36,501 nt of DNA, from positions 1 to 36,501 of the IMG/VR virus record IMGVR_UViG_3300031857_000610, one strand, 5' to 3'. How positions within the stretch are numbered: position 1 is the first letter of the stretch; each line of letters begins with the position of its first letter. Both the position numbers and the translations under genes were made by a program. The DNA comes from a virus. Below, piece after piece: positions 1-36,501 of this stretch. The notes under the pieces are model-generated. The model worked only from the letters and a program-made list of their open reading frames with translations, made no database searches and was not told the DNA's origin.

Positions 1-555
1 AATGGTTTTATTACTGGATCAAATGGCAAACGTGCAGATTGTCGACAACTTATTCTTATCCTTACTACTAATGCTGGAGCACAGGAAGCAGAAAAGAATG
101 CAATTGGTTTTGGTAGTCAAAGCAAAGATTATAGCGATAAAGAGCTTAACAAATTCTTTACACCAGAATTCCGTAATCGTCTAGATGGCATTATTACATT
201 TAATAAACTTGGTAAAGAAACAATGATTAAAATTGTTTCTAAATTTATTGATGAACTTAGAGAACAAGTTAAGGATAAAGCTATTCGAATTAAAATTAAT
301 AAAGATGCTGTTGAATACTTGACCAACAAAGGGTTTGATCCTAAGATGGGTGCTCGACCTTTACAACGTGTCATTGACAAGGATATTAAACGTAATCTTG
401 CAAAAATGATGTTGTTTGGCGAATTAAAGAACGGTGGTTGGGCTACTATTACCGTAGACAACGATCAATTAATAATTGTGGCCAAAGGTAAAGAACCAAA
501 AATTCCTTTACTTTCAACAGAAATTAAAATAGAAGATGTTATTCAAGACAACTAA
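1..555 (+). CDS. clpA: ClpA-type AAA+ unfoldase, C-terminal part (5' partial)
   Basis: The gene enters from outside the window; 184 residues of the second AAA+ module are visible. In order they show the sensor-1 stretch LILTTNAGA, an AIGFG segment (codons 34-38), the arginine-finger region FFTPEFRNRLDGI, and the small D2 domain with GFDPKMGARPLQRVI, which is the ClpA/ClpC/ClpB signature. ClpA uses ATP to unfold proteins and thread them into the ClpP peptidase. The IGF tripeptide sits where E. coli ClpA has its ClpP-docking IGL loop, so ClpP docking appears retained, unlike ClpB. No ClpP or ClpS gene is visible in the window, so a host ClpP is the likely partner. The stop codon lies 20 nt inside the next gene. 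Family assignment is firm; the substrate is unknown. Confidence 0.88.
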   Translation, partial: NGFITGSNGKRADCRQLILILTTNAGAQEAEKNAIGFGSQSKDYSDKELNKFFTPEFRNRLDGIITFNKLGKETMIKIVSKFIDELREQVKDKAIRIKINKDAVEYLTNKGFDPKMGARPLQRVIDKDIKRNLAKMMLFGELKNGGWATITVDNDQLIIVAKGKEPKIPLLSTEIKIEDVIQDN

Positions 556-1159
556 AAGATTATTTAGAGGGCAATATCAGTACAAGTTAGTTTTAACTTG
601 TGCTGGTGCCAGCTGGTTCCGTGGTGGAGATTGGACTGGTACTTTAGATAATCTTAAAAAGATTTCGCTAGAAGATAAAAATCATTGGCGGTCGCAATCT
701 ATTAAAACCAAAGACGATTTGGATTATGCTTTTAAATTACAGCATCAACTTAACAAATTAGCAAACTTAGAAGTTCGCGTAGAAACTCCATGGATAACTG
801 TTTATACCAATGATAAGTCTAGTATTGATAGCATAGTTAAACTTGACAAAGACAAAGTCAAGTATATTAGTGTTCCACCGGCAAATACACCGTTGGAGGA
901 AAATACTATTATACTTCCAAAAATTAATTACGACTACAAAATTACACTGGGTAAAACTGACCAAGAACACAGTGCATTTATACAATGGGCTGAAAAGAAC
1001 TCCAAGTTAAAGCTAACTAAAACTTGCAAGCGAGAACTTGCTAGAAATCGCAGTTGGGGCGGGACATACTTCTATGTTACGGGCGAAAACAACTTACTCT
1101 TGGCAAAAATGCACTTAGGCGGCTCAATAAACAAGATTGAGCGCATAATCAAAGCGTAA
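536..1159 (+). CDS. conserved T4-like phage protein of unknown function
   Basis: The 207-residue product starts at an ATG overlapping the clpA end by 20 nt, implying translational coupling. It has no signal peptide or membrane segment. Near the N-terminus is KLVLTCAGASWFRGGDW, a Trp/Gly-rich stretch that looks conserved; the C-terminus carries SWGGTYFYVTGENNLLLAKMHL-type beta-strand sequence and is basic (KLTKTCKRELARNRS). I recognise no enzyme motif. It precedes the candidate late promoter at 1178, so it probably belongs to the clpA transcript rather than to the virion module that follows. A mixed alpha/beta cytosolic phage protein is all that can be said. Confidence 0.7.
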   Translation: MLFKTTKRLFRGQYQYKLVLTCAGASWFRGGDWTGTLDNLKKISLEDKNHWRSQSIKTKDDLDYAFKLQHQLNKLANLEVRVETPWITVYTNDKSSIDSIVKLDKDKVKYISVPPANTPLEENTIILPKINYDYKITLGKTDQEHSAFIQWAEKNSKLKLTKTCKRELARNRSWGGTYFYVTGENNLLLAKMHLGGSINKIERIIKA

Positions 1160-1177
1160 TCTTATAAACCCGCATAC

Positions 1178-1215
1178 GATAAATAGTATATCCGCACAAT
1201 ATTCGTGTGACTATT
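1178..1215 (+). promoter_or_regulatory. candidate late promoter (GATAAATA) plus hairpin
   Basis: GATAAATA at 1178-1185 matches the T4-family late -10 consensus (TATAAATA) at seven of eight bases and lies in the only gap between 536-1159 and 1232. It is followed by a dyad: AATAGT (1182-1187) pairs with ACTATT (1210-1215), and CGCAC with GTGTG inside. ATAAATA is expected by chance many times in DNA this AT-rich, so the intergenic position is the main support. Confidence 0.4.
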
Positions 1216-1231
1216 AATAACGGGCTTAAAA

Positions 1232-1603
1232 ATGCGTATCAGAGAACTATTAGAAGGTAAAAAATTTAATGATTTAGACTTTGTCAAACAGGACGAAGAA
1301 GGCACAGATATCAACTATGATTTGATAGAAGATCTCGCTTTTTATATGCACAACGATGACGATGTGTATAGAAAACTTACTTTTCCAAGTGTATCACGCT
1401 GTATTGAAAGTGTAAAAAATAAAAAAGAACTTAATCCTAACATTTTTAAATCGGCTGTTGAAGAAAGTTATAAAAAATACATTAAAAAGTTTCCTATCCG
1501 TCAGCTACCAGATTCGCTAGATGAAGAACAATGTTTAGAAGTTTGTAAAAAACTTCACGACGATTTCCGTAAAGATTACGACGACGGCAAATACAAGGAC
1601 TAA
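1232..1603 (+). CDS. hypothetical phage protein with MRIRELLEG N-terminus
   Basis: The 123-residue charged, alpha-helical protein has no recognised domain. Its first nine residues, MRIRELLEG, closely match the starts of the next two genes (MLLRELFFN and MRLRELFEN). They also resemble the capsid-targeting propeptide of T4 Alt (MELITELFDE, from memory), which the prohead protease gp21 cuts after (L/I)xE. Here LLE|G would be the corresponding site. The rest is rich in Asp, Glu and Lys, with helices such as the segment around residues 60-90. An ACGGG ribosome binding site precedes the ATG. It may be an internal virion protein; this is inference. Confidence 0.65.
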   Translation: MRIRELLEGKKFNDLDFVKQDEEGTDINYDLIEDLAFYMHNDDDVYRKLTFPSVSRCIESVKNKKELNPNIFKSAVEESYKKYIKKFPIRQLPDSLDEEQCLEVCKKLHDDFRKDYDDGKYKD

Positions 1604-1605
1604 TA

Positions 1606-2820
1606 GTGTTACTTAGAGAATTGTTTTTTAATGAGTCTGGAGCATCTGTTGACGACGACAGCATGGAAAAGTACGGCCGGCCATTTAATCATCCAGAACA
1701 TTTTGTATTTTTCAAAGGTTCTAAAGGAACATTAGAAGCATTACAACACTTTAAAGAAATTGCAGAAGAACTTGAAGGCAAAACAACTGTACGCCGTAAA
1801 TGGGACGGTAATCCTCAAGTGTATTGGGGTAGAGAAGTCAAAGGCGGGCCGCTAATACTTGCAGGACACAATCAATGGTCGCGCGGTGTTAAAGGCGACA
1901 GCAAAGAAGCAGTATACAATTTTATTGCTAATCAAAGTGGCAAAGTTACTACACCAGAACAACAAAAAGAACGTCAACAGTTTGCACAACAATTTGCAAA
2001 TTTATATCCATTATTTGACGCGGCAACTCCTAAAAATTTTGTAGGATTTGTTTATGCTGATGCACTATTTGGAGTTGATCCTGGTCTAAATAAAAGATTA
2101 GATACTGGAGATAAGCAGTATCCAAAAGGCATATGGACATTCTGTCCTAATCCGAGAAGCAAAACGTGTTATCATGTAGATGCAGCAAGTGAGTTAGGAC
2201 AACGCATTAGTAAAGCACAAGTAATGGTAGTTGGTCACGGAACATTTGACAGCTTTGGTGCTGCAGATGAAGATCAGCAACCTATGGATGATTTTAGTAT
2301 GTTTAATGCCACTCCAGGGTTAATTGTTCAAGGACCTATCTATACTGATACTGCACCAACAATTGATACTACACCAATCGATGAAATGATTGAATATGTT
2401 AATGAACACGGTCCAGATGTTGATAACTTCATTGGCAGTTTACCCAATCCAGATAAAAACGGAATTTTTTATCCGTTCTTTAATCAAATGAGTAGACTAC
2501 ACGCAACAGGCCAACAGGATTTTGACAGTATAAATGGCAAAACATTTATTAGCTGGATGCAATCTAAAGGTGTAAGTGCTAAGAAACAACAACACATTGT
2601 CAATATGATTCAACAATATCCCGGTGGATTAGATTCTATCTTTTTCCTTATTAAAAGAATTAGAAACATGAAAGATGAGATTGACGCAGAAATAAAACGA
2701 CAACCACGTAAGGAAATATGGGACACTAATGGTGAAGGGCATGTTCGTTATGCTCAAAAACATCATAAATATGGTAACATAAAACTTGTTCCTACTACAT
2801 GGGTACCTGCTGGGAATTAA
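1606..2820 (+). CDS. KWDG-motif nucleotidyltransferase-like phage protein (DUF6267-like)
   Basis: The 404-residue protein starts at GTG 1606, chosen because it restores the Mx(L/I)REL N-terminus shared with its neighbours and has AAGGA upstream. Residues 60-75 read TTVRRKWDGNPQVYWG. The KxDG core (Lys65-Asp67-Gly68) resembles motif I of the ATP-dependent ligase/mRNA-capping superfamily, where the lysine takes AMP or GMP. It is followed by a FVGFVYADALFG strand like the region after motif III. Similar KWDGxPxxxxG proteins are common in T4-like cyanophages and are, as I recall, grouped as DUF6267. I do not see the full set of ligase motifs IV-V, so activity is unproven. The N-terminal propeptide-like sequence suggests packaging in the capsid. 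Confidence 0.7.
   Translation: MLLRELFFNESGASVDDDSMEKYGRPFNHPEHFVFFKGSKGTLEALQHFKEIAEELEGKTTVRRKWDGNPQVYWGREVKGGPLILAGHNQWSRGVKGDSKEAVYNFIANQSGKVTTPEQQKERQQFAQQFANLYPLFDAATPKNFVGFVYADALFGVDPGLNKRLDTGDKQYPKGIWTFCPNPRSKTCYHVDAASELGQRISKAQVMVVGHGTFDSFGAADEDQQPMDDFSMFNATPGLIVQGPIYTDTAPTIDTTPIDEMIEYVNEHGPDVDNFIGSLPNPDKNGIFYPFFNQMSRLHATGQQDFDSINGKTFISWMQSKGVSAKKQQHIVNMIQQYPGGLDSIFFLIKRIRNMKDEIDAEIKRQPRKEIWDTNGEGHVRYAQKHHKYGNIKLVPTTWVPAGN
2764..2771 (+). promoter_or_regulatory. weak candidate late promoter (CATAAATA)
   Basis: CATAAATA lies inside the end of the preceding gene, about 50 nt before the start at 2822. It matches the T4-family late -10 at seven of eight bases. A second CATAAATA occurs inside a gene at 20054 with no gene start close by, so chance matches clearly occur. 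Confidence 0.2.
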
Positions 2821-2821
2821 A

Positions 2822-3826
2822 ATGAGATTACGCGAACTATTTGAAAATATCTACGAAGAAGTGCCCGAAGGTGGGGAAAAATTTGACGGCGGATTAAAAA
2901 CCATTGGTATTTGCTACGGTCGTTGGAATCCTCCACACAAAGGCCATAGAGAAGTTTGGAAGAAAGCCAGTAAAAATCCTATTTGGTTTGTAGGAACTAA
3001 TGAAAGTACAGAAGGTCCTAAAGATCCATTACCTTACGAAGTTAAATTACAATGTATGGCGGCGGTATGGCCCGGCGTTGCAGGTCATGTAATTCCAGAA
3101 CAAGACTTATTTGTAATGGCCACAAACATTTATGAAAAATACGGTGAAAATGTTCACTTGAATGTTTATACAGATGAGGAATGGCTAGCAAGTAGTTTAC
3201 TAAAATACAACGGCATGATGAATCAAAAGCATGGCGGTTATAAATTTGCTCAAATTGATTGGAAGAAAACTGAACGATTAGCTCGTGCTACTGATTTGCG
3301 CGATAGTGTACGAAAAGGTAATAAGGTTAAGTTTTATAAAGATGCTGGAATTCCATCAACAGCTATGATTACTATTGGTGAAAAAGCGTATCCATTGTTT
3401 GATATAGTTGCTCATTACTTGCTCAAGTATCCAGAAAAAGTTTCTAAAAATTCTGCTAAGGTAGCTGTAGCAGAAGCTACTAGAGCAAAGATTACTCATA
3501 GGCAATCGCAATCATCTAGAGGTATTAGCACATATGGCGATGTTGAAAAAGCCAATTCTGACTATGTTGCGTTTAAATTAGGGCAAGCAATGGCATGCAC
3601 TGATGGAACTAACACTCCAGATATGGATGCTAAGAGTTGGTTTGGCAAACGTAAAACAATACATCCGTATACCGATGTTGAGCAACAGATGTTTATCAAA
3701 GCGGCTAAAGTAGTTGGGGCTGATGTAGAAGATATTAACCACGGAGATATGCGTAGTTTAGAACTAGACAGCACAAATAAAGTTAGCCCTGTAGCAAAAC
3801 CTAAAAAGAACAAGTACGGAGTATAA
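2822..3826 (+). CDS. HxGH nucleotidylyltransferase (cytidylyltransferase/NMN adenylyltransferase-like)
   Basis: The 334-residue protein has its start set at ATG 2822, because an in-frame ATG 36 nt earlier lies within the previous gene and adds non-conserved residues, whereas 2822 gives MRLRELFEN. Residues 33-42, GRWNPPHKGH, are the HxGH motif of the nucleotidylyltransferase superfamily, which transfers NMP to a phosphorylated substrate. ATDLRDSVRKGN near residue 156 corresponds to the second conserved motif (ISSTxxR in NMN adenylyltransferases). The C-terminal third (after about residue 210) is Lys/Ser-rich with no recognised domain. Substrate is unknown; NMN or a sugar/alditol phosphate are options. 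The propeptide-like N-terminus hints at capsid packaging. Confidence 0.75.
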   Translation: MRLRELFENIYEEVPEGGEKFDGGLKTIGICYGRWNPPHKGHREVWKKASKNPIWFVGTNESTEGPKDPLPYEVKLQCMAAVWPGVAGHVIPEQDLFVMATNIYEKYGENVHLNVYTDEEWLASSLLKYNGMMNQKHGGYKFAQIDWKKTERLARATDLRDSVRKGNKVKFYKDAGIPSTAMITIGEKAYPLFDIVAHYLLKYPEKVSKNSAKVAVAEATRAKITHRQSQSSRGISTYGDVEKANSDYVAFKLGQAMACTDGTNTPDMDAKSWFGKRKTIHPYTDVEQQMFIKAAKVVGADVEDINHGDMRSLELDSTNKVSPVAKPKKNKYGV

Positions 3827-3827
3827 A

Positions 3828-4265
3828 ATGGACGAGAAATTTCACCTAGCATTAAAAACAGCATTTGCTAGCGAATATGCTTTTTATTTAAAAGCACAAA
3901 ACTTTCACTGGAATGTTGAAGGATCAAACTTTCCACAGTATCACGAATTGTTTGGAAAAATTTACGAAGAAGTAGGTGGTATTATCGATGACTTTGCAGA
4001 AAATCTTCGCAAGTCAGGAACTTATGCACCTGCTAGTTTTAGTAAGTTTAGTATGCTAACTGAAATCAATGACGAAAATGGTGTACCTGATCCAGGTACA
4101 ATGTTGTCAGAATTGTATCAAGATTCTGAAACAATGGGCGGAGTATTTAAAGCTGTTTATCAATTGGCAGATCAAATGGGCGAATATGGGTTAAGCAATT
4201 TTTTTGCAGATCGTCAAGATGCACATAGAAAACACAGTTGGATGTTAAGAAGCACATTAAAATGA
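3828..4265 (+). CDS. dps: Dps-like ferritin (DNA protection during starvation family)
   Basis: At 145 residues it is a little shorter than bacterial Dps (about 150-180). The first helix contains NFHWNVEGSNFPQYHELF, the Dps signature. The ferroxidase ligands are all present with Dps spacing: His27, His39, Asp54 and Glu58. Dps proteins form 12-mers that oxidise and store Fe(II) with peroxide and may coat DNA. There is no long basic N-terminal tail, so direct DNA binding is less certain than iron oxidation. It starts 1 nt after the preceding stop, inside a module that otherwise looks virion-related, so it could act in the infected cell or be packaged. Family call is strong. Confidence 0.85.
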   Translation: MDEKFHLALKTAFASEYAFYLKAQNFHWNVEGSNFPQYHELFGKIYEEVGGIIDDFAENLRKSGTYAPASFSKFSMLTEINDENGVPDPGTMLSELYQDSETMGGVFKAVYQLADQMGEYGLSNFFADRQDAHRKHSWMLRSTLK

Positions 4266-4555
4266 AACAATACAGGATTACAACTGAGCATTTAAATCAA
4301 GACAGTCAAGACGACTGCTATCTTGCTCCAGATGATCCTATACACGAATTAAAAGCATTACAGTATCTAGCAGGACTAGGAAGTAATGCTAGATTACATG
4401 AATACAAAGTTAATCAAGGAAGTAACATTAGTGTTACAGGAATGCAGAATCAGGAACTTGAAAAAAAACATAATATTAGACCTGGTACACCTGAGTGGTT
4501 TCAACTTTGGTTTAGTTTGCCGTATTTGACGGGCGAAAAGAAGGTAGGAAAGTAG
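4262..4555 (+). CDS. conserved small phage protein
   Basis: ATG 4262 overlaps the dps stop (ATGA) and is preferred over an in-frame ATG at 4238 inside dps. The 97-residue protein is hydrophilic, starts MKQYRITTEHLNQDSQDDCYLAPDDP and ends in GTPEWFQLWFSLPYLTGEKKVGK; the GTPEWFQLWFS segment looks like a conserved aromatic motif. A pattern of this kind recurs in T4-like marine phages, from memory, without assigned function. No membrane segment, signal peptide or enzyme motif is seen. Coupling to dps and to the next gene (1 nt gap) places it in the same operon. Confidence 0.7.
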   Translation: MKQYRITTEHLNQDSQDDCYLAPDDPIHELKALQYLAGLGSNARLHEYKVNQGSNISVTGMQNQELEKKHNIRPGTPEWFQLWFSLPYLTGEKKVGK

Positions 4556-4556
4556 C

Positions 4557-4826
4557 ATGAAAATAACAGAAATTATTATAGAAACTGCTACAGCGGGTTC
4601 GACTAGTGCAGGCAATATTGCTACTGTTGATGCTCCGCATATTAGCCCAGGCAAGGCTCGAGGTAAATCAAGCTATATTGGTAACCCTTGGGGTGGAATA
4701 AGTGGTACAAAGGCTCCAGCACAGCCTAAAATCAAGCAGAAAAAGAAGAAAGATGGTACTGCGGTTAATGCGTTAGACCTAAAAGGTACTAGTATTTTCG
4801 GTGGTAAGACTATTAAAAGACGCTAA
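4557..4826 (+). CDS. small basic Gly/Lys-rich phage protein
   Basis: The 89-residue product starts MKITEIIIETATAGSTSAGNIATV, continues with a Gly/Ser/Pro-rich stretch (HISPGKARGKSSYIGNPWGG) and ends strongly basic with a KIKQKKKKDG segment and KTIKRR. No fold can be recognised. The opening MKITEIIIE|TATAG again resembles a T4-type capsid-targeting peptide with a possible IIE cleavage site. A basic, disordered, packaged protein similar in nature to T4 internal proteins is a reasonable guess. It starts 1 nt after the previous stop, with AGGAAAG as a possible ribosome binding site. Confidence 0.65.
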   Translation: MKITEIIIETATAGSTSAGNIATVDAPHISPGKARGKSSYIGNPWGGISGTKAPAQPKIKQKKKKDGTAVNALDLKGTSIFGGKTIKRR

Positions 4827-4850
4827 ATATACGATAACGGAGTTTTTACT

Positions 4851-6614
4851 ATGCACGACGACATGCAACCAGATAACATGAACCAAAGACCAATTGGATC
4901 CCACGGTGAATCAGATCGCGAAGGCGCAATGGCCAAAGCTGATCTTTATAAACTAGCCAACTACAGTTTAAAACTGTTTAAAAAACTAGACGATGATGCC
5001 CAACTTGAAGGATGGGTACAGGCTAAAATTACTAAAGCCGCTGACTACATTGCCAGCGTATTCCATTATTTAGAATATGAAATGGAATTTAGCGATTATG
5101 GTGCTAGATTAGACAACAATGAAATGTATAACGAAAGCCAAAAACTTGAACTTAAAAACAAGTTAATGGAAGCTAAAGCTAAAGTTGCAGAGCTAAAGAA
5201 ACTCCAAGCTAGTAAAAAAGCCAAAGAAGAAAAAGTCAAAGAAGGCTTTGATGAAAAATCTAAAGTTGGCGATACATATAAAACCTCCGCAGGTAATACT
5301 GTAACTAAAACTGCAACAGGATTAAAGCATGAGCGTCCTGCATCAAGTTTCAGCGATGAAGATGGAGATGACAAGTCTGGTAAGGGTAAAAAGAGTCATG
5401 CCAAGGCAATGTCAGCTGCTGAAAAGAAAGATCGTGCTCCAAAATTAAAACAGTCTAAGACTGGTACATGGGGCATGAAAGACGGTGAAAAATTTGACAA
5501 TCGTAAGACTAACGAAAGTGCAAAGCCAGATTTTTTAGACATGGACAAAGATGGCGATAAAAAAGAGCCGATGAAAAAAGCAGTTGCTGATAAGAAGAAA
5601 AAACCTTTTGATAAAAAAGTAGATGAAGCTTCTGACGATAAATGCAATCATACGCCAAAAGGTAAGTCATGTCCAGTGCATGGCATGAAAGAATGCAGTA
5701 TGGAAGAAAGTGCGCCAAGTGCGGGTATGACCAAGAAGGAGAAATCTGCTGTAGTTAAAGACGCCAAAGCAGGTAAAGACATTGGCAAGCCAGGAAAATC
5801 ATTTGACAAAGTAGCCAAAGCTGCTGGTGGTGGCGAAAAAGGCAAGAAAATTGCTGCGGCCGCTATGTGGAAGAATAAAGCAAAAAGTCTTAAAGAAAGT
5901 TTACAAGCGTTACTTCCAGAAGAACAATTAAGTGAAGAAGATAAAGCACAGGCACAGGCTGGTTTACAGGCTTTGCTTAACTATGCAAAACAAAATGATC
6001 CTGAAGGACTTGCTCAAGCTGTACAACAAGGCGGACAAGCTGTAGAAAACTATTTTAAAAATTTAGCAAATACTATACCAGGTGATACAACAGGATCTGC
6101 TGAAAATACACCAGCAGAACCAAAAGATATGCCAGGTGCAGGAGATGTATCTGCCGAAGAAGGTGTTGGAATGGATATTGCGAATGCCGCAACATTTGGA
6201 CTTGCACAACCTATAGTTCAAGGTGCTCAAGGAATAGCACAAAATCCAGGAGCATTTGTACAAGGTGCAGCTAATCAAGCAGGAAAAGAAGTTGGTAATG
6301 TTGTTAACACCGTACAAGGTGCTGTACAAGGCGCACAAAAAATTGGATCTAATATAGTACAAGGTGTAACGGATGTAGCAAACGCAGCAAAAACAGGTTA
6401 TCAACAAGCTAGAGGTCAAACAACACAAACTCAGCCAACAACTGCAGCAGCACCAATAAAACAAGCACTAGTTAATAATCCGGCAATGATGCCTAAGGTA
6501 GGAAAGCAAGCAGCAGTTGGTGACTCGTCAATGGCTGCTAAAGTAGGCAATCCTCTAAGAGAATCTGATGAACTAGGTCGCATGAAACAATTCTTAACAC
6601 GTTTAAACGGATAA
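4851..6614 (+). CDS. long Lys/Ala/Gln-rich phage structural-type protein
   Basis: The 587-residue protein starts at ATG 4851 behind GGAG at 4839. Residues about 25-85 form a compact helical region (ADLYKLANYSLKLFKKL, LEGWVQAKITKAADYIASV, FHYLEYEME) that I recognise as a recurring segment of marine T4-like phages. Next comes a Lys/Glu coiled stretch, then a disordered Lys-rich region holding PDFLDMDKDGDKKEP (residues 226-240, like a single EF-hand/dockerin loop) and a Cys cluster Cx8CPVHGxxxC (Cys265, 274, 282; His277). The last third is Ala/Gln/Gly-rich with repeated VQGAQ/VQGA units and ends ESDELGRMKQFLTRLNG. Function unknown; a core or virion-associated protein processed during assembly is likely. 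Confidence 0.72.
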   Translation: MHDDMQPDNMNQRPIGSHGESDREGAMAKADLYKLANYSLKLFKKLDDDAQLEGWVQAKITKAADYIASVFHYLEYEMEFSDYGARLDNNEMYNESQKLELKNKLMEAKAKVAELKKLQASKKAKEEKVKEGFDEKSKVGDTYKTSAGNTVTKTATGLKHERPASSFSDEDGDDKSGKGKKSHAKAMSAAEKKDRAPKLKQSKTGTWGMKDGEKFDNRKTNESAKPDFLDMDKDGDKKEPMKKAVADKKKKPFDKKVDEASDDKCNHTPKGKSCPVHGMKECSMEESAPSAGMTKKEKSAVVKDAKAGKDIGKPGKSFDKVAKAAGGGEKGKKIAAAAMWKNKAKSLKESLQALLPEEQLSEEDKAQAQAGLQALLNYAKQNDPEGLAQAVQQGGQAVENYFKNLANTIPGDTTGSAENTPAEPKDMPGAGDVSAEEGVGMDIANAATFGLAQPIVQGAQGIAQNPGAFVQGAANQAGKEVGNVVNTVQGAVQGAQKIGSNIVQGVTDVANAAKTGYQQARGQTTQTQPTTAAAPIKQALVNNPAMMPKVGKQAAVGDSSMAAKVGNPLRESDELGRMKQFLTRLNG

Positions 6615-6618
6615 TTGT

Positions 6619-7236
6619 ATGGACATGAAGAAAATTCTACAGGCAATGGATGGCATTTCTACAAAACCTGTAGAAGGTTCTAATGACATGAAGAAATTTC
6701 TATCAGTTGTAACTGAAGGTGCAAATCCACATAAAGTTGCACTGCCAGTACAAATGACTATGCAACATTATCAAAAACCTGTTGCGAAAAAAGTATCTAT
6801 TATTGGCAAATACTTTCAACAAGTTGAAGAAGCAACATTACAACAACAAACAGAACGCAAACAATTAGTAAAACAATATGCTCAACAAATTAGTCAACGT
6901 GTATTAGAAAATCGTCGATATGGTGGTTTTGATTCTTATCAGCGTGATTACGATAGTAGCCGCACAGGCTTTGGTCGTCCTCGTAGAGAAATCGATGATG
7001 AAGCTAATTTAATGTATATCTATAGAGATGGCAGATTAAAACAACGCATGATTGATAATCACGAAGAACGTAGTGCTCATGCAGAGGGTTTTAGGGACAC
7101 GCAAGAAAAAGCATTAAAATTACACGGAATCATCCGTAGTAAATTTAATCCTAAAAAATGGGTACAAAAACAAGGAACAGAATGGGTACAAGTATTCCCG
7201 TTTGGCGAGCCAACGGATACAAATAAGGAACAATGA
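6619..7236 (+). CDS. conserved phage protein, possible virion/core protein
   Basis: The 205-residue protein opens with MDMKKILQAMDG, followed by SNDMKKFLSVVTEGANPHK and QMTMQHYQ, segments I recognise as conserved in T4-like marine phages. The middle is Gln-rich and helical (QQVEEATLQQQTERKQLV). The C-terminal half has a Tyr/Arg-rich GFGRPRREIDDEANLMYIY stretch and ends with EWVQVFPFGEPT. No catalytic motif, signal or membrane segment is present. It lies between two long low-complexity proteins and overlaps the next start (ATGA at 7233), so it probably shares their role in capsid or internal core assembly. A second ATG at 6625 is an alternative start. Confidence 0.7.
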   Translation: MDMKKILQAMDGISTKPVEGSNDMKKFLSVVTEGANPHKVALPVQMTMQHYQKPVAKKVSIIGKYFQQVEEATLQQQTERKQLVKQYAQQISQRVLENRRYGGFDSYQRDYDSSRTGFGRPRREIDDEANLMYIYRDGRLKQRMIDNHEERSAHAEGFRDTQEKALKLHGIIRSKFNPKKWVQKQGTEWVQVFPFGEPTDTNKEQ

Positions 7237-10200
7237 AAATGGATTTACGATCACTAATTGACAAACTAGACAGTATTGAACAAACTCAACTATTAACTGA
7301 ATCAGAAGAGTTAATGGAGAGAGTTGGTTTACGATTACAAGATATTGAACAGGCTGTAGGTCGAGAACTTGACGCTAACAAACGTGCATCAATAATTGGA
7401 GGGTTTGCTCGTAAATTTGGATATGCAGGATTATTTGATCCTGTTTCAGGAAAATTTGTTAATAAAGACGGACGATTTGCCAGCTTTGGTGCATACCAAA
7501 GCGAAGTTGAACAACTAGAAGACGAAGGTCTTATTCCTAACAGTGCAAAAACAGATGCACTTTTAGGTTTCATGGGTAAAGATGAGAAAAAAGCAAAACC
7601 ATCTGCTTATGCCAGAGCCGATTTGTTTGCTGCTATCGATAAAGCAGATGGCTTGTTAGACAAGGCACTTGCTGAGTCTGTTGAATCTAATACCGCAATG
7701 TTAGAAGGTAAAAGTCTTTCTAGTTTACTATTAGCAGAATTTGGTATTGATACAACCATTTTAGAAGCTATTACTCCTGAAGAACACCAGTTCCTTAAAA
7801 AGACAGTTAAAGATGCTGAACCTATCAAGCATAAAGCTGATGCTAATGCACTAATTGTACGATATACTAAAGAATACATTCCAGCAAGAGACAGACTAAT
7901 TGCACGTATTAAAGAAGTGATTGCAGCAATTAAACCAGCAAGACCAGCAGCACCAGCAGCAGCTCCGGCACAAGGAGAGCGAAGTGGTGGTACAGCTACA
8001 GTTAAAGAAAATGTTGATTTAGAAATGTTGCGTGAAATGTCGTTAACACCTCAAGGAAAAAAAGCAGGTGCCAAACTTTATGAACCAAGTATAACAGGAT
8101 ATCTAAGCCCCGATCAAGTAAAACATAACCTAGCGTTGTTAAAGAAAGGTCATGCTAAATTAGATTGGAGCGACCATGTGGGCAAAACAGTTAAAGACTG
8201 GGCAAATATGGCAACATTTGATCTAGCCGACATGACGGCAGCGGCGGCTAGTAGTGCGTTTGATCCAAATACTAGTTATGCAAAAGAAAGAGAAAAGCAA
8301 AAAGCAATTGATCAAGCATATAATCAAAACCCAAATGCTTTAAATGTACGCACAGCATCAGATGCGGTTGGTTATAAACTAGATGCAAACAATCCTATTG
8401 GTAACATAACTATGGGAGATATATTAGGTTTAGTTGGTCCTAGTGGTGTTACAGCAGTGTTTAATGCAGGAAAAAATGTAGCAACTAAACTAGGTGGAAA
8501 TGCTCTTGCCAAATTTGCAGGCGGAACAACCGCAGTAGTTGGTACATCACTTGGAACTAACCAACTTGATAATCTTGCTGTTGCAAATAGTCAAAGCAAC
8601 ACACCTGTAAGACCACAACCTGCTGCTAAGTTTGATAAGAATATTAAAGCATTCCAAGAAGAAGTATTTAAAATTGATAAGAAAGCATTTCCAAAATATG
8701 GCCGAGATGGAAAAATGGGCGGGGAAGTTCGTGCGGCTATTGCCAAGTATCCAGAAATAGCAAAGAAATATGGTTTAGCTCAAGCAAATACAACTACGAC
8801 ACAAACTGTACCAAGCGGTGAGGTTAATCAATCAGCTACACAAACTGTTGTTCCAGCTGATGCATCACCAACAGCATTAGCATCTGCATCTGCATCTGCT
8901 GATGGAACCGCAGGCGAACAAGAAGCTAGAAATGAACTAGACAAAATAAAAAATAATGCGGGTTTAACACAAGTAGCATCCGCTGAAGCGCCAGCGGCTG
9001 CAGCATCTGCTCAAGGACCAAACCCAGAAGATGCACCTGAGAAAGAAATGGGTGCTGGTACACAATTGGCATCTGCAAATGGTGCAGCTAATGCTTCTCA
9101 AGAAATTGATCCAAATCAAGTTAAAACTGCATTAGCTAAAGTAGGAGTTACAGGTAAAGAAATTACAGGTGATCAATTATTAGCACTTGCAGCTGAGTTT
9201 GGTATTACAGACGGTGCAGAAGTTGCATCAGCAGGTACTAGTGGCAGTTCAACTAGTGGCGGTTCATCAGGATCTGGTGCAAGCGCATTCATGAATCAAT
9301 CAGCTAAAAATACAACATCTAATGCCAGCGATGGTGGATTTACACAAGGAACTACTGCTACTGCTGAATCAATCGAATTAGAACGTATACTTGCATTATC
9401 TGGTTTAGCTGAAGACTATGACATCGACGAAGGCAAAACTGATAGCGGAATAAAATTTGCAAGTTGGGTTATTGATCAAATGATGGCAAGTGGTCCAAGA
9501 GGACAAAGATTAGCTCGACTTGCTAACGAACCATTAGCATCTAAAGTTGCCTCTCCTGGGGAACTTCGTGCTGCAAGAAAACTGGCTAAAGAAATTGAAG
9601 CAAGAGGACCTGTACGTCCAGCAACAGCGGCACCTGCTGCACCAGCGGCACCTGCTGCACCAGCAGCATTAAATCCAGCAGATGAAGCTGCTAGAGCGAT
9701 TGTAGGAAAAACTCCACAAGAACTTCAAGTAATGGCAAATAATCAAAGTCTTACTGCTTTACAAAGATCCGTTGCTAGAAAAGAATTAGAAAGACTTGGA
9801 ATAAAAGTAAGTGATGATGCTGCTAGTAAAACTGTTTCTAATGCAGAAAAAGTTGGCAGTAAGGTAGGTGATGATGCTGTTGCTAATGCAGAAAAAGTTG
9901 GCAGTAAGGTAGGTGATGATGCTGTTGCTAAATTAACAGCAGATGCAGCCAAAGGCGAAGGACTATTGTACAAAGTTGGTTTCCTTGGCGGACGATTTGC
10001 TCGTTTAATCAAGAATAATAAATTCGTAGCATTGTTAGCTGCGCTTGCGGCTCTAGGTATTGGCCTATATGTTGCTAATCGTAGTGATAAACCAGAACCA
10101 GGCCCTAATGGTCCTGAAGTTGATCCTCAACCAGTTGTTCCAGGCCCAGATGGTAAGTGCCCAACTGGTTATAAGTTAAGTCCAGATGGAAAAACTTGCG

Positions 10201-10774
10201 TAAAAGATACTGGACCAGCACCAGCACCAGCACCAGATCCAAAAGAAGAAGAACGCAAACGTCAACTTAGCGAACTTGAAGCTCTTCTTGCCAAACTATA
10301 TGGTGGTTGGCCAACCGACCCAGAAACTGCTGAAACTATTAAAGCAGGCGTTGCTGCTGGAGCCAAAGCACCAGAAGGATTTAAAGAAGGTAGTGTTAGC
10401 ACACAACCAGCAACTAGCGGCAGTAGTAGCAATAGTGGAGCACTAAGCGATAAAGTTGTAGATACTTCCGGTATGAACGCTCAACAACTAAGTGACCTAA
10501 GTTCTGCACAGACAGCTCGAATAGATGCATATAATCAAAAAAAAACTCAGTAACACCGGAACCAACAGCTAATCGTACTAGCCCTAAAGCAACACTAAGT
10601 TCTAAGGAAATGTCGGACATTGATACGGCATTTCAATACCCTAGTTTAGCCAAGGGTGAAGTTAAAAAAGCATACGATAATGCTACGCCTGAAAAACGTG
10701 CCGCTGTAAAATCATATTTAGATAGCAAAGGATATGATGCTAAAAAGACATTTGGTATAGATTTTTCATCATAA
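7233..10774 (+). CDS. giant Ala-rich virion-type protein with PG-binding-like domain and TM segment; needs -1 frameshift at 10539-10544
   Basis: The zero frame runs 7233-10553 (1106 residues). At ca[A AAA AAA]act (10538-10544) a -1 slip would replace the last two codons by 76 more and end at 10774, giving 1180 residues. Visible parts: an N-terminal helical domain (1-150) with TESEELMER; Ala/Pro linkers; a peptidoglycan-binding-like segment at 467-515 (IKAFQEEVF...RDGKMGGEVRAAI); an ESIELERILALSGL motif; a 15-residue tandem repeat at 870-899; a transmembrane helix at 931-948 flanked by Lys and Arg; and a Cys pair CPTGYKLSPDGKTC (976-989) after a Pro-rich linker. A membrane- or cell-wall-interacting virion protein is plausible. 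The break could instead be a sequencing error in the nine-A run. Confidence 0.7.
9840..9929 (+). repeat. perfect 45-bp tandem duplication within coding sequence
   Basis: Bases 9840-9884 and 9885-9929 are identical and in frame. Each encodes NAEKVGSKVGDDAVA. A related partial copy (VSDDAASKTVS) precedes it, so this helical linker has expanded by units of 15 residues. Perfect nucleotide identity points to a recent duplication. Confidence 0.95.
10538..10546 (+). other. A AAA AAA slippery heptamer (candidate -1 frameshift site)
   Basis: A run of nine A (10537-10545) holds the heptamer A AAA AAA in the correct zero-frame phase (caA AAA AAA act). Two sense codons later the zero frame stops at 10551-10553. 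The -1 frame is open from here to 10774. No strong downstream stem or upstream Shine-Dalgarno stimulator is evident, so transcript slippage or a homopolymer indel error are competing explanations. Confidence 0.6.
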
Positions 10775-10775
10775 G

Positions 10776-10806
10776 AAAAACGGCAAATTTATTTTGCCGT
10801 TTTTTA
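10776..10806 (+). terminator. rho-independent terminator
   Basis: AAAAACGGCAAA (10776-10787) pairs with TTTTGCCGTTTTT (10792-10804 and on) around a short loop, with the U-tract forming the 3' arm. It begins two bases after the stop codon of the -1 frame extension (10772-10774), not after the zero-frame stop at 10553. This supports the extension being part of the gene. Confidence 0.88.
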
Positions 10807-10815
10807 ACTCTTCTC

Positions 10816-10844
10816 TTGATTTGTAAACATAAGTATAGTATAAT
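10816..10844 (+). promoter_or_regulatory. sigma70-type promoter for dsbA-like gene
   Basis: TTGATT (10816-10821), a 17-nt spacer and a perfect TATAAT (10839-10844) sit between the terminator and the gene starting at 10869. Predicted start of transcription is about 10851, giving a short leader with AGGAGA ahead of the ATG. Confidence 0.8.
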
Positions 10845-10868
10845 AGGCAATATTATTAGGAGATTTAC

Positions 10869-11126
10869 ATGTCAGGACGCAACTACGGCGCAGAAGAAAA
10901 GGCAAAATTGGAAAGACTAATCAGTGAAGGATCTACTGTACTACGTGAAATCGAAGATCTTCAAGAAGGCTTGAAAGAAACAGTTAAGGCAGTTGCAGAA
11001 GAACTACAGGTAAAACCCAGTGTTATTAACAAAGCCATCAAAATTGCACACAAAGGCGATTGGCAGGCTTATAACGCTGATTGGGAAGAAATTGAAGCAA
11101 TTTTGGATATTACAAAACGTATCTAA
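10869..11126 (+). CDS. dsbA: DsbA-like double-stranded DNA-binding protein
   Basis: The 85-residue helical protein contains LKETVKAVAEELQVKPSVINKAIKIAHKGDW, which parallels T4 DsbA (IKDIRIRAKDELGVDGKMFNRLLALYHK, from memory). In T4, DsbA is a small dsDNA-binding protein that binds near late promoters and enhances late transcription. The pattern of a helix, a short turn with a Val-x-Pro and a second helix rich in Lys and His fits a helix-turn-helix. It follows a strong promoter and AGGAG, and lies just before DNA polymerase, as in other T4-like phages. Function by homology only; moderate to good confidence. Confidence 0.7.
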   Translation: MSGRNYGAEEKAKLERLISEGSTVLREIEDLQEGLKETVKAVAEELQVKPSVINKAIKIAHKGDWQAYNADWEEIEAILDITKRI

Positions 11127-11166
11127 ATCTGCTATAATATAAAGGCAAGGCAGGCCATAATCTGCC
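11110..11166 (+). promoter_or_regulatory. extended -10 promoter and leader hairpin of DNA polymerase gene
   Basis: TGC-TATAAT (11130-11138) is an extended -10 element; the -35 candidate TTACAA (11110-11115) is weak. The leader to the ATG at 11210 is about 65 nt and contains GGCAG (11149-11153) pairing with CTGCC (11162-11166) around an eight-base loop, and AAGGC/GCCTT (11142-11146/11184-11188) as an outer stem. T4 gp43 represses its own translation through a leader hairpin, so an analogous operator is possible. Confidence 0.6.
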
Positions 11167-11209
11167 GTATTTGGTATTTGCGAGCCTTAAATCGCATGGA
11201 GAGAAATAA

Positions 11210-13876
11210 ATGAGCTATGTTGATGCATGGTTCGACCGCGACAACGATATTATTCGTGTGGTTGAACGCAACAAAAAAGGCGACAGAGAATTTAGAGATA
11301 TTCCTGTACGTCACACACTTTATGTTAAAGACCCTAAGGGTAAACATCTATCAATTTACGGTGAAGCAGTAAGCCGTATTGTTTGTAAAAACACAAAAGA
11401 ATTACGTAAAGAGCAAGCCATTAATAGTGGCAAAACTCTGTACGAAGCAGATATAAATCCAATATTTGTTTGCTTGAGTGAAAACTATCTCAATCAAGAT
11501 GCTCCGAAATTAAATGTAGCATTTTTCGATATTGAGGTAGACTTTGATCCTGAACGCGGCTATGCAAGTCCAGACGATGCGTTTATGCCAATCACCGCCA
11601 TTGCCGTTCACTTGCAATGGTTAGATACTATGATTTGTTTGGCAATTCCTCCTAAAAAAGTTAGTATGGAAGATGCTAAAGAAATGGTCAAAGAATTTCC
11701 TAATACTTATTTGTTTGACAATGAAGCAGAGTTGTTAGACATGTTTTTGGATTTAATTAAAGATGCCGATGTGCTAACTGGCTGGAACAGTGAAGGATTT
11801 GATATTCCTTATACTACTAACCGTGTTACTAAAGTCTTATCAAAAGAAGACACAAGACGTTTTTGTTTGTTTGAACAATTTCCACGCAAACGTGAATATG
11901 AAAAATTTGGACGTACAGCAACAACTTATGATTTTATTGGTCGCGTACACGTAGACTATCTTGAACTTTATAGGAAATACACATATGAAGAAAGACACTC
12001 CTATCGATTGGATGCCATCGCGGAATACGAGCTGGGTGAAAGAAAAACTCAGTATGAAGGAACTTTGGACCAACTCTACAACAACGATTTTAAAACGTTC
12101 GTCGAATACAACAGACAAGACTGTGCGCTATTGGACAGACTTGATAAAAAATTAAAATTCCTAGATCTTGCTAATACACTGGCACATGAAAATACAGTAT
12201 TGCTTCAAACAACGATGGGTGCTGTTGCTGTAACTGAACAGGCTATTATTAACGAAGCGCATCGCAGAGGATTTGTAGTTCCTAATCGTCCTAAGATGAG
12301 TGAGCGAGAAGATACAGCGGCAGCAGGTGCGTATGTTGCGTATCCTAAAGAAGGCATTCAAGACTGGGTTGGTTCGCTGGACATTAACAGTCTATATCCC
12401 AGTGCCATTCGTGCATTGAACATGGGTCCAGAAACTATTGTTGGACAATTACGTCAAACAATGACAGAAGAATTCTTACAAAGCCAAATGGCAAAAGGTA
12501 AGAGTTTTGCGGCGGCGTGGGAAGGCGTTTTTGGATCATTAGAATACACTGCTGTAATGAATCAAGAGATTGGTTCAGATATTACTATCGACTGGGAAGA
12601 TGGAACTAGTGATGTTGTATCGGCGGCAGAAGTTTATAGATTAATTTTTGAAAGTAATCAGCCTTGGATGCTTTCAGCTAACGGTACTATCTTTACCTAT
12701 GAAAAAGAAGGTATTATTCCAGGGCTACTTAAACGCTGGTATGCAGAACGTAAAGAGATGCAGGCCAAACTAAAGGAGGCTATCAATGCTGGTAACAAAA
12801 TTGAAGAAGAATATTGGGATAAGAGACAGTTGGTTAAAAAGATTAACCTTAACTCGCTCTATGGTGCCATTCTCAATCCTGGCTGTCGCTTTTTTGATAA
12901 GCGTATTGGGCAATCTACAACTCTTACAGGTCGACAGATCGCCAAACACATGGCTGGAAAAGTCAATGAAATCATTGCGGGAGAATATAACCATGTGGGC
13001 AAAGCCATTATCTACGGAGACACAGATTCCTGTTATTTTAGTGCTTACAAAACACTAAAGAAAGAAATTGATGCTGGACATGTTCCATGGACTAAAGAAA
13101 CAGTTATACAGTTGTATGATCAAATTGGTGAAGAAGTAAACACTACTTTTCCGCAGTTTATGTTAGATGCGTTTCACGTACCTAAGACTCGCGGAGAGGT
13201 TATTAAAGCAGGACGCGAAATTGTTGGTAGTAAAAGTCTATTCATTACTAAAAAGCGTTATGCCGTTCTTTACTATGACAAAGAAGGTAAACGAACAGAC
13301 CTAGAAGGTAAGCCTGGTAAGATCAAAGCTATGGGATTAGATCTTAAACGCAGTGACACTCCAGAATTTATTCAAAACTTCTTAAGTGACATTTTAGAAA
13401 AAGTATTAACTGGTGCAACCGAACAAGATGTGTTAGATCATATTACACATTTTCGTACAGCATTTAAAGCCCGACCTGGTTGGGAGAAAGGAAGTCCTAA
13501 ACGTGCAAACAACATTACAGAATACGAAAGTAAAGAGAAGAAAGCTGGCAAGGCAAATATGCCTGGTCATGTTAGAGCAAGCATTAATTGGAATACGCTC
13601 AAAAGAATGTACGGAGACAAATACTCCATGTCCATTACCGATGGACAAAAAGTAATTGTTTGTAAACTAAAACAAAATCCCATGGGCTTTACTAGTGTTG
13701 CATATCCAGTAGATGAATTACGTTTGCCACAGTGGTTTAAAGATTTACCTTTTGACCACGAAGAAATGGAACAAACCATTATTGATAATAAATTGGGTAA
13801 TCTTATTGGTGTACTAAATTGGGATATTCGAAGTACAGAAGAAAAAAATACATTTAACAGTTTATTCGAGTTTTAA
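11210..13876 (+). CDS. 43: family B DNA polymerase with 3'-5' exonuclease (T4 gp43)
   Basis: At 888 residues it matches T4 gp43 (898). All expected motifs are visible: Exo I FFDIEVD (about residue 105), Exo II LTGWNSEGFDIPY (about 188), Exo III YNRQDCALLD (about 299), polymerase motif A DINSLYPSAIRALNMGP (about 391), motif B KKINLNSLYGAILN (about 543), motif C IYGDTDSCYF (about 601) and the KKRY thumb motif (about 681). It is the replicative polymerase, acting with the clamp encoded 0.8 kb downstream. The last residues NTFNSLFEF resemble the clamp-binding C-terminal peptide of gp43-type polymerases. No intein or intron interrupts it. The GGAGAG ribosome binding site is six bases from the ATG. 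Confidence 0.97.
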   Translation: MSYVDAWFDRDNDIIRVVERNKKGDREFRDIPVRHTLYVKDPKGKHLSIYGEAVSRIVCKNTKELRKEQAINSGKTLYEADINPIFVCLSENYLNQDAPKLNVAFFDIEVDFDPERGYASPDDAFMPITAIAVHLQWLDTMICLAIPPKKVSMEDAKEMVKEFPNTYLFDNEAELLDMFLDLIKDADVLTGWNSEGFDIPYTTNRVTKVLSKEDTRRFCLFEQFPRKREYEKFGRTATTYDFIGRVHVDYLELYRKYTYEERHSYRLDAIAEYELGERKTQYEGTLDQLYNNDFKTFVEYNRQDCALLDRLDKKLKFLDLANTLAHENTVLLQTTMGAVAVTEQAIINEAHRRGFVVPNRPKMSEREDTAAAGAYVAYPKEGIQDWVGSLDINSLYPSAIRALNMGPETIVGQLRQTMTEEFLQSQMAKGKSFAAAWEGVFGSLEYTAVMNQEIGSDITIDWEDGTSDVVSAAEVYRLIFESNQPWMLSANGTIFTYEKEGIIPGLLKRWYAERKEMQAKLKEAINAGNKIEEEYWDKRQLVKKINLNSLYGAILNPGCRFFDKRIGQSTTLTGRQIAKHMAGKVNEIIAGEYNHVGKAIIYGDTDSCYFSAYKTLKKEIDAGHVPWTKETVIQLYDQIGEEVNTTFPQFMLDAFHVPKTRGEVIKAGREIVGSKSLFITKKRYAVLYYDKEGKRTDLEGKPGKIKAMGLDLKRSDTPEFIQNFLSDILEKVLTGATEQDVLDHITHFRTAFKARPGWEKGSPKRANNITEYESKEKKAGKANMPGHVRASINWNTLKRMYGDKYSMSITDGQKVIVCKLKQNPMGFTSVAYPVDELRLPQWFKDLPFDHEEMEQTIIDNKLGNLIGVLNWDIRSTEEKNTFNSLFEF

Positions 13877-13877
13877 T

Positions 13878-14648
13878 ATGAAAATTATAATTGCAGGATA
13901 CGGATTTGTTGGTAAGGCAGTACATAATGCTTTGAAATCTGAACACGAAATTGTAATTGTAGATCCTCAATACACAACAAATGAAATACAATATCATCAC
14001 GATGCCGATGGGTTGATCATTTGTGTTAACACTCCTACAGGAGAAAATGGAATTATTGCAGAAAACATTGCCAATGTATTAGATCAAACTCCAATCTTTA
14101 TGCCTGTGTTAATTAAAAGTACAGTAACACCTGCGGTTGTTGATGCGTTTGAAGAAATATATTCCAAACACAGTATTGTTTATAGTCCAGAATTTTTAAG
14201 AGCAGTATCTGCTAATACAGACTTTATCAATCAAAAATATATTGTGCTAGGCGGAGAAGATCCAGAATGTTTTTGGCAGGAATTATTTCAAACTACATTA
14301 CCCAACTGTAATTTAATTTTTAATTGTACTGCCCACGAAGCATGCCTAATAAAATATTCTGCTAATTCGTTCCTTGCTTTAAAGACCAGTTTCTTTAACC
14401 AAATATACGATATTTGTCAAAAGACAGGAATGGAATTTGATATAGTAAGACAAATTATATCGCAAGATAATCGAATTGGCAGTAGTCATACACTAGTACC
14501 TGGACCAGACGGACTACGTGGATTTGGCGGGCATTGTTTTCCCAAGGACACAGAAGCATTTGTACATTGGGCGAACACTATTGAAGCACCTGTAACATTG
14601 GTAGAATCCGCTATCAATTACAATAAAAAAGTAAGAAAAAACTCTTGA
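13878..14648 (+). CDS. UDP-glucose/GDP-mannose 6-dehydrogenase, short form
   Basis: The protein has an N-terminal Rossmann motif IIIAGYGFVGKAV (residues 4-16), the VNTPTGENG and KSTVTP segments, SPEFLRAVSA (family NPEFLREG), the active-site lysine and asparagine in LIKYSANSF (Lys159, Asn163), and GFGGHCFPKDTEAF with the catalytic cysteine (Cys220). The enzyme oxidises a nucleotide sugar, usually UDP-glucose to UDP-glucuronate with NAD+. At 256 residues it lacks the usual C-terminal UDP-binding domain (family length about 390-450), although every catalytic residue is present. It lies 1 nt after the polymerase stop, so it is read on the polymerase transcript. Substrate is therefore less certain than the chemistry. 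Confidence 0.88.
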   Translation: MKIIIAGYGFVGKAVHNALKSEHEIVIVDPQYTTNEIQYHHDADGLIICVNTPTGENGIIAENIANVLDQTPIFMPVLIKSTVTPAVVDAFEEIYSKHSIVYSPEFLRAVSANTDFINQKYIVLGGEDPECFWQELFQTTLPNCNLIFNCTAHEACLIKYSANSFLALKTSFFNQIYDICQKTGMEFDIVRQIISQDNRIGSSHTLVPGPDGLRGFGGHCFPKDTEAFVHWANTIEAPVTLVESAINYNKKVRKNS

Positions 14649-14673
14649 CTTTAGACAAAAACCTAAATATAAT
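14645..14673 (+). promoter_or_regulatory. sigma70-type promoter for sliding clamp
   Basis: TTGACT (14645-14650), 17-nt spacer, TATAAT (14668-14673). The -35 overlaps the stop codon of the preceding dehydrogenase gene. Transcription would start near 14680, which excludes the in-frame ATG at 14682 as an efficient start and favours ATG 14694 with GGAG at 14685. Confidence 0.85.
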
Positions 14674-14693
14674 CATTAAACATGGAGACTCAT

Positions 14694-15425
14694 ATGAAAG
14701 ACATTTTACAAGACCTGGTAGCACATACACATAGCCTAGGATTTATTCCTTTGGTAAAAATTAGTTCTACTGAAGAAGCAACAGAAATCGAAGCTATGGC
14801 TGAAGACCGTAGTGTTATTGTTAACGCAAAAACTAAAACACCAGTAGATGAATTTACAGGTGTGTTTGGTATGCCGAACCTAAATAAACTAGACATTCAT
14901 TTGAAATGTCCAGAATATAAAGAACATGCAAAAATTAGTGTAACTAAGGCACAGCGTAATGGAGAAGAAATTCCGACAGGTTTGCACTTTGAAAACAAAG
15001 ACGGCGATTTTGAAAACGACTATCGTTTTATGAATACTGAAATTATTAATGAAAAATTGAAATCAGTTAAATTTAAAGGCGCTAAGTGGGATATCGAATT
15101 TGAGCCAAGCGTTGCTAGTATTCAACGTTTAAAGTTTCAAGCAAACGCACACAGTGAAGAAAGCGTGTTCCAAGTAAAAAGCGAAGACGACAACCTAGTG
15201 TTTAGCTTTGGTGATGCAAGTACACACGCTGGAGAATTTGTGTTTGAATCTGGTGTTACAGGTAAACTAAAACAAACTTGGTCTTGGCCTGTTGTACAAG
15301 TAATGAGCATTCTTAACTTGTCTGGTAATATTACAATGAAAATTGCAGATGTTGGTGCAATGATGATTACCGTAGATAGTGGTGTTGCTGAATACAATTA
15401 TATTCTTCCAGCACAGAGCAAGTAA
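14694..15425 (+). CDS. 45: DNA polymerase sliding clamp (T4 gp45-like)
   Basis: The 243-residue protein is of clamp length (T4 gp45 is 228). It has the VFGMPNLNKLDIHLKCPEY and LHFENKDGDFENDYRFMN segments that I recognise from T4-like cyanophage clamps, and alternating short beta strands across its length (VFQVKSEDDNLVFSFGDA, GNITMKIADVGAMMITVDS). The clamp is a trimeric ring that tethers the polymerase and, in T4, activates late transcription. The ATG at 14694 is preferred to 14682 because of GGAG spacing and the promoter position. Neighbouring gp43 supports the call. Similarity is by pattern rather than by a catalytic motif. Confidence 0.82.
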   Translation: MKDILQDLVAHTHSLGFIPLVKISSTEEATEIEAMAEDRSVIVNAKTKTPVDEFTGVFGMPNLNKLDIHLKCPEYKEHAKISVTKAQRNGEEIPTGLHFENKDGDFENDYRFMNTEIINEKLKSVKFKGAKWDIEFEPSVASIQRLKFQANAHSEESVFQVKSEDDNLVFSFGDASTHAGEFVFESGVTGKLKQTWSWPVVQVMSILNLSGNITMKIADVGAMMITVDSGVAEYNYILPAQSK

Positions 15426-15775
15426 TGAATAACATACAGATACTATCCGGATGTTTAGCATTCTTAGTACTATGTGGTGCAGTATATCGTCACATAGGAT
15501 TTAAAAATATTAAAGAATGCTATAGCATGTGGTTTACAAAGGAATATTGGACTGACTACAATACTGTAGAATTTGCCAGTTGGGCGGCAAAAGCCTGTAT
15601 CATTGTTCCTGGCTTAATATTTGGCATACAAATTTGGTGGTTATATTTCTTTACACTATTAACTAGCCTTACACTTATTTGGGCCAGTGAAAAGAAACTA
15701 TTACCAACACTAGTAGGATTTAACACTATATGGGCATGGATTAGCTGTATGGTATTGGCACAACATTTGATATGA
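15425..15775 (+). CDS. small integral membrane protein
   Basis: The 116-residue protein has an N-terminal hydrophobic helix (about residues 5-22), then three further hydrophobic segments (about 55-72, 73-88 and 94-114), giving three to four transmembrane helices rich in Trp and aromatic residues. There is no recognisable domain. The ATG overlaps the last base of the clamp stop codon (TAATG) and its end overlaps the dpdA start (ATGA), so it is translated with both. It could be an inner-membrane protein of early infection; holins are usually smaller and late, so I do not assign that role. Confidence 0.7.
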   Translation: MNNIQILSGCLAFLVLCGAVYRHIGFKNIKECYSMWFTKEYWTDYNTVEFASWAAKACIIVPGLIFGIQIWWLYFFTLLTSLTLIWASEKKLLPTLVGFNTIWAWISCMVLAQHLI

Positions 15776-17481
15776 ATAAAAACTTAACAGCAACACAAAA
15801 CGATTACGCATATTTCTTGCCAGCTACATCTGGATTCTTTAGCACCTACATAGGTAAACAGCGTCATGGAAATTATGTAGATCCTGCACGTATTCCTGCC
15901 AGCTTTGGACCTATGGGTGTAGAAGCAATGAACTATCTAAATCCAAATGCGTTGTTTTACTTTGACCATTGTTTATATTCAGCAGGTCATGCTAACTTAG
16001 ATTTGTCTAAACCAGATCCAAGTGAAGACATGTTTCGCAACAGAGATCGTAGTACCAGTTGGGTGCTAGGTGATTCTGGTGGATTCCAAATTGGCAAAGG
16101 TGTATGGGCAGGTGAGTGGCGTGATCCAACTGGTCCAGAAGTTGCGGCTAAGTGGGCAGAAATAAAGGCCAAAGGTGTTGAACTAGTTCCACAGTTAGAT
16201 GCTAGTGGTAATCCTAAACTTGATAAAAATGGCAATCCTAAAATGACTAAGATTGACCATGTTAAAAATTATCAAGCACAATTAGATGCGGCACAAAAGA
16301 AACGTGAACAAGTATTAGCGTGGATGGATGCATTAATGGACTACGGTATGGTGTTGGATATTCCAGCGTGGGTTGCTCGTAGCCCAGCAGGTGCAGCTGC
16401 TACTAATATTAGTTCATATCAGCAGGCAGTTGAAGCAACCAAATATAACAATGAATATTTTATCAAACACCGCACAGGTGCTTGTAAGTTTTTAAATGTT
16501 TTACAAGGTGAAAACCACCAGCAAGCCGAAGATTGGTATCAACAAATGAAAGATTTTTGTGATCCAACAAAATATGAAAAACCATTTAATGGCTGGGCTA
16601 TGGGTGGACAAAATATGTGTGACGTTCACCTTGTATTAAAAAGATTAGTAGCATTGAAATTTGATGGTCTTTTAGAAAAAGGTCATCAGGATTGGATGCA
16701 CTTCTTGGGTACTAGTAAGTTAGAGTGGGCACTACTGCTCACAGATCTTCAACGTGCAATAAGGAAACATCATAATGAAAACTTTACCATATCTTTTGAC
16801 TGCGCCAGCCCGTTCCTTGCAACAGCAAACGGACAAATCTACGTCCAAACAGAAATTAAAGACAGAGAAAAATGGCTCTACAGAATGTTGCCGTCTCTTG
16901 ATGACAAAAAATATGCAAAAGACACAAGATTATTCCAAGACGTAGTAGTGCAAGACGGACATTTTGATAGTTTTACTACCAGTCCTATCATGGACGGAGT
17001 TGAAGTTAACAAAATTTGTATCTACGGTCCAAACGACGTGAACAAAATTGGTAAGATTGGAAAAACATCTTGGGATAGTTTTACTTACGCAATTATGATG
17101 GGGCATAATGTTTGGTTACATTTGAACAGCGTCCAAGAAGCCAATCGACAATATGATGCAGGATTGTGTCCAGCTATGTTAGTTGATGAAAAATTCAATC
17201 GAACATACTTCAAAGATATTGTTGAAGCTATTTTTAGTACACCAAATAGGCAAGAAGCAGAAGACATCATTGAAATGTACAGTAAGTTTTGGATGTCTAT
17301 TCCAGGTACAAGAGGTGCAATTGGTAAGAAAACGGTTAACGCCAGCACCATGTTTGCCAGTTTGTTTGACGAAGTAGAAGATTCGAGTGTACAATCAGAA
17401 GAAGAACACGGTGATGAATTTACCGAAGACGAAATTAGTAAACTTGATGAATTAGAAGAAAGTATTCATGACATTACCTGA
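15772..17481 (+). CDS. dpdA: DpdA-type 7-deazaguanine DNA transglycosylase (TGT family)
   Basis: The 569-residue protein shows the tRNA-guanine transglycosylase TIM-barrel signatures: VLGDSGGFQIG (Asp101, base recognition), DIPAW (Asp196), FLNVLQGEN (about 240-248), GWAMGGQNM, and SFDCASPF, whose Asp343 matches the TGT nucleophile. The zinc motif CxCxxC of tRNA-TGTs is not visible, as expected of phage DpdA enzymes, which exchange guanine in DNA for a deazaguanine base to resist restriction. A Lys/Asp linker at about 140-160 and an acidic tail (about 540-569) are extra. FolE and QueE genes later in the window supply the precursor pathway. Enzyme class is well supported; the inserted base is not determined. 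Confidence 0.88.
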   Translation: MNKNLTATQNDYAYFLPATSGFFSTYIGKQRHGNYVDPARIPASFGPMGVEAMNYLNPNALFYFDHCLYSAGHANLDLSKPDPSEDMFRNRDRSTSWVLGDSGGFQIGKGVWAGEWRDPTGPEVAAKWAEIKAKGVELVPQLDASGNPKLDKNGNPKMTKIDHVKNYQAQLDAAQKKREQVLAWMDALMDYGMVLDIPAWVARSPAGAAATNISSYQQAVEATKYNNEYFIKHRTGACKFLNVLQGENHQQAEDWYQQMKDFCDPTKYEKPFNGWAMGGQNMCDVHLVLKRLVALKFDGLLEKGHQDWMHFLGTSKLEWALLLTDLQRAIRKHHNENFTISFDCASPFLATANGQIYVQTEIKDREKWLYRMLPSLDDKKYAKDTRLFQDVVVQDGHFDSFTTSPIMDGVEVNKICIYGPNDVNKIGKIGKTSWDSFTYAIMMGHNVWLHLNSVQEANRQYDAGLCPAMLVDEKFNRTYFKDIVEAIFSTPNRQEAEDIIEMYSKFWMSIPGTRGAIGKKTVNASTMFASLFDEVEDSSVQSEEEHGDEFTEDEISKLDELEESIHDIT

Positions 17482-17731
17482 CGAACGATATCGTTCTGTT
17501 ATCCAAACTCGAAGATTCTTACTTGACTTGTGCAACCCACAGCATACACCACGAGTTCCTAAAATTATAAGAGAACACGCTCGAGCAATGTTACGTCATT
17601 ATCCTAGTGAATGGGATATGGAACGTGCGGCCGAGGGAGCACCAGATGTATTTGCCGTACAAATGGAAGCAGTAACTCGGCTTTTTAAACAATACGAACA
17701 ATCAAAGGCAGAAAAGAATGAGCAAGCGTAG
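17468..17731 (+). CDS. BPSL0761-like small protein
   Basis: The 87-residue helical protein starts MTLPDERYRSVIQTRRFLLDLCNP and continues QHTPRVPKIIREHARAMLRHYPSEWDM. The TPRVPxxIRExAxxxLRHYP pattern matches, from memory, the BPSL0761 family of small beta-proteobacterial proteins of unknown role. The C-terminal half is less ordered and ends with Lys/Glu-rich sequence. It overlaps the dpdA end by 14 nt and the next gene by 14 nt, so it belongs to a coupled operon. No catalytic residues stand out; no function can be given. Confidence 0.65.
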   Translation: MTLPDERYRSVIQTRRFLLDLCNPQHTPRVPKIIREHARAMLRHYPSEWDMERAAEGAPDVFAVQMEAVTRLFKQYEQSKAEKNEQA

Positions 17732-18602
17732 TCTTGTAGTTGGTATGGGTATTGGACAGTTATACAAAACTGTCTTAGAAAAACTTGGTCACGAAGTTAT
17801 TACTGTTGATTCAGATATTAGTAAAGGAGCGATGCTACCTACTGTTGAATCTGCTATCTTGTCTCATGCACCATTTGATACTGTGCATATCTGTACTCCT
17901 AATTTTACACACGAAGTTATAGCACGAACAGTTGCTCGTGTTAGTAAAATAGTTTTTATTGAAAAACCAGGTTTAATTGACAGTAAATGTTGGCAATGTC
18001 TAGTAGAAGATTTTCCTGAAACACGCTTCATGATGGTTAAAAACAATATGTGGCGTAATAATATTGCAGACTTGCTAGAAAAAGCAAATCACGCAAAACA
18101 AGTACATATTCGCTGGGTTAGAAAAAATTGCATACCTAGTCCAGGTAGTTGGTTTACTACTCGAAAATTAGCATTTGGAGGTGTTAGCAGAGATTTAATG
18201 CCGCACTTACTGAGCCTTTATATTGCTATGAATCCAAACTGGCGTAAAGAAACAGTAACTGGAAAACATTCATTGCAACTTCATAATCTTGAAAGCATTG
18301 ATAGTACCGAATACGGGACCGTGAACCCTAACGGAACGTATGACGTAGATGATCGTTGTCATTTACTGTTTGGTAGTAAGTGGACTTTAGTTGCAGATTG
18401 GCGAACTATGAAAGAAGAAGATAGTTCTATTATATTCATTATGAAAGATACCAGTGTACAACGATTTGAATTAGGTTGGTGTCCAGAAGAAGCATATCAT
18501 AACATGATTGTTGATGCCGTTTCAAACCTAAATAATGATGTCTACTGGAAAAATCAGTTTGAACAAGATTTTTGGATACACGAAAAAATAGAAAAACTAT
18601 GA
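17718..18602 (+). CDS. Gfo/Idh/MocA family oxidoreductase
   Basis: The 294-residue protein begins with a dinucleotide-binding fold (SLVVGMGIGQLY, then VDSD at the end of strand two) and has VHICTPNFTHEVIARTV followed by IVFIEKPG. The EKP motif is the hallmark of the Gfo/Idh/MocA family, whose lysine acts in NAD(P)-dependent oxidation or reduction of sugars. FGGVSRDLMPHLLSL matches the family GGxxxDxxxH segment in the second domain, with His as the usual catalytic base. Substrate is unknown, though neighbouring dehydrogenase and glycosyltransferase genes suggest a sugar nucleotide. Ends with an ATGA overlap with the next gene. Confidence 0.82.
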   Translation: MSKRSLVVGMGIGQLYKTVLEKLGHEVITVDSDISKGAMLPTVESAILSHAPFDTVHICTPNFTHEVIARTVARVSKIVFIEKPGLIDSKCWQCLVEDFPETRFMMVKNNMWRNNIADLLEKANHAKQVHIRWVRKNCIPSPGSWFTTRKLAFGGVSRDLMPHLLSLYIAMNPNWRKETVTGKHSLQLHNLESIDSTEYGTVNPNGTYDVDDRCHLLFGSKWTLVADWRTMKEEDSSIIFIMKDTSVQRFELGWCPEEAYHNMIVDAVSNLNNDVYWKNQFEQDFWIHEKIEKL

Positions 18603-19477
18603 CACGCTGTTTACAAACAACTGGACAAGGTTATTTTGAAGAAGTAACATACGATGTTCCACCACTAACTGAAGACGAAATTTGTGTTCGTGCAGTAATG
18701 ACAGGTGTGTGTCGTAGTGACATTGATATGATGCAAGGTAATTTTGGACCTTTACCTCTTCATATGCAAGGACACGAAGGTTTAGGACAAGTAATTGGCA
18801 TTGGTTCTAATATTACCAATGTAACTTTCGGCGATTATGTTGCTACACGTGGTGAACCTGCGTATGCAGACATTTATAATGTACGCAAAGATGAATATGT
18901 ACAAGTGCCAGAAGCGCATCCACGTTATATTATCGAACCAGTAGCATGTGGTATTAATGCTGTAGACGTTGCTGATGTTTCTAGACAAGATAAGATACTG
19001 ATTATTGGCAGTGGATTTTTAGCTTGGGTTGCTTATCACACATTAACTAAATTTAAACACTGTGAAAACGTTGATGTACTAGGTTCTAGTAATATTGACC
19101 TATGGGGAGATATACTACTATTTGGTACAACTGAAAGCTATGATGTTATTATTGATCTTAGTGGAAAATACGAACTAGGACTAGACATTGGTCTAAATAA
19201 TAACGCATTAATTGTTGATGCTGTTGGCAAAGCTGTATCAAGAGCAGAAGCAGAACAGCAACTTTGGAGAGCTGTTACTACTATTAAACCAAGTCCACGT
19301 AATCCAAATTTTCATCAGTGTATGAAAGATGCTGTATGGATGATTGAAAACGGTTATCTAAATGTTGATTCTTTTTGGACTAGAGGTTATAATCGTGATA
19401 TAGAGTGGCAACAGGCATTTGCGGATGGTGTGGATCGTCCAAATGGCTACAGCAGAGGTTATATTAAATGGGATTGA
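18599..19477 (+). CDS. zinc-type medium-chain alcohol dehydrogenase-like protein
   Basis: The start is ATG 18599 (ATGA overlap); an upstream ATG at 18572 would extend it into the previous gene. The 292-residue product shows the MDR family N-terminal domain: GVCRSDIDMMQGNFG, with the catalytic zinc cysteine, and MQGHEGLGQVIGIG, with the conserved GHE. ILIIGSGFLAWVAY is the nucleotide-binding GxGxxA region. It is shorter than typical MDR enzymes (about 340), mostly in the Rossmann domain, and I do not see the four-cysteine structural zinc lobe. It may oxidise a sugar or polyol alcohol, acting with the oxidoreductase before it. Confidence 0.8.
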   Translation: MTRCLQTTGQGYFEEVTYDVPPLTEDEICVRAVMTGVCRSDIDMMQGNFGPLPLHMQGHEGLGQVIGIGSNITNVTFGDYVATRGEPAYADIYNVRKDEYVQVPEAHPRYIIEPVACGINAVDVADVSRQDKILIIGSGFLAWVAYHTLTKFKHCENVDVLGSSNIDLWGDILLFGTTESYDVIIDLSGKYELGLDIGLNNNALIVDAVGKAVSRAEAEQQLWRAVTTIKPSPRNPNFHQCMKDAVWMIENGYLNVDSFWTRGYNRDIEWQQAFADGVDRPNGYSRGYIKWD

Positions 19478-19998
19478 ATACAGAAGAACGGCAAGGTGTA
19501 GTTTATTTCACAGGCTATGAAGTAGAACATACTATTGCCTACGGAATGTACACACTATTTGTAGTTGGTACTCCTCCGCTAGATGAAATTCTACAATGGG
19601 CAGAACATTGTCAAGTCAAACAAATTTACTTTGGAACTAGTCAAAGTTTCAAACCTAAAAGCATTTCACACGCAGAATACAAACCGTGGGACGATGTTAT
19701 CCTTGGATGCTTAAAAGCAGGATACTGGGTTGCGTTAGACTTTGGTGTTGAACACATCGAAGGTGTTATCGAATCTGGCTATTCCGAATATGAAAAATTT
19801 ATTCCTATGATTAGTGTTAAGTTGCCGTACATTAATCAATTAAACTACAACGCAACGCTCAAACTAGATGATAAGACATGGGGTGCTACAAACCCAGGTG
19901 TTTGGACTCATCACTTACACAGCCTAATGGGTAAAGATAAATTTACCTATTGGGATCAATATACTCAAGATTCAGAAATAACACCAAATGATAATTAA
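19468..19998 (+). CDS. conserved phage protein of unknown function
   Basis: The 176-residue soluble protein has repeated beta/alpha character: MYTLFVVGTPPLDEILQWA, QIYFGTSQSF, AGYWVALDFGVEHIEGVI and MISVKLPYINQLNYNATLKLDD, then ATNPGVWTHHLHSLMG near the C-terminus. I recall near-identical segments in T4-like cyanophages, without assigned role. The strand-helix alternation resembles part of a TIM-type barrel, but no catalytic motif is seen. It overlaps the dehydrogenase end by 10 nt and the QueD-like gene by 11 nt, and lies between dpdA and the glycosyltransferase, so a link to deazaguanine or sugar metabolism is possible but unproven. Confidence 0.7.
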   Translation: MGLNTEERQGVVYFTGYEVEHTIAYGMYTLFVVGTPPLDEILQWAEHCQVKQIYFGTSQSFKPKSISHAEYKPWDDVILGCLKAGYWVALDFGVEHIEGVIESGYSEYEKFIPMISVKLPYINQLNYNATLKLDDKTWGATNPGVWTHHLHSLMGKDKFTYWDQYTQDSEITPNDN

Positions 19999-20383
19999 AC
20001 AAGATATTAGACCAAACAAAATGATATGGGTCACTTTCCAGAAGGAAGGTATTCATAAATACCCTGCAGCACTTACAGATCCAAATCTAGCTACAGGAGA
20101 CGAATATGACGTATCGTTTTTGGGTTACCCTCATCGCCACATTTTTCATTTCAGGGTGTGGATCAGTGTGCAACACGATGATAGGGACATCGAGTTCATC
20201 CAATTCAAACGATGGCTCATATCGTTGTATAATGGTCAGGGTGCCGTTTTAAGCCTTGATCATAAAAGTTGTGAGATGATGTCAGAAGATTTATACAACA
20301 TCATCGCACTAAAGTATCCTAACCGAGAGGTTTGGATTGAAGTCTCCGAAGACGGAGAAAATGGTTCATTTATCAAGTACTAA
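19988..20383 (+). CDS. QueD/PTPS-like T-fold protein (candidate)
   Basis: The 131-residue protein is of QueD size (about 120-140). It has His23, an HRH pair (His49, His51) followed by IFHFRVWISV, then DIEFIQFKRWL, LSLDHKSCE (Asp91-His92) and VWIEVSEDGENGSFI (Glu121). This is the order of 6-carboxytetrahydropterin synthase: three zinc histidines (H, then HxH), the GxxxDFxxLK strand, the catalytic Asp-His pair of LDH and the substrate-binding Glu of VxExxxxxxxY. The catalytic cysteine four residues before the HxH of QueD is missing. With FolE and QueE in the window, a CPH4-forming role would complete the pathway. Assignment is from pattern only. Confidence 0.5.
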   Translation: MIIKQDIRPNKMIWVTFQKEGIHKYPAALTDPNLATGDEYDVSFLGYPHRHIFHFRVWISVQHDDRDIEFIQFKRWLISLYNGQGAVLSLDHKSCEMMSEDLYNIIALKYPNREVWIEVSEDGENGSFIKY

Positions 20384-20399
20384 CTATAAAGAGGCTGCA

Positions 20400-20663
20400 A
20401 TGGCTAAAAACTATAACGATATCAATTATTTTGAAACTCGTCCTGACATCGTCAAAATTTTTGACGACCTAGATTCATTCCGTAATTATTGCCGTATGGA
20501 ATTAGTTGAGTTTAATGAAGCTCATCTCTACAACAGAGAAAGTTGGGTTTGGCGGAACTATGAAAAAAGTACACGCCCTCGTAAGCCATGGAACGGCGAA
20601 AAGAAACAATGGAGTGGCGAAAGAAAGCCCTATCAAGGTAATAAGCCACGTTATAATCAATGA
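20400..20663 (+). CDS. conserved small phage protein, basic C-terminus
   Basis: The start is ATG 20400, preceded by AAAGAGG; an in-frame ATG at 20337 would overlap the previous gene by 47 nt. The 87-residue product has an ordered N-terminal half (MAKNYNDINYFETRPD, VKIFDDLDSFRNYCRMELVEFN) and a low-complexity C-terminal tail rich in Arg, Lys, Pro, Trp and Gln with WNGEKKQWSGERKPYQG repeats. Similar short proteins occur in T4-like cyanophages, from memory. The basic aromatic tail suggests nucleic-acid contact; nothing more specific is supported. Confidence 0.68.
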   Translation: MAKNYNDINYFETRPDIVKIFDDLDSFRNYCRMELVEFNEAHLYNRESWVWRNYEKSTRPRKPWNGEKKQWSGERKPYQGNKPRYNQ

Positions 20664-21751
20664 CAGTATTCTTAATTGATTTAGAAGCTGTAGAGACAAG
20701 GTACACGGGTCAATGGAAGACTCATGTACCTGCTCTCTTAAAGAAAAGAGGACATGATGTTCAAATTATCTCTGGTCCTACGGACATTCCTAGTGCCACT
20801 ACTCCTGGCGCCTTTCTTAATTTTGGTGGGACTAACATATACAAGTCTAGTCAAGTTGAGCAGATGGGCAGGTTATTTTGTAACGGAGCCGTTCATCCCG
20901 GCGATCACTTTATTTTTACTGATGCTTGGCACCCGGGTATCATAAACTTAAAGTACATGAGTGAGTTGCTGGGTATTCCAGTAACTACACATGGCCTATG
21001 GCATGCTGGCAGTTACGATCCACAAGACTTCTTAGGTCGACTAGTTGGCAACAAGCCTTGGGTTAGACACGCAGAAAAATCTTTCTTTGCGGCATTTGAT
21101 CACAATTATTTTGCTACTACTTTCCATATTGATATGTTCCATCATAATCTACTAAATGACGGGCTTGTTGAAAATCCTTGGGAAGAGGAAGATAAAGCAG
21201 ATATGCTAGAGTCTGGCAAATATGTACGCACTGGGTGGCCTATGGAGTATATGGAAGATACATTAAAAATGTATAAGAATATGCCCAAGCGTAATCTTAT
21301 TCTTTTCCCACATCGCATCGCACCCGAGAAGCAAGTTGAAATTTTTCGAGATTTAGCTACACACTTACCGCAGTATGAATTTGTAGTGTGTCAGGATCAA
21401 CAACTAACAAAAAATGAATATCATAACTTGTTAGGCGAAGCAAAAATAGTGTTTAGTGCTAACTTACAAGAAACTTTAGGCATTAGTTGTTATGAAGGTG
21501 CGGTAGTTGACGCTATTCCTATGGTTCCAGATAGACTTAGTTACACAGAGATGTATTACGAAACCTTCAAATATCCAAGTACTTGGACTGAAGATTTCAA
21601 ATCATACCAAGCAAGTAGACCATTTTTAGTTAGTAAAATTATGCAATATATGGAAAACTATACTAAATTTGTACCTACTGTGCATAAACAATCGAGAGAT
21701 TTACATGAACATTTCTTCAGCGCCACAGGACTACTCAATAACATCAAGTAG
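20660..21751 (+). CDS. glycosyltransferase, GT-B fold (GT4/GT1-like)
   Basis: The 363-residue protein has an N-terminal domain with VFLIDLEAVETRYTGQW, and a C-terminal nucleotide-sugar domain with ILFPHRIAPEKQVEIFRDLA (strand after the linker, PEK in place of the usual RLxxEKG), YEFVVCQDQQ, and ISCYEGAVVDAIPMVPDRLSY, the E-x7-E/PxVPD-type region of GT-B enzymes. Such proteins transfer sugar from a nucleotide donor; in T4-like phages they may glycosylate DNA, virion proteins or host surface. No signal peptide. It overlaps the previous gene (ATGA) and 47 nt with the next. The acceptor is unknown. Confidence 0.75.
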   Translation: MTVFLIDLEAVETRYTGQWKTHVPALLKKRGHDVQIISGPTDIPSATTPGAFLNFGGTNIYKSSQVEQMGRLFCNGAVHPGDHFIFTDAWHPGIINLKYMSELLGIPVTTHGLWHAGSYDPQDFLGRLVGNKPWVRHAEKSFFAAFDHNYFATTFHIDMFHHNLLNDGLVENPWEEEDKADMLESGKYVRTGWPMEYMEDTLKMYKNMPKRNLILFPHRIAPEKQVEIFRDLATHLPQYEFVVCQDQQLTKNEYHNLLGEAKIVFSANLQETLGISCYEGAVVDAIPMVPDRLSYTEMYYETFKYPSTWTEDFKSYQASRPFLVSKIMQYMENYTKFVPTVHKQSRDLHEHFFSATGLLNNIK

Positions 21752-22076
21752 TAGTTCGGATACTATTACAATTGATTTATCATCGTTGAATACAGCTTCG
21801 GCTAGTACTATTACACTAACAGGTGGAGGATATGATATTGGAAATTTATCAGGAACTAGTATTGGCACTATTGTTGTCGATGATCTAAGTTCATATCAAA
21901 ATATCTGGACTGTTAGTAATGAAGAATTTATAAACTGTTTTCCTACATGGGACAGAATACAGGATATGTGTAAAGAATATCCAGGATTAAAAATAGCCTA
22001 CGAAAAATTTGTAACAACATATAAACTAGTAAAGGACGATTATGATACTCCAAAAGATCAAAGACCTAAGCCTTAA
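21705..22076 (+). CDS. Ser/Thr-rich N-terminus with conserved helical C-terminal domain
   Basis: The start is ATG 21705 behind GAGAG, within the end of the glycosyltransferase gene. The 123-residue protein begins with about 60 residues of Ser/Thr/Gly/Ile-rich beta-type sequence (TIDLSSLNTASASTITLTGG) and then switches to a compact helical domain FINCFPTWDRIQDMCKEYPGLKIAYEKF. The latter resembles C-terminal domains of small T4-like phage virion-associated proteins. The gene at 22466 has the same architecture. The cupin gene is nested between them. Role unknown, possibly structural. Confidence 0.65.
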   Translation: MNISSAPQDYSITSSSSSDTITIDLSSLNTASASTITLTGGGYDIGNLSGTSIGTIVVDDLSSYQNIWTVSNEEFINCFPTWDRIQDMCKEYPGLKIAYEKFVTTYKLVKDDYDTPKDQRPKP

Positions 22077-22503
22077 TTGGTTAGAGAGTCATGACCGTAA
22101 ACGTATAATTATGGATCGTCAATGTAACGAACCATTACTAACTCGTTACTATTTGTTTTTAAAGAATCGTAATCGTTTTCCATTTAATATATTCCTACAC
22201 AAATTTCACAAAGGCGATCCCGGTGATGTACATGATCATCCTTGGCCTTACTTTACACTAATTTTAGCAGGTGGTTACTACGAATGGGTTTTAGAAAATA
22301 ATCAAGAGGTTCGTAAATGGCGAGGGCCTGGACATTTCCGTTTTTGTAGTGCCAATAGCTATCATCGAATTGAATTAAAGGAAGGTGTAACACCTTGGAC
22401 CTTGTTTATGCCTGGTCCGCAAACGAGAGAATGGGGATTTCTCGTCAAAGATAGATGGATTCATAATGAGCTATACTTACACAACAAACAACACAACAGC
22501 TAA
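22042..22503 (+). CDS. cupin-like protein
   Basis: The 153-residue protein contains FLHKFHKGDPGDVHDHPWPYFTLILAGGYYEW and GHFRFCSANSYHRIEL followed by PWTLFMPGPQTREWGFLV. The HDHPW and YHRIEL histidines match the two metal-binding cupin motifs (HxH...E/Gly-rich strand and H on a later strand). Cupins of this sort are frequent in phages, either as sugar epimerase/isomerase-like enzymes or as dioxygenase-like folds; the exact reaction cannot be told. The ATG overlaps the preceding gene by 35 nt; an internal Met at residue 24 is a less likely start as residues before it look conserved. Confidence 0.72.
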   Translation: MILQKIKDLSLNWLESHDRKRIIMDRQCNEPLLTRYYLFLKNRNRFPFNIFLHKFHKGDPGDVHDHPWPYFTLILAGGYYEWVLENNQEVRKWRGPGHFRFCSANSYHRIELKEGVTPWTLFMPGPQTREWGFLVKDRWIHNELYLHNKQHNS

Positions 22504-22915
22504 TAACAGCACAATCACACTGACAGGTGCAGGACTTGGAGGAACAGTTGGTACTAGCAATATTACACTAAATGGCGGTAGCCACGTTTATACTACTACT
22601 AGTACCGGGACGTCTGGGCAGATTTATACAACTACAGGTACTAACGGTGTAACTTGGGCTACTCCAAATGAGCATGTAATGGTTATCAAACAAAGCCCAC
22701 CTGAACTAGAAGTTAAAGGGCGATTAGTATTAAACGGACAAGACTTAGAAGAAAGATTACGAACAATTGAAAAAGTATTGACTATTCCTGAGAGAGATGT
22801 TAAACTAGAGAAAAAGTATCCAAAGCTAAAAAAATTACATGACGAATACATTGCGGCTTTGGGTAAGTATAGGACATTTGAAGCAATTAAAGGAGATGAA
22901 GATGGAACTGCATGA
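22466..22915 (+). CDS. Thr/Gly-rich N-terminus with coiled-coil C-terminus, structural-type protein
   Basis: The 149-residue protein begins MSYTYTTNNTTANNSTITLTG and continues for about 65 residues in Thr/Gly/Ser/Asn-rich beta repeats, ending IYTTTGTNGVTWATP. The C-terminal part, LEVKGRLVLNGQDLEERLRTIEKVLTIPERD, is a strand plus coiled coil typical of small phage virion proteins, followed by a basic helix. The architecture parallels the gene at 21705. Such proteins may be short fibre or capsid decoration elements. The start lies 38 nt inside the cupin gene, and AGGAGA near the end serves the next gene. Confidence 0.66.
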   Translation: MSYTYTTNNTTANNSTITLTGAGLGGTVGTSNITLNGGSHVYTTTSTGTSGQIYTTTGTNGVTWATPNEHVMVIKQSPPELEVKGRLVLNGQDLEERLRTIEKVLTIPERDVKLEKKYPKLKKLHDEYIAALGKYRTFEAIKGDEDGTA

Positions 22916-23132
22916 ATCAGTTAAAGATTCTTATAAAGAAATGGTTATTAAAGAAAACGCAGGGTATAGAGTGCGTTTAGAAAAATGGGAAGTCATAAAT
23001 CCCAAAGGACTTTTTAATCTCAATGTTATTCAAGAAAGTTTGAAAGACGGTAAAGTTGCCGATAGCCAAACATATAATTTCTTTATGACTAAAGAAGAAC
23101 TTCAAACATTAGCCTACGGGTTAACTGCATGA
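22902..23132 (+). CDS. conserved small phage protein
   Basis: ATG 22902 is chosen because AGGAG (22891-22895) is six bases away; ATG 22896 is too close. The 76-residue soluble product starts MELHESVKDSYKEMVIKENAGYRVR and contains EVINPKGLFNLNVIQESLKDGK and DSQTYNFFMTKEEL, segments I recall as conserved in T4-like cyanophages. No motif suggests activity. It overlaps both neighbours by a few bases (ATGA with the phosphoribosyltransferase). Confidence 0.7.
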   Translation: MELHESVKDSYKEMVIKENAGYRVRLEKWEVINPKGLFNLNVIQESLKDGKVADSQTYNFFMTKEELQTLAYGLTA

Positions 23133-23620
23133 AGAAAGTTTACTACACTTGGAAACAAGTAGAAGGTGCTTGTTTAGAAATTGCCAGACAAATGAACGCC
23201 CATTACTGGCGACCTGATTACATAGTTGGTATTGGGCGAGGCGGATTAGTTCCTGCAAATCTTATAAGTCAATATACAGGAATTAAAATGAACAGTCTTG
23301 ATATCAGTTTACGAGATGGCGGAGATTGTGTTAGTAATCTTGGCATGGCAGAAGATGCGTTCAATGGTAAAAATATATTAATAGTTGACGATATAAATGA
23401 TCAAGGATCAACTATTAATTGGATTAAAAAAGATTGGCCGAGTGGTTGTTTTCCCAATGATCCTAAATGGAACTACATCTGGGGAGATAGCGTTAGGTTT
23501 GCAGTTTTAACACATAATATGTCTAGTCAAGTTAAGGATATAGATTATAGTGTCTGGACTGTTAATAAAGCAGAAGAGGACTGTTGGTTAGTTTATCCTT
23601 GGGAGGAATTTTGGTTATGA
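23129..23620 (+). CDS. phosphoribosyltransferase (type I PRTase)
   Basis: The 163-residue protein has the N-terminal PDYIVGIGRGGLVPANLISQ strand-loop of hypoxanthine/xanthine-type PRTases and, at about residues 81-95, NILIVDDINDQGSTI, the 13-residue PRPP-binding motif with its two acidic residues. These enzymes join a base to PRPP to make a nucleotide, or the reverse. Substrate cannot be predicted; purine salvage is the commonest role, and the phage may use it in nucleotide supply or with deazaguanine bases. It starts with an ATGA overlap and ends with an ATGA overlap to a membrane gene. Confidence 0.85.
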   Translation: MKKVYYTWKQVEGACLEIARQMNAHYWRPDYIVGIGRGGLVPANLISQYTGIKMNSLDISLRDGGDCVSNLGMAEDAFNGKNILIVDDINDQGSTINWIKKDWPSGCFPNDPKWNYIWGDSVRFAVLTHNMSSQVKDIDYSVWTVNKAEEDCWLVYPWEEFWL

Positions 23621-23823
23621 TTATAAAATCTATTTTTAAATTAATTATCGGAATTGTACTAATAGTAGCGGTTATAATTGTTGGACCATTACTTGGTATT
23701 TGGTCTTTAAACACACTATTTCCTGTTTTAACTATACCGTATACATGGGAAACCTGGGCAGCGTTTTTATTACTGTTTGGTAGTGCAACTGGATTACGAT
23801 TTGGTAGCAGGAGAAAAGAATGA
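23617..23823 (+). CDS. small membrane protein
   Basis: The start is ATG 23617 (ATGA overlap with the phosphoribosyltransferase stop). The 68-residue protein has a long N-terminal transmembrane helix (IIGIVLIVAVIIVGPLLGI), the WSLNTLFPVLTIPYTWETW segment I recall from several phages, and a second hydrophobic stretch (AAFLLLFGSATGL) with a basic FGSRRKE end. Two transmembrane helices are likely. Function unknown. Confidence 0.7.
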   Translation: MIIKSIFKLIIGIVLIVAVIIVGPLLGIWSLNTLFPVLTIPYTWETWAAFLLLFGSATGLRFGSRRKE

Positions 23824-24008
23824 CTTCAGAAAGCGAATTGACTATTCAAGCATTAAAAGAAAAACTAATTAAAGTTGAAGAAGACATGCGAGAATTGCAA
23901 TCGCAAGGAGATGCAAGTCGAAAGTTTGAAGTCTTGAGCGAATATAAAAACTATCTGGAAGACGAAATAAGAGTGCTAAAAAATGAGCAACGTGAACAAA
24001 AATCCTGA
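23820..24008 (+). CDS. short coiled-coil protein
   Basis: The 62-residue protein is almost wholly a charged amphipathic helix with heptad spacing (LTIQALKEKLIKVEEDMRELQ, LSEYKNYLEDEIRVLKNEQ). It has no other features. ATGA-type overlap with the previous gene and a 26-nt overlap with the next support it being real. Confidence 0.6.
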   Translation: MTSESELTIQALKEKLIKVEEDMRELQSQGDASRKFEVLSEYKNYLEDEIRVLKNEQREQKS

Positions 24009-24201
24009 TTGCACTATAACTGTATTATGGGATAACCAAAATGGTTTTTGGTGGAACGAAACTTGTGCCATGGTTTTAGAAGTATTTGGATTGCCTGGTG
24101 ACAGATACGAATCAAAACCCAATCACGATTTTATGAGTTTTACTTTTAAAAATAAAAAGGACGCAGATTTATGCAAGATTCTACTCTCAGAGAGAATATA
24201 G
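23983..24201 (+). CDS. small conserved phage protein
   Basis: The 72-residue protein contains VLWDNQNGFWWNETCAMVLEVFGLPGDRYESK, a pattern that recurs in T4-like phages (as I recall, CAxxxExFGLPGDRY), and ends with FMSFTFKNKKDADLCKILLSERI. It is soluble and mixed alpha/beta. No function is known to me. It overlaps 26 nt with the coiled-coil gene and 31 nt with the next small membrane gene. Confidence 0.62.
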   Translation: MSNVNKNPDCTITVLWDNQNGFWWNETCAMVLEVFGLPGDRYESKPNHDFMSFTFKNKKDADLCKILLSERI

Positions 24202-24395
24202 AAATTGGGGTAGTAATAGTAGCCGCTATTTTTGCTTTCTTAGTGATGTTTTTCTTTGCTCCAAAAAAAGGCGACGGCATTAAAATTGACTGTACTTGGA
24301 GTGAAATTAGTCCAGATTTTACAAACGAAATGCGCCAAGCGTGTCGTCAAGCTCGAGCACAAAATTTTCAAAAAGATTTACAAAAACCTAAATAA
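24171..24395 (+). CDS. small single-pass membrane protein
   Basis: The 74-residue protein has an N-terminal transmembrane helix (IEIGVVIVAAIFAFLVMFFF, residues about 10-29) followed by a soluble tail with Lys/Arg and one Cys (KIDCTWSEISPDF...ACRQARAQNFQK). The length before the helix is short, so the tail is likely outside or in the periplasm depending on insertion. There is a 31-nt overlap with the preceding gene. Its 3' end overlaps the promoter for folE. Confidence 0.6.
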   Translation: MQDSTLRENIEIGVVIVAAIFAFLVMFFFAPKKGDGIKIDCTWSEISPDFTNEMRQACRQARAQNFQKDLQKPK

Positions 24396-24440
24396 AGTGT
24401 ATACTTAACAAATAAGGCGATCCACCGCCCTAACTCGGAG
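24377..24440 (+). promoter_or_regulatory. promoter and leader of folE
   Basis: TTTACA (24377-24382), 17-nt spacer and TATACT (24400-24405) form a fair sigma70-type promoter overlapping the end of the membrane-protein gene. The leader contains an inverted repeat GGCG-ATCCAC-CGCC (24417-24430) and CGGAG (24436-24440) six bases before a TTG start. I looked for a preQ1 riboswitch pattern and do not find one. Confidence 0.6.
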
Positions 24441-24446
24441 AATAAA

Positions 24447-25289
24447 TTGACAAAAGCAGAATTTAAACCAGATCCTATTATCAACACACCGGTTGATAAA
24501 GAATTTGTTCCAGAAACATTTGAAGACAAATACGTACCTTTGCCGCAAAAAGTTTATGTAAAAGCCGGCGAAATGATGAGCGATAAAGGATACGAAGAAA
24601 CTTATCTAGCAGATGCTATTCGTTTTAAAATGAAACGTGATAAAAAACGTTTCTGGGCTGGAGATAATATCAGTGAGTATATTCTTGACGAAAGAATGAA
24701 AGAACAGCTAATTGACGAAGCTACCGATGCTTTTGAAACTGTATTAGACAGACTGTTAATTGATCGTGAAAACGATCCTAATAGTCAAGGCACAGCACGT
24801 CGCCTAGCTAAAATGTACTTCAACGAAATTATGGCAGGGCGATATGAACCGAAGCCAGACGCAACAGCGTTTCCAAATGATTCGGAGGACCGCTACGAAG
24901 GCATGTTGGTTGTACGCAGCGAGCTTCGTTCTATGTGTAGCCATCATCATCAGCCTGTTACTGGTGTTGCTTACATTGGTATCATTGCGGCTCAAAAACT
25001 TATTGGCTTATCTAAATACACACGTATTGCACAATGGTGTGCCCGTCGAGGAACTCTACAAGAAGAACTCTGCAACGACATTGCTAGAGAAATTGAACGT
25101 GCGACAGGAGCAAAAGATCTAGGTGTATATATTCAGGCAACACACGGTTGCTGTGAGAATCGTGGTATTATGGCACATTCTAGTCTAACACAGACTACTG
25201 TACTTAAAGGTGCTTTTAAAGATGATATGGGTACTAAGAAAGAATTTATGGATAATATTAAAATGCAACAGGAGTTTGCACCGCGATGA
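24447..25289 (+). CDS. folE: GTP cyclohydrolase I (FolE), TTG start
   Basis: The start is TTG 24447, the only codon correctly spaced from CGGAG. The 280-residue protein converts GTP to dihydroneopterin triphosphate. Zinc ligands are visible: Cys164 and His167 in MCSHHHQPV, and Cys235 in THGCCENRG. Also present are QGTARRLAKMYFNEI, the family TPxRxAxMY segment, and LIGLSKYTRIAQWCARR, the segment before the usual QxQExL helix. The first 80 residues are an N-terminal extension compared with bacterial FolE (about 220). In this genome it most likely feeds the 7-deazaguanine pathway with QueE and the T-fold candidate, rather than folate synthesis. The assignment is firm. Confidence 0.95.
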   Translation: MTKAEFKPDPIINTPVDKEFVPETFEDKYVPLPQKVYVKAGEMMSDKGYEETYLADAIRFKMKRDKKRFWAGDNISEYILDERMKEQLIDEATDAFETVLDRLLIDRENDPNSQGTARRLAKMYFNEIMAGRYEPKPDATAFPNDSEDRYEGMLVVRSELRSMCSHHHQPVTGVAYIGIIAAQKLIGLSKYTRIAQWCARRGTLQEELCNDIAREIERATGAKDLGVYIQATHGCCENRGIMAHSSLTQTTVLKGAFKDDMGTKKEFMDNIKMQQEFAPR

Positions 25290-25507
25290 ACGATAATCAA
25301 TTACAAGAACTATACGATAACTATTTAGAATTTACACAACAAATGTGTTCAGATCATAACCCAATGGCTGTTGCGGCAATTATGATGACACAAGCATTAT
25401 CAATATATAAAACTTCTATGAATGATGAAGAATACAATCTTATGGTAGACAGTATTTCTGCACATAGAAGTCAAGTCAAAACTTTTGAAAGGCCTACAAT
25501 GCAATGA
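25286..25507 (+). CDS. small helical phage protein
   Basis: The 73-residue soluble alpha-helical protein opens with NDNQLQELYDNYLEFTQQMCSDHNPMAVAAIMMTQALSIYKTSMNDEEY. There is no recognised motif. It overlaps folE by ATGA and the next gene by ATGA. It has the look of a small regulatory or scaffolding factor; no function is proposed. Confidence 0.62.
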   Translation: MNDNQLQELYDNYLEFTQQMCSDHNPMAVAAIMMTQALSIYKTSMNDEEYNLMVDSISAHRSQVKTFERPTMQ

Positions 25508-25884
25508 AAATTCAAATTCCAGCAGAAGGTATTTTAAAAACAAACGATTGGGGCGATACTAAAACTTATCGTGTAACTTGCGAATGTTCTAATCCAGATT
25601 GTGACCATAACGTTTGGATTGAAGCAGACGATCATAATGTAGTAGTCACTGTTTATACTACAACTAGAACAAACTTTTGGTCAAAGGCACGATGGCAACA
25701 TATCTGGACTTTGTTACGAAAAGGTTATGTTGATACAGAATCGGCAATCTGTCTAAAAGAACAAAGTGCTTTTAATTATGCACATACACTCTTGAATGCT
25801 ATCGATGATGTAAAAAAGTTCAAACAAGAACGCAAAGAAAAATCTGCTACTGCTAAACTAGCAGAACAAGGAGACTGTGAATGA
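25504..25884 (+). CDS. conserved phage protein with Cys-rich motif
   Basis: The 126-residue protein includes YRVTCECSNPDCDHNVWIEADD, with the Cys-x-Cys-x4-Cys-x-His arrangement (residues about 26-35) suited to a single zinc ion, then a TTTRTNFWSKARWQHIWTLLRKGYVD segment with several Trp. From memory this combination is widespread in T4-like marine phages, without known role. The last 30 residues are a charged helix. A zinc-binding or DNA/RNA-contacting function is a guess. Confidence 0.68.
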   Translation: MKIQIPAEGILKTNDWGDTKTYRVTCECSNPDCDHNVWIEADDHNVVVTVYTTTRTNFWSKARWQHIWTLLRKGYVDTESAICLKEQSAFNYAHTLLNAIDDVKKFKQERKEKSATAKLAEQGDCE

Positions 25885-26102
25885 ATACAGCTAAAGACAT
25901 AGCAGATGAACTTTTTAGAAAAATGAAATCTATGCAGAAATTTCAAATTAAAAGAGATGTGCCAGAAAATTGGATTCCAAACGGTCGTGTGCCATTTGAT
26001 ATTCACATAAAAAATGGTGTCGCTACATTTGATGTATATGCAGAAAGTTATATTGATGCAGAAGATCAAATAACACAATATTTGGAACAAGATGATGAGT
26101 AA
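25881..26102 (+). CDS. small phage protein
   Basis: The 73-residue soluble protein has an N-terminal helix (DIADELFRKMKSMQKFQI), a middle beta region (VPFDIHIKNGVATFDVYA) and an acidic end (EDQITQYLEQDDE). No motif is recognised. ATGA overlap before it and an 11-nt overlap with queE after it indicate co-translation with QueE. Confidence 0.6.
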   Translation: MNTAKDIADELFRKMKSMQKFQIKRDVPENWIPNGRVPFDIHIKNGVATFDVYAESYIDAEDQITQYLEQDDE

Positions 26103-26949
26103 AATTAAAATAGCAGAATTATTTTATAGCGTACAAGGCGAAGGACGGTACATGGGTGTTCCGTCTGTTTTCTTACGTACATTTGGTTGCAACTTTAAGT
26201 GCGCTGGCTTTGGTATGCCTAAAGGTCAATTGAGCACAGAAGTTGAAGCAATAGCAAACAGAATTTCAGAATTTAAACAGTATGAAGAACTTCCATTGGT
26301 ATCTACTGGTTGCGATAGTTATGCTAGTTGGGACCCACGTTTTAAGGACCTTAGTCCTATGCTTACAACAGACGCCATCGCAGATAGAATTGCGGAGATA
26401 TTGCCCTACAAAAAGTGGGAAGACGAACACTTAGTTATTACAGGCGGTGAACCGTTACTAGGTTGGCAACGTGCTTATCCTGATTTGTTAAGTCATCCTA
26501 AAATGGCAGATTTAAAAGAAATTACGTTTGAAACAAACGGAACTCAAGAATTAACAGAAGAATTTAAAGATTATTTAATACAATGGCAAATGCCAGACTT
26601 TGATAAAAATAGAGAAATTACATTTAGTGTCAGTGCTAAACTAAGCTGTAGCGGTGAAGCAAGGCATGAGGCTATCCGGCCAGAAATTGTTTGTTCATAT
26701 CAAGACGTTGGCTACACATATCTTAAGTTTGTTATAGCAACAGAAGAAGATGCAGAAGAAGCAATTGAAACCGCAGATATCTATCGCGAAAACGGTTTTA
26801 CAGGCCCTGTTTATCTTATGCCTGTTGGAGGTGTTGAAAGTGTGTACACCCTAAATAATCGTCGTGTAGCAGAGCTTGCGATGAAAAACGGATTGCGCTA
26901 CAGCGACAGGCTACAAGTACCATTATTTAAAAATGAGTGGGGAACATAA
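26092..26949 (+). CDS. queE: 7-carboxy-7-deazaguanine synthase QueE (radical SAM), with expanded cluster loop
   Basis: The 285-residue protein shows YSVQGEGRYMGVPSVFLRTFGCNFKC at the N-terminus (QGEG and the FxRxxGCN of QueE), VITGGEPLLG (SAM-binding GGEP), FETNGTQ and FSVSAKLS. QueE makes CDG from carboxy-tetrahydropterin using a 4Fe-4S cluster and SAM. The cluster motif is unusual: Cys33 and Cys37 are followed by 36 residues before Cys74 (STGCDSYASW), which replaces the usual Cx2C third cysteine. Expanded QueE loops of this sort occur in T4-like phages, from memory. Either ATG 26092 or 26095 may be the start. The next gene starts on the last base of its stop (TAATG). Confidence 0.9.
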   Translation: MMSKIKIAELFYSVQGEGRYMGVPSVFLRTFGCNFKCAGFGMPKGQLSTEVEAIANRISEFKQYEELPLVSTGCDSYASWDPRFKDLSPMLTTDAIADRIAEILPYKKWEDEHLVITGGEPLLGWQRAYPDLLSHPKMADLKEITFETNGTQELTEEFKDYLIQWQMPDFDKNREITFSVSAKLSCSGEARHEAIRPEIVCSYQDVGYTYLKFVIATEEDAEEAIETADIYRENGFTGPVYLMPVGGVESVYTLNNRRVAELAMKNGLRYSDRLQVPLFKNEWGT

Positions 26950-27404
26950 TGAAACAATTTATTAAAAAAATCTTTGGTATTGATAAAATTGAAGAAGCTA
27001 AAGCTAAAGCCGAGCAACTAGAAAAAGAAGCTGTAGAACGAGCTGCTGAAGCTATGCGAGAAGCCGAAAAAGCAAGGCAAGCAGAAGAACTAGCAAAACT
27101 TAGTCCTAAAGATCGTGCTACTAAAAAAGGCGAACCGTGGGTAGCTGTATTAGATACTAAAGTAAACAAAGATAATGTACGCAATGGTTTCTTTGAATTA
27201 GATTGGAACGAACACTTTATCACTGAACTTAAAAAATCAGGATACGGATTTGACGGTGATCCGGACGAAGAAATTGTTGATCGTTGGTTTAGAGATTTAG
27301 CAAGAAATATGTTAGCTGAAGAAGGCATATCAGAGCCTGAACGTGTAGGTGCAGGGTTTATCAACGTAACTAAACTTGCTGGCGGAAAAGCATCCATAGA
27401 ATGA
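26949..27404 (+). CDS. conserved phage protein, coiled-coil N-terminus
   Basis: Start is ATG 26949, with GGGGA five bases before, overlapping the queE stop (TAATG). The 151-residue protein has a long Glu/Ala/Lys coiled coil (about residues 8-48) and then a globular part with KGEPWVAVLDTKVNKDNVRNGFFELDWNEHF and DGDPDEEIVDRWFRDLARNML. The latter segments recur in T4-like cyanophage and pelagiphage proteins, from memory, without known function. No catalytic motif. The end overlaps the next start (ATGA). Confidence 0.7.
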   Translation: MKQFIKKIFGIDKIEEAKAKAEQLEKEAVERAAEAMREAEKARQAEELAKLSPKDRATKKGEPWVAVLDTKVNKDNVRNGFFELDWNEHFITELKKSGYGFDGDPDEEIVDRWFRDLARNMLAEEGISEPERVGAGFINVTKLAGGKASIE

Positions 27405-27976
27405 AAATTGTAGAAAATAACGAATACATAGATCAATACGATTTTTCATCTTTGATAAATCAAGATGACAACAAAGAGATCATGCGTGTCTCTAAAAAAA
27501 TAATTGATTCTGGCGAATACTTTACAAATAGTCCTAAATTTCAAACCAAACAAAATTTGTTTGCAAGACCTGAACCAGTCTTTCTTAAAATGCGTCAAAG
27601 TTTTATATATTCGTGTTTTATGTTTTTGGGTCGAGAAGTTCGAATTAAAAATATAATGAGCTGGGTTTTCATGACAAGTGCCAAAGATTGTGAAGATCGA
27701 AATAACATGTGGCACAATCATCATATCAACAATAACAACGACACTACCGACACCTTAAGCGGTGTTTGGTATGTATACATTCCGGTTACTTCAAACCCAG
27801 ATGTTACAGGTACCGAATTTGCAATGGATTATCCAAAGTTTAACGATACCTTTTTCTTAAAACCAAACAACTTGACTTGGAACGTATATCCTAGTAAACT
27901 GTGGCATAGGCCCGGTATCACAGACTCTGATGAGTACCGATTTGTTTTTGCTGCAGATATGGAATATTACAAATGA
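27401..27976 (+). CDS. putative 2-oxoglutarate/Fe(II) oxygenase-like or cupin-type protein
   Basis: The 191-residue protein contains MWHNHHINNNNDTTDTLSGVWYVYIPV (residues about 103-129), GTEFAM, and LTWNVYPSKLWHRPGITDSDEYRFVFAADMEY. The order HxHH, beta strands, distal WHRPG His and a following Arg is the double-stranded beta-helix facial triad layout of Fe(II)/2OG oxygenases. No other domain is present. If real it could hydroxylate a nucleobase, protein or metabolite; a modified-base role is attractive given dpdA and queE but not shown. ATGA overlaps link it to the genes on both sides. Confidence 0.6.
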   Translation: MKIVENNEYIDQYDFSSLINQDDNKEIMRVSKKIIDSGEYFTNSPKFQTKQNLFARPEPVFLKMRQSFIYSCFMFLGREVRIKNIMSWVFMTSAKDCEDRNNMWHNHHINNNNDTTDTLSGVWYVYIPVTSNPDVTGTEFAMDYPKFNDTFFLKPNNLTWNVYPSKLWHRPGITDSDEYRFVFAADMEYYK

Positions 27977-28959
27977 CATACATTTTGGTTGATACAGCCA
28001 ATACATTTTTTCGTGCTAGACACGTAGTTCAAGGCAGTGCTGACATTAAGTTAGGCATGGCTTTTCATATTACTTTTAACAGTATTAAAAAAGCATGGAA
28101 TGATTTTAATGGTAGTCACGTAGTATTCTGTCTCGAAGGTCGTAGCTGGCGTAAGGACTTTTATAAACCTTATAAAGCCAACAGACAAGAAACTCGTGCG
28201 GCAATGACTATAAAAGAACAAGAAGAAGATAAATTGTTCTGGGAAGCATTTGACGAGTTTAAAAACTTTATTCAAGAAAAGACTAATTGTACTGTATTGC
28301 ATCATCCACAGTTAGAAGCTGATGACTTAATTGCTGGATTTATTCAAAATCATCCAAAAGCAAATCATGTTATTATTTCAACAGACAGCGACTTTTATCA
28401 GTTAATTGCGCCAAATGTAAGTCAGTATAACGGTGTTCAAGAGCATCATATTACTCATGAAGGAATTTTTGATGCAAAAGGTAAACGTGTCAAAGACAAA
28501 AAAACAGGCGAAGATAAAGTCGTTCCCAATCCAGAATGGCTCTTGTTTGAAAAATGTATGCGTGGTGATACCAGTGATAATGTCTTCTCAGCGTATCCAG
28601 GTGTGCGTGTTAAAGGCACAAAAAACAAAGTGGGTCTTACTGAAGCGTTCGAAGATCGTAAAAGCAAAGGATTTGCGTGGAACAATCTCATGCTGCAGAG
28701 ATGGGTTGACCACAATGGACAAGAACATCGTGTGTTAGAAGATTATAACCGTAATGTTACGTTAGTTGATCTAAAAGCTCAACCCAGCGACATTAAAGAA
28801 CTCATAAACAAAACTATTGAAGTAGACTGTATTCCAAAAGATGTTACACAAGTTGGTATTCGTATGCTTAAATTTTGCAATACTTGGGATATGAAAAAGA
28901 TTGCTGATAATATTCAGCAATATGCTGAACCATTTCAAGCAAAATATCAAGGAGAATAA
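27973..28959 (+). CDS. rnh: 5'-3' exonuclease / flap endonuclease (T4 RNase H-like)
   Basis: The 328-residue protein has the full FEN/T4 RNase H motif series: LVDTANTFFRARH at the N-terminus, FCLEGRSWRKDFYKPYKANR (about 50-70), HPQLEADDLIAGF (about 112-125), IISTDSDFYQLI (about 135-146) and RGDTSDNVFSAYPGVR (about 196-211), with the acidic metal ligands in each. This enzyme removes RNA primers and short flaps during lagging-strand synthesis. Length equals T4 RNase H (305) plus a slightly longer C-terminus. It starts with an ATGA overlap. Confidence 0.93.
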   Translation: MTYILVDTANTFFRARHVVQGSADIKLGMAFHITFNSIKKAWNDFNGSHVVFCLEGRSWRKDFYKPYKANRQETRAAMTIKEQEEDKLFWEAFDEFKNFIQEKTNCTVLHHPQLEADDLIAGFIQNHPKANHVIISTDSDFYQLIAPNVSQYNGVQEHHITHEGIFDAKGKRVKDKKTGEDKVVPNPEWLLFEKCMRGDTSDNVFSAYPGVRVKGTKNKVGLTEAFEDRKSKGFAWNNLMLQRWVDHNGQEHRVLEDYNRNVTLVDLKAQPSDIKELINKTIEVDCIPKDVTQVGIRMLKFCNTWDMKKIADNIQQYAEPFQAKYQGE

Positions 28960-28960
28960 A

Positions 28961-29452
28961 ATGGCAATCTGGATTGTAAGAACTCACTATAAAAAGTCTA
29001 TAGAAGAACATGAACATTATTCTAAAGACGGTATGGAAATTGTTCGCAAAACTGGCTGGCGATCAGGAAGCTGGAATGTTACCACTTCTGACGACAATAT
29101 GCCAGAGTTCGAATTTGACTATGTACCAGGTGGTGATGGTAGTAAAGACAGTGTTGACATGTATAATTTTCCAGGTCCAAATATTGAGGATGTGGAACTT
29201 ATTGAAACATGGGACGGTTGCTGGGAAGATACAGATTGGCCTGAGAACATGGATGATGACGAACGTGAGCGTCTAGAAGAACTTATCGAAGAAGAAGGTT
29301 TTTACGCACTAGAAGACGAAGGTTGGATACAGAATGATACAGAAATGTGGATCTGGGGTCCTATTGAAATTCAAAATGCCGATGGCGAAACTGTAAAAAT
29401 TATTATTGCCGACAAAGATGGTAATGTCACCGACTTTAAGGATGAAGAATGA
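28961..29452 (+). CDS. acidic conserved phage protein
   Basis: The ATG at 28961 has an AGGAGA ribosome binding site; an earlier in-frame ATG (28901) lies inside rnh. The 163-residue protein is very acidic, with MAIWIVRTHYKKSIEEHEHYSKDG first, then DDNMPEFEFDYVPGGDG, WDGCWEDTDWPENMDDDERERLEELIEEEGF and a beta-rich end. No catalytic motif is seen. The high charge resembles DNA-mimic or chaperone-like early phage proteins; that is a guess. Overlaps the next gene (ATGA). Confidence 0.68.
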   Translation: MAIWIVRTHYKKSIEEHEHYSKDGMEIVRKTGWRSGSWNVTTSDDNMPEFEFDYVPGGDGSKDSVDMYNFPGPNIEDVELIETWDGCWEDTDWPENMDDDERERLEELIEEEGFYALEDEGWIQNDTEMWIWGPIEIQNADGETVKIIIADKDGNVTDFKDEE

Positions 29453-29607
29453 ACAAATGTAATGCTTGCGGCTTAGAAATTAAAGACTACGGTGTTGGAT
29501 GCGATTGGATGCAAGGCCGTTGTCCTCATCGTACACCTATGTTGACAGATTACCACTTTAGATACTATAACCTAGTACAGTGGATCAAGAGCTTTTTTAA
29601 GAGATAA
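29449..29607 (+). CDS. 52-residue zinc-binding-type mini protein
   Basis: ATG 29449 overlaps the previous stop (ATGA) and the frame runs 52 codons to TAA 29605-29607. The product has CNACGLEIKDYGVGC, then QGRCPHR, giving CxxC-x10-C-x6-CPH, a zinc-ribbon-like arrangement (four Cys, one His), and an aromatic basic tail (FRYYNLVQWIKSFFKR). The overlap, the cysteine spacing and a following promoter element support a real gene. A small nucleic-acid or protein-binding regulator is plausible. Confidence 0.7.
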   Translation: MNKCNACGLEIKDYGVGCDWMQGRCPHRTPMLTDYHFRYYNLVQWIKSFFKR

Positions 29608-29625
29608 ATATATGCGTACATTACT
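29598..29625 (+). promoter_or_regulatory. late-promoter-like element, copy 1
   Basis: GATAAATA (29603-29610) matches the T4-family late -10 and is followed by TATGCGTA. The 28 bases 29598-29625 recur at 30370-30397 with one mismatch. Both copies overlap the stop codon of one gene and precede the next. A weak stem (ACTA/TAGT with GG/CC) follows before the AGGGGA site of the gene at 29661. Confidence 0.5.
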
Positions 29626-29660
29626 AAGGTGCCGTCAGGGCCTAGTATTAGGGGACTAAA

Positions 29661-30140
29661 ATGACAGAGATACATGCAAAACCTATCGTAGATGGAAAAT
29701 TTTGGATCGTTGAAGAAAACGGTACTAAGATTGCCACACTACACAAAAAAGAAAATAACAAATTTATTTTAAGCAGTACTAATGGTGAGGTAATGTTTAA
29801 TAAAAAAGACGATCTCACTAAAGAATTTGGCAAGGACTTTTTTTTAAAAAATACCAAAGTAAAAGTTACAGCGGCGGAACCAAACGAATGCCATGGTTAC
29901 CCCACAAGTTGTAAACCATATAATCCCATGTATGATGTTCAACGTCGACTTCCTTTGTTTACAAAATCAAATGCTAGTCAAAGTTTATATTGTGCTGGTT
30001 ATTATATAATTAAATTTGATAAAGGATGGGTTAAGAGCCATTGTCCTAAACTTATCACTATTGAACGTTATCCGTATAAAGGACCGTTTAAAACAGAATT
30101 TGAAATGAAACAGGTATTGTCTAATGCAAAATCAAATTAA
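29661..30140 (+). CDS. conserved T4-like phage protein, mixed alpha/beta
   Basis: The ATG has AGGGGA six bases upstream. The 159-residue protein starts AKPIVDGKFWIVEENGTKIATL, a beta-rich segment, and has HGYPTSCKPYNPMYDVQRRLPLFTKS and YCAGYYIIKFDKGWVKSHCPKLITIERYPYKGPF, which I recall as conserved in T4-like cyanophages. The Gly-Tyr-Pro, Cys and Tyr-rich motif could form a metal- or sugar-binding surface, but no function is known to me. The gene is under the late-promoter-like element at 29603. Confidence 0.7.
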   Translation: MTEIHAKPIVDGKFWIVEENGTKIATLHKKENNKFILSSTNGEVMFNKKDDLTKEFGKDFFLKNTKVKVTAAEPNECHGYPTSCKPYNPMYDVQRRLPLFTKSNASQSLYCAGYYIIKFDKGWVKSHCPKLITIERYPYKGPFKTEFEMKQVLSNAKSN

Positions 30141-30372
30141 TTTAACACCTTTTACACAATTTATTCAACAAGTAAGAAGTGCTGAATCAAATCAATCTAA
30201 AGAAATTAAGTTATCTATACAACAAGCTCGAATGTTAAGTCTAGCATTAGCAGAGTGTATGGATAAACTTAATAAAGACTACGAAACGCTGTTTAACGAG
30301 CTTAAACGCAGTCAGGTAACAGAAGTTGTTACAATATCTATGGATGGCGGTGGGTTCGAAGACAAGAAATAA
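30124..30372 (+). CDS. small helical phage protein
   Basis: The 82-residue protein is mainly alpha helical (FTQFIQQVRSAESNQSKEI, LSIQQARMLSLALAECMDKL, KDYETLFNELKRSQVTEV) with a Gly-rich acidic end. No motif is recognised. It overlaps the previous gene by 17 nt, and its stop codon lies at the start of the second late-promoter-like element. Confidence 0.62.
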   Translation: MQNQINLTPFTQFIQQVRSAESNQSKEIKLSIQQARMLSLALAECMDKLNKDYETLFNELKRSQVTEVVTISMDGGGFEDKK

Positions 30373-30408
30373 GAGATAAATATATGCGTATATTACTTGG
30401 ATACGCAT
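30370..30408 (+). promoter_or_regulatory. late-promoter-like element, copy 2, with start-codon-sequestering hairpin
   Basis: GATAAATA (30375-30382) lies in the second copy of the 28-nt repeat. A perfect 8-bp inverted repeat follows: ATGCGTAT (30384-30391) and ATACGCAT (30401-30408), ending one base before the ATG at 30410. A transcript read through from upstream would form the hairpin over the ribosome binding region, whereas one starting about 30388 from the late promoter would lack most of the 5' arm. This is the arrangement of T4 genes e and soc. Confidence 0.5.
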
Positions 30409-30409
30409 T

Positions 30410-30694
30410 ATGTCAAGACCTAAACCAAAAATATTGTTAGAACATACTAACAAAAAAACTTACAAATCAGAACAAATTTTAGAAGCTGATGCTATATGGG
30501 CAGTCTTCTATAAAAATGAGCCTTTTAATTTAAAGAGCTTTAATAGTCTCACATCGTACCCCGGACCAAAATATAAAAAAGTTTCTTTTTCAAATCCTGG
30601 CCATGCACATAATTTGGCAAAGAAATTAAATCTCACATTTGGAACAGAAGAGTTCCAAGTTGTTAAATTAACGCAGGGCACCATTGTAAAATGA
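30410..30694 (+). CDS. conserved small phage protein
   Basis: The 94-residue protein opens MSRPKPKILLEHTNKKTYKSEQILEAD and contains IWAVFYKNEPFNLKSFNSL and GPKYKKVSFSNPGHAHNLAKKLNLTFG, segments I recall from T4-like cyanophages. The structure is likely beta with a C-terminal helix. No function known. The upstream hairpin and late-promoter element suggest translation is limited to late transcripts. Its end overlaps the next gene (ATGA). Confidence 0.7.
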   Translation: MSRPKPKILLEHTNKKTYKSEQILEADAIWAVFYKNEPFNLKSFNSLTSYPGPKYKKVSFSNPGHAHNLAKKLNLTFGTEEFQVVKLTQGTIVK

Positions 30695-31098
30695 TTTCTC
30701 GAGACGTATTAACAAAAATATTTTTGCAACAATGGGGCAAAACTATTGACGAAACAAATGTTAATATGTATTCAAGAACATGGTGGCAATCAAACCGCGT
30801 AGGTAAAGACAACGCCTTTCGTCTAAGCGATAAAGGCTACGAATTTTTAGTAGATGAATTGGAACTTAAAGCATACGAGGTTCCGTTTACAGAACCAATT
30901 GAACTAAGTCCTCAAACCATTATATTTTTGGAAAGGTATATCGATTGTCCTTATTACCTTACAAACCAAAGTATTACTGTCTTTTCTGAAAAAAAGAGTT
31001 TTGAGCTATATTTGTTTTCGGACGATATCCGAAAATTTGGACTTATAAAAGCCATGAACGAACGCCAAAAAGATTTGGACAACGAAAAATCTAGTTGA
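30691..31098 (+). CDS. conserved phage protein
   Basis: The 135-residue soluble protein starts MISRDVLTKIFLQQWGKTIDETNVNMYSRTWW and continues with FRLSDKGYEFLVDELELKAYEVPFTEPIELSPQTIIFLERYIDCPYYL, a helix-loop series that resembles a winged-helix (LSDKGYEFL) but lacks an obvious recognition helix signature. A beta-rich C-terminal segment follows (SITVFSEKKSFELYLFSDD). Function unknown. ATGA overlap with the previous gene; the promoter for moxR overlaps its last codons. Confidence 0.65.
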   Translation: MISRDVLTKIFLQQWGKTIDETNVNMYSRTWWQSNRVGKDNAFRLSDKGYEFLVDELELKAYEVPFTEPIELSPQTIIFLERYIDCPYYLTNQSITVFSEKKSFELYLFSDDIRKFGLIKAMNERQKDLDNEKSS

Positions 31099-31123
31099 CA
31101 CTTTACTGGTGTGGTGCTATAAT
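31095..31123 (+). promoter_or_regulatory. perfect-consensus sigma70 promoter for moxR-like gene
   Basis: TTGACA (31095-31100), a 17-nt spacer and TATAAT (31118-31123), with an extended TGC before the -10 (31115-31117). It overlaps the stop codon of the gene before. The leader of about 50 nt ends with AAAGGA ahead of the ATG at 31179. Confidence 0.93.
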
Positions 31124-31178
31124 ACATACATAGCGTAACAAATTATCCCCTGTAACACACTTTTTTAAAGGAACTAAA

Positions 31179-32270
31179 ATGGCAGAAATTCTTAGCCGCA
31201 CCGTTGGACCCAAAGGCGCAAAACGTTCATTGCGTAAGGCATTTAAAAACAAGCGTCCAATTTTCTTGTGGGGTCCTCCAGGAATTGGTAAGTCTGATAT
31301 TATTAAACAACTTGGTACTGAGCTCGATGCTCATGTTATCGATGTTCGTCTTAGTCTTTGGGAACCTACTGATATTAAAGGTATCCCATATTTTGATTCA
31401 AATGTAAATAAAATGGTTTGGGCTCCTCCGCTCGAACTGCCTGACGCTGAAATGGCAAAACAACATAAACAGATTGTCTTGTTTATGGACGAAATGAACT
31501 CTGCGGCGCCTGCTGTACAAGCGGCGGCTTATCAGCTAGTTTTGAACCGCCGTGTCGGCACTTATCAGCTTCCAGACAATGTCGTAATGGTTGCTGCTGG
31601 TAATCGCGAAAGCGACAAGGGTGTTACTTATCGTATGCCCGCTCCGTTGGCAAACCGCTTTGTACACTTGGAAATGGCTATTGATTGGGATGACTGGCAA
31701 GAGTGGGCTGTAGAAAATCGTGTCCACAAAGACGTAGTTGGTTTCCTTACTTTCTCTAAGAAAGACCTGTACGACTTTGATCCAAAGTCTAGTTCACGTG
31801 CATTTGCTACTCCACGTAGCTGGTCCTTTGTTAGCGAGCTGTTGCACGACGATGACACTGATGCAGAAACACTGACTGATTTGACTTCAGGCGCTGTTGG
31901 TGAAGGACTTGCTGTTAAGTTTATGGCACATCGTAAACATGCCAGCAAAATGCCAAACCCAACAGACATTTTGTCAGGCAAAGTTAAGAAGATGGATTCA
32001 AAAGAAATCTCAGCTCAATATTCGCTTGTTATTTCATTGTGCTACGAATTGAAAGATTTGTGCGATAAAAACGACAAAAATTGGAATTCAAAAGTTAATA
32101 ACTTCTTCCAATTTATGATGGATAATTTTGAAACTGAGTTGGTAATTATGGGTACTAAATTGGCATTGTCAACATATAAGTTGCCGTTGGATCCAGATGA
32201 AATTGCCTGCTTTGATGACTTCCATGCAAAATTTGGTAAGTATATTGCACAGGCTACCGAAAAGCAATAA
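31179..32270 (+). CDS. MoxR-type AAA+ ATPase
   Basis: The 363-residue protein shows Walker A WGPPGIGKSD (residues about 31-40), DVRLSLWEPTDIKGIP, Walker B QIVLFMDEMNSA, VAAGN for sensor 1 and an Arg-finger region RMPAPLANRFVH. MoxR AAA+ proteins act as chaperone-like motors for partner VWA proteins, remodelling enzymes or inserting cofactors. The partner lies immediately downstream (VWA plus HExxH protein), as in bacterial MoxR/VWA pairs such as RavA-ViaA. It has its own promoter. Such a pair in a phage has no clear substrate. Confidence 0.9.
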   Translation: MAEILSRTVGPKGAKRSLRKAFKNKRPIFLWGPPGIGKSDIIKQLGTELDAHVIDVRLSLWEPTDIKGIPYFDSNVNKMVWAPPLELPDAEMAKQHKQIVLFMDEMNSAAPAVQAAAYQLVLNRRVGTYQLPDNVVMVAAGNRESDKGVTYRMPAPLANRFVHLEMAIDWDDWQEWAVENRVHKDVVGFLTFSKKDLYDFDPKSSSRAFATPRSWSFVSELLHDDDTDAETLTDLTSGAVGEGLAVKFMAHRKHASKMPNPTDILSGKVKKMDSKEISAQYSLVISLCYELKDLCDKNDKNWNSKVNNFFQFMMDNFETELVIMGTKLALSTYKLPLDPDEIACFDDFHAKFGKYIAQATEKQ

Positions 32271-32271
32271 G

Positions 32272-32300
32272 TTGACAGGGCCTTGGTGCCCTGTTATAAT
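32272..32300 (+). promoter_or_regulatory. perfect-consensus promoter with palindrome in the spacer
   Basis: TTGACA (32272-32277), 17-nt spacer, TATAAT (32295-32300), two bases after the moxR stop. The spacer holds the inverted repeat ACAGGGC (32275-32281) and GCCCTGT (32288-32294) around six bases. It overlaps the -35 and abuts the -10, and is GC-rich in an AT-rich region, so an operator for a repressor or activator is possible. Confidence 0.92.
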
Positions 32301-32329
32301 ATATACATACTAAAACATTAGGAGCAACG

Positions 32330-33517
32330 ATGGCACACGCCGATCCAATTATTGATAAGATTATTGTAGCACGAGTAGGCTTGCTACTACGCCACCCGTT
32401 CTTTGGTAATCTTGCTACACGTATGGGTATCAAAGAAGCAGACGATTGGCTTCCTACTGCTGCAACAGACGGTCGTAACATTTATTTTAATCGTGAATTT
32501 TTTACACCTCTTACTGTTAAACAAGTAGAGTTTGTAATTGCACACGAAATCCTTCATGCTGTTTTTGATCACATGGGTCGACGCGAAGGTCGTGATCCAA
32601 AGATTTTTAATATTGCCTGCGACTTTGCTGTTAACGGACAAATTGTACGAGATCGAATTGGTGATCACAATTTGCCTGATATTAAAATTTTCCATGATTC
32701 AAAATATTACGGCTGGAGTGCAGAACAAGTCTATGATGAAATTTACGAAAAGTATGACGAAGAACAACTAGCCGCTTTAGGTCAGATGCTCGATGAACAT
32801 TTAGATTCTGACGGCAACAACGGCAAAGATGGTCAGCCAAAATATACCAAAGAAGAATTGAAAAAAATTCGTGATGAAATGCGTGAAGCTGTAATGCAGG
32901 CTGCACAAGCGGCAGGTGCAGGTAATGTACCTGCAAGTATTCAACGCATGATTAAAGAACTTACAGAGCCTAAGATGAACTGGCGTGAAATTTTGCGCCA
33001 GCAAATTCAAAGCACTATTAAGAACGACTATACCTTTATGCGTCCTAATCGTAAGGGTTGGCATATGAGTGCAATTTTGCCAGGCACTAACTACGAAGAA
33101 ACAATTGATATTTGTGTATCGATTGATATGTCTGGTTCTATTGGTGATGAACAAGCCAAAGATTTCCTAAGCGAAATTAAAGGCATTATGGAAGAGTACA
33201 AAGACTTTAAAATTAAAGTTTGGTGTTTTGATACCGATGTCTATAACGAAGCAGACTTTGACGGCTACACAATGGACACGTTTATGGAATATGAACCAAT
33301 GGGTGGTGGCGGTACTGAATTTATGGTCAATTGGGACTATATGAAAGAGCATCAAATCCAACCTAAAAAGTTTATCATGTTCACAGACGGATATCCTTAT
33401 GGTTCGTGGGGTGACGAATTGTATTGTGATACAGTATTCATCATTCACGGTAATAATAGTATTGTTCCTCCATTTGGTGAGTACGCATACTACGAAGAAG
33501 TTAAAGAAGTTGCATAA
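32330..33517 (+). CDS. VWA-domain protein with HExxH metallopeptidase-like N-terminus
   Basis: The 395-residue protein combines VIAHEILHAVFDHMGRR (residues 69-85; zinc motif HEILH at 72-76) with a C-terminal von Willebrand A domain whose MIDAS is DMSGSIGDE (about 266), plus GGGGTEF and FTDGYP. The HEILH helix is followed by the NIACDFAVNGQI segment seen in DUF2201-like putative metallopeptidase/VWA proteins. It is encoded next to a MoxR ATPase and has GGAGCAACG as ribosome binding site. Such pairs are thought to act as a chaperone system, the VWA part binding metal and substrate. Peptidase activity is unproven. Confidence 0.9.
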   Translation: MAHADPIIDKIIVARVGLLLRHPFFGNLATRMGIKEADDWLPTAATDGRNIYFNREFFTPLTVKQVEFVIAHEILHAVFDHMGRREGRDPKIFNIACDFAVNGQIVRDRIGDHNLPDIKIFHDSKYYGWSAEQVYDEIYEKYDEEQLAALGQMLDEHLDSDGNNGKDGQPKYTKEELKKIRDEMREAVMQAAQAAGAGNVPASIQRMIKELTEPKMNWREILRQQIQSTIKNDYTFMRPNRKGWHMSAILPGTNYEETIDICVSIDMSGSIGDEQAKDFLSEIKGIMEEYKDFKIKVWCFDTDVYNEADFDGYTMDTFMEYEPMGGGGTEFMVNWDYMKEHQIQPKKFIMFTDGYPYGSWGDELYCDTVFIIHGNNSIVPPFGEYAYYEEVKEVA

Positions 33518-33804
33518 TGGCATTAAAGAACGGCAAACCTAACCCACTTAATTATTTCGACTTACGCAGGGTTGAGTTTGCCGCTCCTCATTTTAAATAT
33601 ACAACCATCGACAAGTACAATCCTAACTTGTTAAAAAATTTAGATGTTTGGATTAAGAACAATTTAAATAGCCGATACTATATAGGCCAAGATTTAGATT
33701 TAGATAATACCAACACTATTGTATACACTACACGTATTGGTTTTGAGTCTGAAAAAGAACTCAGTTTCTTCACGATTGCCTGTCCTCTAATTCAAACGAG
33801 ATAA
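33517..33804 (+). CDS. conserved small phage protein
   Basis: The ATG overlaps the last base of the VWA gene stop (TAATG). The 95-residue protein contains YNPNLLKNLDVWIKNNLNSRYYIGQ and NTNTIVYTTRIGFESEKELSFFTIACP, which I recognise as conserved in T4-like cyanophages; no function is known to me. It is translated with the VWA gene, so a link to the MoxR pair is possible but not evident. Confidence 0.7.
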   Translation: MALKNGKPNPLNYFDLRRVEFAAPHFKYTTIDKYNPNLLKNLDVWIKNNLNSRYYIGQDLDLDNTNTIVYTTRIGFESEKELSFFTIACPLIQTR

Positions 33805-33832
33805 TTATATTAGTACATTATAAGGAGATACC

Positions 33833-34072
33833 ATGACTGAGAACGTACAACAAGAAACTGTTCAAGCACCAGAACAAGCCGGTGCAAAACCAGATCCAAA
33901 CGAATTAACTATCAACGATCTTAACGCAATGAAAGTTATTATCGATATTGCTAGTTCACGCGGTGCTTTCAAACCCGCAGAAATGACTGTAGTAGGTCAA
34001 ACATATACAAAATTAACAACGTTTTTAGAAGCTGTTGCAAAACAAGCAGATACTTCTAAACAAGGAGCATAA
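33833..34072 (+). CDS. conserved small T4-like phage protein
   Basis: The ATG is preceded by AAGGAGA. The 79-residue protein has a disordered acidic Gln/Glu start and a helical core ELTINDLNAMKVIIDIASSRGAFKPAEMTVVGQTYTKLTTFLEAV, a segment that I recall as near-universal in T4-like cyanophages. No role assigned. A weak AT-rich promoter may exist in the gap before it but I cannot define it. Confidence 0.7.
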   Translation: MTENVQQETVQAPEQAGAKPDPNELTINDLNAMKVIIDIASSRGAFKPAEMTVVGQTYTKLTTFLEAVAKQADTSKQGA

Positions 34073-34074
34073 TT

Positions 34075-34668
34075 ATGCAAAGTTTAAAACATGTAGGTAG
34101 AATTAAAGATACAGGTAAAAAAGTACTTGTAGCTTTTAGAACACTACCTGGAGACGCTTATAGCGCATTGGTTGTTCCAACAGAAAATTTACCAGACGAA
34201 TATCATAATGCTATCATTAATCTAGTTGAAAGTCCTGCTGCACAACAATCATACGAATTTGCAGAAGCATTAGACCGTACACAATTTCCAGACGGAAGCC
34301 GTATGTTACCGTTTTTACACGCAAATGGTCGATTAGTAAAAGTTAGTACTGCTCAAGTAGAAATGACTCCCGTTATTGGCACTTCAGTTCTACTATCAGA
34401 ACTTAATCAACTTATTGCTGAACAACGTGGTGTAGCTGTAGATGATTTACACATCAAACCAGATAGTCAAGATGTTGTTCAGGAAGTTGCAACCGCTAAA
34501 GATATTTCAGAAACAACTACATCTGTTGCATCTGAATCTGATCAAACATTTGCAACGCCTGAAGCTGAAGCAAAGTTTTATCGAAGTCAAGCAGACAAGT
34601 TAGCTAAACAAGCTGCTGAATTCCGTAGAAAAGCTGAGGAGTTGGTTCCGACCAAAAAAGCCAAGTGA
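34075..34668 (+). CDS. conserved T4-like phage protein
   Basis: The 197-residue protein starts 2 nt after the previous stop. Its N-terminal 120 residues form a compact domain (LKHVGRIKDTGKKVLVAFRTLPGDAYSALVVPTENLPDEYHNAIINLVES, DRTQFPDGSRMLPFLHANGRL), followed by a disordered Ser/Thr/Glu region and a C-terminal amphipathic helix (AKFYRSQADKLAKQAAEFRRKAEELV). This plan recurs in T4-like phages, from memory, with no known function. No enzyme motif. Confidence 0.7.
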   Translation: MQSLKHVGRIKDTGKKVLVAFRTLPGDAYSALVVPTENLPDEYHNAIINLVESPAAQQSYEFAEALDRTQFPDGSRMLPFLHANGRLVKVSTAQVEMTPVIGTSVLLSELNQLIAEQRGVAVDDLHIKPDSQDVVQEVATAKDISETTTSVASESDQTFATPEAEAKFYRSQADKLAKQAAEFRRKAEELVPTKKAK

Positions 34669-34985
34669 TTGACCAGGGAAGAAAACTTCCCAAAGATGTC
34701 GTCGAATGTTGGCCAGAAGTATTTGGAGAGGTAAAACTCAATGTACTACCTTTAAGGTATCTCCATGCTGTCGTTATCACATTCAAAGACGGTAAAATTT
34801 GGGAAGTTAAAATAACAAAAGATGATCATACAAAAGGCTGGAGTGCCTTTGAAAGATCAATATCGGAACTTTACAGAAATTACGAAAGTCGAATTGATAA
34901 TGTAGACTTTCGATTAGACACCGAAAAAATTCGTAAAGATATAGAAAAAATTACAAAAAATTTTTTAAAGAAAAGAAAATTATAA
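34665..34985 (+). CDS. conserved T4-like phage protein, GTG start
   Basis: The start is GTG 34665, overlapping the previous stop (GTGA). The 106-residue protein has KLPKDVVECWPEVFGEVKLNVLPLRYLHAVVITFKDGKIWEV, then EYxLYRNYES-type helix and the basic end VDFRLDTEKIRKDIEKITKNFLKKRKL. The overall pattern recurs in T4-like marine phages, as far as I recall. The very basic tail suggests nucleic-acid or phage-head contact. Confidence 0.7.
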   Translation: MIDQGRKLPKDVVECWPEVFGEVKLNVLPLRYLHAVVITFKDGKIWEVKITKDDHTKGWSAFERSISELYRNYESRIDNVDFRLDTEKIRKDIEKITKNFLKKRKL

Positions 34986-35675
34986 ATGAATGTTAAACTT
35001 CTATCATATAGTCAACCAACAGGCGAATTTAGAGACATGGGCATCGGAGATGCACAAGAACTCATTGCGTATTGCGCCCGTGTCAGCAATCCTGCCAATC
35101 AGCTCAACACAGACACATCAGAAAAACTCATACGATACCTTATCAAACACCAGCACTGGTCACCACTCGAAATGGTCAGCGCATGTATCGAAATCAAAAC
35201 TACCAGGGACATTGCCAGACAAATTCTACGTCACAGAAGTTTCAGCTTTCAAGAGTTCTCCCAGCGATATGCTGATCCTACAGCTGAACTCGATGAAGCG
35301 TTTGTGTTACGTGAGGCACGATTCCAGGACACAAAGAATAGACAGAACAGCGTAGAACTAGACATGACAGATGAGCAACAACGATTGTTGTCCTACGAAT
35401 GGGAACGTGCTCAAAAACGTGTACTGTTTGCTGTCAAACAAGAATACCAGTGGGCTATAAAGAATGGTATTGCTAAAGAACAAGCTCGTGCTGTTTTACC
35501 AGAAGGACTTACAGTAAGTCGTTTGTATATGAATGGTACGCTACGTAGTTGGGTACACTTTATTGAATTGCGTAGTGCTAACGGTACACAAAAGGAACAT
35601 CAGGAAGTTGCTATTGCTTGTGCTCGAGTGATAGCTGAGATTTTTCCAATGACCACAGATCTTGTAACCAAGTAA
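34986..35675 (+). CDS. thyX: flavin-dependent thymidylate synthase (ThyX)
   Basis: The 229-residue protein contains the ThyX motif RHRSFSFQEFSQRY (residues 82-95; RHRxxSxxEFSxR), plus SPLEMVSACIEIKT ahead of it and RAVLPEGLTVSRLYMNGTLRSWVHFIELRS, the conserved C-terminal substrate region. ThyX makes dTMP from dUMP with FAD, NADPH and methylene-THF, independent of DHFR. It supplies thymidine for phage replication. It follows the preceding gene with no gap and is followed by a strong terminator. The minus-strand glycosyltransferase-like gene overlaps its last 65 bases. Confidence 0.95.
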   Translation: MNVKLLSYSQPTGEFRDMGIGDAQELIAYCARVSNPANQLNTDTSEKLIRYLIKHQHWSPLEMVSACIEIKTTRDIARQILRHRSFSFQEFSQRYADPTAELDEAFVLREARFQDTKNRQNSVELDMTDEQQRLLSYEWERAQKRVLFAVKQEYQWAIKNGIAKEQARAVLPEGLTVSRLYMNGTLRSWVHFIELRSANGTQKEHQEVAIACARVIAEIFPMTTDLVTK

Positions 35676-36309
35676 AATCATTTATCTTACTCAATGCCTC
35701 CTTATTGGAGGCATTTTTTTCTCCGTACGCTCGACCGGCGAGTGCGCCTAAATAGGCATAATAACCGTATGGAACATCTTCAACTAGCGTAGACCACACT
35801 TTTAATCTAGCCAATGATTCAACATTGTTTGTCACAGCTAATTTACAACATTCACGAAATGCACTTCGCCAAGTACTAAAAGCGTCTGTATTGAATGCTG
35901 TAATATTGCTTACTTCTTCCATTGCTTTAAATCTACTACTAATACTAGTTGTCATATCAGTACTAGTTTTATCCATAGACAATGTTAATTTTTTTGGGAG
36001 CAACTTAACTCCGCCATACCCATATTCTAATCCATTGATTGGATTACGGCTACGCCATACGTGTACAATATCATGTTCTTCAGGAGTAACTGTATAATCA
36101 AAATTAAAACTATCAAGTATAACGGCGTCAGCATCAACTACCCAAAACATTGGAGTAAAACTTCTTTTAGCTGCTTCTATATGTGCTTGGTGTATACCTG
36201 TAACTCCCTTGACATGTTTTACTAAAGGAAATCTCTCTTTCAATTGAGATAAATTTTCTTCTGCATTGAGCTCGTTATAGCTGATAAAAATAATGTCAAA
36301 CGCGGCCAC
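35611..36309 (-). CDS. putative glycosyltransferase-like phage protein
   Basis: The minus-strand gene starts at GTG 36309 behind GAGGG, overlapping the end of the upstream minus-strand gene by 14 nt. The 232-residue product has an FDIIFISYNELNAEENLSQLKERFP start (Rossmann-like first strand of GT-A folds), MFWVVDADAVIL (a DxD motif) and HDIVHVWRSRNPINGLEYGYGGVKLLP. The DxD and following strand match GT-A type enzymes that use a nucleotide sugar and divalent metal. Similar proteins occur in T4-like phages. Convergent with thyX and overlapping it by 65 nt; acceptor unknown. Confidence 0.7.
   Translation of the reverse strand: MAAFDIIFISYNELNAEENLSQLKERFPLVKHVKGVTGIHQAHIEAAKRSFTPMFWVVDADAVILDSFNFDYTVTPEEHDIVHVWRSRNPINGLEYGYGGVKLLPKKLTLSMDKTSTDMTTSISSRFKAMEEVSNITAFNTDAFSTWRSAFRECCKLAVTNNVESLARLKVWSTLVEDVPYGYYAYLGALAGRAYGEKNASNKEALSKINDFTWLQDLWSLEKSQLSLEHKQ
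35691..35720 (+). terminator. rho-independent terminator of thyX, embedded in the opposing gene
   Basis: AATGCCTCC and GGAGGCATT flank a TTATT loop and are followed by a run of seven T. The T-run is on the plus-strand side only, so it terminates plus-strand transcripts. The same bases encode part of the opposite-strand gene (GEKNASNKEALSK). Confidence 0.9.
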
Positions 36310-36501
36310 GTATTACCCTCGGAGTATTATTATAAACAGTTTTAAAAAATCGACTACCAGCTGGATCTAAATTCGAGATTTCAATTTTACATTTTTCACG
36401 TAGTTCTTTGCCGTAAAAATTAATTTGTTCTGTTTTTTCTTCATCAGATGCATTAGCATAGTGTTCGTTCCAATAGTTTGTTAGCCATTCAAAATCTCTC
36501 A
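36296..36501 (-). CDS. 5'-truncated minus-strand gene, unknown function
   Basis: The frame is open from the window edge (36501) to TGA at 36296-36298. The visible 67 residues include DFEWLTNYWNEHYANASDEEK, NFYGKELREKCKIEISN and LDPAGSRFFKTVYNNTPRVIRGRV. Its stop overlaps the start of the downstream minus-strand gene, so they form an operon. No domain can be assigned from this fragment. Confidence 0.6.
   Translation of the reverse strand, partial: RDFEWLTNYWNEHYANASDEEKTEQINFYGKELREKCKIEISNLDPAGSRFFKTVYNNTPRVIRGRV

Follow-up and report, generated by a model that had tools for sequence, protein, structure and literature searches.

A run of A near the 3' end of a phage gene that looks like a conserved recoding site for a -1 frame extension

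A run of nine or ten A near the 3' end of a phage gene very probably serves as a functional recoding site that gives access to a short, conserved -1 frame. The gene lies in a 36.5-kb viral contig (IMG/VR record IMGVR_UViG_3300031857_000610, positions 1 to 36,501; here called the window, W). The initial annotation had left the choice between a programmed -1 frameshift and an indel in the assembly of nine A. Related phages from separate assemblies keep the arrangement, which therefore has the appearance of a genuine device of gene expression under selection and not of a sequencing error. We propose that the run shifts a minority of expression events to the -1 frame, bypassing the zero-frame stop, so that one gene would give rise to a short protein and to a C-terminally extended form with a small conserved helical domain.

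The proposed slippage site in the window

The following features of the window are relevant here.

7233-10553, plus strand: carrying ORF (protein P0001), zero frame, 1106 aa, ending ...NQKKTQ
10537-10545, plus strand: slippage run of exactly nine A, zero frame CAA AAA AAA ACT
10551-10553, plus strand: zero-frame stop TAA, two codons past the run
10544-10774, plus strand: -1 extension, 76 aa and TAA; a linker, then a predicted helical domain (residues ~20-70)
10776-10807, plus strand: inverted repeat and T-run, by its sequence a probable intrinsic terminator, common to most variants of the locus
10869-11126, plus strand: dsbA-like gene (PF11126), downstream edge of the variable locus, which served to collect loci

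The ORF ends with ...CAA AAA AAA ACT CAG TAA, and its run of A contains an in-phase A AAA AAA heptamer at 10538-10544. The coordinates that had been given for the 1106-residue ORF, the heptamer and the stop two codons on are right. The 76-residue extension in an open -1 frame was borne out as well: the frame is free of stops already from 10535 up to the TAA at 10772-10774 and, read from 10544, encodes NSVTPEP...FGIDFSS. A conserved inverted repeat, AAAACGGCAAA-TTTAT-TTTGCCGTTTT, begins 2-3 bases past this stop. It had been described as a strong terminator two bases past the extension; repeat and T-run are found there, but a terminator scan, with its own rules for loop and tail, did not report the repeat at 10776-10807.

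Runs of at least nine A are rare: ~743 kb of DNA from related phages, partly redundant, contains 8 distinct contexts. Four of these are the site described here, and the other four are read in frame. In the 14 genes of the window that were checked, only two in-frame A_AAA_AAA/G heptamers occur (8057 and 10538), both in 7233-10553. The other A AAA AAA in this gene (8057-8063), also in phase, has a G on either side. AAA makes up 78% of the Lys codons, and Lys-Lys pairs in the 14 genes are much more often written AAG AAA (17) than AAA AAG (6), an excess that may reflect avoidance of slippery A-runs.

Carrier relatives and selection on the -1 frame

With the extension as query, eight loci came up among viral contigs. 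Two of these, L003 and L004, represent essentially the phage of the window itself and share its site. The site reads GAA AAA AAA AAG TAA in L005-L007, with ten A and then G TAA, and TCA AAA AAA AAG TAA in L008, L009 and L010, with nine A and then G TAA. A far more divergent carrier, L111 (L099/L111), was found by a DNA pattern for K-x-Y-L-D-x-K-G-Y-D; its site is GAA AAA AAA ACG TAA, again with the extension in -1. L103 gave only a chance match to the pattern and was rejected as a carrier. The nine carrier contigs carry eight different metagenome identifiers.

Four further variants besides that of the window (L005-L007; L008; L009/L010; L111) share its layout: A9/A10, TAA in the zero frame no more than two codons on, and the same domain in -1. 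The TAA directly follows AAG in L005, L008 and L009 and ACG in L111. Every carrier keeps nine or ten uninterrupted A, a length at which transcriptional slippage is considered (about nine or more in coding sequence), and each variant has a slippery heptamer of the form X XXY YYZ in zero-frame phase ahead of the stop, A AAA AAA in the window and L111 and A AAA AAG in L005, L008 and L009. At L005-L010 the extension is in -1 relative to the upstream gene. Its identity to the extension of the window is 71-75%, and 45% for L111. The extension protein is identical in L008 and L009 despite different zero-frame tails, and in L007 the gene ahead of it encodes a different, shorter protein, whose similarity to the C-terminal part of P0001 is marginal at best.

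For the last 57 codons, pairwise comparison of the W, L005 and L008 types yielded dS values of 1.3-1.6 and dN values of 0.04-0.09, with dN/dS at ~0.03-0.07. Differences at codon positions 1/2/3 were 4/2/22 between W and L005, 6/6/22 between W and L008, and 5/4/22 between L005 and L008. This combination of high dS and low dN argues that the -1 frame is translated and constrained, hence that purifying selection acts on it. The recurrence of run, nearby zero-frame stop and -1 continuation in diverged relatives, together with this selection, supports the programmed -1 frameshift that had been suggested initially.

The distribution of the extension points in the same direction. Homologs of P0001 that carry it are ~45% identical over the N-terminal two thirds, and relatives with neither run nor extension are L012 (63% identical) and L014-L017 (46%). 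Likewise, L114 (86%) and L115 (83% identical to the upstream protein of L111) end with ...GYTPE, without run and domain, and so do L116-L118 (70-73% identical to that protein) lack both. Homologs that end at the zero-frame stop with no -1 continuation had been named as evidence that would speak against frameshifting. Such homologs exist, but all of them (L012, L014-L017, L114-L118) also lack the A-run and the domain, which points to a cassette that is either there or missing, rather than to an indel. Judged from the sequences, run, stop and domain occur jointly or not at all, and the genes that carry them are dissimilar.

No further carriers turned up among the dsbA-locus contigs that were collected and surveyed, and searches of the jumbo phages Phosso and Atu_ph07 did not reveal the extension either. 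In a tree of the dsbA/polB segment the carriers fall into two separate clades, each interspersed with non-carriers. This patchy distribution fits a run and domain that are moved or kept as a unit; repeated loss from a common ancestor also fits the larger carrier clade. Tentatively, and at somewhat less than an even chance, we consider a self-contained recoding module (A9/A10, stop, -1 domain) that would pass in one piece from gene to gene at a hypervariable locus, even where these genes are dissimilar. Other frames are also accessible to slippage on a long run, so such a module would need little adaptation to a new carrying gene. The position just upstream of dsbA is hypervariable (L020-L096), and many contigs encode a different low-complexity or Pro-rich protein there beside conserved dsbA and polB.

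A homopolymer in a metagenomic contig is a classical place for a sequencing or assembly error, in which case the true gene would be one continuous frame. Contigs of several metagenomes show the same frame relation with different flanks and different run lengths (9 or 10), and in each lineage the error would need to have struck the same position. We therefore reject the nine-A indel, which is extremely improbable given that diverged relatives from separate assemblies share the arrangement and the -1 frame is under strong purifying selection. Hardly more credible is a recent frameshift mutation that has turned a once in-frame C-terminal domain into a decaying remnant. Several close relatives do without the domain, hence it is dispensable in some lineages, but the low dN/dS at high dS is not that of a remnant, every variant is out of frame in the same direction, and no in-frame version of the domain was found at this locus among the loci surveyed. 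The extension might also be an independent small gene next to the zero-frame stop, with translation past this stop achieved by reinitiation or by coupling, as coupling is frequent among phage genes. The initial annotation had noted that the extension lacks a start of its own, and the first ATG/GTG/TTG of the -1 frame is indeed codon 23 in the window, 29 in L005, 11 in L008 and L009 and 33 in L111. Several of these, including codon 23 of the window, fall within the conserved domain, and comparison between relatives revealed neither correspondence nor a common start near the stop. An independent gene would furthermore leave unexplained why the A-run is present in all carriers and absent from non-carriers, and we regard it as unlikely, if somewhat less so than the two former explanations.

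Possible slippage by polymerase or ribosome

Recoding on the A-run could occur at two levels. One A added by RNA polymerase can give the same product as a -1 shift of the ribosome, a possibility that was absent from the initial annotation. In many bacterial genomes, selection against slippage becomes evident once runs reach nine A (PMC1088944). In tssM1, an A11 run before the stop adds a C-terminal domain through transcriptional slippage at 20-25% (PMC4256274). Concerning the ribosome, A_AAA_AAG ranks well above A_AAA_AAA in E. coli (PMC5009743).

RNA folding revealed no stimulatory structure 3' of the run in the window (z +1.2 and +0.04), in agreement with what had been noted before, or in the L005 type (z +0.25), and ribosomal shifting would therefore be weak in both. 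Immediately 3' of its run, L008 has a two-tier stem (z -5.57 in an 80-nt span), with the main outer helix ~7 nt from the heptamer, and a strong 3' stem-loop is also found in L009. L111 has an 11-bp stem directly 3' of the run (z -6.05) with a long spacer of ~14 nt; spacers of frameshift sites are typically 5-9 nt, and 11-14 nt have been described. The hairpins of L008/L009 and L111 are non-homologous and lie in the variable linker, so they could be incidental. A shared homologous stimulator was ruled out, as the hairpins are unlike one another and are missing from two variants. Inspection by eye found no evident Shine-Dalgarno-like element upstream of the run, and Rfam gave no match above gathering score.

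For the window, we favor polymerase slippage because of the slippage-prone run length, the weaker A_AAA_AAA heptamer and the lack of a stimulatory structure, and estimate that the balance tips slightly from the ribosome to the polymerase. RNA polymerase would add one A (or remove two), yielding the -1 product. In L008/L009 and L111, given their strong 3' stem-loop, -1 slippage of the ribosome is no less likely than that of the polymerase, and the two mechanisms may act together. By either route, we infer that slippage yields the extended protein in a minority proportion.

The strongest competitor differs from this explanation in mechanism only, with the product shared: pure -1 programmed ribosomal frameshifting, in which two lysyl-tRNAs slip in tandem on A AAA AAA or A AAA AAG and the polymerase plays no part. 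It accords with the in-phase heptamer in all variants, the highly shifty A_AAA_AAG immediately ahead of the stop in L005, L008 and L009, the strong stem-loops of L008/L009 and L111, and phage precedents with C-terminal extensions (PMC5009743). It fits less well with the window and the L005 type, which have no 3' structure, and with the upstream side, where no Shine-Dalgarno-like sequence is evident by eye. Moreover, nine or ten A are kept, which is more than a heptamer requires, even if codon choice could explain part of this. We give ribosomal slippage as the sole mechanism a substantial chance that stays below one half. The contrast of L111 with L114/L115, and the variants with and without stem-loops, form a natural test of polymerase against ribosomal slippage with the same output.

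The extension domain, its carriers and known systems

An AlphaFold2 model based on a four-row alignment predicts, with moderate confidence, helices at residues 20-31, 33-46, 49-62 and 66-70 (pLDDT 76-86 over extension residues 21-70). The model is all-helical, there is no Pfam match above cut-off, and the extension is thus no Ig-like beta-sandwich. PHROG and Pfam gave no convincing assignment (weak match to phrog_6783, E 0.016), and fold and sequence searches of the PDB with the domain found no relative. A search of bacterial genomes gave no relative. Named phages searched with the window region and with P0001, at the DNA and at the protein level, gave no match. With the extension alone, tblastn against named phages gave a single, weak match, QPX48005.1 of Synechococcus phage S-SRM01 (E 0.4). 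The top viral Foldseek match is a 536-aa protein of S-SRM01 (E 0.67, prob 0.77), and QPX48005.1 also has 536 aa. The extension profile scored 20.2 bits on QPX48005.1 residues 391-436; in 2000 shuffles the score reached 7.3 at most. QPX48005.1 likely carries an in-frame relative of the domain; the S-SRM01 domain as query identified no further phage. Its gene sits among baseplate genes, adjoining an M23 peptidase and a hub lysozyme, and this position suggests, by association, a virion role of the domain. The match is distant, and in QPX48005.1 the domain is in frame and internal, within a Pro-rich, partly hydrophobic baseplate-cluster protein.

P0001 itself is of low complexity, with a hydrophobic segment at ~930-950, a Pro-rich linker and a possible peptidoglycan-binding-like stretch near residues 466-505. 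The window gene seems to be matched by two genes of L007 (3649-5986), one of 415 aa with PG_binding_1 and one of 360 aa with a hydrophobic segment, which suggests fusion or fission. Several genes of the upstream cluster, including 7233-10553, have short N-terminal motifs in common (MRLRELFE, MKMDLRSLIDKLDSIE, MKNLRDYINIVE), and similar short starts (MRIRELLE, MRLRELFE, MKITEIIIE) are seen across the structural-like cluster at 1232-7300. Internal proteins of the T4 type are targeted to the capsid by an N-terminal peptide that the prohead protease cleaves. The motifs seen here, which only resemble one another, are possibly capsid targeting peptides, recalling those of T4 internal proteins (PMC3012670). 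Our working guess is that the product is a virion or ejected protein, and that the domain probably helps to place or anchor the subset of copies that would carry it as an additional anchoring or binding domain.

The DNA polymerase of the window is nearest to those of the jumbo phages Phosso and Atu_ph07 (46-50% identity), and the phages of this locus have a DNA polymerase nearest to T4-like jumbo phages. The Atu_ph07 polymerase is annotated as two adjacent CDS (L019, 10001-12970). The window further encodes a fragment of a ClpB C-terminal domain (1-552), in the same gene stretch a ferritin/Dps-like protein (3828-4262), and a protein that by eye resembles a radical-SAM QueE-type enzyme (26092-26949, YSVQGEGRYMG). 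A queE-like gene is also present in Phosso and hints at deazaguanine chemistry.

Callers that follow a single frame miss this extension, and where a metagenomic phage gene has an A-run next to a stop, relatives should be compared before the run is dismissed as an indel. A close counterpart of the window site is tssM1 of Citrobacter rodentium (PMC4256274), which likewise has a long A-run shortly ahead of the stop, a C-terminal domain in another frame and no ribosomal stimulators. That gene belongs to a bacterial secretion system, its run counts 11 A and slippage was measured there, whereas here we infer it. In E. coli dnaX, the shorter product comes from the shifted frame. The dnaX heptamer A_AAA_AAG (PMC5009743) is the same as in L005, L008 and L009, and L008/L009 and L111 have a 3' stem-loop, but no upstream Shine-Dalgarno stimulator is evident here. 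Among phages, C-terminal extensions by frameshift are known from the coat protein of T3/T7, Lactobacillus phage A2 and Listeria phages (PMC5009743), where a minority product gains a domain near the zero-frame stop. Ig-like and other frameshifted extensions are carried by different proteins in different phages, as is the domain described here. Unlike the Ig-like extensions, it is a small predicted helical domain at an A9/A10 site, on a protein that is no recognised coat or tail-tube protein. An uncharacterised domain would thereby join the phage proteins extended by recoding.

Follow-up and report, generated by a model that had tools for sequence, protein, structure and literature searches.

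A probable T4-type early/late translational switch in the leader of a conserved 94-aa phage gene

The leader of a conserved 94-aa gene in an environmental virus very probably holds an early/late translational switch of the type known from phage T4, formed by a late promoter and a hairpin that reaches the start codon. We analyzed positions 1 to 36,501 of the IMG/VR virus record IMGVR_UViG_3300031857_000610, and this whole stretch of 36,501 nucleotides is called the window below. According to the proposed mechanism, early read-through transcripts coming from upstream would carry both arms of the hairpin, and the closed hairpin over the spacer and the start codon would block initiation at the 94-aa gene. 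The phage late sigma factor would direct RNA polymerase to the GATAAATA promoter, with a start inside the 5' arm; the late RNA would retain about four of the eight 5'-arm bases, the hairpin could not form and translation would proceed. The start site, the early read-through, the repression and the late translation are all steps that we infer. The promoter motif, the conserved and covarying hairpin, the predicted opening energies, a gp55 homologue in relatives, the tight co-directional packing of the genes and the early-type promoters upstream in relatives were computed.

The leader in the window and among relatives

The first-pass annotation of this region had described a late-promoter octamer, a perfect 8-bp hairpin and an ATG in close succession, and all three were found in the sequence at the places it had given (Table 1). 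Within positions 30370-30412, the perfect stem is followed by a single T and then by the ATG. Taken alone, this hairpin is only moderately unusual. Local folding gave an MFE z-score of -1.1, and among 20,000 shuffled leaders 31 had a perfect stem of 8 bp or more that begins 0-5 nt past the octamer; such an 8-bp hairpin stands at 2 of the 82 ORF starts in the window. At about -8 to -10 kcal/mol the stem is of modest stability. When one mismatch was permitted, the octamer showed no excess over chance in the window. Because the hairpin is statistically weak in isolation, the case was built by comparison with relatives.

Table 1. Features of the leader of the 94-aa gene and its surroundings, in window coordinates
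Feature	Position	Strand	Basis
Candidate early sigma-70 promoter, TTGACA-18-TATAAC	29542..29571	+	weak support; not conserved in relatives, may be chance
Co-directional 82-aa ORF, stop 2 nt ahead of the octamer	30124..30372	+	ORF
T4-type late promoter octamer GATAAATA	30375..30382	+	seen in sequence; conserved in leaders; precedes structural genes in two long relatives
Hairpin 5' arm ATGCGTAT	30384..30391	+	sequence, folding, comparison of leaders
Predicted late transcription start, +/- about 2 nt	30388	+	T4 TATA-box spacing rule (PMC2988020)
Hairpin loop, 9 nt	30392..30400	+	sequence, folding
Weak Shine-Dalgarno-like GGA, mostly loop	30399..30401	+	sequence; GGA/AGGA likewise placed in most relatives
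Hairpin 3' arm ATACGCAT, within the spacer ahead of the start codon	30401..30408	+	sequence, folding, covariation
Putatively regulated gene, 94-aa conserved protein MSRPKPKILLEH...	30410..30694	+	ORF; hundreds of relatives
Perfect TTGACA-17-TATAAT sigma-70 promoter ahead of the following operon (MoxR-type ATPase), probably early	31095..31123	+	sequence

The 16-mer GATAAATATATGCGTA was present in more than 120 viral contig stretches at the least, and among the matches listed nearly all precede a gene starting with MSRPKP or a similar sequence. When homologues were sought by the protein instead of the leader, about 600 or more were found. From 244 loci we drew 174 distinct leaders, of which 173 contain the octamer NMTAAATA, in 156 cases as GATAAATA; its distance to the start codon is 25-45 nt in nearly all leaders. 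A stem of at least 6 bp that begins 0-5 nt past the octamer and ends between -3 and +4 of the start codon was found in 149 of 173 leaders, with loops of 6-19 nt that vary in sequence and usually contain GGA or AGGA. The jumbo phages PA5oct, Atu_ph07, SCTP-2 and Phosso retain the octamer and have no canonical stem, which was absent from every named relative identified. A nucleotide search among named phages and a search of Rfam gave no match, and family searches with the 94-aa protein in Pfam, PHROGs, NCBIfam and PDB returned nothing usable. A literature search for transcript 5'-end or translation data on this phage group, including a transcriptome of a relative such as PA5oct, found none.

The window contains a second copy of the promoter and the 5' half, GATAAATATATGCGTACATTACT, at 29598-29625 (27 of 28 positions identical), ahead of the ORF 29661-30140. 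This leader leaves the SD free, with a different hairpin placed between it and the promoter; similar leaders occur at the loci L054, L065 and L071. The second copy, whose 5' half is at 29603, was ruled out as the same kind of switch, with an opening cost of 3.2 vs 2.3 kcal/mol.

Covariation and predicted opening of the start region

For the analysis of covariation, the 3' arm was placed in 134 distinct leaders by a motif blind to the 5' arm of the same row, MAFFT having misaligned it. Stem pair 4 was GC in 94 leaders, AU in 31, GU in 7, and AC and GA in one each, an association with a Fisher p of 2e-22, uncorrected for relatedness. Pair 5 was CG in 124 leaders, CA in 5, UA in 3 and something else in two, while pair 6 was GC in 122, GU in 11 and AC in one. 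A tree of the coding sequence, which is 273 nt long and weakly resolved, implies about 26 changes at pair 4. Seven independent comparisons were well supported; in a mean of 6.3 of these the 3' base goes along with the 5' base, and in none does it go against it (median p 0.03). Conservation together with the covariation of the stem settles the hairpin as real. A functionless chance inverted repeat would agree with the weak statistics of the hairpin in isolation. Against it speaks a stem that is conserved and covaries across well over a hundred distinct leaders, the 134 covarying leaders having already disfavored it, and we assign it a negligible probability.

The inverted repeat might instead act in DNA, as the site of a DNA-binding repressor overlapping the late promoter. 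It adjoins the octamer, and I-TevI does repress its own late promoter through an overlapping operator (PMC2988022). However, the spacing of the arms varies (6-19 nt), G-U combinations appear at pairs 4, 6 and 7, the 3' arm keeps its position relative to the start codon, and members without the canonical hairpin have others in its stead, so that we consider a DNA palindrome highly improbable. The G-U cells and the variable arm spacing suit RNA pairing better than a DNA palindrome, although the greater constancy of the 5' arm could by itself bias the count of G-U combinations.

The first-pass annotation had proposed that read-through transcripts hide the ribosome binding site and that late transcripts expose it. 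Predicted folding of both transcript forms agrees with this: opening the start region of the 149 canonical leaders is predicted to cost 9.9 kcal/mol in the read-through RNA and 3.1 kcal/mol in a late RNA starting 5 nt past the octamer. When the 5' arm was shuffled in the read-through RNA, the cost was 5.3 kcal/mol (n=149). The fall from read-through to late RNA comes sharply as +1 is shifted from 3 to 4 nt past the octamer (in the window from 6.5 to 3.0), which is just short of the start expected from the T4 rule. The same computation applied to T4 genes as yardsticks gave a change from 8.5 to 4.5 kcal/mol for soc and from 15.6 to 3.8 kcal/mol for e. The hiding of the ribosome binding site held for one side of it: in the read-through RNA, the mean pairing probability with the part lost from late RNA was 0.74 for the start codon and spacer and 0.18 for the SD zone. 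It is thus right, by prediction, that the hairpin sequesters the start-codon side, which includes the spacer, whereas the SD-like GGA is mostly in the loop, as in soc.

Among the 24 leaders that lack the canonical stem, 17 have a start region that their own upstream sequence closes more than shuffled versions do (z at least 2), although these 17 amount to about five related clusters plus single cases rather than to as many independent ones. They use other hairpins. In L202 and L241, for example, ACTCAT/ATGAGT pairs across the start codon; in L194, L300 and L304, GCTCAT/ATGAGC closes a long palindrome; and the L360-L382 group has an extended structure in which CGCCA/TGGCG covers the start codon. 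Most of these leaders have their 5' arm around the octamer or upstream of it, where it would be missing from a late transcript. No convincing sequestering structure was found in L127, L192 and L231, nor in the named phages PA5oct, Phosso and SCTP-2. As a control we used the 45 octamer-preceded genes of two long relatives examined for promoters, G001 (200 kb) and G002 (170 kb); their mean z was 0.39, and four of them, including the 94-aa gene, exceeded 2, the 94-aa gene's own z in G001 being only 1.2. In L184, L199, L194 and relatives a perfect palindrome, GTAAACTACGTAGTTTAC or AGTAATATACGTATATTACT, immediately precedes the late promoter; in some leaders, palindromes upstream of the octamer are part of the alternative sequestering structure.

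A start-codon hairpin conserved with one gene for a small protein could also be an RNA operator, bound by a translational repressor such as the 94-aa product itself or a RegA-like protein, and T4 has autoregulators of this sort in gp43 and gp32 (PMC3014915). Protein operators usually keep their loop, whereas here the loop varies in length (6-19 nt) and sequence and the stem varies too; the swap to quite different hairpins fits plain sequestration better, and the late transcript would be without the operator. We therefore regard an RNA operator as very unlikely and retain the early/late switch as the preferred reading.

Late promoter and gene neighborhood

Among the 8-mers enriched ahead of ORFs in G001 and G002, GATAAATA and ATAAATAC rank near the top, and the genes behind these octamers include those for baseplate wedge, baseplate hub, head-tail adaptor, neck, tail tube and virion proteins. 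A late sigma factor of the gp55 family (phrog_234) was detected in 11 of 11 long relatives with E-values of 4.3e-18 or better; the 36-kb window fragment has no gp55 gene. Judged by its sequence context, this group of phages has the octamer as its late-promoter motif. In T4 late promoters the TATA box precedes +1 by about one helical turn (PMC2988020), a spacing that would put the start near 30388.

The full 16-mer occurs once per genome in seven of seven genomes, which means that TATGCGTA is not a general extension of the late promoter. As a part of every late promoter TATGCGTA was ruled out, there being one full copy per genome and other sequence following the other octamers. It could still be argued that only the 5' half matters, with TATGCGTA being a favored initially transcribed sequence or a stabilizer of the late mRNA 5' end and the pairing being secondary. 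The greater constancy of the 5' arm agrees with this, as do L127, L192, L200 and L231, which retain the 5' arm without the 3' arm, and the second 5'-half copy of the window, which lacks the canonical hairpin. Against it, the other late promoters of the same genomes are not followed by TATGCGTA, and the 3' arm has changed along with the 5' arm; we judge a role of the 5' half alone to be very unlikely.

One further leader came up among the late promoters. In G002:C1 near 52493 (L219, about 12490-12540), a long and perfect hairpin, CTCCTAGGTGATA/TATCACCTAGGAG, encloses the GATAAATA of a 592-aa gene and also covers its SD. This gene, about 4.8 kb downstream of the first putative switch, has PHROG matches only of unknown function. 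Its leader is a second, stronger candidate for an early/late switch.

In most leaders no more than about 30 nt separate the end of the upstream ORF from the octamer, and since the upstream ORF of the window stops just ahead of the octamer, transcripts from upstream would run through the hairpin. The sequence at 29542 is the only early promoter candidate near upstream of the gene in the window. Among relatives, no conserved early promoter was found within 1.2 kb upstream (4 of 160 relatives vs 3 of 160 on the antisense strand), and the source of the early RNA is for this reason a point that we infer. A sigma-70 promoter like the one at 31095 was located within 900 nt downstream of the gene in 101 of 152 relatives. 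Perfect sigma-70 promoters on the same strand were found upstream of the gene at 1.8, 5.1 and 9.0 kb in G002 and at 4.4, 8.7, 11.2 and 16.7 kb in G001, and both genomes have more just downstream. The 94-aa gene thus appears, from its sequence surroundings, to be a late gene within an early cluster, which is the setting of the T4 switch genes (PMC2988022).

Other genes of the window include a pair at 31179-32270 and 32330-33517 encoding a MoxR-type ATPase and a DUF2201 (metallopeptidase/VWA) protein, each preceded by a perfect TTGACA-17-TATAAT promoter. GTP cyclohydrolase I is encoded at 24447-25289 and a radical-SAM protein, QueE-like by eye, at 26092-26949; the two possibly belong to a 7-deazaguanine pathway.

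Relation to known switches and meaning for phage gene timing

The first-pass annotation had likened this arrangement to the logic of the T4 genes e, soc and I-TevI, and these precedents are documented (PMC3014915, PMC2988022), with the layout of T4 soc being nearly the same. T4 soc is reported to be a late gene carried on early/middle polycistronic transcripts in which its RBS is sequestered (PMC2988022). In both leaders the octamer is followed 2 nt later by the 5' arm, the SD is in the loop and the 3' arm reaches the start codon; the gene and the arm sequence differ, and the octamer is TATAAATA in soc and GATAAATA here. The regulation of soc was reported from experiment, whereas that of the 94-aa gene is predicted from sequence. 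In the T4 lysozyme gene e, the late promoter likewise overlaps the 5' strand of the hairpin, and early translation is blocked about 100-fold (PMC3014915); unlike the leader of the 94-aa gene, that of e has two late octamers, the SD in the 3' arm and a stronger hairpin. For I-TevI, I-TevII, I-TevIII and segB of T4 and mobE of Aeh1, a hairpin hides the RBS on the early/middle transcript and cannot form on the late one, which is too short (PMC2988022). Those switches control homing endonucleases, whereas the gene described here encodes a conserved protein without a family match, found in hundreds of phage contigs. The mechanism would be of the type of T4 soc, e, I-TevI and Aeh1 mobE, with a layout closest to that of soc. 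The probable mechanism offered in the first-pass annotation is supported, every part that can be tested in sequence being in agreement with it. What is new relative to the T4 cases is a gene without a family match and an unusually large comparative record.

The T4 examples comprise a handful of genes in T4 and its close relatives, while here there are well over a hundred distinct leaders far from T4, with covariation and alternative architectures, always ahead of one conserved gene. This points to the 94-aa protein as a product that the phage should not make early and for which timing seems to matter. It also suggests a search rule for timing-controlled late genes in uncultured phages, namely to look for start-codon hairpins with a late octamer within or behind their 5' arm. 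We propose tentatively, and with somewhat less than even confidence, that strong selection for a late-only 94-aa protein has kept this switch, or rebuilt it with unrelated hairpins, across a very large T4-related group, and that other late genes in early clusters, such as the 592-aa gene of G002, share its logic. If true, environmental phages would have a general layer of gene timing that is as yet uncharted.
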